From Pseudarthrobacter sp. NamB4 (GTDB taxonomy: Bacteria > Actinomycetota > Actinomycetes > Actinomycetales > Micrococcaceae): a stretch of DNA of 64,000 nucleotides. Shown here piece after piece: positions 1-64,000 of the stretch. The stretch is from positions 124,001 to 188,000 of the forward strand of contig NZ_VAHM01000004.1 of assembly GCF_005796185.1 (NCBI RefSeq), given 5' to 3'. Numbering within the stretch: position 1 is the stretch's first letter; each line of letters starts with the position of its first letter. The notes beneath the pieces were generated by a model. The model did not search any database. It was not told where the DNA came from and saw nothing but the letters and a program-made list of their open reading frames with translations. The position numbers were made by a program, and so were the translations under genes.

Positions 1-483
1 GGCCAGCTGGGGGAGCTGCGGTCCAACCGGATGGTGGCCGCCTATGGTGCCTCGGCCAAGCCGTCCGTGCCCGACGCCGTCGCGATGCTTCGGGAGGAAC
101 TTGCCGGAGGTGCCGGGGCGGGGGAGTCCGCGGGAGCTGTCGACGTCGGCGGGCGGGTTGTCATCGCCTCCTACCTGTTGGCGCCGGGCTACTTCCACGA
201 CCAGCTGGCCAAGGCGGGTGCCGATCTCGTCACCGAGCCGCTGCTGCCGTCTCCGGTGCTCGCCGAAATCGCGCTCGACCGGTATGACGGCGCCGTCGAA
301 AAGGCGCGGGAATCCGCGGCCCGCGCATCAGCCGGGGAACCGGCGAAGGCGCCGGCTGAAGCGGAGCCCCGGACGCCGTCGGAGGCTTCCCCGGAAGCCC
401 CCGCAGAACCACCGGCAAATGCACAGCAGGGTGGCCCGATCAAGGCCGTCCGGCGTTTCGTGACGAAATATTTCCCTAGGTGA
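1..483 (+). CDS. Sirohydrochlorin chelatase-like protein, 3' end only
   Basis: The frame is open from base 1, so the start lies outside the window. The visible 160 residues hold the end of a CbiX/SirB-type chelatase domain (the stretch SYLLAPGYFHDQL is typical of the second half), which would insert Fe2+ into sirohydrochlorin to make siroheme. It lies just upstream of the siroheme enzyme sulfite reductase, which supports that role. After about residue 95 the protein becomes a Pro/Ala/Glu-rich tail of about 50 residues ending in a basic, aromatic segment (AVRRFVTKYFPR), not part of the catalytic fold. Cobalt chelation cannot be excluded from the fragment. Confidence 0.75.
   Translation, partial: GQLGELRSNRMVAAYGASAKPSVPDAVAMLREELAGGAGAGESAGAVDVGGRVVIASYLLAPGYFHDQLAKAGADLVTEPLLPSPVLAEIALDRYDGAVEKARESAARASAGEPAKAPAEAEPRTPSEASPEAPAEPPANAQQGGPIKAVRRFVTKYFPR
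456..468. promoter_or_regulatory. 13-bp perfect palindrome upstream of sulfite reductase
   Basis: TTTCGT-G-ACGAAA is a perfect inverted repeat with one central base. It lies in the last codons of the chelatase gene and about 70 bases upstream of the sulfite reductase start. Position and symmetry suit a repressor or activator site, but the bases are also coding, so chance is possible. Confidence 0.3.
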
Positions 484-501
484 CTTAGCGTTTCCGGGCC
501 T

Positions 502-531
502 TTGTGACGCAATTCGGGCGGGACCTACAGT
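502..531 (+). promoter_or_regulatory. Promoter of the sulfite reductase operon, probably leaderless
   Basis: TTGTGA (502-507) and TACAGT (526-531) are separated by 18 bases. TACAGT ends 6 bases before the ATG at 538, so transcription should begin at or next to the start codon. No Shine-Dalgarno sequence is present, which fits a leaderless mRNA. The -35 box overlaps the word TGTGACGC (503-510), found again upstream of the ABC transporter and cysG. Confidence 0.6.
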
Positions 532-537
532 CGTTTC

Positions 538-2283
538 ATGACTGATACAGCTCTAGCCGGAGCGTCCGCGGACTCCGCTGCCCCCAAGCGCCCGGCCCGC
601 CCGTCCCGTCCCGCCGCAAAGCCGCACGGGCAGTGGAAAGTGGACGGCAAGACGCCCCTGAACGCCAACGAAACCTGGAAACAGGAAGACGACGGCCTCA
701 ACGTGCGCGAGCGTATCGAAACCATCTACGCCAAAGAGGGCTTCGACGCCATCCCCGGCCAGGACCTGCACGGGCGCTTCCGCTGGTGGGGCCTGTACAC
801 CCAGCGCAAGCCCGGGATTGACGGCGGCAAAACCGCAACCCTTGAGCCGCACGAGCTCGAGGACAAGTACTTCATGCTGCGCGTGCGCATCGACGGCGGC
901 GCCCTCAGCACGGAGCAGCTGCGCGTCATCGGCCAGATCTCGGTGGACTTCGCGCGGGACTCGGCCGACCTCACGGATCGCCAGAACATCCAGCTGCACT
1001 GGATCCGGGTGGAGGACATCCCGGAGATCTGGAACCGCCTGGAAGGTGTGGGCCTGTCCACCACCGAAGCCTGCGGTGACGTTCCCCGCGTGATCCTTGG
1101 CTCGCCCGTGGCCGGCATCGCCAAGGACGAGATTATCGACCCCACCCCGCTGATCGAGGAGCTGGGGGAGCGGTTCATCGGCAATCCGCTGCTCTCCAAC
1201 CTGCCCCGCAAGTACAAGACGGCGATTACCGGGCATCCCAGCCAGGATGTGGTGCACGAAATCAACGACTTCGCCCTGGTGGGCGTCCGCCACCCCGAAC
1301 TCGGGATTGGCTATGACCTCTGGGCCGGCGGCGCGCTGTCCACCAACCCGATGCTGGGCAAGCGCCTGGGCGCGTTCGTGAAGCCCGAGCAGGCAGCGGA
1401 CGTGTGGCTCGGCGTCACCAGCATTTTCCGCGACTACGGCTACCGGCGCATGCGCACCAAAGCCCGCCTGAAGTTCCTCATGGCCGACTGGGGCCCGGAG
1501 AAGTTCCGCCAGATCCTCGAGGACGAATACCTCGGCTACAAGCTCGCCGACGGCCCCGCCGCGCCCAAGCCCACCACCCCCGGCGACCATGTGGGCGTGC
1601 ACGAGCAGAAGGACGGCAAGTTCTTCATCGGTGCCACCCCGGTGGCCGGCCGCCTCTCCGGCGCCGCGCTGGTGAAGCTCGCGGACACCCTTGAGGCCCG
1701 CGGCTCGTACCGCCTGCGCACTACCCCGCACCAGAAGCTTGTTGTCCTGGATGTCGAGAAGGACCAGGTGGAGCCTCTGGTGGCCGAGCTGGACGCCCTG
1801 GGCCTGTCCGCCCGCCCGTCCGTGTTCCGCCGCGGCACCATCGCCTGCACCGGCATCGAGTACTGCAAGCTCGCCATCGTGGAGACCAAGCACACGGCCG
1901 CCACTGCCGTCGCCGAGCTGGAGCGCCGTTTGGCCGACCTCGCCGAAACCGGTCAACTGCCGCAGGCACTGTCGCTGCACATCAACGGTTGCCCCAACTC
2001 CTGCGCCCGTATCCAGACGGCGGACATCGGCCTCAAGGGCATGATGCTTCCCACGCCCGAGGGCGACCCCTCCCCGGGTTTCCAGGTCCACCTGGGGGGC
2101 GGGCTGGCGTCCAGGGACCGTGAGGAAGCAGGGCTGGGCCGCACCGTCCGCGGACTCAGGGTCTACGTCGACGACCTGCCCGACTACGTGGAGCGCGTGG
2201 TCCGCCGGTTTGTCTCCGACCGTGCCGAGGGGCAGACCTTCGCCGAATGGGCCCACGCAGCAGACGAGGAGGCACTCCAGTGA
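538..2283 (+). CDS. sir: Assimilatory sulfite reductase (ferredoxin type)
   Basis: 581 residues, the usual length for a monomeric ferredoxin-dependent nitrite/sulfite reductase with two duplicated half-domains. The siroheme-[4Fe-4S] ligands are visible as C437-X5-C443 and C485-X3-C489 (CTGIEYC and CPNSC). It reduces sulfite to sulfide with six electrons in the cytoplasm. Nitrite reductase is the alternative for this family, but the next genes (cysH, cysD, cysN) decide for sulfite. Electrons probably come through a ferredoxin and one of the two FprA reductases in the window. First gene of an overlapping operon; its stop overlaps the cysH start. Confidence 0.93.
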   Translation: MTDTALAGASADSAAPKRPARPSRPAAKPHGQWKVDGKTPLNANETWKQEDDGLNVRERIETIYAKEGFDAIPGQDLHGRFRWWGLYTQRKPGIDGGKTATLEPHELEDKYFMLRVRIDGGALSTEQLRVIGQISVDFARDSADLTDRQNIQLHWIRVEDIPEIWNRLEGVGLSTTEACGDVPRVILGSPVAGIAKDEIIDPTPLIEELGERFIGNPLLSNLPRKYKTAITGHPSQDVVHEINDFALVGVRHPELGIGYDLWAGGALSTNPMLGKRLGAFVKPEQAADVWLGVTSIFRDYGYRRMRTKARLKFLMADWGPEKFRQILEDEYLGYKLADGPAAPKPTTPGDHVGVHEQKDGKFFIGATPVAGRLSGAALVKLADTLEARGSYRLRTTPHQKLVVLDVEKDQVEPLVAELDALGLSARPSVFRRGTIACTGIEYCKLAIVETKHTAATAVAELERRLADLAETGQLPQALSLHINGCPNSCARIQTADIGLKGMMLPTPEGDPSPGFQVHLGGGLASRDREEAGLGRTVRGLRVYVDDLPDYVERVVRRFVSDRAEGQTFAEWAHAADEEALQ

Positions 2284-3086
2284 GCAAGCACGCCCTTGGT
2301 GTTGACCCGGTGGTTGCCCCTGCCGCGGCTTCCGCGCAGGTGGAGGCCACGGTGGCAACCGCGGTGGCTGAACCTGCCGACCCCAAGCTCCGCAGCAAGG
2401 AAGAGCTGAAGGCCGTGGCCGAGGCCGGCGCCGCCGAGCTCGGCTGGGACGCCCCGGCCCGCGACGTGATCGCCTGGGTGGAGCGGAACTTTGACCTGCC
2501 CGCCGTCGCCGTCGCCTGCTCCATGGCCGACGCCGTCCTGCCCGCCCTGGTGGCGGACCAGATGCCCGGCGTCGACGTCCTGTTCCTGGAGACCGGCTAC
2601 CACTTCCCGGAAACCTACGCCACGCGCGACGAGGTTGCTGCCAACCTCCGCGTCAACGTGGTGGACGTGCTCCCGGAGAACACCGTGGAGCAGCAGGACC
2701 GGCTCCTGGGCAAAAACCTCTTTGCCCGCGATGCCGCCCAGTGCTGCGCCCTCCGCAAGGTGGCCCCGCTCCAGCGCACCCTGGCCAAATACGAACTGTG
2801 GTTCACTGGCGTGCGCCGCGACGAGGCCCCCACCCGCACCAACACCCCGCTGGTGACCTGGGATGAAAAGAACGGGCTGGTCAAGGTCAACCCGATGGCC
2901 GCGTGGACGTTCGACCAGGTGGTCCAGTACTCCGACGACAACCTCCTGCCCGTCAACCCGCTCCTGTCCCAGGGCTACCCGTCCATCGGTTGCCAGCCCT
3001 GCACCCGCAAAGTGGCACCCGGCGAGGACCCCCGCGCCGGCCGCTGGGCAGGAACCAACAAGACAGAATGCGGACTACACGTATGA
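2280..3086 (+). CDS. cysH: Adenylylsulfate (APS) reductase, CysH family
   Basis: The start is GTG at 2280, preceded by AGGAGG with 7 bases of spacing and overlapping the sulfite reductase stop, giving 268 residues. It reduces activated sulfate to sulfite using thioredoxin. The four cysteines that bind [4Fe-4S] in APS-specific enzymes are all present (C155-C156 and C238-X2-C241), as is the C-terminal catalytic cysteine (C264, in TECGLHV). True PAPS reductases lack the cluster cysteines, so APS is the likely substrate; the absence of an APS kinase gene nearby agrees. Residues 1-45 are an Ala/Val/Pro-rich, poorly conserved extension. Confidence 0.92.
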   Translation: MSKHALGVDPVVAPAAASAQVEATVATAVAEPADPKLRSKEELKAVAEAGAAELGWDAPARDVIAWVERNFDLPAVAVACSMADAVLPALVADQMPGVDVLFLETGYHFPETYATRDEVAANLRVNVVDVLPENTVEQQDRLLGKNLFARDAAQCCALRKVAPLQRTLAKYELWFTGVRRDEAPTRTNTPLVTWDEKNGLVKVNPMAAWTFDQVVQYSDDNLLPVNPLLSQGYPSIGCQPCTRKVAPGEDPRAGRWAGTNKTECGLHV

Positions 3087-4027
3087 GCACTTCATTAAGC
3101 GAGGAGACCCAGGTGACTGAGTCCGCCGTCTCAACCAGACTGAGCAGCCTGGACACCCTCGAGTCCGAGGCCATCCACATCATCCGTGAGGTGGTTGCCG
3201 AGTTCGAGAAGCCCGCGCTGCTGTTCTCCGGCGGCAAGGACTCCGTGGTGATGCTGCACCTGGCCACGAAGGCCTTCTGGCCCGGCAAGGTGCCGTTTCC
3301 CGTGCTGCACGTGGACACCGGCCACAACTTCCCCGAGGTCATCGACTTCCGCGACCGCACGGTTGAGCGTCTGGGCCTGAAGCTCGTGGTGGGTTCCGTG
3401 CAGGAGTTCATCGATCGCGGGGAGCTCGCCGAGCGCGCGGACGGCACCCGCAACCCGCTGCAGACCGTGCCGCTGCTGGATGCCATCCAGCAGAACAAGT
3501 TCGACGCCGTGTTCGGCGGCGGCCGCCGCGACGAGGACAAGGCCCGCGCCAAGGAGCGCATTCTGAGCCTGCGGGATGAGTTCGGCCAGTGGGACCCGCG
3601 CAACCAGCGTCCCGAACTGTGGAACCTCTACAACGGCCGCCACACCGTGGGCCAGCACGTCCGCGCATTCCCCATCAGCAACTGGACCGAGCTGGACATC
3701 TGGCGGTACATCGAGCGCGAGAACATCGAGCTGCCCGGGCTGTACTACGCCCACGAGCGCGAGGTCTTCGCCCGAGACGGGATGTGGCGCGCGGTCGGTG
3801 AGGTGTCCCAGCCGCTGCCGCACGAGGAAGTCATCACCAAGACTGTCCGCTACCGCACCGTGGGGGACATGTCCTGCACCGGCGCCGTGGAGTCGGACGC
3901 CTACACGGTGTCTGACGTGGTGATTGAGGTTGCCGCCTCCACCCTGACCGAGCGTGGCGCCACCCGTGCGGACGACCGCATCTCCGAGGCCGCCATGGAA
4001 GACCGCAAGAAGGACGGGTATTTCTAA
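3083..4027 (+). CDS. cysD: Sulfate adenylyltransferase small subunit
   Basis: ATP sulfurylase subunit 2 makes APS from sulfate and ATP together with CysN. The PP-loop SGGKDS is near residues 49-54, and the conserved C-terminal stretch DRISEAAMEDRKKDGYF ends the protein. The ATG at 3083 overlaps the cysH stop (ATGA), giving 314 residues. A GTG at 3113 has a better ribosome site (AGGAG, 6 bases away) and would give 304 residues, closer to the usual 302, so the true start is uncertain. The stop overlaps the cysN start (TAATG), so the two subunits are translationally coupled. Confidence 0.93.
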   Translation: MSTSLSEETQVTESAVSTRLSSLDTLESEAIHIIREVVAEFEKPALLFSGGKDSVVMLHLATKAFWPGKVPFPVLHVDTGHNFPEVIDFRDRTVERLGLKLVVGSVQEFIDRGELAERADGTRNPLQTVPLLDAIQQNKFDAVFGGGRRDEDKARAKERILSLRDEFGQWDPRNQRPELWNLYNGRHTVGQHVRAFPISNWTELDIWRYIERENIELPGLYYAHEREVFARDGMWRAVGEVSQPLPHEEVITKTVRYRTVGDMSCTGAVESDAYTVSDVVIEVAASTLTERGATRADDRISEAAMEDRKKDGYF

Positions 4028-5433
4028 TGACCACCGAAGCAGTTCTCCCGGCGGACCTGGGAACAGCCCTGCCCACCACTCTCTTCCGGTTTGCCACCGC
4101 AGGATCGGTCGACGATGGCAAGTCCACTTTGGTGGGCCGCCTCCTTCACGATTCCAAGGCGATCCTGGCTGACCAGCTCGACGCCGTTGCCAGGACCTCC
4201 GCGGACCGCGGTTTCGGCGGCGACAAGGGCGGCATCGACCTCGCACTGCTGACCGACGGCCTGCGTGCCGAGCGCGAGCAGGGCATCACCATCGACGTGG
4301 CCTACCGCTACTTCGCCACCGACCGCCGCAGCTTCATCCTGGCCGACTGCCCCGGGCACGTCCAGTACACCAAGAACACGGTGACGGGGGCGTCCACTGC
4401 AGATGCCGTCGTCGTACTCATCGACGCTCGGAAAGGCGTGCTGGAGCAGACCCGCCGGCACCTGTCCGTGCTGCAGCTGCTGCGCGTGGCGCACGTGATA
4501 GTGGCCGTAAACAAGATTGACCTGGTGGACTTCAGCGAGTCCGTGTTCCGCGAGATCGAAGCCGATGTGCAGCAGGTGGGCCGCGAGCTGGGCCTGGGCT
4601 CGGACGGCATCAGCGACCTGCTGGTCATCCCGGTATCCGCGCTCGACGGCGACAACGTGGTGGAGCGCTCCGAGCGGACCCCGTGGTACTCCGGCCCGGC
4701 GTTGCTGGAGGTCCTCGAGACCCTCCCGGCAGCCGACGAACTCGAGAGCCACCTGGAGAGCTTCCGCTTTCCGGTGCAGCTGGTCATCCGGCCGCAGGGC
4801 GCCCTGGCCCCCGACGCGGTCGCCGCCGGCCTGGACGTAGAGGCCTACCGCGATTACCGTGCATACGCCGGCCAGATCACCGAAGGCTCGGTGAAGGTGG
4901 GGGACCAGGTGTCCGTGCTGACGCCGGGCCAGGATCCGCGCACCACCACGGTGGTGGGCATTGACTTCGCCGGAGCTTCCCTCGAGGAAGCCGCCGCGCC
5001 GCAGTCCGTTGCCATCCGCCTGGCTGAGGAGTTCGACGTCGCCCGCGGTGACACCATCGCAGCCGCCGGCACCGTCCGGGAAGCCTCGGCCGACCTGTAC
5101 GCCTCGCTCTGCTGGCTGTCCCCGAAGCCGCTCCGCGAAGGTGCCAAGGTCCTGGTCAAGCACGGCACCCGCACCGTCCAGGCCCTGGTCCGCAACGTCA
5201 ACGGCAAACTGGACCTGTCCACCTTCAAGCTGGAGCAGGCCTCCGCCCTGGAGCTGAACGACATCGGCCACGCACAGCTCCGGCTCGCCGCGCCGCTGCC
5301 GCTGGAGAACTACCTGCACCACCGCCGCACCGGTGCCTTCCTGCTGATCGACCCTTTGGACGGCAACACGCTGGCCGCGGGCTTGGTCAAGGACCACCCG
5401 GGCGACCACGAGGATGAGCGCTACAGCATCTAG
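4027..5433 (+). CDS. cysN: Sulfate adenylyltransferase large subunit (GTPase)
   Basis: 468 residues. G-protein motifs are intact: G1 SVDDGKST near residue 27, G3 DCPGHVQYTKN, G4 NKID and G5 SAL. GTP hydrolysis drives APS formation by CysD. The protein ends after the EF-Tu-like beta-barrel domains, so it lacks the C-terminal APS-kinase domain that some actinobacterial CysN/NodQ fusions carry. With no cysC in the window, the pathway stops at APS. Last gene of the operon; a hairpin follows. Confidence 0.95.
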   Translation: MTTEAVLPADLGTALPTTLFRFATAGSVDDGKSTLVGRLLHDSKAILADQLDAVARTSADRGFGGDKGGIDLALLTDGLRAEREQGITIDVAYRYFATDRRSFILADCPGHVQYTKNTVTGASTADAVVVLIDARKGVLEQTRRHLSVLQLLRVAHVIVAVNKIDLVDFSESVFREIEADVQQVGRELGLGSDGISDLLVIPVSALDGDNVVERSERTPWYSGPALLEVLETLPAADELESHLESFRFPVQLVIRPQGALAPDAVAAGLDVEAYRDYRAYAGQITEGSVKVGDQVSVLTPGQDPRTTTVVGIDFAGASLEEAAAPQSVAIRLAEEFDVARGDTIAAAGTVREASADLYASLCWLSPKPLREGAKVLVKHGTRTVQALVRNVNGKLDLSTFKLEQASALELNDIGHAQLRLAAPLPLENYLHHRRTGAFLLIDPLDGNTLAAGLVKDHPGDHEDERYSI

Positions 5434-5441
5434 CCTTCCTG

Positions 5442-5505
5442 AAACCGCGGCTTATTCCCAGATCCGGGCCCTGAGGGTTCTGATCCTCGAACAGGCCGCG
5501 GTTTT
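5442..5505 (+). terminator. Probable terminator after cysN
   Basis: AAACCGCGGC (5442-5451) pairs with GCCGCGGTTTT (5495-5505). The loop is long (about 43 bases), but the T run and the position just after the operon support termination. Confidence 0.55.
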
Positions 5506-5690
5506 GTCGTTTGGACTGGTGAGCCGCCGCTCCAAGTACAGGTTCCGGCCCCCAGTGTCGTCCTGCTGAAATCCAAGTACTCGCTACTCGTGCGGGCTGC
5601 TGCGGCACAAGGAGTTAATGGTCAGCGGGGGCACGAGCTTCCTCAGGGACCTGGACGCGACGGCGTTGGGGCGGACCGGTAAGGAGTACC

Positions 5691-6479
5691 GTGGAGAGAT
5701 CGACAGGACATCGGTGGTACAGCCGCGCGGCTGAACTCTTCAGACGGGATTCCGAGGACTGGAGGATCCCGCCGCGGCAGGCACTGCTGCTCGCGCTGCT
5801 CCCTCTTGTCCTCGCCGTCGTCGTAGCGGCCACTGTTCCCTTCAAGGAGTTCTACCTCTGGCTCGTTGACGAGGACTCCCTCATCGAGTGGCTCCAGTTC
5901 CTCTGCCTGCTGGGCGCCTGCATCCTCCTGCCCATCATCACCTTCCGCCTCTTCCGGTCGGGACTGGCGCGCATTGCAGTCCTCTATGGGCTCGTCACAC
6001 TCGGTGTATGGTTCCTCACCGGCGAGGAGATCTCGTGGGGCCAGCGCATCTTTGGCTGGGACACCCCCGAAGACCTGGAAGAGGTCAACCGCCAGGGGGA
6101 AACTACCGTCCACAACATCCGTGGAGTGCAGGAACTGGTCCCTGTCGCCATGCTTCTGGCCAGCCTGTACGGTGCCTGTGTCCCGCTGGTGTCAGCGGCG
6201 CTGGGTGACAGGTGGAGGGGGCTTGCGGCCAGGAAGCTGCTCGTTCCGCCGCTCTGCCTAGTACCGGCGTTCCTGCTGGCCGCGGCCTACCGCCTGTTCC
6301 GCCTGCTGATCTGGCCGGAACCCACATTCGTGATTTCGGAATACGGCGAAGTGATGGAACTATGCCTGTATCTGGGGCTGGCGCTGTTCTGCTGGTTCAA
6401 CCTGCGCCTCCTGCGGCGGCCGCAGCTGGAGGCTGAGACCGGGGATGCGCCCCGCCGCCTGCACCGGAGGGCTATGTAG
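5691..6479 (+). CDS. Multi-pass membrane protein of unknown function
   Basis: 262 residues from a GTG start with AAGGAG about 4 bases upstream. About six hydrophobic segments are visible. A conserved block near the middle (GEEISWGQRIFGW, then TP and a later GET...HN) recurs, from memory, in uncharacterised bacterial membrane proteins, so this is a real conserved family rather than an orphan. No enzymatic motif or substrate can be assigned. It stands alone between the cysN terminator and rtcB. Confidence 0.7.
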   Translation: MERSTGHRWYSRAAELFRRDSEDWRIPPRQALLLALLPLVLAVVVAATVPFKEFYLWLVDEDSLIEWLQFLCLLGACILLPIITFRLFRSGLARIAVLYGLVTLGVWFLTGEEISWGQRIFGWDTPEDLEEVNRQGETTVHNIRGVQELVPVAMLLASLYGACVPLVSAALGDRWRGLAARKLLVPPLCLVPAFLLAAAYRLFRLLIWPEPTFVISEYGEVMELCLYLGLALFCWFNLRLLRRPQLEAETGDAPRRLHRRAM

Positions 6480-6602
6480 CTACCCGCCGGCGGCGCCCAC
6501 TTCATGTTTCCAGGACCGCTTTGGGTTTCTGCAGGTCCTTGGCGGTCTGCCGGTTAGCCTGGGAACCACGTTAGTTCCCGGCCCCGTGGGAGAGGCACCT
6601 GC

Positions 6603-7769
6603 ATGGAAACGATCAGCCCGAAGCTGTTGAACTGGGCGTCCATCCTTGACAGTCAGACCCGCGAGCAGGCTGTCAAGACGGCAAGCCTGCCCTTCATCTA
6701 CCCGCACCTGGCCCTGATGCCGGATGCGCACCTGGGCAAGGGCGCCACCGTGGGTTCCGTCATCCCTACGCTGCGGGCGATCATCCCGGCGGCCGTGGGC
6801 GTGGACATCGGTTGCGGCATGATCGCGGTCCGCACCCAGTACTCCGTCAAGGACCTTCCGAAGGACCGGAAACGGATCCGGGAGGACATCGAGCGTGTCA
6901 TTCCTCTCTCGGCGGGGCGCAACAACAAAAGGATCCTGCCCACCGCCGAGCCACGCATCGCGGAGCTGAAGCAAATGGCTGCGAAGTCCGGGTTCAACCC
7001 GGCGCAGTACCTGCGCCAGTGGGAGCTGCAGCTGGGTTCGTTGGGCTCAGGCAACCATTTCATCGAAATCTGCGCGGACGAGGCGGACGGCGTATGGCTC
7101 TTCCTGCACTCCGGCTCGCGGGGCATCGGCAACAAGATTGCCCAACACCACATCGGCGTTGCCCAGCATGTCACCCGTAAGAACCAGGTCTACCTCCCCG
7201 ACCCGGACCTCGCTTACCTCGACGAGGGCACGCCTCAATTCGACCGCTACATCGCCGAGCTGCGCTGGGCACAGCACTTCGCCCTGCTCAACCGCGAAGA
7301 AATGATGGACCGGGTGAGAGCCCAATTCGCCCACTGGGTCGGCGGGCCCGTGCAGGAGCTGGAACGGATCAACTGCCACCACAACTTCACCCAGCAGGAG
7401 ACGCACTACGGCAAATCCGTGTGGGTGTCCCGGAAGGGGGCCATCAAAGCCGAGCCCGGCGATCCGGGACTTATCCCCGGATCCATGGGGACGGCGTCGT
7501 ACGTGGTGGAAGGCCGTGGCAACGCGGCGTCCCTGCACTCATCGCCCCACGGTGCGGGCCGGGAGTACTCGCGCAACGCGGCCCGGAAGGCGTTCACGCT
7601 GGAGGAGCTGAAGCGGGCGATGCGGGGGATCGAATTCCGTGCTTCGGAGGCTTTTATCGACGAAATCCCCGCCGCCTACAAGCCGATCGACCAGGTGATG
7701 CAGGATGCCGCGGACCTGGTGAGCGTGAGGCACAAGCTGCGGCAGCTGGTCAATGTGAAGGGCAACTGA
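6603..7769 (+). CDS. rtcB: RtcB-type RNA ligase
   Basis: 388 residues, close to the family norm of about 400. It joins 2',3'-cyclic phosphate (or 3'-phosphate) and 5'-OH RNA ends in a GTP- and Mn2+-dependent reaction. Metal and guanylation residues are visible: GVDIGCGM (Cys about residue 71), GSGNHF, HSGSRG, NCHHN and SSPHGAGR, whose His is the guanylated residue in RtcB. GGGAGAGG lies 7 bases before the ATG. No archease, RtcA or RtcR gene is adjacent, so neither regulation by RNA damage nor target is indicated by context. It sits between two sulfur operons with its own short upstream gap. Confidence 0.93.
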   Translation: METISPKLLNWASILDSQTREQAVKTASLPFIYPHLALMPDAHLGKGATVGSVIPTLRAIIPAAVGVDIGCGMIAVRTQYSVKDLPKDRKRIREDIERVIPLSAGRNNKRILPTAEPRIAELKQMAAKSGFNPAQYLRQWELQLGSLGSGNHFIEICADEADGVWLFLHSGSRGIGNKIAQHHIGVAQHVTRKNQVYLPDPDLAYLDEGTPQFDRYIAELRWAQHFALLNREEMMDRVRAQFAHWVGGPVQELERINCHHNFTQQETHYGKSVWVSRKGAIKAEPGDPGLIPGSMGTASYVVEGRGNAASLHSSPHGAGREYSRNAARKAFTLEELKRAMRGIEFRASEAFIDEIPAAYKPIDQVMQDAADLVSVRHKLRQLVNVKGN

Positions 7770-7800
7770 ACCGCCATACCGAGGCAGTCCTGCGTCCAAA

Positions 7801-7808
7801 TGTGACGC
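7801..7808 (+). promoter_or_regulatory. TGTGACGC box upstream of the sulfonate-type ABC operon
   Basis: TGTGACGC lies exactly 78 bases before the ABC transporter start at 7879. The same 8-mer lies 78 bases before the cysG start. An imperfect mirror (AGCGTGAC) follows about 9 bases later. Candidate activator or repressor site; no regulator in the window is tied to it. Confidence 0.35.
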
Positions 7809-7843
7809 TAGATGAACCAGCGTGACCCCCCGTTTCCGCTTCA

Positions 7844-7872
7844 TTGAACGGGTTTGGGCCACTCCCTATGGT
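7844..7872 (+). promoter_or_regulatory. Promoter of the sulfonate-type ABC operon, probably leaderless
   Basis: TTGAAC (7844-7849), a 17-base spacer and TATGGT (7867-7872) are followed by 6 bases and the ATG at 7879. This is the layout seen before sulfite reductase and cysG. It also decides the start: the upstream GTG at 7822 would lie before the promoter. Confidence 0.6.
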
Positions 7873-7878
7873 GAAACA

Positions 7879-9039
7879 ATGACTAGTTCCAAGCCCGGGA
7901 TGACCCGCATCGTGGCAGGCGAAAGCGCGGTCCCCAAGCGCAAGCGTGCCATCGAGGCTGCCCTGGCTATCGGGCTGGTCCTGCTGATTGCCGTGGGCGC
8001 CGTGGTGGCATCCACCGTTTCGCGTAAAACCGAGGCTCAGGCGGCTGAACCCGCCCCCGCTGCCGAGCTCAAGCTGGGCTATTTCGGCAACGTCACGCAC
8101 GCACCCGCCCTGGTGGGCATCAAAGAAGGCTTCCTTGCCGAAGCGTTGGGCAACACCGCCCTGAGCACAGAGACATTCAACGCCGGACCCGCGGCCATCG
8201 AGGCGCTGAACGCAGGCGCCATCGACGCCGCCTACATCGGCCCCAACCCGGCCATCAACTCTTTCGTGAAAAGCCAGGGCGAATCCGTCAGGATCATTGC
8301 CGGTGCCGCAGCCGGCGGAGCCCAGCTGGTGGTGAAGCCGGAGATCAATTCCGCCGCCAACCTCAAGGGAAAAACCCTTGCCTCGCCGCAGTTGGGCGGC
8401 ACCCAGGACGTAGCCTTGCGGGCGTGGCTCGCGGACCAGGGATACAAGACCAACGTGGACGGCAGCGGCGATGTCGCCATCAATCCCACCGAGAACGCCC
8501 AGTCGCTGAAGCTGTTCCAGGACGGAAAGCTCGACGGCGCGTGGTTGCCTGAGCCGTGGGCCTCCCGCCTGGTGCTCCAGGCCGGAGCGAAGGTGCTGGT
8601 GGACGAAAAGGACCTGTGGGATGGGGCCGTAACCGGCAAACCCGGCGAGTTCCCCACCACCGTCCTGATCGTGAACCAGAAGTTCGCTGCGGACCACCCG
8701 GAAACCGTCAAGGCACTGCTGGCCGGCCACGCCAAGTCGGTGGCCTGGCTGAACCAGGCGCCGGCCGGAGAGAAGGCCGCCGTCATCAACGCCGCCCTGC
8801 AGGAGTCCGCCGGTGCGGCCCTGGCTGATGACGTCCTGGCCCGCTCGCTGGCCAATATCACCTTCACCCTTGACCCGCTGGCCGGAGGCTACCCGCGGCT
8901 GCTGCAGGACGGCGTCGAAGCCGGCACCACCAGGCAGGCCGATCTTAACGGGCTCTTTGACCTCCGCTCGCTGAATGAGGTCACCGCGGGCGCCGGCAGC
9001 ACCGACAGGATTTCCGCGGCCGGCCTCGGCCAGGACTGA
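7879..9039 (+). CDS. ABC transporter substrate-binding protein, sulfonate/taurine/nitrate family
   Basis: 386 residues from the ATG at 7879. A basic N-terminus precedes one hydrophobic segment (about residues 24-47) with no lipobox cysteine, so it is secreted or membrane-anchored by the signal. The mature part begins ELKLGYFGNVTHAPALVG, typical of SsuA/TauA/NrtA periplasmic-binding folds. Followed by its ATPase and permease. The sulfur neighbours point to an organosulfonate or sulfate-like ligand, but no desulfonating monooxygenase (ssuD, tauD) is present, so the ligand remains open. Confidence 0.85.
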   Translation: MTSSKPGMTRIVAGESAVPKRKRAIEAALAIGLVLLIAVGAVVASTVSRKTEAQAAEPAPAAELKLGYFGNVTHAPALVGIKEGFLAEALGNTALSTETFNAGPAAIEALNAGAIDAAYIGPNPAINSFVKSQGESVRIIAGAAAGGAQLVVKPEINSAANLKGKTLASPQLGGTQDVALRAWLADQGYKTNVDGSGDVAINPTENAQSLKLFQDGKLDGAWLPEPWASRLVLQAGAKVLVDEKDLWDGAVTGKPGEFPTTVLIVNQKFAADHPETVKALLAGHAKSVAWLNQAPAGEKAAVINAALQESAGAALADDVLARSLANITFTLDPLAGGYPRLLQDGVEAGTTRQADLNGLFDLRSLNEVTAGAGSTDRISAAGLGQD

Positions 9040-9064
9040 CCAACCACTACCTAAGGACGGCACC

Positions 9065-9790
9065 ATGCCAGTCGTACTGGAACACCTGGGCAAGCGCTTC
9101 GGCGACGGCGCCCCGGTACTGGACGACGTCAACGCCAACATCGCGAAGGGCGAGTTCGTTGCCCTCCTCGGTGCATCCGGCTGCGGCAAGTCCACGCTGC
9201 TGAACATCATTGCGGGACTGGAAGCGCCGACGTCGGGCGCCCTGGAAGTTCCCAGCGATGGTGCAGCCTTTATGTTCCAGGACGCCGCCCTGTTTCCCTG
9301 GCTCACTGCCCGGGAGAACATCGAACTGGCCCTGAAGTTCCGCGGCGTTGGTAAGTCCGAGCGCCGGACCAAGGCACAGGAGCTGCTGGAACTGGTGCAC
9401 CTGGGAAACGCGGGGGACAAGCGCCCGCACGAGCTGTCCGGCGGCATGCGCCAGCGCGTTTCGCTCGCCCGGTCGTTGGCCCAGGACCGGCAGCTGCTGC
9501 TCATGGATGAGCCGTTCGCGGCTCTGGACGCAATCACCCGCGACCTGCTGCATGACGAGCTGGAGCGGATCTGGAAGGAAACCGGACGCACCATCGTCTT
9601 CGTCACCCACAACGTCCGCGAAGCCGTCCGGCTGGGCCAGCGCGTGCTGCTGCTGTCCTCCCGTCCCGGCCGCGTGGTCCAGGAATGGGCCGTCACCGAG
9701 GAACACCGAACCGACGCCGGGCTCGCCGGCCAGCTGACCGGGGTCATCACCGCCCGGCTGCGGGAGGAGATTCGCCGCCATGCCAAGTAA
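9065..9790 (+). CDS. ABC transporter ATP-binding protein (SsuB-like)
   Basis: 241 residues. Walker A GASGCGKST, signature LSGGMRQR, Walker B LLLMDEPF and the switch His in VTHNVREA are intact. It powers the transporter encoded by the flanking genes. The ATG at 9065 follows AAGGACGG. Its last codons overlap the permease start by 11 bases, so the two are probably coupled. Confidence 0.9.
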   Translation: MPVVLEHLGKRFGDGAPVLDDVNANIAKGEFVALLGASGCGKSTLLNIIAGLEAPTSGALEVPSDGAAFMFQDAALFPWLTARENIELALKFRGVGKSERRTKAQELLELVHLGNAGDKRPHELSGGMRQRVSLARSLAQDRQLLLMDEPFAALDAITRDLLHDELERIWKETGRTIVFVTHNVREAVRLGQRVLLLSSRPGRVVQEWAVTEEHRTDAGLAGQLTGVITARLREEIRRHAK

Positions 9791-10727
9791 TCCCACGCCC
9801 CTTGCAGAAGCGCCGTCCGAGCCTGCCGAAAGCCAGCACATCCATGCCGCTTTGACGAGGACTTCAACCGGCAGGGAGGACCTCCGGGAACTTGAGTCCG
9901 GGCTGGACTCGCTCCAGTCGGATGCCGAGCGCAAGCACCGGATCGAGTGGAGCCGGATCCTCCTGCCGGTTGCCGCGCTGGTGGTCCTGGTGCTCGTCTG
10001 GCAGTTCTATGTCTCGCTCGGGGTGAAGCGCCGGGACCTGGTGCCCGGGCCGCTCGACGTGGTCACCCAGATGGGCGTCCTGTGGAATGAGGGCAAACTC
10101 CAGGAAGCCGTGTGGACGTCCCTGCAGCGCGGGCTGGCGGGGTTCCTGATTTCGGTGGCAATCGCTACGCCGGTTGGCCTGCTGCTGGCCCAGGTTGCCC
10201 CGCTGCGCCGCGCCTTCGGCCCTTTGATTTCCGGCCTGCAGGTGCTGCCTTCCGTCGCCTGGGTGCCCGCGGCCATTATCTGGTTCGGCCTCACCGACGC
10301 CACCGTGTACTTCGTGGTCTTCATGGGCGCCATCCCCTCCATCATCAACGGGCTTATCTCGGGGGTGGACCAGATTCCGCCGCAGTACCGCCGGGTGGGG
10401 ACCGTCCTGGGCGCCTCGCGGCTGCAAATGGCGCTGCAGGTCATCCTCCCGGCCGCGCTGCCTGGCTACCTGGGCGGGCTGAAGCAGGGCTGGGCATTCT
10501 CATGGCGTTCGCTCATGGCCGCGGAGATTATCGCGGTGGGCGGCACCATCGGCTTCGGCCTGGGCTCGCTGCTGGACCAGGGCCGCATCCTGTCCGACAT
10601 GACCGTGGTGATGTCGGCAATCCTGCTGATCCTCGCCGTCGGCATTTTGATCGAACTGCTGGTGTTCGGGCCTATCGAGAAGCGCCTCCTGCGCCGCCGT
10701 GGCCTGTTGGCGGGCAGCACCCGGTAG
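9780..10727 (+). CDS. ABC transporter permease (SsuC-like)
   Basis: 315 residues. A charged N-terminal region of about 55 residues precedes six or so hydrophobic segments. The inner-membrane permease EAA loop is visible around GTVLGASRLQMALQVILPAA, and the family is BPD_transp_1 of the nitrate/sulfonate type. It overlaps the ATPase gene by 11 bases and ends before a strong hairpin, closing a three-gene operon. Confidence 0.9.
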   Translation: MPSNPTPLAEAPSEPAESQHIHAALTRTSTGREDLRELESGLDSLQSDAERKHRIEWSRILLPVAALVVLVLVWQFYVSLGVKRRDLVPGPLDVVTQMGVLWNEGKLQEAVWTSLQRGLAGFLISVAIATPVGLLLAQVAPLRRAFGPLISGLQVLPSVAWVPAAIIWFGLTDATVYFVVFMGAIPSIINGLISGVDQIPPQYRRVGTVLGASRLQMALQVILPAALPGYLGGLKQGWAFSWRSLMAAEIIAVGGTIGFGLGSLLDQGRILSDMTVVMSAILLILAVGILIELLVFGPIEKRLLRRRGLLAGSTR

Positions 10728-10747
10728 CGCCTTCATCGTGACGGCCA

Positions 10748-10779
10748 AAGCCCGACGGCGACCTCCCGCCGTCGGGCTT
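10748..10779 (+). terminator. Terminator after the sulfonate-type ABC operon
   Basis: A perfect 13-bp stem, AAGCCCGACGGCG with CGCCGTCGGGCTT, encloses a 6-base loop and is followed by CGTTGTGCTT. Confidence 0.75.
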
Positions 10780-10800
10780 CGTTGTGCTTGATGACCACAT

Positions 10801-10880
10801 GCGTAACTTATGGCCGCCCCGCGCTGCCTCCGCCCTGTAGTTGCAGGGGCCGGCCCCCGCGGCTGTCCCAAGAGTTACGC
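10801..10880. promoter_or_regulatory. Inverted GCGTAAC / GTTACGC pair before the CysM-like gene
   Basis: GCGTAAC (10801-10807) and its exact complement GTTACGC (10874-10880) face each other 66 bases apart in the gap before the gene at 10999. GTTACGCAA resembles GTGACGCAA at the sulfite reductase promoter. Possible sites of the same regulator; weak evidence alone. Confidence 0.25.
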
Positions 10881-10998
10881 AATCCGGTCGCATCCCCGAC
10901 TCGAGCGCCACTGGTGCCCCGATCCAGCAGGGGTATACCGTAAGTTTCATCCGGCAACTCTCCTGAGACCGGGCGGACGGTAAGTTCGAGGCGGGAAC

Positions 10999-11940
10999 AT
11001 GGAACGTGCGGCGGAGGCAAGCGAGGGCGTCCTGGCGGGGATTGGTTCCACACCACTGGTCGAGCTGCGGAAAGTGGTGCCGCAGGGGTCAGCGCGGGTG
11101 CTGGCGAAGCTGGAATTCGCCAACCCTACCGGAAGCATGAAGGACAGGATGGCCGTGGCTGCGGTCAAAGCCGCAGAAGCACGCGGTGATATCAGCCCGG
11201 GCGACACCGTGGTCGAGTACACCGCCGGAACAACAGGCATCTCGCTCGCGTTGGCCTGCGCGGCCAAGGGCTACCGGCTGCATGTCGTTTTCTCGGACGC
11301 TTTCAGCGACGAAAAGCGCCGCACCATGGAGGCCCTGGGGGCAACGGTCGAGGACGTGCCCAGTGACCGTGGGCGCATCACTGAAACCTTGATCAAGGCG
11401 ATGATCGCCCGCGCCGGTGAGTTAAGCGCCCAGCCGGGCCACTGGGCCTGCGACCAGCTCAACAACCGTGACGCCATCACCGGCTACCTGGCCCTGGGTG
11501 AGGAAATCTGGCAGCAGTCGAATGGCCGGATGGACGCCTTCGTCCAGTCTGTCGGAACTGCCCACTCCATCCACGGTGCGGCCCGCGCCCTGCGCCGGCA
11601 CCTGCCTGCGCTGAGGGTCGTCGCCGTCGAGCCGGCTGAGTCGTCCGTACTCTCCGGCGGCCCTACTGGCTCCCACCGAATAGAAGGAATCGGGATCGGC
11701 TTCACGCCGCCGCTATGGGAACCGGAGGAGGTGGATGCCATAGAACTGGTCTCTTCCGAGGATGCAATGGCGATGGGCCGCCGCCTCGCCCGGGAGGAAG
11801 GAATTTTCGCCGGTACCTCCTCAGGAGGAAATGTTGTTGCCGCGTTGCGCGTAGCCGAACAGCTGGGTCCGGACGCAACTGTCGTCACCATCATGGTTGA
11901 CTCCGGCTTCCGCTATCTCAGCACTGGGCTGTACGGGTAG
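10999..11940 (+). CDS. Cysteine synthase-family PLP enzyme (CysM/CysK-like)
   Basis: 313 residues of the fold-type II PLP family. The Schiff-base lysine is in NPTGSMKDRM (about residue 50) and the phosphate loop is GTSSGGN. The usual TSGNTG substrate loop reads TAGTTG here, so the asparagine that normally contacts the PLP ring oxygen is threonine. Its site between sulfur operons suggests cysteine synthesis from an activated serine and sulfide, but the altered loop makes another beta-replacement or a desulfhydrase reaction possible. A second family member, cystathionine beta-synthase at 48781, keeps the normal TSGNTG. Confidence 0.8.
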   Translation: MERAAEASEGVLAGIGSTPLVELRKVVPQGSARVLAKLEFANPTGSMKDRMAVAAVKAAEARGDISPGDTVVEYTAGTTGISLALACAAKGYRLHVVFSDAFSDEKRRTMEALGATVEDVPSDRGRITETLIKAMIARAGELSAQPGHWACDQLNNRDAITGYLALGEEIWQQSNGRMDAFVQSVGTAHSIHGAARALRRHLPALRVVAVEPAESSVLSGGPTGSHRIEGIGIGFTPPLWEPEEVDAIELVSSEDAMAMGRRLAREEGIFAGTSSGGNVVAALRVAEQLGPDATVVTIMVDSGFRYLSTGLYG

Positions 11941-11981
11941 AGGTGCCTGCCCGCCCTGAAACCATCTGAAAGACTGGCGCC

Positions 11982-12446
11982 ATGACCGTGAGCTTCGTGT
12001 GCCGCACCGAATCCGACCTTCCGCCGGAGCAGCTCTTCGACTTGGCCCGCAGCGTTGACGTGCACGTGGATTCCCAGAAGGGAACGGGGGAGCGGGCAGT
12101 GGCCGGTGTGACGTCAGGGTTGATCGGGCACGGCCAGGAGGTCACGTGGCGGGCCCGGCACTTCGGGCTCCCGCTCACCATGACCAGCCGCATCACCCAC
12201 TTTGACTACCCCAGGAGCTTTTTGGACGAGCAAGTCCGGGGCCCGTTCAAGTCCTTCCGTCACATCCACGGGTTCGAAGCCACGGCCGGCGGCAGCATCA
12301 TGACCGACCAGGTTGAATTCACGGCGCCGTTCGGGCTCCTGGGACGGGTCCTGGAGCAGGTGGTCCTGCGCCGGTACCTGCAGCGGCTGATCCGGGAGCG
12401 CGGCCGGTACCTTGCCGGTGCGGGCAGCCGAACCGGGGGACTTTGA
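11982..12446 (+). CDS. SRPBCC (START-like) superfamily protein
   Basis: 154 residues with the pattern of a polyketide-cyclase/SRPBCC domain: an N-terminal strand (SFVCRTESDLP), the helix PEQLFDLARSVDVHV, a central WRARHFGLPLTMTSRIT and a final long helix. Such folds bind hydrophobic ligands; no ligand can be named. A small independent unit between the CysM-like gene and the cysG promoter. Confidence 0.7.
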   Translation: MTVSFVCRTESDLPPEQLFDLARSVDVHVDSQKGTGERAVAGVTSGLIGHGQEVTWRARHFGLPLTMTSRITHFDYPRSFLDEQVRGPFKSFRHIHGFEATAGGSIMTDQVEFTAPFGLLGRVLEQVVLRRYLQRLIRERGRYLAGAGSRTGGL

Positions 12447-12531
12447 CACGGACGCGCCGGGTGCCACGCCAACCCCGCCGCATTCCCCGCCAAAGTGCCC
12501 CGGATGGAGCACGACGGCGGGCGGTTGGCTA

Positions 12532-12603
12532 TGTGACGCAGCGTTACCTCGCGTGAACTGGTGTTGCTCGGCCTTTGTGGGCGATTGTGACGCGGCCTAC
12601 CGT
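12532..12603 (+). promoter_or_regulatory. cysG promoter with two TGTGACGC boxes, probably leaderless
   Basis: TTGTGG (12575-12580), 17 bases, TACCGT (12598-12603), 6 bases and ATG at 12610 match the sulfite reductase promoter nearly base for base from GCCTTTGTG onward. TGTGACGC occurs at 12532-12539, where it forms an imperfect palindrome GTGACGC-A-GCGTTAC, and at 12586-12593 inside the spacer. Confidence 0.55.
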
Positions 12604-12609
12604 TGATTC

Positions 12610-13884
12610 ATGGCGATTCAGGATATCTACCCCACAGCGCTGCGGCTGCTCGGCCGTCCCGTGCTGGTGGTGGGCGGCGGCCCCGTGGCTGCCCGCCGCG
12701 CCAAGGGACTGCTCGACGCCGGTGCAGTGGTCACCGTCGTGGCTCCGGTTGCCTCGCCCGGGCTGAAGGACATGTCCGACGCCGGCCTCCTCACCTGGCA
12801 GCAGCGCCCGTACCTTTCACAGGACGTCGAGGGCGTCTGGTTCGTCCAGACCGCCACCGGTGATCCTGCAGTGGATGCCCAGGTTTCCACCGACGCCGAG
12901 GCGCAGCGCGTCTGGTGCGTCAACGCCTCCGACCATGAAGCCTCCGCTGCCTGGACCCCGGCTGTTGCGGAAGTGGATGACGTCAAGATCGCAGTGAACG
13001 CCGGGGGAGACCCGAGCCGCGCCATGGCAGTGCGCGACGCCGTTGCTACCGCCCTGGAAACGGGCGACCTTCCGTTGCGCCGCCGACGCGCCGCCCGGAC
13101 CGGCTCCGTTGCCCTGGTGGGCGGCGGACCCGGCGACACCGGGCTCATTACCGTCCGCGGCCGCCGGCTCCTGGGCCAGGCCGACGTCGTAGTTGCCGAC
13201 CGTCTCGGCCCGCGCGAACTCCTGAACGAACTGGCGCCGGACGTCCGCGTCATCGAGGTCGGCAAGACGCCCGGCCACCATCCTGTGCCGCAGGCAGAGA
13301 TCAATCGGATCCTGGTCGAGGAAGCCCTGCACGGCCACCGCGTGGTCAGGCTAAAAGGGGGCGACCCCTACGTCCTGGGCCGCGGCGGCGAGGAAGCGGA
13401 ATACTGCCGCCAGCACGGCGTCGAGGTTGAGGTGGTCTCCGGTGTCACGTCCGCGATTTCCGTCCCCGCCGCCGCCGGCATACCCGTCACCCACCGGGGC
13501 CTGGCCAAGGGCTTCAGCGTGGTCACCGGCCACGAAGAACTGTCCGAAGTTCCGGCCCGCGCGGACCACACCATCGTCCTGCTGATGGGCGTCGGCCAGC
13601 TTCGTGAGTCCGCGTCCGCGCTGGGCGAAGCCGGGCTGCCCGGTGACACCCCGGTTGGTATCGTAGAGAACGGCTATTTGCCGGACCAGCGCGTGACGAT
13701 TGGCACGCTTGGTTCCATTGCCGACCAGGCGGAAGCCGCCGGCGTCGCAAATCCCGCAGTGATTGTCATCGGTGACGTGGTGCGCGTGAGCCCCTTCGCG
13801 CCGTTGCACTTCAAAACCGCTGACTACAGCACCACCACACCGAACAAGCCCCGCACCACCAAGCCCCGAGTCCTCACCACCTAG
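12610..13884 (+). CDS. cysG: Siroheme synthase: uroporphyrinogen-III methyltransferase with precorrin-2 dehydrogenase domain
   Basis: 424 residues. Residues 1-150 form the NAD-binding precorrin-2 dehydrogenase domain (VLVVGGGPVAARRAKGLL). Residues 165-405 form the SAM-dependent methyltransferase (VALVGGGPGDTGLITVRG, then VRLKGGDPYVLGRGGEE). It makes precorrin-2 from uroporphyrinogen III and oxidises it to sirohydrochlorin; iron insertion may fall to the separate chelatase at the left edge. It feeds siroheme to sulfite reductase and shares its promoter layout. The fprA gene follows 30 bases downstream. Confidence 0.92.
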   Translation: MAIQDIYPTALRLLGRPVLVVGGGPVAARRAKGLLDAGAVVTVVAPVASPGLKDMSDAGLLTWQQRPYLSQDVEGVWFVQTATGDPAVDAQVSTDAEAQRVWCVNASDHEASAAWTPAVAEVDDVKIAVNAGGDPSRAMAVRDAVATALETGDLPLRRRRAARTGSVALVGGGPGDTGLITVRGRRLLGQADVVVADRLGPRELLNELAPDVRVIEVGKTPGHHPVPQAEINRILVEEALHGHRVVRLKGGDPYVLGRGGEEAEYCRQHGVEVEVVSGVTSAISVPAAAGIPVTHRGLAKGFSVVTGHEELSEVPARADHTIVLLMGVGQLRESASALGEAGLPGDTPVGIVENGYLPDQRVTIGTLGSIADQAEAAGVANPAVIVIGDVVRVSPFAPLHFKTADYSTTTPNKPRTTKPRVLTT

Positions 13885-13914
13885 CCACTGGACCGAAGAA
13901 AAAGGAACACAGCC

Positions 13915-15381
13915 GTGTCATCAAGCACTCCCGTAGGTTCTGCCGAACGTCCGCTGCGCGTTGCCGTTGTGGGCTCCGGCCCGGCCGGCGTCTACGCCGC
14001 CGACATCCTCACCAAGAGCGAAGCCGTCAAGAGCGGCGAGCTGACCGTGAGCATCGACCTGTTCGACCGCTACCCGGCACCCTACGGCCTGATCCGCTAC
14101 GGCGTGGCCCCGGACCACCCCCGCATCAAGGGCATCGTCAACGCCCTGCACAAGGTCCTGGACCGCGGCGACATCCGCTTCTTCGGCAACGTGGACTACG
14201 GCACGGACCTCACCATCGAGGACCTGCGCACGCACTACGACGCCGTCATCTTCGCCACCGGCGCCATCAAGGACGCAGACCTGAACATCCCCGGCATCGA
14301 GCTTGAGGGTTCCTTCGGCGGCGCAGACTTCGTCTCCTGGTACGACGGCCACCCGGACGTCCCCCGCGAATGGCCGCTGGACGCCAAGGAAATCGCCGTG
14401 ATCGGCAATGGCAACGTGGCCCTGGACGTGGCCCGCGTCCTGTCCAAGCACGCGGACGACCTGGTCACCACCGAAATCCCGGACAACGTCTACGCCGGAC
14501 TGAAGGCCTCGCCCGTCACTGACGTGCACGTCTTCGGCCGCCGCGGCCCCGCCCAGGTCAAGTTCACCCCGCTGGAGCTGCGCGAACTGTCCCACTCCAA
14601 GGACGTAGACATCATCCTGTACCCGGAGGACTTCGAGTTCGACGAGGAATCGGACCGCCAGATCCAGACCAACAACCAGACCAAGACCATGGTGGGCACC
14701 CTCACCAACTGGATCGCCGAGCAGCCCGAGGATCTTTCCGAGCTGAAGGCTTCCCGCCGCCTGCACCTGCACTTCCTGCACAGCCCGGTGGCGATCTATG
14801 ACGACGCCGAGACGCCGGGCAAGGTGGCCGGCATCAAGTTCGAGCGCACCGAGCTGGACGGCACGGGTAATGCCCGGGGCACCGGCGAGTATGTGGATTA
14901 CCCGGTCCAGGCCGTGTACCGCGCCATCGGCTACTTTGGTTCGGCCCTGCCGGAGATCGAGTTCGACCACAAGAAGGGTGTCATCCCGAACGATGGCGGC
15001 CGCGTCCTGGACGCCTCCGGCACCCATGTGCCGGGCATCTACGCCACGGGCTGGATCAAGCGTGGTCCGGTCGGCCTGATCGGCCACACCAAGGGTGACG
15101 CCCTCGAAACCGTCACTTATCTGCTGGAAGACCGGGAGAACCTGCCGGTGGCCAGCGTCCCCGGGGAGGACGCCGTCGTCGAACTGCTGGACTCCCGCGG
15201 CGTGAAGTTCACCAGCTGGGAAGGCTGGCTGGCCCTGGACGCCCACGAACTGGCCCTCGGCGCCGCGGCCACCGAGGCCGGCGGTTCGCACGGCGTTGAG
15301 GTCAAGCGTGAGCGCATCAAGGTGGTGCCGCGCGAGGACATGGTCAACATCTCGCGTGATGGTGTTGCCGCGCAGGTCTAG
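13915..15381 (+). CDS. fprA: Ferredoxin/flavodoxin-NADP+ reductase, FprA type (copy 1)
   Basis: 488 residues from a GTG start with AAAGGA 8 bases upstream. The FAD motif VAVVGSGPAGVYAADIL is at the N-terminus and the NADPH motif AVIGNGNVALDVARVL follows near residue 160; the end has ATGWIKRGPVGLIGHTKGD. This adrenodoxin-reductase-like enzyme passes electrons from NADPH to ferredoxin. Placement 30 bases after cysG suggests it serves sulfite reductase, as fpr2 does in the Corynebacterium glutamicum sulfur cluster. A close paralogue is at 31815. Confidence 0.92.
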   Translation: MSSSTPVGSAERPLRVAVVGSGPAGVYAADILTKSEAVKSGELTVSIDLFDRYPAPYGLIRYGVAPDHPRIKGIVNALHKVLDRGDIRFFGNVDYGTDLTIEDLRTHYDAVIFATGAIKDADLNIPGIELEGSFGGADFVSWYDGHPDVPREWPLDAKEIAVIGNGNVALDVARVLSKHADDLVTTEIPDNVYAGLKASPVTDVHVFGRRGPAQVKFTPLELRELSHSKDVDIILYPEDFEFDEESDRQIQTNNQTKTMVGTLTNWIAEQPEDLSELKASRRLHLHFLHSPVAIYDDAETPGKVAGIKFERTELDGTGNARGTGEYVDYPVQAVYRAIGYFGSALPEIEFDHKKGVIPNDGGRVLDASGTHVPGIYATGWIKRGPVGLIGHTKGDALETVTYLLEDRENLPVASVPGEDAVVELLDSRGVKFTSWEGWLALDAHELALGAAATEAGGSHGVEVKRERIKVVPREDMVNISRDGVAAQV

Positions 15382-15456
15382 AAAACAGCTTCAAAAAGAA
15401 GGCCGGCAGGGCGGGAGGGAAGTTCCCGGGCTGCCGGCCTTCTTCGTCAACCGGGG

Positions 15457-15897
15457 CTATTTACCGGCACCGCCTGCGGCCATGAGTTCCAGCCGCTTGA
15501 GCGTCTCACGGTTCCGCACGGTGATCATGGGGTCCCGCAGGAACTTGGGCATCAGTTTCCCGGGCCCTCGGATGGCGTCCTCGGCCATGGTGACCTTGCA
15601 GGTATCGCCCTGGTCCTCCAGCGTGATGGCCACTCTTGCTTCCCCCAGCGGCCAGCCTCTCGCCACAATCTCAAGCGAGCGTTCGGGCTCCACCGATGTC
15701 ACGCTGGTGCTGTCATTGATCAGGAAGGGCCAAGCGCCCACGGAATGGTGCAGCCGTGAACCGGCGTGCGGCCAGAGGTCGTCCACTGCCCGGATCCGGG
15801 AGGCACCCACCACCCAGCCGGAGTAGAGCCAGCCGTCGGCAATCACCCGCCAGACGTCTGCGGCGGGGCAGTTGAACACCTGGGACACAGTTGCCAT
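15457..15897 (-). CDS. SRPBCC family protein
   Basis: 146 residues. The ATG at 15897 is preceded by AAAGGAAG at good spacing. The sequence VFNCPAADVWRVIADGWLYSGWVVGASRIR is spread over a typical SRPBCC/polyketide-cyclase fold and ends with a long helix. The frame is open far upstream of the ATG with no stop, so it is continuous with the C-terminal half of the frameshifted gene ahead of it. Fourth and last gene of a minus-strand operon; ligand unknown. Confidence 0.75.
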   Translation of the reverse strand: MATVSQVFNCPAADVWRVIADGWLYSGWVVGASRIRAVDDLWPHAGSRLHHSVGAWPFLINDSTSVTSVEPERSLEIVARGWPLGEARVAITLEDQGDTCKVTMAEDAIRGPGKLMPKFLRDPMITVRNRETLKRLELMAAGGAGK

Positions 15898-16751
15898 GGT
15901 CTTCCTTTCTGTTGCCGCTGTGCCGGCAAGGCCGGCCGCGGAGTGGTCCGCTGGGGTGGAGGGTACGACGGCGGCTGGGGCCTTGCGCTGCGCCGCCAGG
16001 TAGGAGCGCTCCCGCAGGCGCCGGCTCCACCCGTAGGCCTGCAGCCCCGGGGGCTGGTTCGCGAGCGGGTCGAAGCGGAGGGACGTGTCGCCCGGGCGGG
16101 GGCTGGCATGGAGGCGGAGCTCGCCGCACTGGCGCCACGCCCGGCAGGCCTGGCCCAGTACAGTCCGAGCACCCACTCGCCGGTTGCCAATGACCCTTCG
16201 CGCAACTCCATGGTCCGCACCCCCAGAAGGACCGGGCCTTTCGGCCCCCGGTACGGCATGAGGGTTGTCAGGGTGGCGCTGGCGACGTCAAGTTTCGGCT
16301 GGAGCAGGAACCGGCCGGGAACCCGCCAGCCCGTGGAGGAGAACAGGATGTCGGCAGGGCTGCCGGTGGCTGCATGGCCGCTGGACGAAGAACCGGGATT
16401 CGGGGTGAGGCGCAGTGCCAGGCCCAGGACGTCCGGCAAGGACTGCGGCAGCCCGGCCGACCTGGAGAACCTCGCCTGGACGGTGTCCAGCCCCGGGGCG
16501 TCCAGCCAATCCACTCCGCTTGGCTCGTGCCCGCTGCCGGTCCTAACCAGCTCCCCGGAGAGTCCCAGGCCGTCCGGATGGATGGGCCGGTCGGGCCGTG
16601 CCAGCTTCACGAGCCGGAAAAGTCCCGCGAAGGCGCGGCCGGCGGCCTCCGTGACGGCGGGAGCCGGATCCCCGCGCATGCCCAAGGCAGAACCCGGGGC
16701 CAGGCCGGCGCCGTCGTCCGTTGTCTGTTCACTCAGCACGTGCTGCGTCAT
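15898..16751 (-). pseudogene. Frameshifted actinobacterial protein of the group sometimes called phosphodiesterase
   Basis: The first 200 residues (with IHPDGLGLSGEL, SGVDWLD and LPDVLGLALRL) read in one frame. Near 16140 the meaningful frame changes: WVLGLYWARPAG continues one frame over as WRQCGELRLHASPRPG and then RFDPLANQPPGL...RRLRERSY, the expected C-terminus. One missing G in a G run on the coding strand explains it. The second frame then runs without a stop into the next gene. It may be a real mutation, programmed slippage or a sequencing error. The phosphodiesterase label for this family is unproven. Confidence 0.65.
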
Positions 16752-16779
16752 GCTTAACCCCTACCCACAAAAAGCGGAA

Positions 16780-17607
16780 CTACATGCGTCCGAACCGCGA
16801 CCGGATCAGGGCGAAGATGCCGTAGGCGATGAACCCGGCCCCGATGGCGACCAACAGGTACGGCCCCCAGGGATGGTCACGGAGGGCTTTGAGGCTACCG
16901 TCGAGGCCGGTGGATTCATCCGGGTTGTGCTTGGCGGCGGCTATGACGAACAGGAGTCCGGTGAGGACCAGGGCCACGCCCTTGGAGATGTGGCCGGTTA
17001 TGCCCAGGCCGTCAATGATCCTGCCCCGCCGTCTGCCGTCGAAATAGAAAAGTTCCTCCTTGAAGCCCCGCCGGACGCCCTTCCACACGAAGTAGATGCC
17101 GATGCCCACGGTGGTCAGTCCCAGCGCCACAAGGGTCCACAGCCCCCAGGGCGTGGCCATCAGTGAGGCACTGAAGTCCCGGGTGCTTTCGCTGGAATCG
17201 CCCCGCAGCCCTACCGCAAAGCCGGCGAAGCTCACCCCAACGCTGCTGTAGGCGATGGCCAGGAAGCCCGAGGAAATCAGCTTGGCCACCCGTTCCTTGC
17301 GGGGGGCGCGGCGCATTCGCAGGGTGGCCTCGCTTGCCTGCCAGAGACCTAGGCCGAAACATGCAAGGACGCAGGCCCACATCACCAGCGGGCCCCACGC
17401 ATTGGCCGCCAGCTGTTCAATCGCCCCGGTGGGTTCCGCTTCCCCGGGCTGGCCGAAAGCAACGGCGATGGCGATGGCACCGATGATCACGTGGAGCAGT
17501 GCCATGACGGCGAATCCCGCGCGCGCCAGGACGTCGAGGACCTTGTGGTTGGATGCCTCCTCGACCGCGTCGGCGGCCTGGCTGAGGGTGGATTCCCCGT
17601 CGGACAT
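16780..17607 (-). CDS. DUF1206 membrane protein
   Basis: 275 residues with three repeats of a two-helix unit, each carrying a conserved G.AR/GHISKG-type start (LARAGFAVMALLHVIIGA, FLAIAYSSVGVSFAG, GITGHISKGVALVLTG), which is the DUF1206 layout. Six membrane segments in all. Function unknown; the family is common in actinobacteria and cyanobacteria. It starts 4 bases after the stop of the small gene upstream and ends 28 bases before the frameshifted gene. Confidence 0.85.
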   Translation of the reverse strand: MSDGESTLSQAADAVEEASNHKVLDVLARAGFAVMALLHVIIGAIAIAVAFGQPGEAEPTGAIEQLAANAWGPLVMWACVLACFGLGLWQASEATLRMRRAPRKERVAKLISSGFLAIAYSSVGVSFAGFAVGLRGDSSESTRDFSASLMATPWGLWTLVALGLTTVGIGIYFVWKGVRRGFKEELFYFDGRRRGRIIDGLGITGHISKGVALVLTGLLFVIAAAKHNPDESTGLDGSLKALRDHPWGPYLLVAIGAGFIAYGIFALIRSRFGRM

Positions 17608-17610
17608 CGG

Positions 17611-17901
17611 TCAGCCGTTCATCGGCCCTTCGGCGCGCAGCTTCTCGGCGCCGGGTCCTTCGACGTGCACGGTGCAGCGGACCACGAGCTTCCCGGGGGC
17701 ATTGTCGAGTTCCACGAGCGAATCGTCTGCGCTGAGTACGGTAAACACCTGGGAGTCAGCCACCACGGACACCCCCTTGGCCTTCGCGGTTTCCCGCGCA
17801 TTGGCCAGCGCCTCGGCCTGGAGGTTTTTGACGTACGCACTTTCGTGTTCCCGTGCCGGGTCCCCGAAGGCCCAGCCGAACAGAGTCCCTGCATTTCCCA
17901 T
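17611..17901 (-). CDS. Small protein of unknown function
   Basis: 96 residues from the ATG at 17901. TAATAT lies 7 bases upstream of that ATG, so the transcript could be leaderless. The N-terminus GNAGTLFGWAFGDPA is glycine- and aromatic-rich; the middle is a charged helix (YVKNLQAEALANARETAKAKG) and the end is beta-rich. No membrane segment or known motif. First gene of the minus-strand operon with DUF1206. Confidence 0.55.
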   Translation of the reverse strand: MGNAGTLFGWAFGDPAREHESAYVKNLQAEALANARETAKAKGVSVVADSQVFTVLSADDSLVELDNAPGKLVVRCTVHVEGPGAEKLRAEGPMNG

Positions 17902-17953
17902 GGCGACGATATTACGCGGTCCACTCCTGAAAAGACGGGCTTTCGTAACATTA

Positions 17954-17967
17954 GTAAGTGTGCTTAC
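17954..17967. promoter_or_regulatory. Inverted repeat GTAAG-tgtg-CTTAC between divergent genes
   Basis: A 5-bp inverted repeat in the 156-base gap between the genes at 17901 (minus) and 18058 (plus). It resembles the AGTAAGC words upstream of the AI-2E permease and topoisomerase IB genes. Candidate operator. Confidence 0.3.
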
Positions 17968-18057
17968 CATAGGCGGACCATGACCTTGATGGGACACGGC
18001 AAGCGAAGTCCGCAGAAGCGGCATCTCGGAACCAGTTCAACGTTAGGAATGCACATC

Positions 18058-18594
18058 ATGGCAGGAAATCTCTTTGCCCGGTCAGTTCACGATCTGACGG
18101 CAGCAGCGTGGTTCGGCGGATCCCTCATGGGTGCCATCGGCCTGAACGGAGCCGCGGCAGCGGCCAAGGACCCTTCCGAGCGGACCCGGCTGTCAAGTGC
18201 CGGCTGGATGAAATGGGCGCCGTTCCAGACGGCAGCGTTCGCCTCACACCTGGTGGCGGACCTTGCCATCGCTTTGGAGAACAAGGAACGCATCGCCAAG
18301 CAGGAGGGCGTTGCCCGGGACACGGTGATCAAGACTGCTGTCACCGTGGCCGGCGCAGCGGTGACCCTTTACTCAGGCATCCTGGGCAAAAAGGTCGAAA
18401 AGCTGGCGGCCGAGGGTGCCGAAGGTGCCACCGAGCCGCAGCCGGGCGCCTCGGAGGAGTTGAAGGCGGCACAGCAGCAGCTGAAGGCGCTGCAGTGGGT
18501 CATCCCCGCGTTCGCCGGACTGGTGATTGTCCTCGGTGCCAAGCACGGCGAGATGCAGCGGCCCAAGAATGTGTTTGCCGGACTTCGCTCCTAG
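18058..18594 (+). CDS. Alanine-rich membrane protein of unknown function
   Basis: 178 residues from the ATG at 18058, with AGGA about 9 bases upstream; an ATG at 18049 is an alternative. Hydrophobic segments lie near residues 10-30, 55-75, 95-115 and 150-170. A linker rich in Glu/Ala (KLAAEGAEGATEPQPG) separates the last two. No recognised family. It lies opposite the DUF1206 operon and may respond to the same signal through the palindrome between them. Confidence 0.6.
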   Translation: MAGNLFARSVHDLTAAAWFGGSLMGAIGLNGAAAAAKDPSERTRLSSAGWMKWAPFQTAAFASHLVADLAIALENKERIAKQEGVARDTVIKTAVTVAGAAVTLYSGILGKKVEKLAAEGAEGATEPQPGASEELKAAQQQLKALQWVIPAFAGLVIVLGAKHGEMQRPKNVFAGLRS

Positions 18595-18637
18595 GCACGC
18601 GTACCGCCCCTCGCGGCGGTAGGGGCAGAACACACGA

Positions 18638-18669
18638 CGACGGTCCGGCACCCAGGTGCCGGACCGTCG
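18638..18669. terminator. Hairpin between convergent genes
   Basis: A 14-bp perfect stem (CGACGGTCCGGCAC with its complement) with a 4-base loop CCAG. No T run on either side, but the position between two gene ends suits a two-way terminator. Confidence 0.5.
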
Positions 18670-18691
18670 CCGTACGTCCCCTCCCGGTAAG

Positions 18692-18750
18692 GTTTTTGTC
18701 CTCTTATGCAGAACTCCAAGTCCCGGAAGTCTGCATAGCTGGACAAAAAC
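18692..18750. repeat. 59-base composite inverted repeat
   Basis: Outer arms GTTTTTGTCC / GGACAAAAAC (10 bp, perfect) and inner arms TATGCAGA / TCTGCATA (8 bp, perfect) are joined by 3-base bulges; the centre also pairs partly. It starts 23 bases after the previous hairpin and ends 10 bases beyond the AI-2E gene stop. Could be that gene's terminator or a copy of a dispersed palindromic element. Confidence 0.55.
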
Positions 18751-18759
18751 TCCGTGTGG

Positions 18760-20016
18760 CTAGATTGGGTTGGTTCCCGGCGGGGGCAGGTCAGGGTTCA
18801 TGTCTTCCAGGTTCGGGTCCTCCGCGGTCCACACCTGGATGATGGCCCAGGCGACGGCGGCCAGCGGCACGGACAGCACAGCGCCTATGATGCCGGCCAG
18901 GATGGTGCCGGCAGTCAGTGCCATCAGGATCACCAGGGCGTGCAGCTGCAGCGACTTGCCCATCACGATCGGCTGCAGGAGGTCGCCTTCGAGCTGGTTG
19001 ACCGCAATGACCACCGCCACCACGATCAGGGCAACAACCGGCCCGTTGGCCACCAGCGCCACGAGGGCCGCCAGGATCCCCGCAACGGTTGCGCCGACCA
19101 GCGGGATGAAGGCTCCGATGAATACGATGATGGCCAGCGGGATGGCCAGGGGCACTTGCAGGATCAGCAGCGCGGTGCCGATGGCCACGGTGTCCACCAG
19201 GGCCACGATGGCGGTGCCGCGGACGTAGCCGCCGAGGACCTCCAGGGTGCGGCTTCCCACCCGGCGCAGCTTGGCTTCACGCGGGCCGCTGAAGGGGCGG
19301 AGGAAGAATTTCCAGATCTTTGCGCCATCCTTCAGGAAGAAGAACAGGATGACGATCATAAGGCTGGCCCCGGCAATGAACTCGGTGACCACTGAAAGTC
19401 CGGTGATGGCGCCGGAGCGGACCTGGCTGCTGGTGGCAAATTCGGCGATTCCCTGCCTCGCCTGGTTTAGCTGCTCCTGGTCGATGGGGATGGGCCCGGT
19501 CAGCAGGAACCGCTGCAGCTCGTCCAGGCCGGAAGAAGCCTGGGCTGCCAGCTCGCCCCACTGGTTGCGGACGGAGAAGTAGATGACGGTGGATACCCCG
19601 CCCAGCACCAGCAGGAGGCCTATGAAGGCTATGCCGGTAGCAAGTCCTCCGCGGAGCCCCCGGCGCCGGAGCATGTTGACGAACGGACCGATGGCCGCGG
19701 CCAGGATCAGCGCTATCAGGATCGGGATGACCAGGAGCTTGATCTGCATGAGCGCGTGAACCGCAACCACGGCCACGGCGAGGATCAGCAGTATCTGGGC
19801 GGAGCGGATGCCAACCCTGCCCAGGCCGTCACCCCAAAGCTCGCCGGGGGACTTGGGTTCCCGGGGCCTCCGGGCCGGACCGGAACCCCGCGCCTGTCCC
19901 TGCCCATGGCGTTCCGCCTGTCCGGCGGCTACGGCGGCAGCCGGTGATTCCGCCGCTCCTGGCGGCGGCTGTTCTTGGCTTACATCGTGCTCGGTCACGC
20001 GTGATGATCGCGCCAC
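18760..20016 (-). CDS. AI-2E family transporter (PF01594 type)
   Basis: 418 residues from a GTG start with GAGGAG 5 bases upstream. The first 75 residues are a hydrophilic Gln/Ala/Pro-rich tail. About eight membrane segments follow, with the family's long central amphipathic region and a conserved IPLVGATVAGILAALVAL block. Members are inner-membrane permeases of varied role (autoinducer or ion antiport); the name does not prove autoinducer-2 export. Single gene; an AGTAAGCCTACTGAC word lies about 65 bases upstream. Confidence 0.85.
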   Translation of the reverse strand: MARSSRVTEHDVSQEQPPPGAAESPAAAVAAGQAERHGQGQARGSGPARRPREPKSPGELWGDGLGRVGIRSAQILLILAVAVVAVHALMQIKLLVIPILIALILAAAIGPFVNMLRRRGLRGGLATGIAFIGLLLVLGGVSTVIYFSVRNQWGELAAQASSGLDELQRFLLTGPIPIDQEQLNQARQGIAEFATSSQVRSGAITGLSVVTEFIAGASLMIVILFFFLKDGAKIWKFFLRPFSGPREAKLRRVGSRTLEVLGGYVRGTAIVALVDTVAIGTALLILQVPLAIPLAIIVFIGAFIPLVGATVAGILAALVALVANGPVVALIVVAVVIAVNQLEGDLLQPIVMGKSLQLHALVILMALTAGTILAGIIGAVLSVPLAAVAWAIIQVWTAEDPNLEDMNPDLPPPGTNPI

Positions 20017-20080
20017 GGGAACTCCTCATCGTCGGCGTGCCTGCCGCGTCGGGTGGAGGGCAGGCATGACTACCTCAGGT

Positions 20081-20095
20081 AGTAAGCCTACTGAC
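20081..20095. promoter_or_regulatory. AGTAAGCCTACTGAC word upstream of the AI-2E gene
   Basis: In gene direction it reads GTCAGTAGGCTTACT. The same 15-mer with one mismatch lies before topoisomerase IB at 30684-30698, in the same orientation to its gene. The adjacent CTACCTCAGGTAG (20070-20082) is itself palindromic. Shared regulator site suspected. Confidence 0.35.
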
Positions 20096-20098
20096 CGA

Positions 20099-20779
20099 TT
20101 AGGCCGCGAGCCACTCCGCGCAGGAATTCAGGTTCCGGTTGACCGTAGCAACTGCAGCCTCCGCGTCCCGGCGTTCAATGGCGTCCACCAGGAGGTCGTG
20201 TCCCTCGTGCGGGCGTCCATCGAAACCCGGCCGGCGCTGCTGCCTGAGGAGGTCCTGGTGGAACGCAGCCCCAAAACTGGCATAGAGCTCATGCAGCAGG
20301 GGATTGCCGGATGCCTGGGCCACCCGTTCGTGGAATTCCCAGTCGGCGCGCGCCCACGCCCCGTAGTCTTCGCCGCTCCAGGCCTGGTCCCGGGAGGCGA
20401 GCAGCCCACGCAGGGCTGTGACGTCGTCGGCCGTTGCATTGCGCGCTGCCAGCCGCGCCGCCTGCGTGTCCAGGGCCAGCCGGACTTCCAAGATGTGCTC
20501 CTCAGTGTGGTCCTGGTACATTCGTCGGGCCGCCCCGGAAATTTCGCTTGTGGCGCGGACGTAGGTGCCGTCGCCGCGGCGGACTTCCAGGATGCCGCTG
20601 TGGGCAAGGGCCTTAGTGGCCTCGCGGAGGGTGCCGCGCGAAACACCCAGGCCTGCCATCAGTTCGGTTTCGGAAGGAATGCGCTGGTTCAGGGACCACT
20701 CGCCGGACTGGACCATGGCCCGCAGCTTTGCGGTGACCTCGTCGGCCAGCGGCGGGCGGGAGGCAGGACTCAGGGCCAT
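20099..20779 (-). CDS. GntR-family regulator, FadR subfamily
   Basis: 226 residues. An N-terminal winged helix (IPSETELMAGLGVSRGTLREA) is followed by an all-helical FCD ligand-binding domain with the metal-type residues D and H in ADWEFHERVAQASGNP. The start at 20779 has AAGGAAG 8 bases upstream; an ATG at 20785 overlaps the MFS stop (TGATG) and is possible. It follows the MFS gene directly, so it most likely controls this transporter operon in response to a small carboxylate-like ligand. Confidence 0.85.
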   Translation of the reverse strand: MALSPASRPPLADEVTAKLRAMVQSGEWSLNQRIPSETELMAGLGVSRGTLREATKALAHSGILEVRRGDGTYVRATSEISGAARRMYQDHTEEHILEVRLALDTQAARLAARNATADDVTALRGLLASRDQAWSGEDYGAWARADWEFHERVAQASGNPLLHELYASFGAAFHQDLLRQQRRPGFDGRPHEGHDLLVDAIERRDAEAAVATVNRNLNSCAEWLAA

Positions 20780-20784
20780 GGGCA

Positions 20785-22068
20785 TCACTTCCTTCCTGCC
20801 GTGCCGGCCATGGCCCTGCCCGTGATCAGGTGCGCAACCACCGTCTGGACCACCGCCAGGGCGAGGAGCAGCAGCAGGGGCAGGGTCCACCCGCCGGACG
20901 CGTCATGGATCAGTCCCATCCCGAACGGCCCGGCGGTTGCGAGCAGGTATCCGGTGGACTGGGCCAGCGTGGACAGCGCCGTCGTCTCGGCCGTGCTTGC
21001 CCCGCTCCGGCTGATCATCACCATTACCAGCGGGAAGATGCCCAGGCCGAACCCCAGCAGGGCGGCAGGAATGGCGGCCAGCGCCACCGGCAGGACCAGC
21101 AGCAGTACCAGCCCAACCACCATGGTGAGGCTGACCAGGTAAAAGGCCGGCCGCAGCATTCGTGCCCGGGAACCGATGGCGATCAGCATCATGCCGGCCG
21201 GAACGGACACGAGCTGCATCAGCCCGAACATCAATCCGCTTTCGGAGGCGCTGAGCCCCATGGTGGTCAGCATGTAGGGGAACCAGCTCAGCAGCGCATA
21301 GGCAAGCAGGGCCTGGAGCGTGAAGATCGCGGTGAGGAGCATCCCCTTGCGGGTGCGCAGCAGCGGCCAGGGCGAAACGTGACCGGCGGTCGAGCGGGGG
21401 CGGTTGCGGTGGGCGTGCAGTGCCACGGGGAGGAATCCCACAAGCGCGGCGACGGCGGTAATGCCGATGGCCCCGACGGCGGCGGACGGTGAACCGAGTG
21501 CCTGGGCCAGCGGCACCACGGCGACGGCCGTGACTGTAGCCCCCGTGGTCATGGTCACCGTGTACACGGCAGTCATCAGCGAGGTTCGGTGCGCGAAGTG
21601 TTCCCGGATGAAGGACGGCATGGCCACGTTGCAGACCGCCAGGCCGGACATGCCCACAATGCTGCCCGCCACCAGCATGCCCGTGGCGGGGATGCCGCGC
21701 AGGAGGAGCCCGCCGGCGAGCAGCACGAGGGCCACCAGGATCGCCTTCTCGACGCCCAGCCGCCCCGTCAGCCAGGAGGTGGCCGCCCCTGCCAACGCAA
21801 AACACAGGGTGGGGATGGACGGGATGACCGCGGCCACCAGCGTCCCATAGCCGAGGACCGCCTGCAGGTCGTGCAGCAGTGCCGAGGTGCCGGTGATACC
21901 TGCCCGCAGGTTCAGTCCGATCAGCACCAGGGCTATGACAGCGAAGACGACGGCGGAGCGGGGCCGGGCCGGTGTCCCCACGCGGGCAGCGGCCGGGGAA
22001 GCGGCAGGCGGCGCAGCGGGGCTGGAGGCGGCGGGGGCGCGGACGGTAGAAGGAGAGGAGGCGGGCAT
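20785..22068 (-). CDS. MFS transporter, CynX/NimT family
   Basis: 427 residues with a 35-residue Ala/Pro-rich N-terminus and twelve membrane segments. The first loop (LIGLNLRAGITGTSALLHDLQ) is the CynX/YycB/YeaN signature. The family includes cyanate and 2-nitroimidazole transporters; no cyanase or partner enzyme is here, so the substrate is unknown. It is the first gene of a two-gene operon with its GntR regulator. Confidence 0.85.
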   Translation of the reverse strand: MPASSPSTVRAPAASSPAAPPAASPAAARVGTPARPRSAVVFAVIALVLIGLNLRAGITGTSALLHDLQAVLGYGTLVAAVIPSIPTLCFALAGAATSWLTGRLGVEKAILVALVLLAGGLLLRGIPATGMLVAGSIVGMSGLAVCNVAMPSFIREHFAHRTSLMTAVYTVTMTTGATVTAVAVVPLAQALGSPSAAVGAIGITAVAALVGFLPVALHAHRNRPRSTAGHVSPWPLLRTRKGMLLTAIFTLQALLAYALLSWFPYMLTTMGLSASESGLMFGLMQLVSVPAGMMLIAIGSRARMLRPAFYLVSLTMVVGLVLLLVLPVALAAIPAALLGFGLGIFPLVMVMISRSGASTAETTALSTLAQSTGYLLATAGPFGMGLIHDASGGWTLPLLLLLALAVVQTVVAHLITGRAMAGTAGRK

Positions 22069-22086
22069 CCCTCCAGCGTAAAGGTT

Positions 22087-22101
22087 AGACGTTTGATGTC
22101 T
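22087..22101. promoter_or_regulatory. Candidate GntR operator before the MFS gene
   Basis: AGACGT-TTG-ATGTCT (5 of 6 positions paired) lies 19 bases upstream of the MFS start, where a repressor of this operon would bind. Size and spacing suit a FadR-type dimer. Confidence 0.35.
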
Positions 22102-22217
22102 TGGGTTTTGTGGTGAAACTCTCCCGGCTTTCCGGCAGCGGGGAATAGACTGCCAGCGAATGCCCGGACGCCGGCGGCGCGTCCGGAGCCGGCATGCTCA
22201 GACGCGGAAGGACGGCT

Positions 22218-23801
22218 GTGAAGGCTTCGCAGGGACTTGAGATCGAGAAGAAGTACGACGTCGATGACGACGCCGTGGTGCCTCCGCTGGCAGGACTCCC
22301 CGGCGTGGCCCGGATGGGTGCAGCCCATACTGCAACCCTCGAAGCCGTCTACTTCGACACGGACACCCACGCCCTCGCGTCCCGGCGGATCACCCTTCGC
22401 CGGCGCACGGGTGGAACCGACGCCGGCTGGCACCTGAAGCTGCCGCCCCTGGAAACTGCCTCCGGGCCCGAACCCCAGCAGCGGCAGGAGTTGCACGCGC
22501 CGCTTGGCCAGCCCGACGTCGTGCCGGACAGCCTGCTGGCCCACGTCCAGGTGTACCTGCGTGGAACGGCAGTGGCGCCGGTAGTACGGCTGCAGACCAA
22601 GCGCACCACCCACTCCCTCTACGGGGAGGACGGCGTGCACCTGGCGGACCTGGCCGATGACCGGGTCACCGCTGAGCGTCTTCAGGCTGGAAGCGGAGGC
22701 AAGGGCGGGGCAAAGCAGCAGTGGCGGGAATGGGAGCTGGAACTCGTCCAAGGCGAACCTGCCCTCTTCGCCCCGGCGGAGGAGTTGCTCATCCAGGCCG
22801 GCGCCCGTCCTGCCGGACACGCCTCCAAGCTGGCACGGGCCCTGGGGGATGCAGCCGGCAGCGCGACTCCGTACTCCGGCACAGCCCAGGGCGAAAGCAC
22901 CCCGGACCTCCTGGCAGGCAAGAAAGCCCCGGCCGCCGCCGTCGTCACTGCCTACCTGGGCGCCCAGGTGGGGGAGATGATGGCCCAGGACCCGGGGGTC
23001 CGGCTGGAGGAACCCGAGGCCGTGCACAATATGCGTTCGGCGGCCAGGCGCATCCGTTCTGTCCTTGCTGGCTACCGGAAGCTCTATGCCGCCGGGCCGG
23101 TCAGGAGGCTGCGGGATGAACTGAAATGGCTGGGCCAGATGCTCGGCGGCCCCCGGGACGCCGAGGTCCTGTTGGACCGCCTCCGCGGTCACCTTGACGA
23201 GCTCCCGCCGGGAGAAGGCACCGAGGCCGCCAGGGTGCGGGTCGAGGGCAAAGCCGGCGCCGCGTTCGACGGCGGCTCGCGGCTTCTCCAGGAGGCGCTG
23301 CGCTCTGACCGCTACTTCCGGCTGCTGGACGGCCTGGAGGACTTCCGGGACAACCCGCCAGTCCGGCCCGAAGCGGCGGCGTCGGGCCGGAGGGTTGCTG
23401 CGCAGGCCGTGGACAAGGCGGCCAGGCGGCTGCGGCGCTCGCAGAAGACAGCGGCGCACGCGCGGGACGGAACAGACCACGAGAACGCCCTCCACCAGGT
23501 TCGGAAGGATGCCAAGCGGCTCCGGCATGTGGCCGAAGCCGCCGCCCTGGTGCACGGCAAACGTGCAGGGAAGGTGGCCAGGGCGGCGCACCGGCAACAG
23601 AAAATCCTGGGTGACTTCCATGACGCCGTTATAGCCCGGGACCTGCTGACCGGTGTGCGTTCGGGCCAGGACGAGCCAGCCGCGGCGGAGGCGTACGCTG
23701 CGCTGGGCAGACGGCAGGACGAGCTGATCAAGGGCGCTGAGACGAAGTACCGGAAAGCCAGGAAGAAATTCCGCGACCTGCTGCGCCGCGGGGTCATCTA
23801 G
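22218..23801 (+). CDS. CYTH-CHAD domain protein
   Basis: 527 residues from the GTG at 22218, which has GGAAGGA 5 bases upstream; an in-frame ATG at 22194 lacks a ribosome site. The CYTH triphosphate-tunnel domain opens with the ExExK motif in LEIEKKY and fills residues 1-200. The CHAD domain (histidine-rich helices, starting MRSAARRIRSVLAGYRKLY and repeated at NALHQVRKDAKRLRHVAE) fills residues 255-520. CHAD binds polyphosphate and CYTH enzymes hydrolyse triphosphates. No polyphosphate kinase is nearby. Its stop shares the bases CTAG with the stop of the convergent regulator gene. Confidence 0.88.
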   Translation: MKASQGLEIEKKYDVDDDAVVPPLAGLPGVARMGAAHTATLEAVYFDTDTHALASRRITLRRRTGGTDAGWHLKLPPLETASGPEPQQRQELHAPLGQPDVVPDSLLAHVQVYLRGTAVAPVVRLQTKRTTHSLYGEDGVHLADLADDRVTAERLQAGSGGKGGAKQQWREWELELVQGEPALFAPAEELLIQAGARPAGHASKLARALGDAAGSATPYSGTAQGESTPDLLAGKKAPAAAVVTAYLGAQVGEMMAQDPGVRLEEPEAVHNMRSAARRIRSVLAGYRKLYAAGPVRRLRDELKWLGQMLGGPRDAEVLLDRLRGHLDELPPGEGTEAARVRVEGKAGAAFDGGSRLLQEALRSDRYFRLLDGLEDFRDNPPVRPEAAASGRRVAAQAVDKAARRLRRSQKTAAHARDGTDHENALHQVRKDAKRLRHVAEAAALVHGKRAGKVARAAHRQQKILGDFHDAVIARDLLTGVRSGQDEPAAAEAYAALGRRQDELIKGAETKYRKARKKFRDLLRRGVI

Positions 23802-25270
23802 TCTCTGCCCGGCCTGGCGGCCGAAGGCGGCTGCTTGCCCTGGCGCGACGACAACCTGGCCACGGCCAGTGCAAGCCAGAGCTGCACGCGGTCGGCGGTG
23901 ACCGCAGGGTCGTACCCGGTCAGCTCGGTAATCTGCGCCAGCCGGTACCGGACAGTGTTCCGGTGCAGCGTAAGTTCTTCCGCCACAGCGGCCACGGAGC
24001 CGTTGTTGTTCAGGTAGCTCTCCAGTGTGGCCATCAGCTCCGAGCCGTGCGCCGCGTCGAAAGTACGCAGCGGGTTCAACGACTCGTTGGCCATGTCTGC
24101 CAGCGGCACGTCCTCGCTGGCCAGCAGCAGGGACGTCAGGCTCAGGCGTTCGGGCTCATTGACAGGCAGCCCATGGCTTGCGGCGTCCCGGGCCTCAAAG
24201 TAGCTCCACCGCAGCCCGTTCGGCTTGGTGTACGCCCCGCCGATACCGATCGTGGCGTGGATGCCGGCCTCTGCCAGGTGGTCGCTCAGTTTCCGGGCCA
24301 GCGCGGGCGAGCGGCCGCCGTCGTCATTGATGACCAGCACCAGATCCTTGCCACCCACAACGGCGGCCACAGCGTTTTCGAGCTCGCGCGGCACGGACGT
24401 GCTGCCCAGTGCCTTGTTATGCGCGGCGGAGACCGCCAGCAAAACCACGTTCTTCCGGGTGCTGTTCACCCCCACCCCCGCCAGGCGCCGCTGGGCCTCA
24501 CTGGTTTCCAGGGCGCCATGGATGACGTCCTCGAGAACCTGTCCGCACAATGCACGCTGGGCCTGGCGCTGTTTGACCATGTTGTTCAGCTCCACGCTGA
24601 TCAGGTTCTGGGCGTAGCCGATAATGCCGGAGTCCTCGAAGGGCTGCCGGACCCACAGCGTACAGGCGTCGCGGCGGCCGGTGGGGACAGGGTAGGAGGA
24701 CCACGTGTCCGCGGACGGCGCATCGCTGCTGCTGTTGTAGAGCTGGGCAGTGAACTGGCTGAGGGCAACATCGGTGCGCAGCATGCCGCCCAGGTGCTTG
24801 AGCAGCTCGGCCAGCCCGCCGCCGGTGAGCAGTGCGCGTGCCAGCACCTGGTGCCCGGCGATCAGCCTTTCGAGTTTGGCGTAGTGGTCCGCGGACTGGG
24901 CATCAGCCACCAGTTTGCCGATTGCAATGAATGGCGTCTCGTAGGGAACCTCCACCACGGGAAGGCCCCACCGGTTCGCCTCAGCGAGCAGGGCCGGCGG
25001 AACGGTGTCATGGGAAAGCCCCACGCCGAACCCGATGCCGACCGCGCCGGCCCGCTGCACCTGCCGGACGAAGCGCCGTTGCTCAGGTGCTGACCGCAGC
25101 CGCAGTCCGGTGGTCAGGACCAGTTCGCCGCCGTTGATGAACCGGTGCGGATCTTCCAGCTCCGTGACTGCCACCCAGTTGATGTCCTGGTGCCAGGTGG
25201 TTTCGGCAACCCCCGCTTTGGACAGCTTCAGGGAGTTCACACCCGTCAGGGCGGCGAGGGAGATGGCCAT
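23798..25270 (-). CDS. PucR-family regulator, probable activator of GABA/putrescine genes
   Basis: 490 residues. An N-terminal PucR purine-catabolism-type sensor domain (residues 1-120) and a central GGDEF-like linker lead to a C-terminal helix-turn-helix (VAAVAEELTLHRNTVRYRLAQITELTGYDP split over the last 70 residues). It is divergent from aminobutyraldehyde dehydrogenase and gabT. In Corynebacterium glutamicum a PucR-type protein, GabR, activates gabTDP, so the same role is inferred here. An inverted repeat lies in the shared promoter region. Confidence 0.85.
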   Translation of the reverse strand: MAISLAALTGVNSLKLSKAGVAETTWHQDINWVAVTELEDPHRFINGGELVLTTGLRLRSAPEQRRFVRQVQRAGAVGIGFGVGLSHDTVPPALLAEANRWGLPVVEVPYETPFIAIGKLVADAQSADHYAKLERLIAGHQVLARALLTGGGLAELLKHLGGMLRTDVALSQFTAQLYNSSSDAPSADTWSSYPVPTGRRDACTLWVRQPFEDSGIIGYAQNLISVELNNMVKQRQAQRALCGQVLEDVIHGALETSEAQRRLAGVGVNSTRKNVVLLAVSAAHNKALGSTSVPRELENAVAAVVGGKDLVLVINDDGGRSPALARKLSDHLAEAGIHATIGIGGAYTKPNGLRWSYFEARDAASHGLPVNEPERLSLTSLLLASEDVPLADMANESLNPLRTFDAAHGSELMATLESYLNNNGSVAAVAEELTLHRNTVRYRLAQITELTGYDPAVTADRVQLWLALAVARLSSRQGKQPPSAARPGRD

Positions 25271-25324
25271 GGATTAAGGATAAACGGGAGCTGGACAAGC
25301 GCACTAAATAGTTACAGGAACGGT

Positions 25325-25349
25325 GTGCAGGTGGCTATTCACCTCGCAC
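25325..25349. promoter_or_regulatory. Inverted repeat over the dehydrogenase promoter
   Basis: GTGCAGGTG and CACCTCGCAC pair apart from one extra C, with a 6-base spacer. The right arm overlaps a -35-like TTCACC (25338-25343) placed 17 bases before TAGGCT. Best candidate site for the divergent PucR regulator. Confidence 0.45.
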
Positions 25350-25438
25350 GGGTGCTGGCATAGGCTCAAGGCAGTTCCATCCATCCGCCCTGAATTCCGC
25401 CCGGGCGCGGGTGGCCCCTACGAAAGAGGTTGCACACC

Positions 25439-26869
25439 GTGGTCCAAACCTTGCAGAACTTCATCAACGGCCAGTTCGTCACTCCCGCCGGCACCACCCT
25501 GCTGGACATCGTGAATCCCACCAACGGGGAAGTGGTGGCGCAGTCTCCCGTCTCCGTGCAGGCTGACGTTGACGCCGCCATGACGGCTGCCAAGGACGCG
25601 TTCAAGACCTGGAAGCACGTTACCCCGGGCCAGCGCCAGCTGATGTTGCTGAAGCTGGCGGACGCCATCGAGGCCAACAGCGACGAACTCGTGGAAGCCC
25701 AGCACCGCAACACCGGCCAGGTACGCTCCCTGATCGCCTCCGAGGAAATTGCCGCCGGCGCGGACCAGCTCCGCTTCTTTGCCGGCGCCGCCCGCATCCT
25801 TGAGGGCAAATCCGCCGGGGAGTACTTCGAGGGCCACACCTCCTACGTCCGCCGGGAGCCCATCGGCGTCGTAGCCCAGGTGGCGCCGTGGAACTACCCG
25901 TTCCTGATGGCCATCTGGAAGATCGGCCCGGCGCTCGCAGCCGGCAACACCGTGGTGCTCAAGCCTTCGGACACCACCCCCGAATCGACCCTCGTCCTGG
26001 CCCGCCTCGCCGGCGACATCCTGCCGGCCGGCGTCCTGAACGTGGTGCTCGGCACCGGCGAGACCGGAGCCATGATGGTGGAGCACAAGGTCCCCGGTTT
26101 GGTGTCCATCACCGGTTCCGTCCGCGCCGGCATCGCCGTCGCCTCCGGTGCCGCCAAGGGCCTGAAACGCGCCCACCTGGAGCTGGGCGGCAAGGCACCG
26201 GCCATCGTTTTCAAGGACGCGGACATCAAGAAGAGCGCGGCAGCCATCGCCGAGTTCGCCTTCTTCAACGCCGGCCAGGACTGCACCGCCATCACCCGCG
26301 TGCTGGTGGAGGAATCAGTGCACGATGACGTGGTGGCAGCCATGGTGGAACACACCAGGACGCTGCGCACGGGTTCGCAGAATGACGAGGACAACTACTT
26401 CGGCCCGCTTAACAACATCAACCACTACAACGCCGTAAGCGCGGCAGTGGAAAACCTGCCTGCCAACTGCCGGATCGAAACCGGCGGCCACCGGGCAGGG
26501 GAGAAGGGCTACTTCTTCGAACCCACCATCATCACCGGCGCCAACCAGAGCGATGACATCGTGCAGAAGGAGACCTTCGGGCCTGTCATCACCGTGCAGA
26601 AGTTCACCACCGAGGAAGAAGCGGTTGAACTGGCCAATGACGTCGAGTACGCCCTCGCCTCCAGCGTCTGGACCTCCAACCACGGCACGGCCATGCGCCT
26701 GAGCCGCGATCTGGACTTCGGGGCCGTCTGGATCAACACCCACATCCTCCTCACCGCCGAAATGCCGCACGGCGGCTTCAAGCAGTCCGGCTACGGCAAG
26801 GACCTCTCCATGTACGGGGTGGAGGACTACACGCGCATCAAGCACGTGATGTCCGCCCTCGACGCCTGA
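25439..26869 (+). CDS. Gamma-aminobutyraldehyde dehydrogenase
   Basis: 476 residues from the GTG at 25439 with AGAGG 9 bases upstream. NAD-dependent aldehyde dehydrogenase: catalytic Cys in NAGQDCTAITR and Glu in LELGGKAP; NAD loop TGSVRAG. The AGQDCTA context is typical of the PatD/PuuC aminobutyraldehyde group. It oxidises 4-aminobutanal from putrescine to GABA, which the next gene consumes. A betaine-aldehyde type substrate is the main alternative. First gene of the operon under the divergent PucR regulator. Confidence 0.85.
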   Translation: MVQTLQNFINGQFVTPAGTTLLDIVNPTNGEVVAQSPVSVQADVDAAMTAAKDAFKTWKHVTPGQRQLMLLKLADAIEANSDELVEAQHRNTGQVRSLIASEEIAAGADQLRFFAGAARILEGKSAGEYFEGHTSYVRREPIGVVAQVAPWNYPFLMAIWKIGPALAAGNTVVLKPSDTTPESTLVLARLAGDILPAGVLNVVLGTGETGAMMVEHKVPGLVSITGSVRAGIAVASGAAKGLKRAHLELGGKAPAIVFKDADIKKSAAAIAEFAFFNAGQDCTAITRVLVEESVHDDVVAAMVEHTRTLRTGSQNDEDNYFGPLNNINHYNAVSAAVENLPANCRIETGGHRAGEKGYFFEPTIITGANQSDDIVQKETFGPVITVQKFTTEEEAVELANDVEYALASSVWTSNHGTAMRLSRDLDFGAVWINTHILLTAEMPHGGFKQSGYGKDLSMYGVEDYTRIKHVMSALDA

Positions 26870-26878
26870 CACTTCCCG

Positions 26879-26900
26879 TTGGTTGAGCTCGTCGAAACCC
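26879..26900. repeat. Copy of a dispersed intergenic repeat
   Basis: The bases TTGGTTGAGCTCGTCGAAAC (26879 onward) match, from memory, a short GGTTGAGC...GTCGAAACC element scattered in Arthrobacter and related intergenic regions. Only this copy was noticed in the window. It lies in the 52-base gap between the dehydrogenase and gabT genes. Confidence 0.4.
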
Positions 26901-26921
26901 GGAATCGTAGAAAGAAATAAC

Positions 26922-28292
26922 ATGACCACCACCGCATCAGACATCACCTTCCGCCTGGAGCAGAAGCGCCGCGTCCAGGCCGGTTTCCCGGGCCCCAAGT
27001 CCCTGGCCCTGGCCGAGCGCCGCAAGTCAGTAGTTGCTGCGGGCGTCGCCTCCGGCGTGCCCGTATACGTCGCAGACGCCGACGGTGGCATCATCCACGA
27101 CGTCGACGGCAACTCCTTCATCGACCTCGGCTCCGGCATCGCCGTGACGAGCGTGGGCGCGTCCGACCCCGCCGTCGTCGGTGCCGTAAAGGAAGCCGTG
27201 GAGCACTTCACGCACACTTGCTTCATGGTCACCCCCTATGAGGGCTACGTGGCCGTGGCCGAGCAGCTGAACCGCCTCACCCCCGGTGACCACGAGAAGC
27301 GCACCGTGCTCTTCAACTCCGGCGCCGAGGCAGTGGAGAACGCCGTCAAGGTGGCCCGCCTGGCTACCGGACGCGACGCGGTCGTGGCTTTCGACCACGC
27401 CTACCACGGGCGCACCAACCTCACCATGGCGCTCACTGCGAAGGCCATGCCTTACAAGACCAACTTCGGCCCGTTTGCGCCCGAGGTCTACCGCATGCCC
27501 ATGAGCTACCCGTACCGCGAGGAAAACCCGGAGATCACCGGTGCCGAGGCCGCCAAGCGCGCCATCACCATGATCGAAAAGCAGATCGGCGGGGACCAGG
27601 TTGCCGCGATCATCATCGAACCCATCCAGGGTGAAGGCGGCTTCATCGTTCCCGCCGAGGGCTTCCTCCCCGCACTGGCTGCCTGGGCCAAGGAAAAGGG
27701 CATCGTCTTCATCGCCGACGAAGTCCAGTCCGGCTTTTGCCGCACCGGCGAATGGTTCGCCGTCAACCACGAAGGTGTCATCCCGGACATCATGACCCTG
27801 GCCAAGGGCATCGCCGGCGGCATGCCGCTATCCGCCATCACCGGCCGCGCCGACCTGCTCGACGCCGTCCACCCGGGCGGCCTGGGCGGCACCTACGGCG
27901 GCAATCCGGTAGCGTGTGCCGCTGCGCTGGCGTCCATCGGCACCATGGAGGAGTACGACCTCGCCGGCAGTGCCCGCCGCATCGAGTCCATTGCCACCAC
28001 CCGCCTCCGGGAACTGCAGTCTGAACTGGCCGGCACCGGTACCGGCGTGATCGGCGATGTCCGTGGCCGCGGTGCCATGCTGGCCATCGAACTGGTCCAG
28101 GCCGGGTCCAAGGAACCCAACCCGGAACTGACCAAGGCCGTTGCCGCCGCCTGCCTGAAGGAAGGCGTCATCATCCTTACCTGCGGCACGTACGGCAACG
28201 TCATCCGCCTGCTGCCGCCGCTGGTCATCACCGACGACCTGCTGAACGACGGCCTGGACGTCCTGGCCGCCGCTATCAAGGCCAACACGTAA
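26922..28292 (+). CDS. gabT: 4-aminobutyrate aminotransferase
   Basis: 456 residues of the class III PLP aminotransferases. The PLP lysine is in TLAKGIAGGMPLSA; SGAEAVENAVK, IIEPIQGEGGF and FIADEVQSGFCRTG are intact. It moves the amino group of GABA to 2-oxoglutarate, giving succinate semialdehyde. The preceding gene makes GABA. The third enzyme of the route, succinate-semialdehyde dehydrogenase, is not in this operon. A strong terminator follows. Confidence 0.92.
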   Translation: MTTTASDITFRLEQKRRVQAGFPGPKSLALAERRKSVVAAGVASGVPVYVADADGGIIHDVDGNSFIDLGSGIAVTSVGASDPAVVGAVKEAVEHFTHTCFMVTPYEGYVAVAEQLNRLTPGDHEKRTVLFNSGAEAVENAVKVARLATGRDAVVAFDHAYHGRTNLTMALTAKAMPYKTNFGPFAPEVYRMPMSYPYREENPEITGAEAAKRAITMIEKQIGGDQVAAIIIEPIQGEGGFIVPAEGFLPALAAWAKEKGIVFIADEVQSGFCRTGEWFAVNHEGVIPDIMTLAKGIAGGMPLSAITGRADLLDAVHPGGLGGTYGGNPVACAAALASIGTMEEYDLAGSARRIESIATTRLRELQSELAGTGTGVIGDVRGRGAMLAIELVQAGSKEPNPELTKAVAAACLKEGVIILTCGTYGNVIRLLPPLVITDDLLNDGLDVLAAAIKANT

Positions 28293-28339
28293 CCCGGCCA
28301 CCTAGAGTTAGCGTCACCTCGCAACGGCGCGAACAAACA

Positions 28340-28376
28340 CGAGGCCCCGGAACTGCCGTTCCGGGGCCTCGGGTTT
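28340..28376 (+). terminator. Terminator after gabT
   Basis: A 14-bp perfect stem (CGAGGCCCCGGAAC and complement), loop TGCC, then GGTTTTT. It also lies 7 bases from the convergent gene end and may serve both. Confidence 0.85.
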
Positions 28377-28382
28377 TTCCCG

Positions 28383-29561
28383 TTACTTCAAGACCGAGTC
28401 AAGCGGAATGAACTTCAGGTTGGACGTACGGCCGCCATCGTTCTCTTCATCGTGGACTACCAGGAGGCCCTTTTCGAACGGCGGCCCGGCATTGCTGGTG
28501 GTGACATCCAAACCGTCGGTCCCTGTCACCGCGTCAATATCGCCGTTCCCGCCCACCTTCACCTTCTTGATGAACGGGTTGTCGCCGGACCGGGAGTAGA
28601 TGGCGATCGTGGAGTCGCCCTGGCTGGAGACGAAGAGGTATCCGGCACCATCGCCACCGTAACTGATGCCGAGCCCCTCGACGTCTGCCACCAGGCGCCC
28701 GGCCCCTGCTTTGTCCACGGACACGCGATCCTCACCGGCGCCAGGTTCGGCATTGTACTTCCACACCCCGACGTCCTCCTGGGCGACGTAAAGGTGCCCC
28801 AGTTCGTCGTCCGCCACGCAGCTTTCCGTGATGCTGCTGATCGGAAGCGTTCGGACCAGCATGCCGTCGACACGTCCGGCTCCGGCGTCCACCAGTTCGA
28901 ATTGCTGGATGGGGCCTTCCTCGTTGGGCGTTACGAATGCGTAGAACTTGCCGCTGGCGCTGCTGCGATACATGCAGAAGCCGTAGTTAGGTGCAAATGT
29001 GGGAATGCTGCGCGCGGACACGGGCGTGAGGGTCCTGGTGTTGGGATCCAAAGTCCAGAGGGCAAGGGTGTTATCGTCCCGGTTGTTCCCGCCCACAAGC
29101 ACGGTAGATGCGCCGGAAAGCCGGAGGCCTTCCCGCAGATCCACATTGCCGATCTTGCCGTCAGGGCGGAACTGGATCAGCCTGCCGTCCATGTCGAAGA
29201 CCCCCACGCCACCATCCTCTGAGGCTTTGTTGTCCGCGATCACCACGCTGTTGCCGGGGTTGGCCGTGTCCACCCAGATCGCAGCGTCATCCGCCACGTC
29301 GCCTGAGCTTGCGAAGCTCGAGGTCTCCACCTTGGGTACTTCCGTCGTGATCTCCGGCGCCGCGCTGCCGGTCGGGGATGCGCTGCCGGTAGGGCTGCCT
29401 GTTGCGACTGCGCTGTCGGTAGCGCTGCCGGTAGGGCTTGGCGCGGGAACGCTTGATCGCGGTGCAGGGGGCCTGGTGAGGAAATACGCGAGCAACGCCA
29501 GTGCCCCCAGCACGGCAACTGCGAGAAGCGCTGCACGGATGGTGCGGGTATTGCTAGGCAT
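28383..29561 (-). CDS. Secreted beta-propeller phytase-like protein
   Basis: 392 residues from the ATG at 29561 (GGGAG upstream). One N-terminal hydrophobic segment (residues 10-30) anchors or exports it. A Ser/Pro/Thr/Gly linker with repeated SPTGSA units follows. The rest matches the beta-propeller phytase (3-phytase) fold: DDAAIWVD, NPGNSVVIADNK, EGLRLSG, PNYGFCMYRS and DVEGLGISY. Such enzymes release phosphate from phytate with Ca2+. It follows rarD by 23 bases on the same strand. Confidence 0.8.
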   Translation of the reverse strand: MPSNTRTIRAALLAVAVLGALALLAYFLTRPPAPRSSVPAPSPTGSATDSAVATGSPTGSASPTGSAAPEITTEVPKVETSSFASSGDVADDAAIWVDTANPGNSVVIADNKASEDGGVGVFDMDGRLIQFRPDGKIGNVDLREGLRLSGASTVLVGGNNRDDNTLALWTLDPNTRTLTPVSARSIPTFAPNYGFCMYRSSASGKFYAFVTPNEEGPIQQFELVDAGAGRVDGMLVRTLPISSITESCVADDELGHLYVAQEDVGVWKYNAEPGAGEDRVSVDKAGAGRLVADVEGLGISYGGDGAGYLFVSSQGDSTIAIYSRSGDNPFIKKVKVGGNGDIDAVTGTDGLDVTTSNAGPPFEKGLLVVHDEENDGGRTSNLKFIPLDSVLK

Positions 29562-29584
29562 GGTCACTCCCAACGGAACGCATT

Positions 29585-30628
29585 TCAGCTTGCCTTGGCT
29601 TGCCGTTTGGCCACCCTGTACTTGCCCGCAGTGCGAAGCATGTCCACCGTCAGGACCAGCAGCGCCACCCACACCACGCCGAACCCGATCCAGCGGTCCA
29701 GTGTCATCGCTTCACGGAACACCACCAGTGCCAGGATGAATTGCAGCAGTGGTGCAAAGTACTGCAACAGGCCGATGGTTGTCATGGGAAGCCGGCGCGC
29801 GGACGCCCCAAAAAACAGTAGCGGAACCGCTGTGATCACGCCGGAGGCCAAGAGGAGCCAGAAATGGCCGGGGCCCTGGCTGGTCAGGGTGGCGGTTCCG
29901 GCCATGGCCAGGTACACCATGACAGCAGCCGCAAACGGGGCCAGCACCATAGTTTCGACGCTGAGGCTGGTGACGGCATCCACACGGGGACCAACCCGCT
30001 TCTTCACGAAACCGTAGAGGCCGAAGCTAAAGGCCAGGGTCAGGGCGATCCACGGCAGTTTTCCGTAGGAGTAGGTGAGCACGCCTACCGCCACGAACCC
30101 GATGCCGACGGCGGCCCACTGGAGGGGCCGCAGCTTCTCCTTGAGGACGAAGACGCCCAGCAGGACGGAGACCAGCGGATTTATGAAGTAGCCCAAGGAG
30201 GCTTCGACGGCCTGGCCGGTGGTCACACCGTAGGTGTAGGTGAGCCAGTTGACGGCGATCAGGAACGCGGCGAGCGTCAGGCTGCCAAACACTGCACGGC
30301 TGCGCACTGCCTGCATCAAAGCGGACCAGGAGCGCGTCACTGTAATGAGGAGCGCGCAGAAGACCAGCGACCACACCACCCGGTTGGCAACGATTTCTAC
30401 GGCGCCCGCGGGCATGAGCGCGAAGAAGTACAGCGGAAGCAGCCCCCACAGCCCGTACGCCCCGATGCCAAAGAGGACGCCCGCCGTCGTCTCCTTGTCC
30501 ACGGCCTTCGGCCCGGCGGCCTTGGCATTCCCTGCGGTAGGCCCCGCGGCGCTTGCCTTTGCGGACGCTGCCCCGGGAGCCGGGGCGCTGGCGGGGAAGG
30601 ATCCTTCGGGAGTGGGCATGAAACCCAT
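29585..30628 (-). CDS. rarD: EamA-family transporter RarD
   Basis: 347 residues. A 45-residue Ala/Pro-rich N-terminus precedes ten membrane segments in two EamA halves; GIGAYGLWGLLPLYFFAL and the SWGYFINPL-like EASLGYFINPLVSVLLGV blocks are RarD hallmarks. Inner-membrane drug/metabolite exporter family; substrate not known. GAAGAGG lies upstream of the ATG. It probably shares a transcript with the phytase-like gene. Confidence 0.88.
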   Translation of the reverse strand: MGFMPTPEGSFPASAPAPGAASAKASAAGPTAGNAKAAGPKAVDKETTAGVLFGIGAYGLWGLLPLYFFALMPAGAVEIVANRVVWSLVFCALLITVTRSWSALMQAVRSRAVFGSLTLAAFLIAVNWLTYTYGVTTGQAVEASLGYFINPLVSVLLGVFVLKEKLRPLQWAAVGIGFVAVGVLTYSYGKLPWIALTLAFSFGLYGFVKKRVGPRVDAVTSLSVETMVLAPFAAAVMVYLAMAGTATLTSQGPGHFWLLLASGVITAVPLLFFGASARRLPMTTIGLLQYFAPLLQFILALVVFREAMTLDRWIGFGVVWVALLVLTVDMLRTAGKYRVAKRQAKAS

Positions 30629-30683
30629 AACACCACCTCTTCAGCGGGTATTCCAGCGGGCAGGGCACCCATTCAGCCAAATA

Positions 30684-30698
30684 GTCAGTAGGCTTGCT
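30684..30698. promoter_or_regulatory. GTCAGTAGGCTTGCT word between rarD and topoisomerase IB
   Basis: Matches 14 of 15 bases of the element upstream of the AI-2E gene (20081-20095, read in gene direction). It lies 36 bases before the topoisomerase start. Confidence 0.35.
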
Positions 30699-30733
30699 TT
30701 TATGACATTGGGCAACAGGCCAGGCGCTGCCCC

Positions 30734-31732
30734 GTGAGGCTCCGGCGCAGCAACGCCTCCGGACGCGGCTACCGCCGCGTCCCCGCCGGCAAGGGGTTCA
30801 GCTACCGGGACCTCGATGGCTCCACCCTGCCGCCGGGTCCGGTCCGGGAACGGTTGGAGGGCATCGGCATCCCGCCGGCATGGACCGACGTCTGGATCGC
30901 CCCGTTCGACAACGGGCACATCCAGGCCACTGGGGTGGACGCCGTGGGCAGGCGGCAGTACATCTACCACCCGGAATGGCGGGAACGGAAGGACCGGGTG
31001 AAGTTCAACCGTGCCCTCCAGTTGGCGGAGTCGCTGCCAGTCGCCCGGCGCAGGGTCACCATGGACCTGCGCAGTGAGGGCTTTTCCCGGGAGCGCGTCC
31101 TGGCCGGAGCATTCAGGATGCTGGACAGCGGCTCGCTGCGGGTGGGGTCGGAACGGTACACCAACGAGAACGGCAGCCACGGGCTTGCCACACTGCTGTG
31201 CGCCCACGTGCAGATCCGCAAGGACCGCATTCTCCTGAGGTTCCCGGCCAAGAGCGGCAAGGACTGGGAGTCGGAGTTCCGCGACCCCGACCTTGCGGTC
31301 CTGCTCCGCCTGCTTAAACGGCGGGGCCCCAATGCCCGCCTCCTCGCATACAAGGAAGGCCGGCAGTGGCGGCCGGTCACCAGCGCGGACATCAATGCCT
31401 ACGTCAAGGAACGCACGGGCTCTGACTTTACTGCCAAGGATTTCCGCACGCTGCGCGGCACGGTGGCCGCTGCCTCGAGCCTGGCCCGCACCGGCGTCCA
31501 GAGAACAGCCGCCAAGCGCAAGAGGGCCATCAGCCGGGCCATGATCGAAGCGTCGGAGGTGCTTGGCAATACCCCGTCCATTGCCCGCAAGAGCTATGTG
31601 GATCCCCGCGTGCTGGACCACTACCACGAGGGCGAAACCATCGACCCCAAGCGTCCGGACTCAGCCGAGGCCGAGCTAAGGGCGCTGCTGTACCGCGAAG
31701 GCGCCGTGGTTCCGCTGGCCAAAAGCGGGTGA
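30734..31732 (+). CDS. Type IB DNA topoisomerase
   Basis: 332 residues from a GTG start with no clear ribosome site. Poxvirus-like bacterial TopIB: N-terminal clamp (GKGFSYRDLDG, AWTDVWIAPFDNGHIQATGVDAVGR) and a C-terminal catalytic domain with KDFRTLRGT and the nucleophile Tyr in PSIARKSYVDP. It relaxes supercoils through a 3'-phosphotyrosine bond without ATP. Monocistronic, divergent from rarD. Its presence is a lineage trait, since many bacteria lack TopIB. Confidence 0.92.
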   Translation: MRLRRSNASGRGYRRVPAGKGFSYRDLDGSTLPPGPVRERLEGIGIPPAWTDVWIAPFDNGHIQATGVDAVGRRQYIYHPEWRERKDRVKFNRALQLAESLPVARRRVTMDLRSEGFSRERVLAGAFRMLDSGSLRVGSERYTNENGSHGLATLLCAHVQIRKDRILLRFPAKSGKDWESEFRDPDLAVLLRLLKRRGPNARLLAYKEGRQWRPVTSADINAYVKERTGSDFTAKDFRTLRGTVAAASSLARTGVQRTAAKRKRAISRAMIEASEVLGNTPSIARKSYVDPRVLDHYHEGETIDPKRPDSAEAELRALLYREGAVVPLAKSG

Positions 31733-31814
31733 GGCCTAGAATAGGAGATTGTGCGCTGGGTGTTGCGGCGCATCCTCGTGAATCATGGAAATGATCAGTC
31801 CAGAAGGGCTTCCG

Positions 31815-33245
31815 GTGACCAACCACAGCGAAACCGCCTCCACCCGTCCCCTCCGTGTGGCCATAGTCGGCGCGGGTCCGGCGGGTGTCTACGCTGCGGA
31901 CATCCTCACCAAGTCCAGCGGGGTCAAGGATGGCGACTTCGAGGTCAGCATCGACCTTTTCGAGGCGTACCCGGCACCGTACGGCCTGATCCGCTACGGG
32001 GTCGCACCGGACCACCCCCGGATCAAAGGCATCGTCAACGCCCTTCACAAGGTCCTTGACCGCGGCGACATCAGGTTCCTGGGCAACGTCACCTACGGTC
32101 GGGACCTCACACTGCACGATTTCCGCTCCTTGTACGACGCCGTGATCTTCTCCACGGGTGCTGTCAAGGACGCGGACCTGGACATTCCCGGCATCGGCCT
32201 TCACGGCTCCTTCGGGGCAGCCGACTTCGTGTCCTGGTACGACGGCCACCCCGACGTTCCCCGCGAATGGCCGCTTGAGGCCAAGGAAATCGCGGTGATC
32301 GGCAACGGCAACGTGGCACTCGATGTGGCCCGCATGCTGGTCAAGCACCCGGAGGAGCTGCTGAGCACCGAGATCCCGGACAACGTCTACCAGGGCCTGA
32401 AGGCCTCACCGGTGACGGACGTGCATGTCTTTGGCCGGCGCGGTCCGGCCCAGGTCAAGTTCACGCCCCTGGAGCTGCGGGAACTGAGCCACATGGATGA
32501 TGTGGACATTGTGCTCTACCCCGAGGACTTCGAGTTTGATGAAGCCTCGGACGAGGCCATCCGCAGCAACAACCAGATCAAGACCATGGTCAACACGCTC
32601 ACCAACTGGCTGGTGGAGGAGCATGCCGAGTCCGAAAATCCTTCCTCGCGCCGGCTGCACCTGCACTTCCTGCACAGCCCCGTTGAAGTGCTCGACGACG
32701 GCACGGGCAAGGTGGGCGGGATCAAGTTTGAGCGCATGCAGCTTGACGGCACCGGAAATGCCAAGGGCACAGGGGAGTACATCGAGTACCCGGTCCAGGC
32801 TGTGTACCGGGCCATCGGCTACCACGGCTCCGCCCTGGACGAACTGGAGTACGACGCCAAGCGCGGCGTCATTCCCAACGAAGGCGGCCGCGTCCTGGAC
32901 GCGGAAGGCAACCCGGTCCCGGGGATCTATGCCACTGGCTGGATCAAGCGCGGACCGGTGGGCCTGATCGGCCATACCAAGGGCGACGCCCTGGAAACCA
33001 TCGGATTCCTGCTGGAGGACCGGCTCACCCTGCCACCGGCGAAGAACCCGGACCCCCAGGCCATCATTGACCTGCTGGAACAACGCGGCATCGAGTACAC
33101 CACGTGGGAAGGCTGGAACAAGCTTGATGAGCACGAGACCGGCCTGGGCGCCGCCTGGACCGGCCCCGAAGGCTTGGACCATGTGGTCCGCGAAAGGATC
33201 AAGGTGGTTCCGCGCGAGGAAATGATCCGCATCTCCCGCGGCTGA
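31815..33245 (+). CDS. Ferredoxin/flavodoxin-NADP+ reductase, FprA type (copy 2)
   Basis: 476 residues from the GTG at 31815, which has AGAAGGG 6 bases upstream and gives an N-terminus like that of copy 1; an in-frame ATG at 31785 adds 10 residues but lacks a ribosome site. FAD motif VAIVGAGPAGVYAADIL and NADPH motif AVIGNGNVALDVARML are intact. Long stretches are identical to the copy at 13915, so this is a duplication or ancient paralogue. No sulfur gene is next to it; its electron partner is unknown. Confidence 0.9.
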   Translation: MTNHSETASTRPLRVAIVGAGPAGVYAADILTKSSGVKDGDFEVSIDLFEAYPAPYGLIRYGVAPDHPRIKGIVNALHKVLDRGDIRFLGNVTYGRDLTLHDFRSLYDAVIFSTGAVKDADLDIPGIGLHGSFGAADFVSWYDGHPDVPREWPLEAKEIAVIGNGNVALDVARMLVKHPEELLSTEIPDNVYQGLKASPVTDVHVFGRRGPAQVKFTPLELRELSHMDDVDIVLYPEDFEFDEASDEAIRSNNQIKTMVNTLTNWLVEEHAESENPSSRRLHLHFLHSPVEVLDDGTGKVGGIKFERMQLDGTGNAKGTGEYIEYPVQAVYRAIGYHGSALDELEYDAKRGVIPNEGGRVLDAEGNPVPGIYATGWIKRGPVGLIGHTKGDALETIGFLLEDRLTLPPAKNPDPQAIIDLLEQRGIEYTTWEGWNKLDEHETGLGAAWTGPEGLDHVVRERIKVVPREEMIRISRG

Positions 33246-33335
33246 CTCCACTGCAGGGATGGTGCTCGGGCTGGAATGGCGACCATCCCTTGGCCGGCAT
33301 GGTGGTGCCGCGTTCACAGGCAGCACAGGAGCTCA

Positions 33336-33621
33336 ATGAGGAACCTGATCCAGGCCGGACCGGTGCAGCGCAGCGCCCTGGCCGCCCATGAACAGCTCGA
33401 CGGCGGTGCCCGCCCTGATGCCCCAACAGGCCTGATCCGCGAGTCCTGGCAGCGGTCTGCCAGCTTTAAGGCGGACCGCGCCGCTGGCTTTCGATTGGGA
33501 CGAGCTGGAGGACTACCGCACGCAGCACCCCCTGGCCGCGATTATGCCGGTCATCAACAAGCTCCTGGTCCAGCCCAGCCACGAAAGCGGGCTCTTGGTG
33601 GCAGTCGGGGACTGGGAGCGG
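33336..33621 (+). pseudogene. Remnant of a GAF-domain (AcoR-like) transcriptional regulator
   Basis: The first 60 residues from ATG 33336 read as a regulator N-terminus ([16 protein letters not shown]). The continuation lies one frame over, starting near 33481: [17 protein letters not shown] and then [24 protein letters not shown], a GAF-domain start. A small indel near 33480 breaks the frame. After GDWE the homology stops abruptly and the next gene's fragment begins. The whole effector and DNA-binding part is gone. Confidence 0.75.
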
Positions 33622-33629
33622 GGGGCTGG

Positions 33630-33755
33630 TCCCGCAACGGCAACGTTGCCTACCGGGCAGGCCGCGACATCCAGGCAGGCCGCGTCTGGGTGAACAACTA
33701 CCACGCCTACCCGGCGGGAGCGGCGTTCGGCGGGTACAAGTCCTCCGGCACCTGA
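33630..33755 (+). pseudogene. Remnant of an aldehyde dehydrogenase, C-terminal fragment
   Basis: About 41 codons read [17 protein letters not shown] and then [20 protein letters not shown], the last quarter of an ExaC/AldB-type aldehyde dehydrogenase. The catalytic Cys region is absent, and the normal SGIGRE ending is replaced by SGT and a stop at 33753, where the next fragment starts. Confidence 0.8.
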
Positions 33756-33871
33756 CAGTGGATGTGGTGCAGGGCAGGGGAAGCGGCTTTTCAGTGGAAG
33801 CGCCGGAGGGCAAGCGGTTCCTGATCCGGTCCATTCTCACGGAATGGCCCGGGGTAGCAGTTCGACCGTAA
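33749..33871 (+). pseudogene. Remnant of a DUF779 protein, C-terminal fragment
   Basis: 40 codons read [20 protein letters not shown] and then KRFLIRSIL to a TAA at 33869. This is the C-terminal signature of DUF779, a family usually encoded next to this class of aldehyde dehydrogenase. The N-terminal half is missing. An intact-looking terminator follows. Confidence 0.75.
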
Positions 33872-33874
33872 AGC

Positions 33875-33910
33875 GCTTGAGGCCTTCTTTATGGAGGGCC
33901 TCAAGCTCTT
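33875..33910 (+). terminator. Terminator left over from the decayed locus
   Basis: GCTTGAGGCC (33875-33884) pairs with GGCCTCAAGC (33897-33906) and is followed by TCTTTTAA. It starts 4 bases after the DUF779 fragment's stop. Confidence 0.75.
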
Positions 33911-34031
33911 TTAACAGAACAACGTTCGGAGAAGGGCCTGTCTCACCATTCGGGACAATTGGGCCCGTCCAGTGGATGGACACTACCGTTAATAGGTCTG
34001 TTTCCTTCACAAACCAGGATTGTGATCCCCT

Positions 34032-35582
34032 ATGAACCTTCTCCGGACCAAATCCATCGAGCAGTCGATCGCCGACGCCGATGAGCCCGGACGCAAGCTC
34101 AAGCGCTCCCTCAGCACCTGGGACCTGATGATCATGGGCGTCGCCGTGGCCGTCGGTGCCGGCATCTTCTCCGTGGGCGCCAAGGCAGCTGCCAACTTTT
34201 CCGGCCCGGCAGTGACCCTGTCCTTCGCCATCGCCGCCATCACCTGCGCGCTGGCCATTATGTGCTACGCCGAGTTTGCCACCGCCATCCCCGTGGCAGG
34301 CTCCGCGTACGTTTTCACCTACGCCACCATGGGCGAATTCCTCGCCTGGATCATCGGCTGGAACCTGATCCTGGAGCTCTTCACCGCCGCCGCCGTCATC
34401 GCAAAGTACTGGGGCATCTACCTCAGCAAGGTCTTTGCCCTCATGGGGGCGGACATCCCGCCGGCGATCTCCCTGAGCGGGGTTGACCTCTACTGGGGCG
34501 CGTTCCTGATCGTGGCAGTGTTTACCGTGCTGCTGGTGCTGGGCACCAAGCTGTCCGCCCGCGTCGGCAACATCTTCACCCTGATCAAGATCGGCGTCGT
34601 CCTCTTCGTGATCGTGGTGGGCTTCACCTACGTCAAGTTCGAAAACTACGCCCCCTTCATTCCGGCCGCAGAGCCCACGGGTGGCACCGGCACCGCAGAC
34701 GTCCTGAAGCAGTCCTTCTTCGGATTCCTGACCGGGGCCGCACCGGCACAATACGGCACCCTGGGCATCTTCGCCGGCGCCGCGCTGGTGTTCTTCGCCT
34801 TCATCGGTTTCGACGTGGTGGCCACCTCCGCTGAGGAAGTGAAGAACCCGCAGAAGACGCTGCCCCGCGGCATCTTCGGGGGCCTCGCACTGGTGACCCT
34901 GCTCTACATCCTGGTGTCGCTGGCGCTCACCGGCATGGTGTCCTACACCCAACTGGCGGAGGCGGAGAACCCCACGCTCACCACGGCCTTTGAAGCAGTG
35001 GGCGATACCTCCGCCGCCAAGATCATTGCCTTCGGTTCCCTGGTGGGCCTGACCACCGTGATCATGGTGCTCCTCATGGGCCTGTCCCGCGTGGTCCTGG
35101 CCATGAGCCGCGACGGACTCCTGCCCCGAGCGCTGTCCAAGACCAGTGAAAAGCGTTCGACGCCGGTGCGCCTCCAGGTCATCTGCGGTGCCGCAGTGGC
35201 CCTGGTGGCAGGCCTGACCAACGTGGACCTGCTTGAGGAAATGATCAACATCGGAACGCTCTCCGCGTTTGTGGTGGTGAGCCTCGGCATCCTGGTGCTC
35301 CGGAAGAAACGCCCGGACCTGAAGCCCGCTTTCCGCGTGCCGTTTGGCAAAGTCCTGCCGATCGTCTCGGCGCTGCTGTGCCTCTACCTGATGACCAACC
35401 TGGCAGTGGAGACCTGGATCTTCTTCGCCATCTGGCTGGTTATCGGCATGGCGATCTACTTCGCCTACGGCCAGCGCCACTCGCGCCTCAATGAACGCTT
35501 CAGTGCGGCGACAACGGCCGTGAACGGCACTCCTGCTGCCGGCACAGCCCGCAACGCCGAGGACGAGTTCACAAGGGCCTGA
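34032..35582 (+). CDS. APC-family amino acid permease
   Basis: 516 residues with twelve membrane segments. The first (DLMIMGVAVAVGAGIFSVGAKAA) carries the GxGIF substrate-binding loop of the basic amino acid/polyamine APC group (YfnA/CAT-like), and FAFIGFDVVATSAEEVKNPQ is the conserved segment 6-7 loop. Uptake of an amino acid by proton symport is likely; the substrate is not fixed by sequence. Monocistronic, closed by a long hairpin. Confidence 0.88.
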   Translation: MNLLRTKSIEQSIADADEPGRKLKRSLSTWDLMIMGVAVAVGAGIFSVGAKAAANFSGPAVTLSFAIAAITCALAIMCYAEFATAIPVAGSAYVFTYATMGEFLAWIIGWNLILELFTAAAVIAKYWGIYLSKVFALMGADIPPAISLSGVDLYWGAFLIVAVFTVLLVLGTKLSARVGNIFTLIKIGVVLFVIVVGFTYVKFENYAPFIPAAEPTGGTGTADVLKQSFFGFLTGAAPAQYGTLGIFAGAALVFFAFIGFDVVATSAEEVKNPQKTLPRGIFGGLALVTLLYILVSLALTGMVSYTQLAEAENPTLTTAFEAVGDTSAAKIIAFGSLVGLTTVIMVLLMGLSRVVLAMSRDGLLPRALSKTSEKRSTPVRLQVICGAAVALVAGLTNVDLLEEMINIGTLSAFVVVSLGILVLRKKRPDLKPAFRVPFGKVLPIVSALLCLYLMTNLAVETWIFFAIWLVIGMAIYFAYGQRHSRLNERFSAATTAVNGTPAAGTARNAEDEFTRA

Positions 35583-35599
35583 CCCGCCGGATAACTCTT

Positions 35600-35638
35600 G
35601 CTGATGCCCGCCCGGGCTTTTCCCGGGCGGGCATCAGC
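35600..35638. terminator. Long hairpin after the APC permease
   Basis: A perfect 17-bp stem (35600-35616 with 35622-35638) and a CTTTT loop; no downstream T run. Confidence 0.65.
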
Positions 35639-35687
35639 ATGCCCGGGCCCGGCCGGCCGCGCTGAAGCAGCCTCGTAGGATTGGACC

Positions 35688-36293
35688 ATGGCCCGCCCCA
35701 CACGACCCGAACGCAAGGCAGAACTCCTGGCCGCGATCCTTGATTACCTCATGGACAAAACGCTGGCCGAACTGACCTTCCGGAGCCTCGCTGAGGGACT
35801 GGGAATGAGCGCCTATGTGCTGGTGTACCACTTCGGAAGCCGTGACCAGCTGATCAACGACATCGTTGTGTCGATCGAGTCCCGCCTTGACCGGATGCGC
35901 AACACCGATGTGCGGGATATTGACCGGGCAGCCTGGCGCGAGTTCCTGCTGGACTCCTGGCAGTGGACCATGGCCCAGCGGAACCGGCACCTCACCCGAC
36001 TCGAATTTGAAGCGACGGCGCAGGACATTGTGGCCGCCGAGCCGCGGGGGACATCGCAGGAGCACTTCCGCATGCTCCACCACAAAACCCGGGACTGGCT
36101 GATGGTGCAGGGGATTCCGAAGGAGTACGCCGATACCGACGCCCGCCTCTTCACGTCCACCTTCTACGGCCTGCAGTTCGACTTTGTGGTCATGAATGAA
36201 CCGGAAGCCGCCACCAAGGCCTTCGAGCTGATGCTGACGGTGTTCTTCAACAACCTTGAGACCCGCCTGGCCGGAGCCGGCCAGGGGGCCTGA
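35688..36293 (+). CDS. TetR-family transcriptional regulator
   Basis: 201 residues. N-terminal helix-turn-helix (TFRSLAEGLGMSAYVLVYHFGSRDQLI) and an all-helical ligand domain. It lies 105 bases after the APC permease in the same direction, but a strong hairpin separates them, so control of the permease is only a guess. The gene after it is convergent. Confidence 0.85.
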   Translation: MARPTRPERKAELLAAILDYLMDKTLAELTFRSLAEGLGMSAYVLVYHFGSRDQLINDIVVSIESRLDRMRNTDVRDIDRAAWREFLLDSWQWTMAQRNRHLTRLEFEATAQDIVAAEPRGTSQEHFRMLHHKTRDWLMVQGIPKEYADTDARLFTSTFYGLQFDFVVMNEPEAATKAFELMLTVFFNNLETRLAGAGQGA

Positions 36294-36322
36294 CGGCTCC
36301 CGCCCACACGGCAGGACCGCTG

Positions 36323-36958
36323 TCATGGTGCGGCATGCCGGCTGACCCAGTCCACGAGCGGACGCAGGTCCTCCCACAGGTCCGCCAGGTGCTGGACGGC
36401 GGCAGGAGTGCCCAGCCAGTCCGGCCGTCCAAGGTTGACGCCGGCGGAGAGCGATTTGTGCTTCAGGAGTTCTGCGCGCGGATGGTCGCGGGCATAGCCC
36501 CGCGGAACAGTCTTGAGCTTCTCACCCTCGACGGCGAAACCGGCAGCAGTTACAGCTTCCAGGATGTGGCGAAGGGATTCACCGGTGCCCGACGCGTCAA
36601 CGGAGTTGCGGTACCGTGCCAGCTGGGCAGGAGTGCGCGAGTGGTAGCCCCCGCCGACCAGCAGGCCGTCAGCAGAGATCTGCAGGTAATAGCCCACGCC
36701 CTCCTGTGCCGAAGCAACACCACCCTGGGCCGTCTTGTAGGGCGATTTGTCCTCTGAGAACCGGATGTCCCTGTTGGCACGGAAGAGCTTTGGGGGTCCG
36801 AACTGGGGTTCCAGCTCAGCGAGGAGTAACGCGAGTGGTTCCCTGACCAGGGACTGGTAGCTGTTCTTGTGCTCCTGCCACCACTCCCGGTTGTTGTTGT
36901 CCTGGAGCTCCTCGTAAAACTCAAAGGCACCGGGCGTGAGGCCCTGGAAAGTTGTCAT
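36323..36958 (-). CDS. DUF2461 protein
   Basis: 211 residues of DUF2461: FYEELQDNNNREWWQEHK at the start, FRANRDIRFSEDKSPYKT in the middle and a C-terminal KTVPRGYARDHPRAELLKHKS. Conserved in many bacteria; the biochemical role is unknown. Single gene, tail-to-tail with the TetR gene. Confidence 0.88.
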   Translation of the reverse strand: MTTFQGLTPGAFEFYEELQDNNNREWWQEHKNSYQSLVREPLALLLAELEPQFGPPKLFRANRDIRFSEDKSPYKTAQGGVASAQEGVGYYLQISADGLLVGGGYHSRTPAQLARYRNSVDASGTGESLRHILEAVTAAGFAVEGEKLKTVPRGYARDHPRAELLKHKSLSAGVNLGRPDWLGTPAAVQHLADLWEDLRPLVDWVSRHAAP

Positions 36959-37022
36959 GAAGCGATCCTAGGAACGGATAGGGTGCAGGGCCACAGGCAG
37001 AGCCTTCTATGTGGACAAGACA

Positions 37023-37060
37023 AAACCACCCCGCCACGGAAAACCGCGACGGGGTGGTTT
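37023..37060 (-). terminator. Terminator after the catalase gene
   Basis: AAACCACCCCG and CGGGGTGGTTT (11 bp each) with a 16-base loop; on the minus strand the stem runs into TTTTGTC. Confidence 0.7.
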
Positions 37061-37081
37061 CAGCAATTGACAAAAACTGGA

Positions 37082-38578
37082 TCAGCCGATCTTGTTGGCA
37101 GCCTCTGCGTTGGAGGAAGGCGCCGAAGGCGCCGCCGGGGCGCCGAGGTTGGCGCGCAGCTTGGCACCGAGTTCGGCGTCGACGTTGGTCCAGTACTGGA
37201 TGGCGCGTTCCTTGATGTCGGAGCGCTTTACGCCGCCCACGGCACCGGTGATGGTCTCCAGGAAGCGGGCCTTGGCCGCTTCGTCATAGACCTCGCGGTA
37301 CAGGGTGCCGGCCTGGACGAAGTCGCCGTCCTCGGCGTGCAGGGAGTGCGCGGCGAGGGTCAGCTCGCCGTCGTTCTCCCAGCCCCCGGCCGGGTTCTGT
37401 GGCTCAAGCGCAGCCGGGCCGCCGAAGGTGTTCGGGGCGTAGACGGGCACGGAAGGGGCGTTGAAGAGGTAACGTCCGGCGCCGTCCTGGCTGTAGTTGT
37501 TGACCTGGTTCTTGGGCTGGTTTACCGGGATCTGGGCGTGGTTGGTGCCTACGCGGTAGCGGTGTGCGTCCGCGTAGGAGAAGATGCGTGCCTGCAGCAT
37601 CTTGTCCGGGGACGCGGCGATGCCCGGCACGAAATTCGACGGCGCGAAGGTGGCCTGTTCGATCTGCGCGAAGTAGTTCTCCGGGTTCCGGTTCAGTTCC
37701 ATGGTGCCCACCTTGATCAGCGGGTAGTCGCCGTGCGGCCACACCTTGGTCAGGTCGAACGGGTTGAAGCGGTAGGTCTTGGCGTCCTCGTAAGGCATGA
37801 CCTGGACGTGCAGGTCCCAGGACGGGAAGTTGCCGGCCTCGATGTTCTCGGAGAGGTCACGGATGTAGAAGTCCGCATCGGAGCCGGCCAGGGCTTCTGC
37901 CTGCTCGCTGCTCATGGAGTTTACGCCCTGGTTGGACTTGAAGTGGTACTTGACCCAAAAACGCTCACCGGCTTCATTGATCCACTGGTAGGTGTGCGAG
38001 CCGTAGCCCTGCATTTCCCGCCAGGAGGCGGGCAGGCCGCGGTCGCCCATCAGCCAGGTCACCTGGTGTGCGGACTCGGGGGACAGGGTCCAGAAGTCCC
38101 ACTGCATGTCGGCGTCGCGCAGGTGGGTGCCGGGCAGGCGCTTCTGGGAGTGGATGAAGTCCGGGAACTTGATGCCGTCGCGGATGAAGAATACCGGGGT
38201 GTTGTTGCCCACGAGGTCGTAGTTGCCCTCGCTGGTGTAGAACTTCACGGCGAAACCGCGGGGATCGCGCCAGGTGTCCGGGGAACCGTTCTCGCCTGCG
38301 ACGGACGAGAAGCGGATCAGCATCTCGGTTTCGACGCCCGGCTGCAGGAACGCTGCCTTCGTGTACCTGGACATGTCCTCGGTGGTTTTGAACGTACCGA
38401 ATGCACCGCCGCCCTTGGCGTGCACTACGCGCTCCGGAACCCGCTCACGGTTGAACTGGGCGAGCTTCTCCACCAGGTAGTGGTCAGTCAGGATGATGGC
38501 ACCGTCGGCACCAACTGACTTAGAGTGCGCGTCGGATGTAACCGGTGCACCAGACTGGGTTGTCGAAACGACAGTCAT
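37082..38578 (-). CDS. katA: Monofunctional heme catalase
   Basis: 498 residues, a small-subunit clade catalase. Catalytic His in [12 protein letters not shown], Asn in [11 protein letters not shown] and proximal heme Tyr in [15 protein letters not shown]. It converts hydrogen peroxide to water and oxygen in the cytoplasm. The last 25 residues are an Ala/Pro/Ser-rich tail. The gene starts 8 bases after the fur-type gene and is co-transcribed with it. Confidence 0.95.
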
Positions 38579-38585
38579 TGTTCTC

Positions 38586-39071
38586 CTATTTCTCTGTTTC
38601 TTGTACGGGATGAATGGAAGGAAGTTGTTGGGACTGCTGGCAGTCCTGGCAGATGCCCTGGTACATCACATCGGCGATCTGGATGGTCATCGGTTTGGCG
38701 TTCTCGTCCCAATGCGGCGTCAGGCAGGGCGCATGGCCCACTGCGCAGTCCACGTCCTCCACACGGCCACAGCTGATGCAGATGGCGTGGTGGTGGTTGT
38801 CTCCGACCCGGGTTTCGTAGAGGGCCGGGGAATGCGGCGGCTCAAACCGGCGCAGCATGTGCAGATCCGTCAGGTCCCCCAGGACCACATATACGGACTG
38901 GGCGGTCAACTCGGGTAGCTCAGCGCGGGCCGCGGTGAGGATGCTTTCCGCGGGGGAGTGGGGATGGCGTTCGACGGCGGCGAGGACCGCCAGGCGCTGT
39001 TTGGTCACCCTGCGGCCATGGGCGCGAAGGGCCGCTGCCCATGCCTCGTGGCCGTCAAAATGCTCCGTCAT
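38586..39071 (-). CDS. Fur-family repressor, probable peroxide sensor
   Basis: 161 residues. Winged helix ([32 protein letters not shown]), the metal-binding block [10 protein letters not shown] and a second CxxC (CQDC) for the structural zinc are present. It is the first gene of an operon with catalase, the FurA/CatR/PerR-type layout, and a perfect palindrome lies 16 bases upstream, so it should repress itself and katA and release on peroxide oxidation. An iron-responsive role cannot be excluded by sequence. Confidence 0.88.
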
Positions 39072-39086
39072 GGCTCCATTGAAGCA

Positions 39087-39111
39087 CTTATTGTGAGCTT
39101 CTCACAATAAG
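39087..39111. promoter_or_regulatory. Fur-type operator, perfect 11-bp inverted repeat
   Basis: CTTATTGTGAG-CTT-CTCACAATAAG is perfect over both arms. It lies between the fur-katA start (39071) and the divergent MFS gene (39167), so it could control both. Confidence 0.8.
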
Positions 39112-39166
39112 GCTTGGCTAACCTCTGCGGAACCCCAGGTCACACTGGAAACATTAAGGTTGCAGG

Positions 39167-40438
39167 GTGGGGAAACTGCTCGCTGACATCACGCCGCTCA
39201 AGGAGAGCGCAGCCTTCCGCCGGCTTTGGCTCGGTTCGGCGGTATCCGCGGTCGGAAGCCAACTGACCCTGGTGGCAGTAAGCCTGGAGGTTTACCGCCT
39301 GACGCAGGACAGTTTCTACGTGGGCCTGCTGGCGGTGTTTGCACTGGTGCCGCTGGTGATCGGTGGACTGCTGGGCGGATCCATCGCAGACTCCCACGAT
39401 CGGCGCCGGGTTGCCCTGCTGGCCACGACGGTGCTGTGGCTGACCACCGGGCTTATAGCCCTGCAGTCCTGGCTGCAGGTGGGGAACGTCTGGGTCCTGT
39501 ACCTGCTGGTGGCTGCGCAGAGCGGAGCGCAGGCCATCAACCAGCCGGCGCGCAGTGCCATCCTTCCCATGCTGGTCCGGAAAGAACTCCTGCCCGCCGC
39601 CAATGCCCTCAGCATGATGTCCTTCGGCCTGGCCATGACGGCCGGTCCGCTGCTGGCCGGCGTGCTGGTGGCCTGGGTGGGGTTTGGCTGGACCTATACC
39701 CTTGATTTCCTCACCTTCGCCTTCGTGCTGTGGGCGGTGTACCGGCTGCCGCCCCTGCCGCCGTCGGGAACTCCTGGAAAGCCTGGCATCCGCTCCGTCG
39801 TTGAAGGATTCCGCTTCCTTGGCACCCGGCCCAACCTCCGGATGACTTTCGTCATCGACCTGATCGCCATGATCCTGGCCCAGCCGCGGGCCCTGATGCC
39901 GGCCATTGGCGCCGTTATGATCGGCGGTGGCGAGGCCACCGTGGGCGTGCTGCTGGCCTCCACCGCCGTCGGTGCCTTCCTGGCCGGCCTGTTTTCCGGG
40001 CCGCTTGGCAGCGTCCGCCGGCAGGGGAGTGCCGTGGTCTTCTCGGTGATGGGCTGGGGTGCGTCCATAGCGGCGTTCGGTTTTGTGGTGCTGCTGGCCG
40101 GACCTGCCCCGGGCGGAGCGGTGACGCTCTGGCTGCTCCCGGCAGCTGTGTGTTGCGCGCTGGCCGGAATCGCCGATTCGATCAGCAGCGTCTTCCGGAA
40201 CACTATCCTCCAGGCGGCAACCCCGGACCATCTCCGTGGCCGGTTGCAAGGGGTGTTCATTGTGGTGGTGGCCGGCGGTCCGAGGATCGGCGACCTGCTG
40301 GCGGGGGCCGCGACCAGGATCGTGGCCGAGGGCTGGGTCCTGCTGCTTGGCGGGATGCTGTGCACTGCAGCCGCGTGGGCGGCGGCCATGCTGCAGCCGG
40401 GATTCCGCAGGTATGACGCACGGAACCCCGCTCCCTAG
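39167..40438 (+). CDS. MFS exporter (EntS/MFS_3-like)
   Basis: 423 residues from a GTG start, twelve membrane segments. LLGGSIADSHDRRRV is the loop 2-3 signature; DFLTFAFVLWAVYRLPPLPP and FRNTILQAATPDHLRGRLQG are typical of the EntS-like exporter group, which includes siderophore exporters. It shares its upstream region with the Fur-type palindrome, suggesting metal or peroxide control; no siderophore genes are nearby. Confidence 0.83.
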   Translation: MGKLLADITPLKESAAFRRLWLGSAVSAVGSQLTLVAVSLEVYRLTQDSFYVGLLAVFALVPLVIGGLLGGSIADSHDRRRVALLATTVLWLTTGLIALQSWLQVGNVWVLYLLVAAQSGAQAINQPARSAILPMLVRKELLPAANALSMMSFGLAMTAGPLLAGVLVAWVGFGWTYTLDFLTFAFVLWAVYRLPPLPPSGTPGKPGIRSVVEGFRFLGTRPNLRMTFVIDLIAMILAQPRALMPAIGAVMIGGGEATVGVLLASTAVGAFLAGLFSGPLGSVRRQGSAVVFSVMGWGASIAAFGFVVLLAGPAPGGAVTLWLLPAAVCCALAGIADSISSVFRNTILQAATPDHLRGRLQGVFIVVVAGGPRIGDLLAGAATRIVAEGWVLLLGGMLCTAAAWAAAMLQPGFRRYDARNPAP

Positions 40439-40470
40439 ACAGCCGTTCCCTTAGTGAGTAAGGAGGAGAC

Positions 40471-41340
40471 GTGCACAAACACTACAACGGCCTCAAGACA
40501 GCGGCGCTGTTCGGCGTGCTGTGGGCAATGCTCCTGGGGCTGGGGGCGGTGATCGGCACCAGCACCCGCAGTTCTGCCCCGATCTGGATCATGGCCCTGG
40601 TGGGCATTGCCACCACCGCGTACGGCTACTGGAACAGCGACAAGATCGCCATCCGGGCCATGGCGGCCTATCCGGTAAGCGAAGCGCAGGCGCCGCAGCT
40701 GTACCAGATCGTTCGTGAGCTCTCCGTGCGGGCCAACCAGCCCATGCCCCGCATTTACCTCTCGCCCACCATGAACCCGAACGCCTTCGCCACCGGACGG
40801 AATCCCCGGAACGCGGCGGTCTGCTGCACCGAGGGGATCCTGCGGCTCCTGGACCCGCGCGAGCTCCGCGGCGTCCTGGGGCACGAACTCATGCACGTCT
40901 ACAACCGTGACATCCTCACATCTTCTGTGGCAACCGCCGTTGCAGGCGTGATTACCTCGGTGGGCCAGATGATGCTGTTCTTTGGCGGCGGTGACCGGCG
41001 GAATTCGAACCCGCTGGCAATGATTGCCATGGCCCTGCTGGCCCCCTTCGCGGCGTCCCTGATCCAGCTGGCCATTTCGCGGACGCGGGAGTACGACGCC
41101 GACGAGGACGGTTCGGCGCTGACCGGCGATCCGTTGGCGCTTGCCTCAGCCCTGGCCAAGATCGAGCGCGGCGTGAGCATTGCCCCGCTGCCCCAGGACC
41201 AGCGGCTGGTCAACGCGTCGCACCTGATGATCGCCAACCCGTTCCGCGGCGGGGCCATGAACAAGCTGTTTGCGACGCATCCCCCCATGCGGGACCGGAT
41301 TGCCCGGCTGGAGCGAATGGCGGGGCGGCCGCTGGCCTGA
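40471..41340 (+). CDS. htpX: Membrane zinc metalloprotease HtpX
   Basis: 289 residues from a GTG start with TAAGGAGGA upstream. Two N-terminal membrane segments, the zinc motif HELMH near residue 138, two more hydrophobic segments and the third ligand Glu in SRTREYDADE. It degrades damaged membrane proteins. It follows the MFS gene by 32 bases and may share its transcript; a strong terminator follows. Confidence 0.93.
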   Translation: MHKHYNGLKTAALFGVLWAMLLGLGAVIGTSTRSSAPIWIMALVGIATTAYGYWNSDKIAIRAMAAYPVSEAQAPQLYQIVRELSVRANQPMPRIYLSPTMNPNAFATGRNPRNAAVCCTEGILRLLDPRELRGVLGHELMHVYNRDILTSSVATAVAGVITSVGQMMLFFGGGDRRNSNPLAMIAMALLAPFAASLIQLAISRTREYDADEDGSALTGDPLALASALAKIERGVSIAPLPQDQRLVNASHLMIANPFRGGAMNKLFATHPPMRDRIARLERMAGRPLA

Positions 41341-41414
41341 CGCCTGCAGGGCAGCAGGAGGGATCGGGCGACGCGCACGCTGCCCTTCGACGCGCAAGTT
41401 CCCCGGTGACATGC

Positions 41415-41458
41415 AAAGAGGCTGGCGCCACCCATATGTTGGGTGCGCCAGCCTCTTT
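41415..41458. terminator. Two-way terminator between htpX and yajQ
   Basis: AAAGAGGCTGGCG with CGCCAGCCTCTTT (13 bp) and inner CACCCA / TGGGTG (6 bp), one bulged C and a 5-base loop. A's and T's flank the stem on both strands. Confidence 0.85.
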
Positions 41459-41506
41459 CCGTGGCGGCAGAACTTGTGCGCGTCGAAAACGACGGCGGGG
41501 GCGAGA

Positions 41507-41998
41507 CTAGCTGCGGAAGTTTACGAACTGCAGGTCGGCTTCGTCGAAGTCCTTCAGCAGGGCCATGGTGGCCTGCAGGTCATCGCGTGACTTGGAGGAG
41601 ACGCGGAGCTCGTCGCCCTGGATCTGCGACTTGACCGACTTGGGCCCTTCGTCGCGGATGAGTTTGTTGATTTTCTTGGCCAGGTCCTGGGCGATGCCCT
41701 CCTTGATGGAGGCTTCCAGGCGGTACTCCTTGCCGGAGGCGTAAGGCTCGCCGCTGTCCAGGGACTTGAGGGAGATGCCACGCTTGATCAGCTTGGACTG
41801 GAAGACATCCAGGACAGCCTTGACGCGCTCTTCCGAGTTGGCTTTCATAAGGATGTTCTCACCGCTGAAGTCAATCTCGGCGCCAACCCCCTTGAAGTCA
41901 TAGCGCTGGGCAATTTCCTTCTGGGACTGATTGAGCGCGTTGGCTACTTCCTGCTTGTCCACTTTGCTTACGACGTCGAACGTTGACTCGCCTGCCAT
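41507..41998 (-). CDS. YajQ family nucleotide-binding protein
   Basis: 163 residues from the ATG at 41998 with AAAGGAG 3-4 bases upstream. STFDVVSKVDKQEVANAL at the N-terminus and the end DDLQATMALLKDFDEADLQF are YajQ (DUF520) signatures; the fold is two ferredoxin-like domains. Some members bind cyclic di-GMP. Single gene. Confidence 0.93.
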   Translation of the reverse strand: MAGESTFDVVSKVDKQEVANALNQSQKEIAQRYDFKGVGAEIDFSGENILMKANSEERVKAVLDVFQSKLIKRGISLKSLDSGEPYASGKEYRLEASIKEGIAQDLAKKINKLIRDEGPKSVKSQIQGDELRVSSKSRDDLQATMALLKDFDEADLQFVNFRS

Positions 41999-42183
41999 GA
42001 CTCTCCTTTGCTGGTGGGAGCCCTGCACGCAGACAGGGCATGATCACTGCATTCCAGCCTAATACGGATGCCGGCCCCGATGCGGCTGCCCGGTTCACAG
42101 TTCCCTCCCAGCTGACGCTCCGCAGGAACGAAGGAGGGCCGGGAAGAGTTAGACCTGTTGGAAGCAGTCCGAAGGGAAACAAC

Positions 42184-42435
42184 ATGCACAGCAAGGCCGC
42201 CACCTACGTCATCCTCAGGTCGTCATCAGCAGGGGCGGTGGCGGCAGCGACGTCGTCCGTGGCAGCGGCAGCGGTGGCGGCGTCCATCATCTTCTCCCCG
42301 GTGGGCGATGAGTCATCCCGGATGGAGGGTGTCCGCGAGGACCTGCAGCGGGCAGTCCAACTGAACCAGATCACTGAGGAACAGGCCGTGAAGTTCGAGG
42401 CCAGGCTCGCCGGCCGGCTCCTCGGCGAGGGCTGA
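42184..42435 (+). CDS. Small alanine-rich membrane protein, hypothetical
   Basis: 83 residues with GAAGGGAAA just upstream of the ATG. One hydrophobic segment (residues 16-38, AGAVAAATSSVAAAAVAASII) and a charged amphipathic C-terminal half (EDLQRAVQLNQITEEQAVKF). No family recognised. Coding potential rests on the ribosome site and a composition typical of neighbouring genes. Confidence 0.45.
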   Translation: MHSKAATYVILRSSSAGAVAAATSSVAAAAVAASIIFSPVGDESSRMEGVREDLQRAVQLNQITEEQAVKFEARLAGRLLGEG

Positions 42436-42607
42436 CGCCGCCGGTTTTCCGCGTATTTCCGGGACGTTTGCCGCCCGGCAGGGGCCGATTCGATTCTTCA
42501 GCGGAAGTTCTGTAAAGTTGTCTTGCCCGCGGTTACTGGAAGCGGAACGGCCCGGAAACGGACGTTCTTTATGACTGCAGCCGGGGGTGATCTTCTTTTT
42601 GAAGTTC

Positions 42608-42689
42608 GGCAGATTACCCGAGCGGCCAAAGGGGGCTGACTGTAAATCAGCTGGCAACGCCTACGGGGGTTCGAATCCCTCATCTGCCA
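42608..42689 (+). tRNA. tRNA-Tyr (GUA)
   Basis: Acceptor GGCAGAT pairs with ATCTGCC; anticodon GTA is at 42642-42644 in the stem CTGAC/GTCAG-type arm; a long variable arm marks a class II tRNA, and the T loop is GGGGGTTCGAATCCC. CCA is not encoded. A terminator follows 10 bases later. Confidence 0.96.
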
Positions 42690-42698
42690 CCCGAGGAG

Positions 42699-42735
42699 AA
42701 ACCTCCGGAACCACCAGGTTCCGGAGGTTTTTTCG
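42699..42735 (+). terminator. Terminator after tRNA-Tyr
   Basis: AAACCTCCGGAACC pairs with GGTTCCGGAGGTTT around the loop ACCA and is followed by TTTTC. Confidence 0.9.
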
Positions 42736-42975
42736 TGCCTGGGGCCTGCTCCTGCACTTCCGTCATGGGCTTGTTCACAGATCCTGCCCTTGAAGGGTTC
42801 TGAAGCGCGAAAGGCCAGGAATCCATGAAGCGGCCGGCACTCTGGGCGGAAAATCTCCTTCGAAAACCGTGCAAAACCGCCGTCGACACTGCCGGAGGGG
42901 CGGCGTAGGCTGGCAGCATCGGCGCATGTGCCCCGATGCCCTGCGTCGATACATCCATCGATGAAGGAGGATCCA

Positions 42976-43407
42976 ATGAGTGCTGTACGTGAATTCATGA
43001 CCACGGACGCACGGTGTATTAGTGAAAACCAGTCCCTGGTGGACGCGGCCCGGATGATGATGGATCTTGACTGCGGATCACTGCCGATTTGTGGTGATGA
43101 CGGCAAGTTGAAGGGCATGATCACCGACCGCGACATTGTCCTCAAATGCGTTGCCGCCGGCCGCAACCCGGCCGACGTTATGGCCCGGGACCTCGCCGCC
43201 GGCAAGCCATACTGGATTGACGCCGACGCCAACGTTGACGCTGCCATCGAGATGATGGAAACGCACCAGGTCCGCCGGCTTCCCGTGATCGCCGACCACA
43301 AACTGGTGGGCATCATCAGCCAGGGTGACATTGCCCGGAATTACTCCGAGCAGCGTGTGGGCGAACTGGTGGAGCACATTTCGGAACGCAAGCGGATGAA
43401 CGCTTAG
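42976..43407 (+). CDS. CBS-domain protein
   Basis: 143 residues, entirely a tandem CBS pair: VREFMTTDARCISENQSLVDAARMMM, GMITDRDIVLKCVA, a second unit ending LVGIISQGDIARNYSE. Stand-alone CBS pairs bind adenine nucleotides and sense energy state; some act in hypoxia or stress responses. GAAGGAGG lies upstream of the ATG. Single gene with a terminator 36 bases after it. Confidence 0.9.
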   Translation: MSAVREFMTTDARCISENQSLVDAARMMMDLDCGSLPICGDDGKLKGMITDRDIVLKCVAAGRNPADVMARDLAAGKPYWIDADANVDAAIEMMETHQVRRLPVIADHKLVGIISQGDIARNYSEQRVGELVEHISERKRMNA

Positions 43408-43442
43408 CCGGAGCTGCTGCGCCAGGAATTCCACGCAACCTG

Positions 43443-43470
43443 CGCCACGGAGCCCGTCTCCGTGGCGTTT
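43443..43470 (+). terminator. Terminator after the CBS-domain gene
   Basis: CGCCACGGAG, loop CCCGT, CTCCGTGGCG, then TTTCTTGT. Confidence 0.8.
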
Positions 43471-43555
43471 CTTGTGCGCGGTCTTGCCTGTCCGCGGCTC
43501 CACACCCTTCGCTGCCAAGAGCCGCGGACAAGCTTATGCAAACCGTTTGCCGAAG

Positions 43556-44587
43556 TCAGTTGAGCGCAACCAGGAGCATCTGGCTGGTGCCGGGGATGCA
43601 AGTCTGCAGTACCGCGCGGGGGAAGCCGCCGAAAACCGCAATGACGTCGTTGGTGGTCCCGGGGTTTGGTACCTGGCCCCGGGCTGTGACCGTATAGGTC
43701 CCGTAGCCCGGGATGCTCACTGTCTCACCGACTCCAATGCCGGAGAAGCGGGCCCAGCCGCCACAGAAGTCGTGCTCGGTGATGAAGAGCGAGTAGCCGT
43801 CGTTGGGCGTGTAGTGAATCGGCCCGATGCAGGCATCAACCATGGCCTGGCCGCCGGCACCTGCAACGTAGATGGTGCGGACTGCGGGAGCTGCCTGGAC
43901 GGGGGCTGGAGCAGGTATCGGGGCTGGAGCAGGTACCGGGGCGGCAGCCGGAGCCGAGGCAGGAGCCGGGGCAGGGGAGGCAGCCGCCGGTGCCGCAACT
44001 GGCGGGCCCGTCATCAGCAGCGTCTGGCCGGGAACGATAATGCTGTAGTGGCCAAGCCCGTTGGCGGCCAGCATGGCGTTCATGTCCACCCCGTGCCGGG
44101 CAGCAATCGCACCGACGGTGTCTCCCGGAACTACCGTGTACAGGTTCGGGTCGAATGCAGGTGCATTTACGGGTTCCGCGACAACCTCAGGTGCCGGGGG
44201 TGTGGGTGCCGGTGCAGCGGGTGCTTCGGGTGCGGGGACCGCAGCGTCGGGAACGGCCGCGGCAGGAGCGGCGGCACCAGGCGCTTCAGCTCCGGGCACG
44301 GCCGGGGGCGGCGGCGCTGGCTCGCCTTCCGGAGCGGAGGCAGCGCCCGGTTCTGCAGGAGCGGCGGTGCCGGCAACCTGGCCGGCCGCCGTCGTGCCGT
44401 AAGTCACGGAGGCGGGGGGAGCGGCCAAGGCTCCAACACCCACTGCTGCCACCACGGCGGCGGTGGCCATGCCGGCCCATAGCCTGTTGCTGATGACCGG
44501 TTTTCCGGCTGCGAGATCGCGCCGTGGTTCATCGGTGGCGAAGCTCCTGCTGGAGGCTTCGGGCGAGTCGAGGTGTGGCTGGTTCAT
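43556..44587 (-). CDS. Secreted LysM protein with a sortase-like C-terminal domain
   Basis: 343 residues from ATG 44587, which has a weak ribosome site; the frame stays open to 44791, so an earlier start is possible. One membrane segment near residues 35-55, then long Ala/Pro linkers flanking a LysM domain (YTVVPGDTVGAIAARHGVD...YSIIVPGQTLLM) that binds peptidoglycan. The last 105 residues resemble the sortase barrel: a His in ITEHDFCGGW and a Cys in AVLQTCIPGTSQMLLV, the place of the sortase TLxTC. The usual arginine is not obvious. Enzyme activity is therefore open. Confidence 0.7.
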   Translation of the reverse strand: MNQPHLDSPEASSRSFATDEPRRDLAAGKPVISNRLWAGMATAAVVAAVGVGALAAPPASVTYGTTAAGQVAGTAAPAEPGAASAPEGEPAPPPPAVPGAEAPGAAAPAAAVPDAAVPAPEAPAAPAPTPPAPEVVAEPVNAPAFDPNLYTVVPGDTVGAIAARHGVDMNAMLAANGLGHYSIIVPGQTLLMTGPPVAAPAAASPAPAPASAPAAAPVPAPAPIPAPAPVQAAPAVRTIYVAGAGGQAMVDACIGPIHYTPNDGYSLFITEHDFCGGWARFSGIGVGETVSIPGYGTYTVTARGQVPNPGTTNDVIAVFGGFPRAVLQTCIPGTSQMLLVALN

Positions 44588-44943
44588 GGGTAGCCCGTCC
44601 AGGTTCGGCCCCGGCAGGCCGGCGCAGCTGGCGCCGGCAGGCAGGACGGATCGAGGGGAAAACGCCCGCTGCCCCCGTCCAATGCGGGGCCCGCAACAAG
44701 GGGCGCCTGATGGAGGCCTCCGCATACCCGGAACATACGGAAGCTCCGCGAGGAGGCGGTGACCCGGGAAGCCGCTCCGGGAGGCCGCCAACGTCTGTTC
44801 GGTCCTAGGAGTTCCGAGTCTAGGAGGGCATCAGGGCGGACAGCACCAGTAGGGATTACCCGAATGTTTCAGTGGGGTACTCGGCCCGGCAGAACCGGCT
44901 ACGCAAGAATGCGGAGCCCGATACCTGCCCGGAGGGCAAGGAG
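44588..44943. other. 356-base gap with no gene recognised
   Basis: Lies upstream of the LysM gene and downstream of the channel gene, both on the minus strand. Checked for a cyclic di-AMP riboswitch, common before cell-wall genes in actinobacteria, and its conserved words were not found. Only GC-rich imperfect hairpins are visible. Confidence 0.4.
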
Positions 44944-45675
44944 CTAGATCGTTCGCCGTTCCTGGAGTTCGGCGACCTCCCGGCGTAGCGCGGCGATCTC
45001 AGCCACGAGTTCCGCCACCTCAGCCCTGACGGGTTCTTCGGCGTCGGCCACTGCTTCGGCGGTGTCCTCAACCCGCTGGACCAGCCAGGACGCGATGGAT
45101 GCGGTAACCACGCCCAGGACCGCGATGCCGCTCATCATCAGTGCCGCTGCCACCATGCGGCCTGTCGCAGTCACCGGATACATGTCGCCGTAGCCAACGG
45201 TGGTGATGGTGGTCATGGCCCACCAGAGTGCATCACCAAAGGTGACGATCTTGGCGTCCGGGGCGGACTGCTCCACGTCCAGGACGGCCAGGGCGCCAAC
45301 AAACACCAGCATGGCGGCGGAGCCGACAACGTAGGTGACCACGCGTCCCCTGAGTGTGTCCCCAAGCGTCCTGTGCAGGACGGCCAGCAGTGTGACCAGG
45401 CGCAGGAGGCGCAGCGGCCGGAACAGCGGCACGGCCACGATGACCAGCTCGTGCAGGTTGCGGATGAACCAGTTGCCCCGGGCCGGGGCAAGCCACAGGT
45501 TGGCCAGGTAATCCAGGGCAAAGATGCCCCAGGTGGCCCACATAATGGCTTCGATCCAGACGGCGGCGCCAGCTTCCAGCCTACCGATTACCTGCCACGC
45601 GTACGCACCCAGGAACACGAGTGCCGTCACCGTCAATGGCCAGTCCGCCAGGTCCCGGTAGCGTTGTTGGGTCAT
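44944..45675 (-). CDS. Voltage-gated-type potassium channel
   Basis: 243 residues. Six membrane segments; the fourth has regularly spaced arginines (RPLRLLRLVTLLAVLHR) like a voltage sensor, and the pore has the K+ selectivity filter TTVGYGD. The C-terminal 50 residues (EEPVRAEVAELVAEIAALRREVAEL) form a coiled coil that would hold the tetramer together. Single gene divergent from the thioesterase gene. Confidence 0.9.
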   Translation of the reverse strand: MTQQRYRDLADWPLTVTALVFLGAYAWQVIGRLEAGAAVWIEAIMWATWGIFALDYLANLWLAPARGNWFIRNLHELVIVAVPLFRPLRLLRLVTLLAVLHRTLGDTLRGRVVTYVVGSAAMLVFVGALAVLDVEQSAPDAKIVTFGDALWWAMTTITTVGYGDMYPVTATGRMVAAALMMSGIAVLGVVTASIASWLVQRVEDTAEAVADAEEPVRAEVAELVAEIAALRREVAELQERRTI

Positions 45676-45746
45676 GCGGGAAATCCTACTGGGCGGGGGC
45701 GTATGCCTCGCCGGACAGCAATGTTACTGCCCGGTAGCATAGGGGG

Positions 45747-46400
45747 ATGCACCTGCTCCTGAGAACCCTCCTGATGCTGTTCCGCTCGTCCCGCCGGCCG
45801 CCTCTCACCGTTTGGGAGAGTTCCTCTCTTCCGCTGAGGGTGCTGCCCACGGACATCGACATTGCGCTGCACGTCAACAACGGCATGTACCTGTCCCTGA
45901 TGGACCTGGGCCGGTTCGACCTGATGGTGCGCAGCGGTGTGTGGAAGCGGATGCGGCGGCGAGGATGGGGGCCGGTGGTGGCAGCAGAGACCATCTCCTT
46001 CCGTAAGTCCCTCCAGCTGTGGCAGCACTACACCATCGAAACCCGGATCATCGGTTTGGACACCAAGGCCATCTTTTTCGAGCAGCACATGGTGGCCGAC
46101 GGCGAGATCTACGCCCGTGCCTACATCGCCACCAGGCTGGTCAGTAAAGGGCGGCCGGTCAGCCAGGAGAAGATCCTGCGGGAGTTCGGCGGGCCGCCGG
46201 CGGACCTGGTGCTTCCGGAGTGGATCCACGAGTGGCGGGCGGCGAGTTCCCTGCCCGGCAGCCGGACGCCGGCCCCGCATACTTGGGAAGCCAGCGCCCG
46301 AGGTGCTTGTCCTGCACGGCCGGAAGGGCCGGTTATTCCCGATGACGCGCGGAGCGAACAAAGGCCGCTGCGGGGCGACATGCCGGGGCATGTCGCGTAG
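45747..46400 (+). CDS. Acyl-CoA thioesterase-like hotdog protein
   Basis: 217 residues. The hotdog core (LPTDIDIALHVNNGMYLSLMDLGRFD, then WGPVVAAETISFRKSL) is of the THEM6/FcbC-like group. After about residue 170 (EWIHEWRAASSLPG) the sequence turns into a 45-residue Arg/Pro-rich tail without family similarity, perhaps from loss of the original stop. A 10-bp palindrome lies in this tail, just before thioredoxin. Confidence 0.78.
   Translation: MHLLLRTLLMLFRSSRRPPLTVWESSSLPLRVLPTDIDIALHVNNGMYLSLMDLGRFDLMVRSGVWKRMRRRGWGPVVAAETISFRKSLQLWQHYTIETRIIGLDTKAIFFEQHMVADGEIYARAYIATRLVSKGRPVSQEKILREFGGPPADLVLPEWIHEWRAASSLPGSRTPAPHTWEASARGACPARPEGPVIPDDARSEQRPLRGDMPGHVA
46375..46396. promoter_or_regulatory. 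Perfect 10-bp palindrome before thioredoxin
   Basis: GCGACATGCC-GG-GGCATGTCGC ends 13 bases before the thioredoxin ATG and overlaps the last codons of the thioesterase gene. It could be an operator or an RNA hairpin that limits read-through or translation. Confidence 0.4.
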
Positions 46401-46409
46401 CGTGGATGC

Positions 46410-46835
46410 ATGGCTACCCTTGACATCACAGGTGAACAGTTCGCATCCACGATCGAAGGCAACGACATTGTCCTGGTGGATTTCTGGGCAGAGTGGTGCG
46501 GCCCCTGCAAGCAATTCGGCCCCACGTACTCTGCTGTTTCCGAGAAGCACCCGGATGTCCTTTTCACCAAGGTGGACACCGAGGCCGAGCAGCAGCTCGC
46601 CGCGGAGGCAGGCATCACGTCCATCCCCACCCTGATGGCTTTCCGCGAAAAGGTGTTGGTATTCTCGCAGCCCGGCGCACTGAACGCCCAGCAGCTTGAA
46701 CAGATGGTGGACGCCGTAAAGGCCCTGGACATGGAGGAGGTCCACGCACATGTGGCACGCCAGCGGGAAGAAGCTGCAGCCGCTGCGGGCAAGCAGGCCG
46801 GCCCGCAGGACGGGACGCAGATCCCCGATCTCTGA
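46410..46835 (+). CDS. Thioredoxin-family protein
   Basis: 141 residues. The thioredoxin fold fills residues 1-108 with the active site WCGPC and the cis-proline in SIPTLMAF. A 30-residue charged, Ala-rich C-terminal extension (VARQREEAAAAAGKQ) is unlike the 108-residue standard. It could reduce CysH, but it is not linked to the sulfur operon. It starts 9 bases after the thioesterase stop. Confidence 0.9.
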   Translation: MATLDITGEQFASTIEGNDIVLVDFWAEWCGPCKQFGPTYSAVSEKHPDVLFTKVDTEAEQQLAAEAGITSIPTLMAFREKVLVFSQPGALNAQQLEQMVDAVKALDMEEVHAHVARQREEAAAAAGKQAGPQDGTQIPDL

Positions 46836-46848
46836 TCTTCCCTAACTA

Positions 46849-46885
46849 AAAATGCGGGACCTCCCATTGGGAGGTCCCGCATTTT
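46849..46885. terminator. Two-way terminator after thioredoxin
   Basis: A perfect 17-bp stem (AAAATGCGGGACCTCCC and complement) with loop ATT; it has A and T runs at either end and serves the convergent genes. Confidence 0.9.
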
Positions 46886-46896
46886 GGCTTAAGCCT

Positions 46897-47175
46897 TTAG
46901 ATCCGTTCCACCTTGACAGGCTCGGCCAGCAGGGCGCTCAGGGACTCGTTCAGGTCCTGGACGGCGATGCCCTTGGAGTGCTTGTCGAGGTCTTCCTCAG
47001 ATGCCCACTGCTCGGTGAGGACCAGCTTCTCCTCCGTGGCCTCCGTCAGTTCGTAGCGGATGCAGCCCGGTTCGTTCATCACCTCGTCAATGGCGATTTC
47101 CAGGGCCAGCTTCACGCGGAAGAACTCGCCGTCGTTGGGGATGAACGTTGCCTGCAGGTCAATCGGTGCACTCAT
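46897..47175 (-). CDS. Antibiotic biosynthesis monooxygenase (ABM)-fold protein
   Basis: 92 residues with the ABM/YgiN dimeric ferredoxin-like fold: VKLALEIAIDEVMNEPGCIRYELTEATEEKLVLTEQWASEEDLDKH spread over the core. Members are small quinol or heme monooxygenases; no active-site residue decides the substrate. Single gene on the minus strand. Confidence 0.82.
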   Translation of the reverse strand: MSAPIDLQATFIPNDGEFFRVKLALEIAIDEVMNEPGCIRYELTEATEEKLVLTEQWASEEDLDKHSKGIAVQDLNESLSALLAEPVKVERI

Positions 47176-47220
47176 GGGTCTCAGAATACCGGCCCCTGGC
47201 GCGGGTCCTTGACGGAGGCT

Positions 47221-48204
47221 TCAGTGCCGGCGGTGGTCCTGGATTGTTATCCGCGGCCCGAAAGTCGGCTTGCGGAAGCCGGTGGCCTGGATCATCCGGA
47301 CCACTCGTTGCCGGTGTCCCTTCCACGGTTCCAGCAGCCGCAGCATGCCGGCGTCGTCCGTGCGCCGGCCCGTCAGCGCCGCCCCCACGTAGGCCGCGAG
47401 ATGGTAGTCGCCCACGGAAATCGAGTCCGGGCAGCCGTGGGTCCGCTGCACCACTTCCGCTGCCGTCCAGATTCCAACGCCGGGGATCGCCTGCATTTTC
47501 GCGGCCGCTTCAGCCGCCGGCAGGGCTGCCAGCCGTTCAAGCGCGACGGCGGAGCGCAGCGCCCGCATGACGGTCGCCGAACGCTGCGGGCCCACTCCTG
47601 CCTTATGCCATTCCCAGCTGGGGACCTGCAACCACCGCCCGGCCGTCGGTGGCAGTACAAGGCCCGCCGGCGCCAGCGACCCCGCCTGCGGCGCGGGGGT
47701 TCCGTAGCGGTGCAGGAGATAGCGGTATGCGCGCCGCGCCTCGATCACCGTTACCTTCTGTTCCAGGATGATCGGGACGAGCTGGTCCACCACGCGTCCG
47801 CTGGCAGGAAGCCGCACTGCCAGGCTGCGCCGCCGTGCTTCCCGGACCATGCGCGGAAGGGTGGCGTGGAATGCAGGTTCGTCGAATTCCCGCCAGTCGT
47901 CACCCGACCCCAATAACCGCGGTACCGCCCGGACCGCGGCTGCGGTGCCCGGGCCCCACGCCTGGACGTCCACCCGGTGCTCCGCCTCGGGACCCCCCGC
48001 GAAGCTGAGCCGCAGGGTCACCGGCCCGTCCGTCGTCGTAAAAGCGTTCCAAATGACGCCGCCCTGGACGCAGAAGGACGGATCGCTGTTGCCCCGCAGG
48101 AGCGGGCCCAGCGTCCTGCCAAGATCGTAGGGGCCGCCCGGATACCAGCGCAGGGCGGCGTCGGCGGCGGCTGCCAGCCGGGAAGGTGCCGCTGCGATCG
48201 TCAT
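47221..48204 (-). CDS. DNA-3-methyladenine glycosylase, AlkA-like (HhH-GPD)
   Basis: 327 residues. An N-terminal AlkA-type domain and a C-terminal HhH-GPD domain with the hairpin IPGVGIWTAAEVVQRTHG and the catalytic Asp in ISVGDYHL. It removes alkylated bases from DNA. No ada or methyltransferase gene is beside it. The protein ends in a basic His/Arg tail. Confidence 0.85.
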   Translation of the reverse strand: MTIAAAPSRLAAAADAALRWYPGGPYDLGRTLGPLLRGNSDPSFCVQGGVIWNAFTTTDGPVTLRLSFAGGPEAEHRVDVQAWGPGTAAAVRAVPRLLGSGDDWREFDEPAFHATLPRMVREARRRSLAVRLPASGRVVDQLVPIILEQKVTVIEARRAYRYLLHRYGTPAPQAGSLAPAGLVLPPTAGRWLQVPSWEWHKAGVGPQRSATVMRALRSAVALERLAALPAAEAAAKMQAIPGVGIWTAAEVVQRTHGCPDSISVGDYHLAAYVGAALTGRRTDDAGMLRLLEPWKGHRQRVVRMIQATGFRKPTFGPRITIQDHRRH

Positions 48205-48258
48205 GTCCTCATCGTCCCACGGAAGGCCGACAATACATCCGCAAGCCTGGCCGGGGCC

Positions 48259-48287
48259 TTAAACCCGGCGGCCCGGCGGACTACAAT
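48259..48287 (+). promoter_or_regulatory. Promoter of the VOC gene
   Basis: TTAAAC (48259-48264), 17 bases, TACAAT (48282-48287), about 50 bases before the start codon at 48342. Confidence 0.55.
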
Positions 48288-48341
48288 CCCAGGTGTGGCG
48301 CGGGGCGTCCGCGCCTTCCCTCGAAAATCCAGGAGAGCGCA

Positions 48342-48749
48342 ATGGGCGGAGTAGTGCATTTCGAAATTCCGGCGGACGATCAGGAACGGGCCAGGAAGTT
48401 TTACCAGGAGGCCCTCGGCTGGCGGGTGGAACCTGTCCCGGGAATGGACTACAACATGGTGATCACCACCCCCATGGACGAGGCGACCGGCCAGCCGACA
48501 GCAGCGGGCGCCATCAACGGGGGCATGATGGCCCGGGACGGGGAAATCACCAACCCTGTCATCACGGTGGACGTTCCGGACATCGACGCCACCTTGAAAA
48601 CCGTGGAACAGCTTGGCGGCTCAGTGGTAATGCCCAAGAACGAAATCCCGGGCATGGGGTATTTCGCCTACTTTAAGGATCCGGAAAACAACATTATGGG
48701 CCTCTGGGAGAACCTTCCCGCGGAGCAGACGGGGCAGGCCCACGAGTAG
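48342..48749 (+). CDS. VOC (glyoxalase/dioxygenase-fold) protein
   Basis: 135 residues with AGGAGAG just before the ATG. Two beta-alpha-beta units of the VOC fold: VVHFEIPADDQERARKFYQ and VDVPDIDATLKTVEQLGG, ending YFKDPENNIMGLWE. His5 and Glu in the last unit suit a metal site. Often seen as a glyoxalase-like or resistance protein; the reaction is unknown. Possibly co-transcribed with nothing: the next gene begins 31 bases later. Confidence 0.85.
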   Translation: MGGVVHFEIPADDQERARKFYQEALGWRVEPVPGMDYNMVITTPMDEATGQPTAAGAINGGMMARDGEITNPVITVDVPDIDATLKTVEQLGGSVVMPKNEIPGMGYFAYFKDPENNIMGLWENLPAEQTGQAHE

Positions 48750-48780
48750 CTTCCGGCATTGAAGCGGTAGCTTTGTATCT

Positions 48781-50166
48781 ATGAAGTACGCCCAGTCCAT
48801 CCTGGACCTCATCGGCAACACCCCGCTCATCAAACTCAACCATGTGACCGGGGGCATCAAGGCCACCGTCCTGGTGAAACTGGAGTATCTGAACCCGGGC
48901 GGATCCATTAAGGACCGCATCGCTGCACAGATGATCGAGGACGCTGAGCGTGAAGGGAAACTGCAGCCGGGCGGCACCATCGTCGAGCCCACCTCAGGCA
49001 ACACCGGCGTCGGCCTGGCCCTGGTGGCGCAGCAAAAGGGCTACAAGTGTGTGTTCGTGGTCCCGGACAAGGTGGGCGAGGACAAGCGCGCCGTGCTGCA
49101 GGCATACGGCGCCGAGGTTGTGGTCACGCCCACCTCCGTCCCGCCGGACAGTCCACAAAGCTACTACGGCGTTTCGGACCGGATTACCCGGGATACCCCC
49201 GGTGCATTCAAACCGGACCAGTTCTCCAACCCGGCGGCACCCGGCAGCCACTACAAGACCACCGGCCCGGAGATCTGGCGGGACACCGACGGAAGGGTCA
49301 CCCACTGTGTCATCGGCGCCGGCACCGGCGGCACCATCACCGGTACGGGGCGCTACCTGAAGGAGGTTTCGGCTGGGAGGCCGGAGTCCGACGGCGGCGT
49401 GGTCCGGATCATCGGCGCCGACCCCGAGGGTTCGGTCTACTCCGGCGGCACGGGACGCCCGTACTTCGTGGAGGGCGTGGGGGAGGACATGTGGCCGGCG
49501 AACTACGACAAGTCGGTTCCGGACCAGGTCATCGCCGTCAGCGACGCTGAGTCCTTCGCCATGACCCGCCGCCTCGCCCGCGAAGAGGGCCTCCTGGTGG
49601 GCGGCTCGTCCGGCATGGCTGTGGTGGCCGCGCTGCAGGCGGCGCGGGACCTCCCGGAAAGTGCCGTCGTCGTCGTCATCCTGCCCGACTCGGGGCGCGG
49701 CTACCTGGCAAAAATCTTCAACGACCAGTGGATGCGCTCCTACGGTTTCCTCTCCGGAGGGGAGGAAACGTCCGTGGGCGAGGTCATCAAGTCCAAGACC
49801 GGCGAACTGCCGGACCTGGTCCACATCCACCCGAACGAGTCCGTCCGGGACGTCATCAACATCATGAACGAGTTCGGTGTCAGCCACATTCCGGTCCTGT
49901 CCCAGGAGCCGCCGGTGGTCATGGGGGAGGTCCTCGGCGCGGTGGACGAGCGCACGCTGACCGCCAAGCTGTTCCGGGGCGAAGCCAGGCTCACGGACAA
50001 GATCTCCGAGCACATGGGCCCCAAACTGCCCGTGATCGGATCGCTGGAAACCATCTCGGCTGCCAGGGAACTGCTCTCGGACGTGGACACCGTCATGGTC
50101 ACGTTCGTTGGGGCGCCCATCGGCATCCTCACCCGGCACGACCTGCTCGCCTACCTCAGCAACTAA
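48781..50166 (+). CDS. Cystathionine beta-synthase
   Basis: 461 residues. The PLP domain has the lysine in NPGGSIKDRI, TSGNTGVGLALV and GSSGMAVVAAL. Residues 340-461 are a C-terminal CBS pair (VHIHPNESVRDVINIMNEFGV), as in the eukaryote-like enzyme; no N-terminal heme motif is present. It joins homocysteine to serine. The next gene handles cystathionine, so the pair completes reverse transsulfuration to cysteine. Confidence 0.93.
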   Translation: MKYAQSILDLIGNTPLIKLNHVTGGIKATVLVKLEYLNPGGSIKDRIAAQMIEDAEREGKLQPGGTIVEPTSGNTGVGLALVAQQKGYKCVFVVPDKVGEDKRAVLQAYGAEVVVTPTSVPPDSPQSYYGVSDRITRDTPGAFKPDQFSNPAAPGSHYKTTGPEIWRDTDGRVTHCVIGAGTGGTITGTGRYLKEVSAGRPESDGGVVRIIGADPEGSVYSGGTGRPYFVEGVGEDMWPANYDKSVPDQVIAVSDAESFAMTRRLAREEGLLVGGSSGMAVVAALQAARDLPESAVVVVILPDSGRGYLAKIFNDQWMRSYGFLSGGEETSVGEVIKSKTGELPDLVHIHPNESVRDVINIMNEFGVSHIPVLSQEPPVVMGEVLGAVDERTLTAKLFRGEARLTDKISEHMGPKLPVIGSLETISAARELLSDVDTVMVTFVGAPIGILTRHDLLAYLSN

Positions 50167-50175
50167 AGGAGCATC

Positions 50176-51339
50176 ATGTCCTTCTCCGGAAACCAGGGCT
50201 TCAACACCCGCGCCGTCCACGCCGGGCAGGATTTCGAGCCGCGCACCGGTGCCGTGGTCCCGCCCGTGCACTTCGCCACCACCTACGCGCAGGACGGCAT
50301 TGGCGGCCTCCGCGAAGGGTATGAATACAGCCGTGGCGGCAACCCCACCCGGGACGCGCTGCAGGAACAGCTGGCCGCGCTGGAGCTGGGTACGCATGCC
50401 TTCAGCTTCGGCTCGGGCCTCGCGGCGGAGGACTCTCTGATCCGTGCCCTGGCCGGCCCCGGGGACCACATCGTGCTTGGCAACGATGCTTACGGCGGGA
50501 CCTACCGGCTGATCAGCCGCGTGCTCGGCCCGTGGGGAATCGGCAACACCCCGGTGGACATGGCCGACCTGGACACCGTCCGGCAGGCCGTAGCCGCCAA
50601 CAGGGCCCGTTTGCTCTGGGTGGAGACGCCGTCCAACCCGCTGATGAAGATCACCGACATCGCGGCGCTCGCGGAAATCGCACACGACGCCGGGGCCCTC
50701 CTGGTCGTCGACAACACCTTCGCGTCCCCCTACCTGCAGACCCCGCTCGCCCTGGGCGCCGACGTCGTGGTCCACTCCACCACCAAGTACATCGGCGGGC
50801 ATTCGGACGTGGTGGGCGGCGCCGTTGTCGTCAAGGACGCCGAGCTGGCGGAGAAGATCGGTTTCCTCCAGTTCGCTGTGGGCGCCGTCTCCGGCCCCAT
50901 GGATGCCTTCCTCACCACCCGCGGCCTCAAGACCCTGGGCGTGCGGATGGACCGGCACAGCCTCAACGGCCAGGCCGTGGCCGAGTGGCTGCTTGAACGC
51001 CCCGAGGTTGAAAGCGTCCTCTACCCGGGCCTGCCATCACACCCGGGGCACGAGCTGGCGAAGAAGCAGATGCGGAATTTCGGCGGCATGGTGTCCGTGC
51101 AGTTCAAGGGCGGCGAAGCTGCTGCACGGAAGGTGGCGGAGTCCACGAAGGTCTTCATGCTGGCGGAGTCCCTCGGCGGCATCGAGTCACTGATGAACTA
51201 CCCGTCGGAGATGACGCACGCGTCCGTCAAGGGCACAGAGCTCGCCGTTCCGGTGAACCTGCTTCGCCTGTCCTGCGGCATCGAGGACGTAGAGGACCTG
51301 GTCGCAGACCTGGAGCAGGCCTTCACCTCCATCCCGTAG
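50176..51339 (+). CDS. Cystathionine gamma-synthase / gamma-lyase
   Basis: 387 residues with AAAGGAG 7-8 bases before the ATG. Cys/Met-metabolism PLP family: PLP lysine in HSTTKYIGGHSD, YSRGGNPTRDALQEQLAALE, and a SLGGIESLMNYPSEMTHAS C-terminal block. The family splits into gamma-synthase and gamma-lyase, which are hard to tell apart by eye. Next to cystathionine beta-synthase with a 9-base gap, a lyase working with it to make cysteine is favoured by context, while actinobacterial annotation often says synthase. Confidence 0.88.
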   Translation: MSFSGNQGFNTRAVHAGQDFEPRTGAVVPPVHFATTYAQDGIGGLREGYEYSRGGNPTRDALQEQLAALELGTHAFSFGSGLAAEDSLIRALAGPGDHIVLGNDAYGGTYRLISRVLGPWGIGNTPVDMADLDTVRQAVAANRARLLWVETPSNPLMKITDIAALAEIAHDAGALLVVDNTFASPYLQTPLALGADVVVHSTTKYIGGHSDVVGGAVVVKDAELAEKIGFLQFAVGAVSGPMDAFLTTRGLKTLGVRMDRHSLNGQAVAEWLLERPEVESVLYPGLPSHPGHELAKKQMRNFGGMVSVQFKGGEAAARKVAESTKVFMLAESLGGIESLMNYPSEMTHASVKGTELAVPVNLLRLSCGIEDVEDLVADLEQAFTSIP

Positions 51340-51432
51340 TTGTCCCGCGAGATGGCACGTCACTGCAATGATCGCTGGCAGGACTGCCGTCAAGTGCCGA
51401 GTCGCGGTTTGTGCGGCCGCTAGGCTGGTCGG

Positions 51433-52203
51433 ATGGACTCCCTCACACCAAACCCTGCCCGCCCCGTTGCCCTGATCACCGGCGCCGGCAGGCTGGCGGG
51501 CATCGGTGCCGGGATTGCCCGCCGGCTTGCAGCGGACGGCTGGGACCTGGTCCTGTCCTACTGGCAGGACTATGACGAGCGGATGCCGTGGGGGAGCGAG
51601 CCCGAAGACCTCGTCCGGCTGACTGCGGAGCTCGAGGCCATCGGCGCGCGCGTCCATGTCCTGTCCGCCGACCTGCAGGACCCGGGCGTGCCGGACAGGC
51701 TGGTAGGAGAGGGCGTCTCACTCGCCGGCCGGCTCCAGGGCCTGGTCCTCAGCCATGCCGAGTCCGTGGATTCGGGCGTGCTGGACACCAGCCTGGAGTC
51801 CTTTGAGCGGCACTTCGCAGTAAACACCCGCGCCAGCTGGCAGCTGATTGCCGCTTTCACGCGGCAGGCAACGGACGACGGCGGCGCGATCGTTGCGCTG
51901 ACCAGTGACCACACAGCATTCAACCTTCCCTACGGTGCCTCCAAGGGTGCGCTGGACAGGATCGTCATCGCCGCCGCCCGCGAACTGGGGCCGCGGAACA
52001 TTTCCGCGAACGTCCTGAACCCCGGGCCCATCGATACCGGGTGGATGAGCGACGAGGTCCGGGAGGCTTTGACGGCACAGCAGCCTGGCGGGCGGCTGGG
52101 AACCCCGGCCGACGTCGCGGGGACGGTGGCGTTCCTGCTCTCACCCGCAGGACGCTGGGTCTCCGGCCAGCTGATCAGGTCCGACGGCGGCTTCTCGGCC
52201 TGA
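51433..52203 (+). CDS. SDR-family oxidoreductase
   Basis: 256 residues. Rossmann motif ALITGAGRLAGIGAGIARRL (an extended, unusual GxxxGxG loop), catalytic Ser in ALTSDHTAF and YGASK. Substrate unknown; the C-terminus SGQLIRSDGGFSA is the classical ending. TAGGCT lies 6 bases before the ATG, so a leaderless transcript is likely, in line with the sulfur promoters. Confidence 0.85.
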   Translation: MDSLTPNPARPVALITGAGRLAGIGAGIARRLAADGWDLVLSYWQDYDERMPWGSEPEDLVRLTAELEAIGARVHVLSADLQDPGVPDRLVGEGVSLAGRLQGLVLSHAESVDSGVLDTSLESFERHFAVNTRASWQLIAAFTRQATDDGGAIVALTSDHTAFNLPYGASKGALDRIVIAAARELGPRNISANVLNPGPIDTGWMSDEVREALTAQQPGGRLGTPADVAGTVAFLLSPAGRWVSGQLIRSDGGFSA

Positions 52204-52243
52204 GTGTCCGGCCCGCCTTTTCTGCTCTTCCGGTCCCAACTGG

Positions 52244-52293
52244 GTAGCGCGAACTGCCGTTCTGAGGCTCCAAAACTGCAGTGTTGGCGCTAC
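52244..52293. repeat. 50-base imperfect inverted repeat between convergent genes
   Basis: Outer arms GTAGCGC / GCGCTAC are perfect and inner arms ACTGC / GCAGT are perfect, with small bulges between. It lies in the 105-base gap between the SDR and permease gene ends. Size and build resemble the element at 18692-18750. Confidence 0.45.
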
Positions 52294-52308
52294 TTATTTG
52301 GGGGAGGG

Positions 52309-53835
52309 TTAGTTGGGGGAGGGGGCTCGGGAGTGAGCCGCCCTGGCCTGGCCCGTGAAGTAACCGCGGGTCGAGGGTGCGAACCGGCAGAGGACAGCGA
52401 GCACTACGCCCACCGCCAGCAGCAGCACTCCGCTGACGAAGGCCCCGCCGACACCGAAGATCTCTGTGTCGCCGTATGCCGGGTCCCACATCTGCACGGC
52501 TGAGATGAAGAAAGCAGCAGTGAGCAGCAGCGCGCCCGTCAAGGGCAGGATGCCCCGGAACCACAGGTTGCGCGCCGAGTCGCGCAGGGTGCCCCGGAAG
52601 AACCAGTAGCAGGCGAAGCCGGTGAGCGCGTAGTAAAAGGCGATGAACAGGCTGATGGCGCTGATTGAGTCCGAGAGAAGGTTTTCGCTCAGGAAGCTCA
52701 TGGCCACGTAGTAGGCGATGGCCGCCGCGCCCATCACCTGCGTCGAGAAACCGGGGGTCTTGTTCTTCGGGTGCACCTCGCCGAACTTGGCAGGCAGGGC
52801 ACCGTGGACACCCATGGAGAGGGTCCCGCGCGCGGTGGGCAGGATGGTGGTCTGCGTCGAGGACAGCACCGAGGCAAGAACCGCGACGACGATCAGCCAG
52901 CCCCACGGGCCCAGCACCACATCCTTCATGGCCACGAACACGTCGTCCTGGTTCGCTTCGTTGCCAAGGCCGATGCCCTCGCTGCCCACAGTGGCGTACA
53001 TCATCACCAGCAGGGCCACGGACACATAGATCGCCACCAGGACGAAGGCGGAGATGACAGCACCGCGGCCCGGCGTGGTGCTCGGGTTTTCGGTCTCCTC
53101 ATTGACGGCCAGGCAGGTATCCCAGCCCCAGTAGATAAACAGGGCCAACAGTGCGCCATGCACGACGGCACCGGGATCGGCAAAGGCACCTACCGGGTTG
53201 AACCACTCAAAGTCGAAGGCCTGGCCCTCCGGCGCCCCGCCCACGATGCGGATGATGATGGCCAGCGCAAAGATACCCAGCGAGACGTACTGGATGTAGG
53301 TCAGTACCCGCTGGACATGCTCACCCAGCCGGATCCCACGGTAATTAACCAGCGTCATCACGGCAATGAACAGCACTCCGGTGAGCGTGACCAGCACCTT
53401 GTTTTCTGCAAGCGACCCATCACCGATCAGCAACCACAGGTACTGTCCGGCCACCTGGGCCAGGTTGGCCAGGACCACGATGCCCGCGAGCGCCACGCCC
53501 CAGCCGCCCAACCAGCCCGCCCAAGGGCCGAAGGCCCGCCGGGACCAGGTGAACGTGGTGCCGCAGTCCGGGATGGCGCTGTTCAGCTCACGGAAGGCGT
53601 AGGCGATGAACAGGACAGGGATAAACCCGATGAGCAGGATCAACGGAGTGTAGTTCCCGTTCACCGCCACGATGAGGCCCAGTGTGGCTGCCAGTGAGTA
53701 CACCGGCGCGGTGGACGCCAGTCCGAGCATCACGGAATCACCAAGGTCCAGGATTCCGGCGCGGAGTCCCTTGGCCGGGATCGTACTGCCGGGCGGGCCG
53801 CCCGGGCCGCCCGCCGTCGTCATTTCTGTGCTCAT
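52309..53835 (-). CDS. APC-family permease linked to a ygiBC pair
   Basis: 508 residues from the ATG at 53835, twelve membrane segments. GDSVMLGLASTAPVYSLAATLG is the first segment and FIYWGWDTCLAVNEETENP the conserved loop, both typical of the APC superfamily. It starts 13 bases after the end of the ATP-grasp gene, so it is the third gene of that operon. A polyamine, peptide or amino acid substrate is plausible given the partner enzyme's glutathionylspermidine-synthase fold; not proven. Confidence 0.85.
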   Translation of the reverse strand: MSTEMTTAGGPGGPPGSTIPAKGLRAGILDLGDSVMLGLASTAPVYSLAATLGLIVAVNGNYTPLILLIGFIPVLFIAYAFRELNSAIPDCGTTFTWSRRAFGPWAGWLGGWGVALAGIVVLANLAQVAGQYLWLLIGDGSLAENKVLVTLTGVLFIAVMTLVNYRGIRLGEHVQRVLTYIQYVSLGIFALAIIIRIVGGAPEGQAFDFEWFNPVGAFADPGAVVHGALLALFIYWGWDTCLAVNEETENPSTTPGRGAVISAFVLVAIYVSVALLVMMYATVGSEGIGLGNEANQDDVFVAMKDVVLGPWGWLIVVAVLASVLSSTQTTILPTARGTLSMGVHGALPAKFGEVHPKNKTPGFSTQVMGAAAIAYYVAMSFLSENLLSDSISAISLFIAFYYALTGFACYWFFRGTLRDSARNLWFRGILPLTGALLLTAAFFISAVQMWDPAYGDTEIFGVGGAFVSGVLLLAVGVVLAVLCRFAPSTRGYFTGQARAAHSRAPSPN

Positions 53836-53848
53836 GTTGCCACCGGAT

Positions 53849-55060
53849 TCATAGTGCAATACCTGCTTTGCTGGAGGAGGGTACGGCCGAAAGCGGCGCC
53901 GGCGCGTCAATGGTGTTGGGCACGAAGCGGCAGAAGTAGTCCGTCACGGGGCCGTCCGACTCGCGGATCCCGCAGCCCACGGACTCGCCGTCCACCACCC
54001 ACAGGCCCAGGACGGGGTGGTTGCCGTCGAAGTCGGGCAGTTGCTGGTACTGCTGGTAGCACCAGCCCTCGCGGCCGTACCCGCCGGGCTGTTCAAGGTT
54101 GATGCCATCGGCGTGGATGCGAATGTTGTCGCCTTCGCGGCCGTGCAGGGGTTTGGCCACCCACTCCTTCAGCGGCCCCGGTTCGTTGAGGAAGGCCGGC
54201 AGCAGGTTGGGGTGCTTCGGGTACAGGTGCCAGAGCGCGGCGAGGAGTGCTTTGTTGGAAAGCAGCATCTTCCAGGCAGGCTCCACCCAGCGCGGATTAT
54301 GGGCCCGTTCAAGCAGCCGGTGGCCGAACGGCTCCTTCATCATCAGCTCCCATGGATAGAGCTTGAAGATGGTGCTGATCATGAAGTTGTCCAGGTCCAC
54401 GAAACGGTTCAGGTTCGGGTCCCAGCCGATATCGGACATGTTGATGCCGATGGTGGTCCACCCGGCCTGGCTCGCCACGTCCCGCATGTAGGCGGCCGTC
54501 ATCCAGTCCTCGCCGGACTCCTCGACTTCTGAATGGGCCACATGCAGGGTGCTCATGCCGGTGCGGTACTGGAACTTCTTCCACTGTCTGATCAGCGCCT
54601 CGTGGATTCCGTTCCACTGGTCCTTTTCCGGAAAAACATCCTGCAGCCAGAACCATTGGGCCACTGCTGCCTCAATCAGGCCGGTGGGAGTGTCCGCGTT
54701 GTACTCGAGCATCTTGGCCGGGCCGCCCTGCCCGTCATAGATGAAGTCGAACCGGCCGTAGACGTCCAGGTCCCCTGCCTGGAGCGATTCGGCAGCCAGC
54801 TCCAGCGCCTGCGGGCCGATCCCGAGCTGACCCATGGCGCCGGTGGCGAGGAAGCGTGCGGCCTCCAGGCACATCTTGTGCATGTCCTCCGCGGCCACCT
54901 CAAGGGTTTCCACCTCGCCCATGGTGAATTCGTAGTACGCGGACTCGTTCCAGTACTCGATCCTGCGTCCGTCGTCCATCGTGGTGGTGGAGAACACCAG
55001 GCCTTGTTCCTCGATTTTCTGCTTCCAGCCGGGCCTGGGTTCAGACAGCAAACGCTTCAC
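53849..55060 (-). CDS. Glutathionylspermidine synthase-family ATP-grasp protein (YgiC-like)
   Basis: 403 residues. The sequence follows E. coli YgiC closely in layout: RPGWKQKIEEQGLVF, AYYEFTMGEVETLE, LEYNADTPTGLIEAA, LFKLYPWELMMKEPFG, SNKALLAALWHLYPKHPNLLPA and VAKPLHGREGDNI. It has the ATP-grasp synthase half but no amidase domain. It probably forms an amide between a peptide and an amine; E. coli YgiC's own product is uncertain. The gene lies between the ygiB-like gene (2-base gap) and the permease. Confidence 0.88.
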   Translation of the reverse strand: MKRLLSEPRPGWKQKIEEQGLVFSTTTMDDGRRIEYWNESAYYEFTMGEVETLEVAAEDMHKMCLEAARFLATGAMGQLGIGPQALELAAESLQAGDLDVYGRFDFIYDGQGGPAKMLEYNADTPTGLIEAAVAQWFWLQDVFPEKDQWNGIHEALIRQWKKFQYRTGMSTLHVAHSEVEESGEDWMTAAYMRDVASQAGWTTIGINMSDIGWDPNLNRFVDLDNFMISTIFKLYPWELMMKEPFGHRLLERAHNPRWVEPAWKMLLSNKALLAALWHLYPKHPNLLPAFLNEPGPLKEWVAKPLHGREGDNIRIHADGINLEQPGGYGREGWCYQQYQQLPDFDGNHPVLGLWVVDGESVGCGIRESDGPVTDYFCRFVPNTIDAPAPLSAVPSSSKAGIAL

Positions 55061-55062
55061 GC

Positions 55063-55695
55063 TCAGCCCCCCGAGACTTTGCTGCCGCCGCCGCTGGTGC
55101 CGCTCTTGGCGCTGGTGCCGAAGCCGCCGCGGCTGACAGTGCCGCCTTTGGTGCTGTAGCCGGTGGCCACCTTGGCGCCGCTGGGCACCGTTTTGCTGTA
55201 GTTGGGGGCTGTAGAGCGGTTCTGGCCGATCGGCGGAACGTAGGCGCCGCGGGAGAAAAAGTACCAGGCGTAGATGCCGCCGGAGCGCCCGGCTGAGCTG
55301 TCGCAGCTGGTGTCCTCCACGCGCTCACCGGTTTCGTCGTTGAAGCACACCTGCGCGTACTCGGGATCGTCCTGGTTGCTTGCCACGACGGCGGTGATGG
55401 TGCCGGCGAGCAGGGCGGTAACGCCGAGGCCTACGACGACGGTGCGGCGCTGGGAGCGCTTCTTCCGTGCCGCTGCCTCATCCAGCTGCCTTTCCCGGTC
55501 CCGCGCAAACGGGTCCACCGGCGCTAGGGGTTCATTGAGCAGCTCGGGGCGGAGTTCGGGCTTGGGCACCTGCCAGGGAGGCGGCTTCGCGGCGCCTCCG
55601 GTCCCGGAGTCCCGGCCGCTTTGACCGGCAGGCCCGTCGCCGCCGGCTGGCCCGTGATCCGGATCCCTGCCCGGGTCCTTTTTGTCCGGGTCCAT
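55063..55695 (-). CDS. YgiB/DUF1190-like membrane-anchored protein
   Basis: 210 residues from the ATG at 55695 (AGGGGGA upstream). A hydrophilic N-terminus of 80 residues, one membrane segment (TVVVGLGVTALLAGTITAVVA), then an outside domain with a Cys pair (VCFNDETGERVEDTSC). The C-terminal stretch TVSRGGFGTSAKS matches the TVTRGGFG tail of E. coli YgiB. Its pairing with the YgiC-like gene supports this. Function unknown. Confidence 0.75.
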   Translation of the reverse strand: MDPDKKDPGRDPDHGPAGGDGPAGQSGRDSGTGGAAKPPPWQVPKPELRPELLNEPLAPVDPFARDRERQLDEAAARKKRSQRRTVVVGLGVTALLAGTITAVVASNQDDPEYAQVCFNDETGERVEDTSCDSSAGRSGGIYAWYFFSRGAYVPPIGQNRSTAPNYSKTVPSGAKVATGYSTKGGTVSRGGFGTSAKSGTSGGGSKVSGG

Positions 55696-55853
55696 GGCGT
55701 CCCCCTCAATAGTCCAGATGAATTGGGCGCAGCGCTGCACCCCCAATTGCAAATCCTCGAATCAGCGTAGCCCCTGCGGACGCCTGCTGCGAGTAAGGAA
55801 CAGGCGGGAAGTGCCCATCCCGCGAAGTTGCCGGCCACGGCAGCCGCGGACCC

Positions 55854-55859
55854 TACACT
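55854..55859 (+). promoter_or_regulatory. -10 box 6 bases before the MOSC gene
   Basis: TACACT, then 6 bases and ATG at 55866, without a ribosome site: the same leaderless spacing as the sulfur genes. No good -35 is visible. Confidence 0.4.
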
Positions 55860-55865
55860 TGAGCC

Positions 55866-56522
55866 ATGGAAACCGCTTCTGTCCTCGCCGTCTGCCGTGT
55901 CCACCAGCTCTTGCCGGACACGTCGAACGTGGGCGTGACGGCCATTGACAAGCGAGCTGTGGAAGGGCCGGTGAAGGTTCACAAGCTGGGCGTCCAGGGT
56001 GATATCCAGGCGAACCGGGTCCACCACGGCGGCCCGGACCAGGCCCTCTACGCCTACTCGCAGGCGGACGCCGACTTCTGGGCCGCGGAACTCCAGCGGG
56101 AGCTGCCGCCGGGGTTCTTCGGCGAGAACCTCCGTGTCGGGGGTCTGGACGCCACCGGCGCCGTCATCGGGGAACGCTGGAAGATCGGCGTGGACGTGGA
56201 GGTGGAGGTGACGTCACCGCGGACGCCCTGCTCCACCTTCCAGCGCCGGGTGGGGGAGCCCCGGTTCGTAAAGCGTTTCACGGAAGAGGGCCGCGTGGGC
56301 GCCTATCTTCGCGTGGTGCGCGTGGGCACTATCCGCGCGGGCGACCACATCCATAAGTTGTACGTCCCGAAGCACGGCGTCACGGTGGGCAAGTGGTTCA
56401 GTGAACCGGACCTGGAGTCCATGGAGGCGCTGCGGGATGCAGAGGCCGACGGCGACATCCGCCTCCAGCAGCCGGAGTTCAGCAGGAAGTTTGCGGCGCT
56501 GGAGCGGCAGCTGGCTCGGTAG
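55866..56522 (+). CDS. MOSC-domain protein (YiiM-like)
   Basis: 218 residues. The MOSC core has GVQGDIQANRVHHGGPDQALYAY, FFGENLRVGGLDA and the conserved Cys in TSPRTPCSTFQRR, the likely molybdenum-cofactor sulfur carrier or ligand. YiiM-type proteins reduce N-hydroxylated bases with partners. Single gene, divergent from the ygiBC-type operon. Confidence 0.88.
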   Translation: METASVLAVCRVHQLLPDTSNVGVTAIDKRAVEGPVKVHKLGVQGDIQANRVHHGGPDQALYAYSQADADFWAAELQRELPPGFFGENLRVGGLDATGAVIGERWKIGVDVEVEVTSPRTPCSTFQRRVGEPRFVKRFTEEGRVGAYLRVVRVGTIRAGDHIHKLYVPKHGVTVGKWFSEPDLESMEALRDAEADGDIRLQQPEFSRKFAALERQLAR

Positions 56523-56927
56523 CGGCAACGCGTGGGCGCGCTGCAGGGGAGGCATGTGCGCAAGCTCACCGCCGCCGTCGAGCCTTCAATTACCGGTGGA
56601 GGCGGTGCGTGCCCTACACTTGAAACATCCCCCACTCCGGAAATCCCTTATTCCTGCCCAATTCTTGAGGCAGGACTGGCAAGTGTTGGGGCCCGCAACT
56701 GTGATGCGGGCATTTTCATAGGGAGAGCCGGCTAAAGAAAACGCTGTACAGACTGCTGGGATAGCAGCCAAGAGATGCAGCGCGAAGTCCTGCCATGGGA
56801 TTGCGAAAGCGCCGGACTTCTGTGACCGGCCGGTCAATGTTTGCCCGGCATCCACGGCACACGTACTGCGGCTCCGCTCACCTCGGGTAGTGCCGCCTGG
56901 CCCCCTATGGATGAGGAATCCTTCCCT
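56523..56927 (+). promoter_or_regulatory. 405-base upstream region of the DEAD-box helicase gene
   Basis: No gene is recognised. TACACT (56615-56620) is a possible -10 box, giving a 5' leader of about 300 bases. Long leaders with thermolabile structure are common ahead of cold-induced DeaD/CsdA helicase genes, so this one may control expression; the structure was not computed. Confidence 0.4.
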
Positions 56928-59003
<2,076 letters not shown>

Positions 59004-59035
59004 ACCTTCGCGCAGCTTGAGTAATTGACGACGGC

Positions 59036-59063
59036 GATGGGCCGGCTTTCGAGCCGGCCCATC
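59036..59063 (+). terminator. Hairpin after the helicase gene
   Basis: GATGGGCCGGCT and AGCCGGCCCATC form a perfect 12-bp stem capped by TTCG, a very stable tetraloop. Confidence 0.75.
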
Positions 59064-59148
59064 TGCGTTAACGGCTCTTCCTGCCTCGCATGGGGCGGGA
59101 CAGCGTACTGCACGCTAATGTGGGGCACCGCAAAGCAAAGGGGGGCCC

Positions 59149-59728
59149 GTGGGCAAGGTAGTCATGTACGGTTCAGTGTCGGTGGACGGCTTCGTCGCGG
59201 ACGAGAATGACCAGCCCGGACCGCTGTTCGACTGGTTGTCCGACGGTGACGTCCCATTGGACGAGAGCGGCGAGGTGAAGGTTCCTCAGACGTCCTAGGA
59301 CTACCCCCGGCCGTACTGGGACAGGATCGGGGTGACACTCGTCGGCGCCACGTCTTCGACCTGACGGACGGCTGGGACGGGAAGCCTCCGAGCCGGATCG
59401 ACCACGTGGTCGTCGTGACGCACCGCCCGCAGCCCGAGGGCGGGACCCCGAGGCGCCATTTCACTTCGTCGACGGCGTCGAGGCAGCCCTAGCCAAGGCG
59501 CAAGAGCTTGCGGGCGGCCGCATTGTCGAGGTCGCCGCTGGTGACGTCGGTGGCCAGATGCTTGCCGCGGGCCTGGTAGGCGAGGTGCGCATGGACGTCG
59601 TACCCGCCGTGTTCGGGTCCGGCAAGCGCTACTTCAGGTCCGTCCAAGCGCAGCACCGGTTGGAGGATCCGGACGTGGTGATTCAGGGCAACCGGGTGCT
59701 TCACCTGCGCTGCCAGGTGCGCCATTGA
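59149..59728 (+). pseudogene. Dihydrofolate reductase/RibD-family pseudogene with three lesions
   Basis: From GTG 59149 the frame reads MGKVVMYGSVSVDGFVADE, a RibD C-terminal-type start, but hits TAG at 59296. Beyond it DYPRPYWDRIGVTLVG is followed by a -1 shift near 59343 (FDLTDGWDGKPPSRIDHVVV in the next frame) and a second -1 shift near 59441 (FHFVDGVEAALAKAQELAGG to the TGA at 59726). A nonsense codon and two single-base losses give a clear pseudogene; the 193-codon length is otherwise intact, so decay is recent. Confidence 0.85.
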
Positions 59729-59995
59729 CCGATCTGAGCCGGCATGCAAAGAAGTCGAGGTCCTTCAGGGCGGTTGCGGGAGAGCGGACTGGCTGAAGTC
59801 CCGGTGTGCCCAGAAAACTCGGGACGGGGTGTGGGACTGGACACATCACTGCCGTCGACCAGTCCGCAATGGGCCCTGTAAAGGGTCACCAGGGCCCGCA
59901 GCTTGCCCGCGTCTCCCAGTAACGGCGCGGAAAACCCGGGTTGCCGGGATGCGGAACACGCAGGTTGAAGCGCTCCGGCTGCCTTTGGAGCCGAT
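59729..59995. other. Gap before tRNA-Thr, no gene recognised
   Basis: Frames are open on the minus strand, but one of them runs through both tRNAs and none has a ribosome site or a recognisable domain. No strong repeat seen. Confidence 0.4.
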
Positions 59996-60024
59996 TTGTT
60001 GGTGGGAAAATCTTCCGGTAGAGT
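59996..60024 (+). promoter_or_regulatory. Promoter of tRNA-Thr
   Basis: TTGTTG (59996-60001), 17 bases, TAGAGT (60019-60024); the tRNA begins 12 bases later. Confidence 0.65.
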
Positions 60025-60035
60025 ATTTACTCGTT

Positions 60036-60107
60036 GCCCCCCTAGCTCAGTGGTAGAGCGCGTTCTTGGTAAGAACGAGGTCACCGGATCGATTCCGGTG
60101 GGGGGCT
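60036..60107 (+). tRNA. tRNA-Thr (GGU)
   Basis: Acceptor GCCCCCC pairs with GGGGGGC; D-arm AGCTCAGTGGTAGAGC; anticodon GGT at 60068-60070; T-arm ends GATCGATTCC. The 3' base is T and CCA is not encoded. Confidence 0.95.
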
Positions 60108-60118
60108 CTGAATGAGGG

Positions 60119-60159
60119 CCTGTGTCAAGGCGGTTTTGACCGGCTTGACACAGGTTTTT
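60119..60159 (+). terminator. Terminator between the two tRNAs
   Basis: CCTGTGTCAAG pairs with CTTGACACAGG and is followed by TTTTTC. tRNA-Met therefore needs its own promoter or read-through. Confidence 0.85.
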
Positions 60160-60168
60160 CTCATTCGT

Positions 60169-60242
60169 GGCGGTGTAGCTCAGTTGGTTAGAGCGCACGA
60201 CTCATAATCGTGAGGTCGGGAGATCGAGCCTCCCCACCGCTA
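60169..60242 (+). tRNA. tRNA-Met (CAU), probably elongator
   Basis: Acceptor GGCGGTG with CACCGC and a final G-U pair; D-arm AGCTCAGTTGGTTAGAGC; anticodon CAT at 60203-60205 in CACGACTCATAATCGTG. The initiator-specific three G-C pairs of the anticodon stem are absent. A tRNA-Ile(k2C) role is the alternative. Confidence 0.92.
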
Positions 60243-60251
60243 CAGGCTAAG

Positions 60252-60283
60252 CCCCCGGAATCCGCGAGACTCCGGGGGTTTTT
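60252..60283 (+). terminator. Terminator after tRNA-Met
   Basis: CCCCCGGA pairs with TCCGGGGG across an 11-base loop, then TTTTTCC. Confidence 0.85.
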
Positions 60284-60580
60284 CCGTTTAAGCCGCCGGT
60301 GCTCCGGGCCGGAGTACGCCAGCGCTCCATCACCTCCTGCAACACATGTGGCGGCCGCCTTCATCAGAAGTTATTGAGTGGTGAGCCAAAAGCCGCGGGA
60401 GGTATGGGGGATTGCAGGAAAAGCTGCAGAAGATGATGGGGCGTCGCTGCAGGGCCTGCAAGGATGCCAAACAGGGGCCGGCCGCGGGGCGGTGTACCTG
60501 TGTCACCGCATCCAGACCTGAACGGGGCGGACCCTGCGCGCCGGGGTGGCATCAGCGGGGCCGGGGAGCAGAATGGGTGC
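60284..60580. other. 297-base gap, no gene recognised
   Basis: Short open frames exist on both strands but carry no known motif or ribosome site. It holds the promoter for the gene at 60581, which could not be picked out. Confidence 0.35.
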
Positions 60581-61231
60581 ATGACCCGAATCGCAATCAT
60601 CGGCGGCCACGGCAAAGTGGCGCTGCACCTGTCCAGGCTTCTTACCGAGGAAGGCCACCGTGTCACCTCGTTTTTCCGGAACCCCAACCATGCCGCCGCG
60701 GTCGCCGAAACGGGCGCAACGCCGTCGGTCCTGGATGTGGAAAATGCTGTGACGGCGGCCATCGCCGAAGCGCTGCAGGGCCACGATGCCGTGGTCTGGT
60801 CGGCAGGCGCAGGCGGCGGGAACCCGGCGCGCACCTATGCCGTTGACCGCGATGCGGCGATCCGCTCGATGGATGCCGCGGCGCGGGCCGGGGTCAGCCG
60901 CTACGTGATGGTGTCCTATCTGGGCGCCCGGAAGGACCACGGCATCCCCGAGGACAACGGCTTCTTTCCCTATGCAGAGGCCAAGGCGGCCGCTGATGAT
61001 TACCTCCGCGGGACGGACCTGGCCTGGACCGTTTTGGGTCCCGGCTCCCTGACGGACAAGCCGGGGAGCGGTCTGATCGACGTCGACCCCTCACCGGAGG
61101 GCAGCCGCGAAACCTCCCGCAGCAACACGGCAAGTGTTGCCGTGGCAGTGCTGGACCTGCCGGAAACCGCGGGCAGGACGATCGAATTCTGTGACGGCAG
61201 CCTGCCTATCGCCGCCGCCCTGCAGCCCTAG
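60581..61231 (+). CDS. NAD(P)-binding Rossmann-fold protein (atypical SDR)
   Basis: 216 residues from the ATG at 60581. N-terminal IAIIGGHGKVALHLSRLL is the dinucleotide loop, VVWSAGAGGG the second strand, and YVMVSYLGARKD with a later PYAEAKAAADDYLR gives a Tyr/Lys pair in the atypical SDR manner (SDR_a5/YwnB-like). Such proteins are often flavin or quinone reductases, or regulators. Monocistronic. Confidence 0.83.
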   Translation: MTRIAIIGGHGKVALHLSRLLTEEGHRVTSFFRNPNHAAAVAETGATPSVLDVENAVTAAIAEALQGHDAVVWSAGAGGGNPARTYAVDRDAAIRSMDAAARAGVSRYVMVSYLGARKDHGIPEDNGFFPYAEAKAAADDYLRGTDLAWTVLGPGSLTDKPGSGLIDVDPSPEGSRETSRSNTASVAVAVLDLPETAGRTIEFCDGSLPIAAALQP

Positions 61232-61320
61232 CGTCGACTGCGACTGCGGGGAAAGTAACGAAGGCACGCCCCGGAGGTCCCGGATCTTCAGGTGGCCGCA
61301 AAAAATCTGCCTGGACCAGG

Positions 61321-62547
61321 TCACGATACGGGCTGGGCAGGTTTCGGCAACGAAGCGGGATGAAGGTCCAGTGCGTGCTCTTCGACGTAATCCAGGGCTA
61401 GGCGGATAGCACCGATGGAAACGATGCCATCTCCAAGGGAAGAGGCCTCCACCCGGGGCGGAGTGAAAGTATATTTCGGCAGCTCCTCCTCGATGACAGG
61501 GATGAGTGCGCGCGCAGAGGCTGCGACGCCTCCTGCAAGGACAACAAGCTCGGGATTTACCAGCGTGCTCACGGAGCCGATCACACGGGCCATGCGACGT
61601 GCAACCCGGTTGAGAACGCCCTGTGCGACGTGGTCGCCGTCGCTGGCGGCGGCAAACACCATCTCGGCCGTAAGGCTCGCCGGGGCACCGCCGCATAGCT
61701 CGTGCAGCTGGGTTTTAGCGCCGCAGGCGAGCGCTTCCTGGCCCCAAAACGCTACATAGTGAGCAATGCCGAGGGTGTCGCCGACACCCTCGACATTCCC
61801 CAGGTATCCCAGCTCGCCAAAGCCGCCAAGCTGTCCGTGCAGCAGGCGGCCGGATTCCAGTACGCCGGCGCCGAGACGGTCCCCGGCAAGCATGACGACG
61901 AGGTTGTCGACGCCCTGGGCCATGCCGCGCCAGCGCTCAGCCAGGGTGGCAAGGTTGGCGTCGTTCTCCAGAAGCACATGCCAGCCGTGCCGCTCGGAGA
62001 CAAGCCGGCGGACATCGAAAGATTTCCAGAACTCCTGGACCGTGAGGACTTCGCCGTCACGACTCACCGGAGCGGCGACTCCAACGGATACGGCCAGGAC
62101 GGAGTCCGCGGATACTGCCGCCTTCTCCAAGGCCTCCGCGGTGATGTGGTCCAGCACATCGGCGCGCTCGCCAGCGGGAACGTTGTGCGCCCGGAAGGGC
62201 ATGGTTACCCGGGAGAGGGCCTTTCCCGCCATATCGGCGACGATGGCAGTGATCTTATTGGCCCCGATGTCGATGCCTAAAACGGTGGCTGCGCCGTCGT
62301 CGAAAACGAACCTGCGTGCAGGCCTGCCCTTCAGGTATCCCTCGGCAACGCGTTGGTTTTCCAGTTCCCGGAGCCATCCGAGGCGGACGAGCTCATCACA
62401 GATCGAGATAACCGTGGCCCGGGAAAGCCCGGTGGCCGCCATTAGGTCGGTGCCTGTCACGATGCCGGCACCGCGCATTGCCTTGAGCATCGCGCTGGCG
62501 TTGACCCTCCGCACCAGCTGCGTCGACGGTGCAGTCTGCGTGATCAT
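61321..62547 (-). CDS. ROK-family transcriptional repressor
   Basis: 408 residues from ATG 62547, which has GGGAG 6 bases upstream; in-frame ATGs at 62574 and 62583 are possible. N-terminal helix-turn-helix (GTDLMAATGLSRATVISICDEL) and a sugar-kinase fold (LGIDIGANKITAIVAD). The zinc/sugar motif is degenerate: GGFGELGY lacks the His of the usual GELGH, and the CxCGxxGC cluster is replaced. It is a regulator, not a kinase. It is divergent from a sugar-binding lipoprotein gene with matching operators. Confidence 0.87.
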   Translation of the reverse strand: MITQTAPSTQLVRRVNASAMLKAMRGAGIVTGTDLMAATGLSRATVISICDELVRLGWLRELENQRVAEGYLKGRPARRFVFDDGAATVLGIDIGANKITAIVADMAGKALSRVTMPFRAHNVPAGERADVLDHITAEALEKAAVSADSVLAVSVGVAAPVSRDGEVLTVQEFWKSFDVRRLVSERHGWHVLLENDANLATLAERWRGMAQGVDNLVVMLAGDRLGAGVLESGRLLHGQLGGFGELGYLGNVEGVGDTLGIAHYVAFWGQEALACGAKTQLHELCGGAPASLTAEMVFAAASDGDHVAQGVLNRVARRMARVIGSVSTLVNPELVVLAGGVAASARALIPVIEEELPKYTFTPPRVEASSLGDGIVSIGAIRLALDYVEEHALDLHPASLPKPAQPVS

Positions 62548-62594
62548 CGGGCGCTCCCATTCTGGCCTGCTCATAGGACCCATCCCAGGCGGTT

Positions 62595-62604
62595 CTAAAT
62601 TTAG
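62595..62604. promoter_or_regulatory. ROK operator 1
   Basis: CTAAATTTAG, a perfect palindrome 48 bases upstream of the ROK start, placed to block its own transcription. AT-rich in an otherwise GC-rich chromosome. Confidence 0.6.
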
Positions 62605-62641
62605 GCCATAAATATAGCTGAAGAAACATATTCCGGAGTGC

Positions 62642-62671
62642 TTGACGCTCACGCCAAGGCGCCCATACTAT
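62642..62671 (+). promoter_or_regulatory. Promoter of the sugar-binding lipoprotein gene
   Basis: TTGACG (62642-62647), 18 bases, TACTAT (62666-62671). Confidence 0.65.
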
Positions 62672-62681
62672 CGATAGGAAG

Positions 62682-62690
62682 TAAATTTAG
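62682..62690. promoter_or_regulatory. ROK operator 2
   Basis: TAAATTTAG (within GTAAATTTAG, 9 of 10 matching operator 1) lies about 4 bases after the expected transcription start, a classic repressor position. Confidence 0.6.
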
Positions 62691-62778
62691 CTCTTATATA
62701 AAACGGCAACGGCTGGCGAAGGTTTGGCCGTCCCCGCCGTGATGCTGCGGCATTCTGCCGCACCACGAAAGGACGAGG

Positions 62779-64000
62779 GTGTCTTTGAAATTGACGCGCA
62801 CACTACGCATGGCAGTGCTGGCTCTATGCCTTCCCCTGCTCGCCGGCCTCCTCTCAGGCTGCACCGGAGACTCCGGAAAGGAGACCATCCGGTTCACGTT
62901 CAGTAAGCGGGAGGCCATCGGTTTTATGACGAAGCTCGTAGCCGACTACAACGCCTCGCAGGACGAGACGGAGGTCGTGCTGGACACTTCAGGGGTTGAC
63001 GTCGTTTCAGCAAGTTTTGTCCGGGGTAATCCGCCGGACATTGCCCTCGCGAACTACAACATGGAAACGGCCAGGTTCGTGCAGCGCGGCGCGCTAAGTG
63101 ACCTGTCCGGAACACAGGCTTCCACCCGGATCCGGAAGGACCTCCAGCCTCTGATGGACCAGTACGGCTCTTATCCGGACCGGACCAGCGCCCTTCCGTA
63201 CTCGATCATGGCGTCCTCCGTGATCTACAACAAGGAGATCTTCGCCGCCCACGGCATCGAGGTGCCTAAGACCTGGAGTGAACTGCTTGCAGCATGCGAT
63301 GCGCTGAAAGCCGCCGGTGTCGCACCGTTCTACGGCACGTGGAAGGACGACTGGACAGTTGCCCAGGGATGGTTCGACTATTCCGTGGGCGGCCAGGTCG
63401 ACACCCTTGACTTCTTCGAAAAGCTTGCCGAAGCAGGCACGGGGGTCGGACCGGACTCGCCGGCGTCGTTTCAAAAAGACTTTGAACAGCCGGTCGGGAA
63501 GATGCTGAAATTGGCGGGAACCTATGTGAACAAGGACGCCGCCAGCCGGGGCTACGGCGACGGGAACCTCGCGTTTGCGCAGGGCAAGGCAGCGATGTAC
63601 CTGCAGGGCCCGTGGGCATTCAGCGAGATCGCCAAGACCGCCCCCGACCTCCAGCTCGGTACGTTTCCGCTTCCGATGACGGAGAACCCGGAAGACCTGC
63701 GCGTGCGGGTCAACGTCGACCTCGCGGCGTGGATTCCGGAGGGCTCCAAGCACAAGGACGCTGCCCGCGACTTCCTGGAGTTTCTCTACCAGCCCGAAAA
63801 TATTGAAGCGTACAACAAGTCGCAGCTGGGCTTCACGCCCACTGTCGACGCCGACGCAGCACTGGACCCGCGAATTGAGGGGATGGTCGAGTACTACGAG
63901 AAGGGCCATGTTTACCAGGGACCCTCGGTGCTGGTGCCGCGCACAATCCCCATCATGAATTACACCCAGGCGCTCGTGTTGGGCGCAGATCCTGCAGCCA
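62779..64000 (+). CDS. Sugar ABC transporter substrate-binding lipoprotein, 5' part
   Basis: Frame open to the right edge (407 codons visible), so the end is cut off. GTG start with AAAGGA 5 bases upstream. Signal peptide with lipobox LLSGC (residues 24-28). The mature protein is an MalE-type type 1 solute-binding protein: IRFTFSKREAIGFMTKLVADYN, PPDIALAN, SVIYNKEIFAAHGIEVPKTW and AAMYLQGPWAFSEI. It delivers a sugar to permeases expected just downstream. Divergent from the ROK repressor. Confidence 0.9.
   Translation, partial: MSLKLTRTLRMAVLALCLPLLAGLLSGCTGDSGKETIRFTFSKREAIGFMTKLVADYNASQDETEVVLDTSGVDVVSASFVRGNPPDIALANYNMETARFVQRGALSDLSGTQASTRIRKDLQPLMDQYGSYPDRTSALPYSIMASSVIYNKEIFAAHGIEVPKTWSELLAACDALKAAGVAPFYGTWKDDWTVAQGWFDYSVGGQVDTLDFFEKLAEAGTGVGPDSPASFQKDFEQPVGKMLKLAGTYVNKDAASRGYGDGNLAFAQGKAAMYLQGPWAFSEIAKTAPDLQLGTFPLPMTENPEDLRVRVNVDLAAWIPEGSKHKDAARDFLEFLYQPENIEAYNKSQLGFTPTVDADAALDPRIEGMVEYYEKGHVYQGPSVLVPRTIPIMNYTQALVLGADPAA

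Follow-up and report, generated by a model that had tools for sequence, protein, structure and literature searches.

The window analysed here, a stretch of 64,000 nucleotides from Pseudarthrobacter sp. NamB4, carries on its minus strand a ygiB-like gene, a ygiC-like gene and a permease gene, separated by gaps of 2 nt and 13 nt (Table 1). The arrangement that the initial annotation had pointed out, a ygiC/ygiB-like pair 2 bases apart with an APC permease 13 bases further on, is thus borne out by the coordinates. Neither terminator-like nor promoter-like sites were found in the 13-nt gap between ygiC and the permease gene. The promoter of the operon probably lies in the intergenic region upstream of ygiB, where we place it by position alone because a sigma-70 scan of this region gave no site. 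All three genes are under purifying selection, with median dN/dS values against the window copy of 0.085 (permease), 0.072 (ygiC) and 0.19 (ygiB).

Table 1. Features of the three-gene locus, in window positions
Feature	Position	Strand	Details and basis
YgiB-like protein P0003	55063..55695	-	210 aa; ATG at 55695, stop ends 55063; opens the three-gene unit
YgiC-like ATP-grasp acid-amine ligase P0002	53849..55060	-	403 aa; GTG at 55060, stop ends 53849; start 2 nt past ygiB stop
APC-superfamily permease P0001	52309..53835	-	508 aa; ATG at 53835, stop ends 52309; start 13 nt past ygiC stop
Hydrophobic segment of P0003, probable membrane anchor	55384..55440	-	residues 86-104; hydropathy
Conserved Cys pair of P0003, past the anchor	55303..55347	-	Cys131 to Cys117; locus tally and 13-row alignment
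RGGFG tail of P0003	55117..55131	-	residues 189-193; 13-row alignment
First helix region of P0001	53662..53736	-	residues 34-58, GLASTAPVYSLAATLG; alignment with PuuP/PlaP
Intergenic gap, ygiB to divergent gene at 55866	55696..55865	.	170 nt; sequence; putative place of the operon promoter

The ligase and its YgiB-like neighbour

P0002 matches the GSP_synth family (PF03738) over the whole profile (1-371 of 371; 488.3 bits, cut-off 29.3) and the structure of E. coli YgiC (PDB 7uk8) with 263 bits; its identity with YgiC is 38% over the alignment. The ATP-grasp residues aligned between it and E. coli YgiC, YjfC and GspS are conserved: those aligned with GspS R316, D318, E330, N332, K498, K533 and R598, which have a catalytic role, are identical in all seven rows, P0002 included. 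In contrast to GspS, P0002 possesses no amidase domain; its identity with GspS is 23% over the alignment, and it reaches 97 of the 882 bits needed for the GspS equivalog of NCBIfam. The initial annotation had regarded the E. coli pair as without a settled function. This is in part outdated, because YgiC and YjfC were reportedly found by Pederick in 2023 to be peptide-spermidine ligases, and the RefSeq record of E. coli K-12 likewise gives them this name; the statement still holds for their physiological role. By analogy, P0002 probably joins amines to peptides.

We call P0003 YgiB-like and not a member of DUF1190, because its match to PF06693 (14 bits, E 0.065) falls under the curated cut-off of 22; with hhalign, 30 columns of the DUF1190 profile were aligned, covering the anchor only (probability 79.9). 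However, the GG-G tail and the Cys pair recur through an alignment of 13 rows, E. coli YgiB and YjfM among them, with G190, G191, G193 and C131 invariant and C117 nearly so, and Cys117 and Cys131 are each kept in every one of the 78 loci for which that position was tallied. Hydropathy gives a single hydrophobic segment with both Cys residues after it, which agrees with the one membrane anchor and the external Cys pair read earlier from the sequence. The lipobox Cys of some relatives (E. coli YgiB has a lipobox-like Cys) corresponds to Thr99 in P0003, and Thr99 is present in 79 of 79 tallied loci.

As in the window, ygiB and ygiC stand in tandem in E. coli tolC-ygiB-ygiC, where they are 5 nt apart; however, E. 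coli ygiC has no permease beside it, and ygiD follows on the other strand. The E. coli operon yjfIJKLM-yjfC and the ATP-grasp/DUF350/DUF1190/K+ channel operons described in a recent survey (PMC11237479) resemble the window in that a ligase adjoins a DUF1190/YgiB-like gene and a gene for a polytopic membrane protein. The latter is DUF350 (YjfL) in these operons, often accompanied by PspA, whereas the window has an APC permease and no DUF350 match beside ygiC. The survey links such operons with envelope stress.

The permease and its nearest relatives

P0001 belongs to the APC superfamily (PF13520, AA_permease_2: 103.9 bits, cut-off 27; PF00324: 81 bits). When a profile of the trio permeases was compared with 12 E. 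coli APC proteins of our choice (not the full E. coli set), PuuP (79.8 bits) and PlaP (79.3 bits) came far ahead of the next, FrlA (26.2 bits). Both are annotated in E. coli as putrescine:H+ symporters, yet the identity of P0001 is 22% to PuuP and 24% to PlaP, so that at most a likeness in working may be read from this proximity. The first helix of P0001 aligns with the 'GLAYLTPM-TVFDTFG' of PuuP/PlaP, which replaces the GSGIF-like motif of amino-acid members, and the sixth-helix motif of the trio permease aligns with them as well. The gene puuP itself has puuA for a neighbour, and the glutamate-putrescine ligase that puuA encodes is not of the family of P0002. A structure model of P0001 from 15 close sequences reached a mean pLDDT of only 41.4.

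Matches to other models count against a PuuP/PlaP-like role, the amino-acid permease models being good matches. The best NCBIfam model for P0001 is the amino-acid transporter TIGR00909 (109 bits, cut-off 557), followed, likewise under their cut-offs, by BcaP (branched-chain; 65 bits), the urea-carboxylase permease (60 bits) and the ethanolamine permease (49 bits), and its relatives of solved structure are y+L and other amino-acid transporters. The permease might accordingly bring in an amino acid or small peptide as the acid partner of the reaction, or else a cationic amino acid, with the amine coming from elsewhere. We consider this rather unlikely: LysP and AdiC score below zero against the trio profile, PuuP and PlaP stand far above the rest of the 12, and the first-helix motif is that of PuuP/PlaP. 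Export of the finished conjugate or of surplus amine is conceivable too, as the APC superfamily includes exchangers and exporters, and CadB, AdiC and YjeH of E. coli are annotated as antiporters or exporter. These three, however, rank near the bottom of the 12 in likeness to the trio permease while the nearest two are annotated symporters, and we hold export to be very unlikely.

Distribution and history of the linkage

A survey of ygiC neighbourhoods for a conserved permease, as proposed in the initial annotation, finds the linkage well beyond this genome. Of the 39 genomes of the same family that carry ygiC, 23 have the permease beside it (two could not be determined); the permease lies directly downstream in 23/30 loci of a first set and 0/9 of a further set, in which two loci end at a contig edge. 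It is directly downstream in all 80 named Arthrobacter-group loci, 32 of which have the commonest estimated ygiC/permease gap, -4 nt. This constancy and the purifying selection on all three genes suggest that the arrangement is not a product of chance. Neighbourhoods were tabulated from profile searches on all stop-free frames; gene calling based on GC content had missed permeases. Outside the family they cover 20 of 24 ygiC genomes in a sample of the order and 40 of 66 new ygiC genomes in a sample of the class. Among plasmids, for which five of 158 records with a ygiC match were opened, the trio occurs on two (megaplasmid) records, with a ygiC/permease overlap of 4 nt in both.

In the other sampled Actinomycetes DUF350 (YjfL) is commoner than the permease as the membrane gene beside ygiC, and the site of the permease is that of DUF350 in most of their ygiC loci with a recognisable membrane partner. 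The permease therefore seems to represent a lineage variant of an already described ygiC operon. Two genomes outside the family (loci L126 and L180) possess another order, a tight permease-ygiB-DUF350-ygiC operon with overlaps of 4 nt (permease/ygiB) and 1 nt (DUF350/ygiC), assuming the nearest start codons. It could be argued that the permease merely substitutes for DUF350, as a membrane partner or a component of the envelope or ion balance for which substrate transport is not the point. A downstream permease and DUF350 never occur together in 98 loci, and on one of the plasmids a K+ channel gene follows the trio; K+ channels likewise occur in DUF350-type operons, namely that of locus L173 and those of the survey (PMC11237479). 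On the other hand, L126 and L180 have both genes, and the mutual exclusion, although visible, is not significant once the YgiC tree (short rows L036 and L039 left out) is considered. A mere substitution thus appears unlikely to us.

The linked loci cluster in one YgiC clade. From a first permease tree, which left out six of 63 rows (five duplicates and one short), linkage to ygiC appeared ancestral to the whole permease subfamily; this idea lost weight once 25 relatives from across the class had been included (the enlarged tree also left out the far row L248, L264, which represents the L180 gene again, and 14 copies that were close or broken), and at least two changes are then required to account for the linked permeases. 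AU tests do not reject a single clade uniting all 17 linked rows (p 0.237), and a subset made up of the main clade plus L126 and L180, picked after seeing the tree, gives p 0.044; because of these values we claim neither one origin nor several. The concentration in one YgiC clade and a single origin compatible with the data speak for neighbours that were merely co-inherited and share no function. Against this stand the overlapping genes, the two gene orders, the plasmid copies, the purifying selection and the divergence within the linked set, which extends down to 27% identity to P0001, and we regard plain co-inheritance as highly improbable.

A possible route for amine import and ligation

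We tentatively favour, while rating it at somewhat below even chances, a single operon that imports an amine and couples it to ATP-dependent amide formation. Judged from sequence, the permease would import a diamine or polyamine by symport similar to that of PuuP/PlaP; its superfamily is established, and its substrate and direction are predicted. The ligase, if it acts like E. coli YgiC and YjfC, would use ATP to activate a peptide, or an acid resembling one, at a carboxyl group and join it to the imported amine. The YgiB-like protein, with its anchor and outside Cys pair, may hold the system at the membrane or sense the envelope, and the permease holds the position that DUF350 fills in many other ygiC loci of Actinomycetes.

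In the 37 genomes of the family searched, no AdoMet decarboxylase was found, and spermidine synthase matches occur in eight, the best of 29.7 bits; nspC exceeds its cut-off in none of 43 genomes. The affinity to PuuP/PlaP together with the missing spermidine synthesis makes us lean towards amine import, with a predicted direction of transport. The absence of AdoMet decarboxylase does not mark out the permease type, because it is shared by 35 of 38 genomes of the DUF350 type (three possess the gene), and missing spermidine synthesis was dropped as a reason for the permease specifically. The conserved three-gene unit suggests that polyamines are taken up from outside and trapped as peptide conjugates. 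A more far-reaching version, which we consider doubtful, is that cells without known spermidine routes import environmental di- or polyamines through this permease and immediately fix them in amide linkage to peptides, which may be wall or thiol peptides; the operon would then store amine and tune the envelope, and DUF350 would have a comparable task at the membrane of sister lineages.

For YgiC and YjfC an activity in vitro has been reported, but there is no apparent agreement on the physiological substrate. A transporter tied to such a ligase in easily grown soil bacteria is of interest here, as the cargo of the permease would point to the amine or acid substrate of the ligase. Such a transporter would, moreover, extend the ATP-grasp/DUF350/DUF1190/K+ channel operons by a branch concerned with transport.

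It counts against the favoured reading that many relatives of P0001 do not adjoin ygiC, according to genome searches in which the best seven or best four candidates per genome were scored, so that absence from a genome is unproven. Two genomes, G161 and G068, also have an unlinked paralogue nearer to P0001 than the linked permease. In favour of amine import, unlinked sister permeases (represented in the E. coli comparison by a profile of 10 rows, one a more distant paralogue from L220) often adjoin a gene whose best NCBIfam model, in the two cases tested, is carboxynorspermidine synthase, at scores below the cut-off.

The three-gene unit and its products

The initial annotation had placed three genes here, separated by 2 nt (ygiB-like/ygiC-like) and 13 nt (ygiC-like/permease). 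Direct reading of the sequence bears out both coordinates and gaps and puts all three on the minus strand. The ygiC-like gene is the sole PF03738 match in the 3.8-Mb genome, in which the window lies on contig 34, and the closest named relatives of its product P0002 come from Pseudarthrobacter and Arthrobacter, with identities of up to 98%. The window also holds two adjoining plus-strand open frames, judged by eye to be ordinary sulphur amino-acid genes, putatively for cystathionine beta-synthase and cystathionine gamma-synthase/lyase.

Coordinates of the genes and operons discussed
Feature	Coordinates	Strand or orientation	Remarks
ygiB-like gene (P0003)	window 55063-55695	minus	direct sequence reading
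ygiC-like gene (P0002)	window 53849-55060	minus	direct sequence reading
Permease gene (P0001)	window 52309-53835	minus	direct sequence reading
Putative sulphur amino-acid genes	window 48781-51339	plus	
permease-ygiB-DUF350-ygiC operon	L126:2746-6284		tightly packed, start/stop codons overlapping
permease-ygiB-DUF350-ygiC operon	L180 about 2619-6250	reverse complement	tightly packed, overlapping
Saccharopine-dehydrogenase-like genes	L216:3771-5003, L220:3779-4999		beside unlinked sister permeases; carboxynorspermidine synthase model, far below cut-off
GGACT-like gene	L046:5082-5549	same as ygiC	
Plasmid YgiB-like genes	L389:4501-4998, L390:4376-4879		

P0002 is matched across its entire length by GSP_synth (488 bits) and scores higher against the solved structures of E. 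coli YgiC (7uk8, 263 bits) and YjfC (7uk6, 232 bits) than against trypanothione synthetase (109 bits) and GspS (64 bits). In an alignment of seven rows (P0002, E. coli YgiC, YjfC, GspS and three Actinomycete relatives) the positions corresponding to GspS R316, D318, E330, N332, K498, K533 and R598, presumably the catalytic residues, are identical throughout. Pederick 2023 is cited for peptide-spermidine ligase activity of YgiC/YjfC, and Sui 2012 for a YgiC without GspS activity. In one family genome without a linked permease (L046), ygiC is followed by a gamma-glutamylcyclotransferase-like gene (GGACT, PF06094, 75 bits), which may point to gamma-glutamyl-amine chemistry or may be coincidental.

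The single anchor and Cys pair previously described for the YgiB-like protein P0003 are likewise present: a basic stretch is followed by one hydrophobic segment (residues 86-104) and then by Cys117 and Cys131. Its DUF1190 (YgiB/YjfM family) match falls below the curated cut-off, and in a profile comparison with that family the anchor alone is aligned; by alignment, its Cys pair and GG-G tail recur in E. coli YgiB and YjfM. A lipobox-like Cys motif occurs in 5 of 13 aligned rows, and Thr replaces this Cys in the window lineage (79/79 tallied loci). The trio's YgiB-like genes on NZ_CP061722.1 and NZ_CP099467.1 (L389 and L390) are named 'tRNA-dihydrouridine synthase'; their products (165 and 167 aa long) gave no Pfam match even at E 1, and to judge from sequence the name looks wrong.

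Linkage of the permease to ygiC

A survey of ygiC neighbourhoods for a conserved permease, suggested in the initial annotation, found the linkage beyond this genome. A P0002 relative is present in 39 of 197 Micrococcaceae genomes. In 23 of 30 family loci read, the permease follows ygiC directly, in the same orientation. It is absent from this position in the remaining nine ygiC genomes, in two of which the contig stops at or just past ygiC; the family total is 23 of 39, with two undeterminable. One of the 23 (L111, genome G144) has a permease split over different frames, so that either the gene is disrupted or the sequence contains an error. Two permease-less genomes (G071 and G031) sit within the trio clade of the YgiC tree, the others of the family further off. 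The named genomes are close kin, since their scan started from P0002; among the best 80 of 101 relatives, the permease is downstream in all 80 and the ygiB-like gene present in 79, the last sequence beginning at a contig edge 74 nt before ygiC. When each permease is extended to match the first residue of P0001, the estimated ygiC/permease gap in these 80 is most often -4 nt (32 loci). This shows stability of the trio, not independence; all three genes are under purifying selection.

Outside the family, the permease is downstream of ygiC in one (L144) and upstream in one (L126) of 20 loci sampled from the order (20 of 24 ygiC genomes), and upstream in one (L180) of 40 sampled from the class (40 of 66 new ygiC genomes); a further genome, G641, has the same order judging by coordinates. 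L126 and L180 represent a second gene order for this linkage, permease-ygiB-DUF350-ygiC, in which, with the nearest candidate starts, permease stop and ygiB start overlap by 4 nt and DUF350 stop and ygiC start share one base. Across the YgiC tree of 96 loci, DUF350 alone accompanies 37, the permease alone 23, both 2 and neither 34; the 23 group within a single supported clade comprising 33 rows, and the two carrying both genes are placed outside it. Pfam checks on examples confirmed DUF350 at L134 and L183 and the permease at L126, L180 and L042; the linked permeases of L047 and L144, found via P0001 relatives, matched no Pfam permease model and are thus more remote.

The trio also occurs on two Micrococcaceae plasmid records, both with a 4-nt ygiC/permease overlap and one with a K+ channel gene after it. 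Three further plasmid loci were read: DUF350 follows ygiC in that of Tsukamurella, that of Azospirillum carries DUF350-DUF1190-ygiC, and the incomplete gene table for Sphingomonas lists neither.

Operons in which a GspS-related ATP-grasp ligase is accompanied by K+ channel, DUF350, DUF1190 and DUF2491 genes are described in the PSP survey PMC11237479, whose main text contains neither 'APC' nor 'amino acid permease'. A search of main-text passages of openly available papers turned up no description of an APC permease next to ygiBC. The trio is the known ygiB-ygiC pair plus a conserved, lineage-specific third gene, a variation on a known operon kind.

Substrate clues and polyamine synthesis

Among 12 E. 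coli APC transporters, PuuP (79.8 bits) and PlaP (79.3) score highest with a ten-row trio-permease profile, followed by FrlA (26.2) and GabP (25.1), with PotE, CadB, AdiC and LysP below zero. Other models matching P0001 all stay below their cut-offs (TIGR00909 109, BcaP 65, urea-carboxylase permease 60, ethanolamine permease 49 bits), and its solved relatives are amino-acid transporters (top score 47 bits).

AdoMet decarboxylase was found in none of 37 family genomes (19 with the trio) and in 4 of the 59 further ygiC genomes, including 3 of the 38 DUF350-type genomes. Spermidine synthase was matched in 8 of the 37 (best 29.7 bits) and 33 of the 59, 16 of these 33 below 50 bits; nspC rose above its strict cut-off in none of 43 genomes and in just 1 of 14 controls. 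Going by these gene searches, spermidine synthesis by the AdoMet decarboxylase, spermidine synthase or nspC routes is unlikely in the window organism, so that the ligase's amine would need to be imported, or be another amine. The missing AdoMet decarboxylase backs import generally rather than this permease particularly, because most DUF350-type genomes also lack it. The trio most likely couples the import of an amine to the ATP-dependent formation of an amide. The sequences establish the gene unit, the protein families, the conserved residues and the nearness of the permease to PuuP and PlaP among the 12 E. coli transporters; from these we infer the substrate, transport direction, ligase product and role of the YgiB-like protein.

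Unlinked relatives of the permease

P0001 is an APC permease by Pfam, and relatives of its type without ygiC are common (110 of 345 genomes at 1e-50 in a class-wide profile search). Background paralogues are about 40-46% identical, the second copy in the window genome 42%. The linked permease is the sole P0001 relative at E 1e-15 in G350, G369 and G624; G161 and G068 each hold an unlinked paralogue that is nearer to P0001 than the linked copy. The linked set requires two changes on the permease trees, and a single clade of linked permeases is not rejected.

Among 19 unlinked family relatives taken with their surroundings (46-58% identity), 10 adjoin a saccharopine-dehydrogenase-like gene, recognised by eye; Pfam identified such a neighbour as Sacchrp_dh. 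For two of these genes (L216 and L220) the best NCBIfam model was carboxynorspermidine synthase, which scored 178 and 155 bits against a cut-off of 800, and nspC over cut-off was not found in their genomes where searched. At least one unlinked sister-permease locus has a TetR gene nearby.
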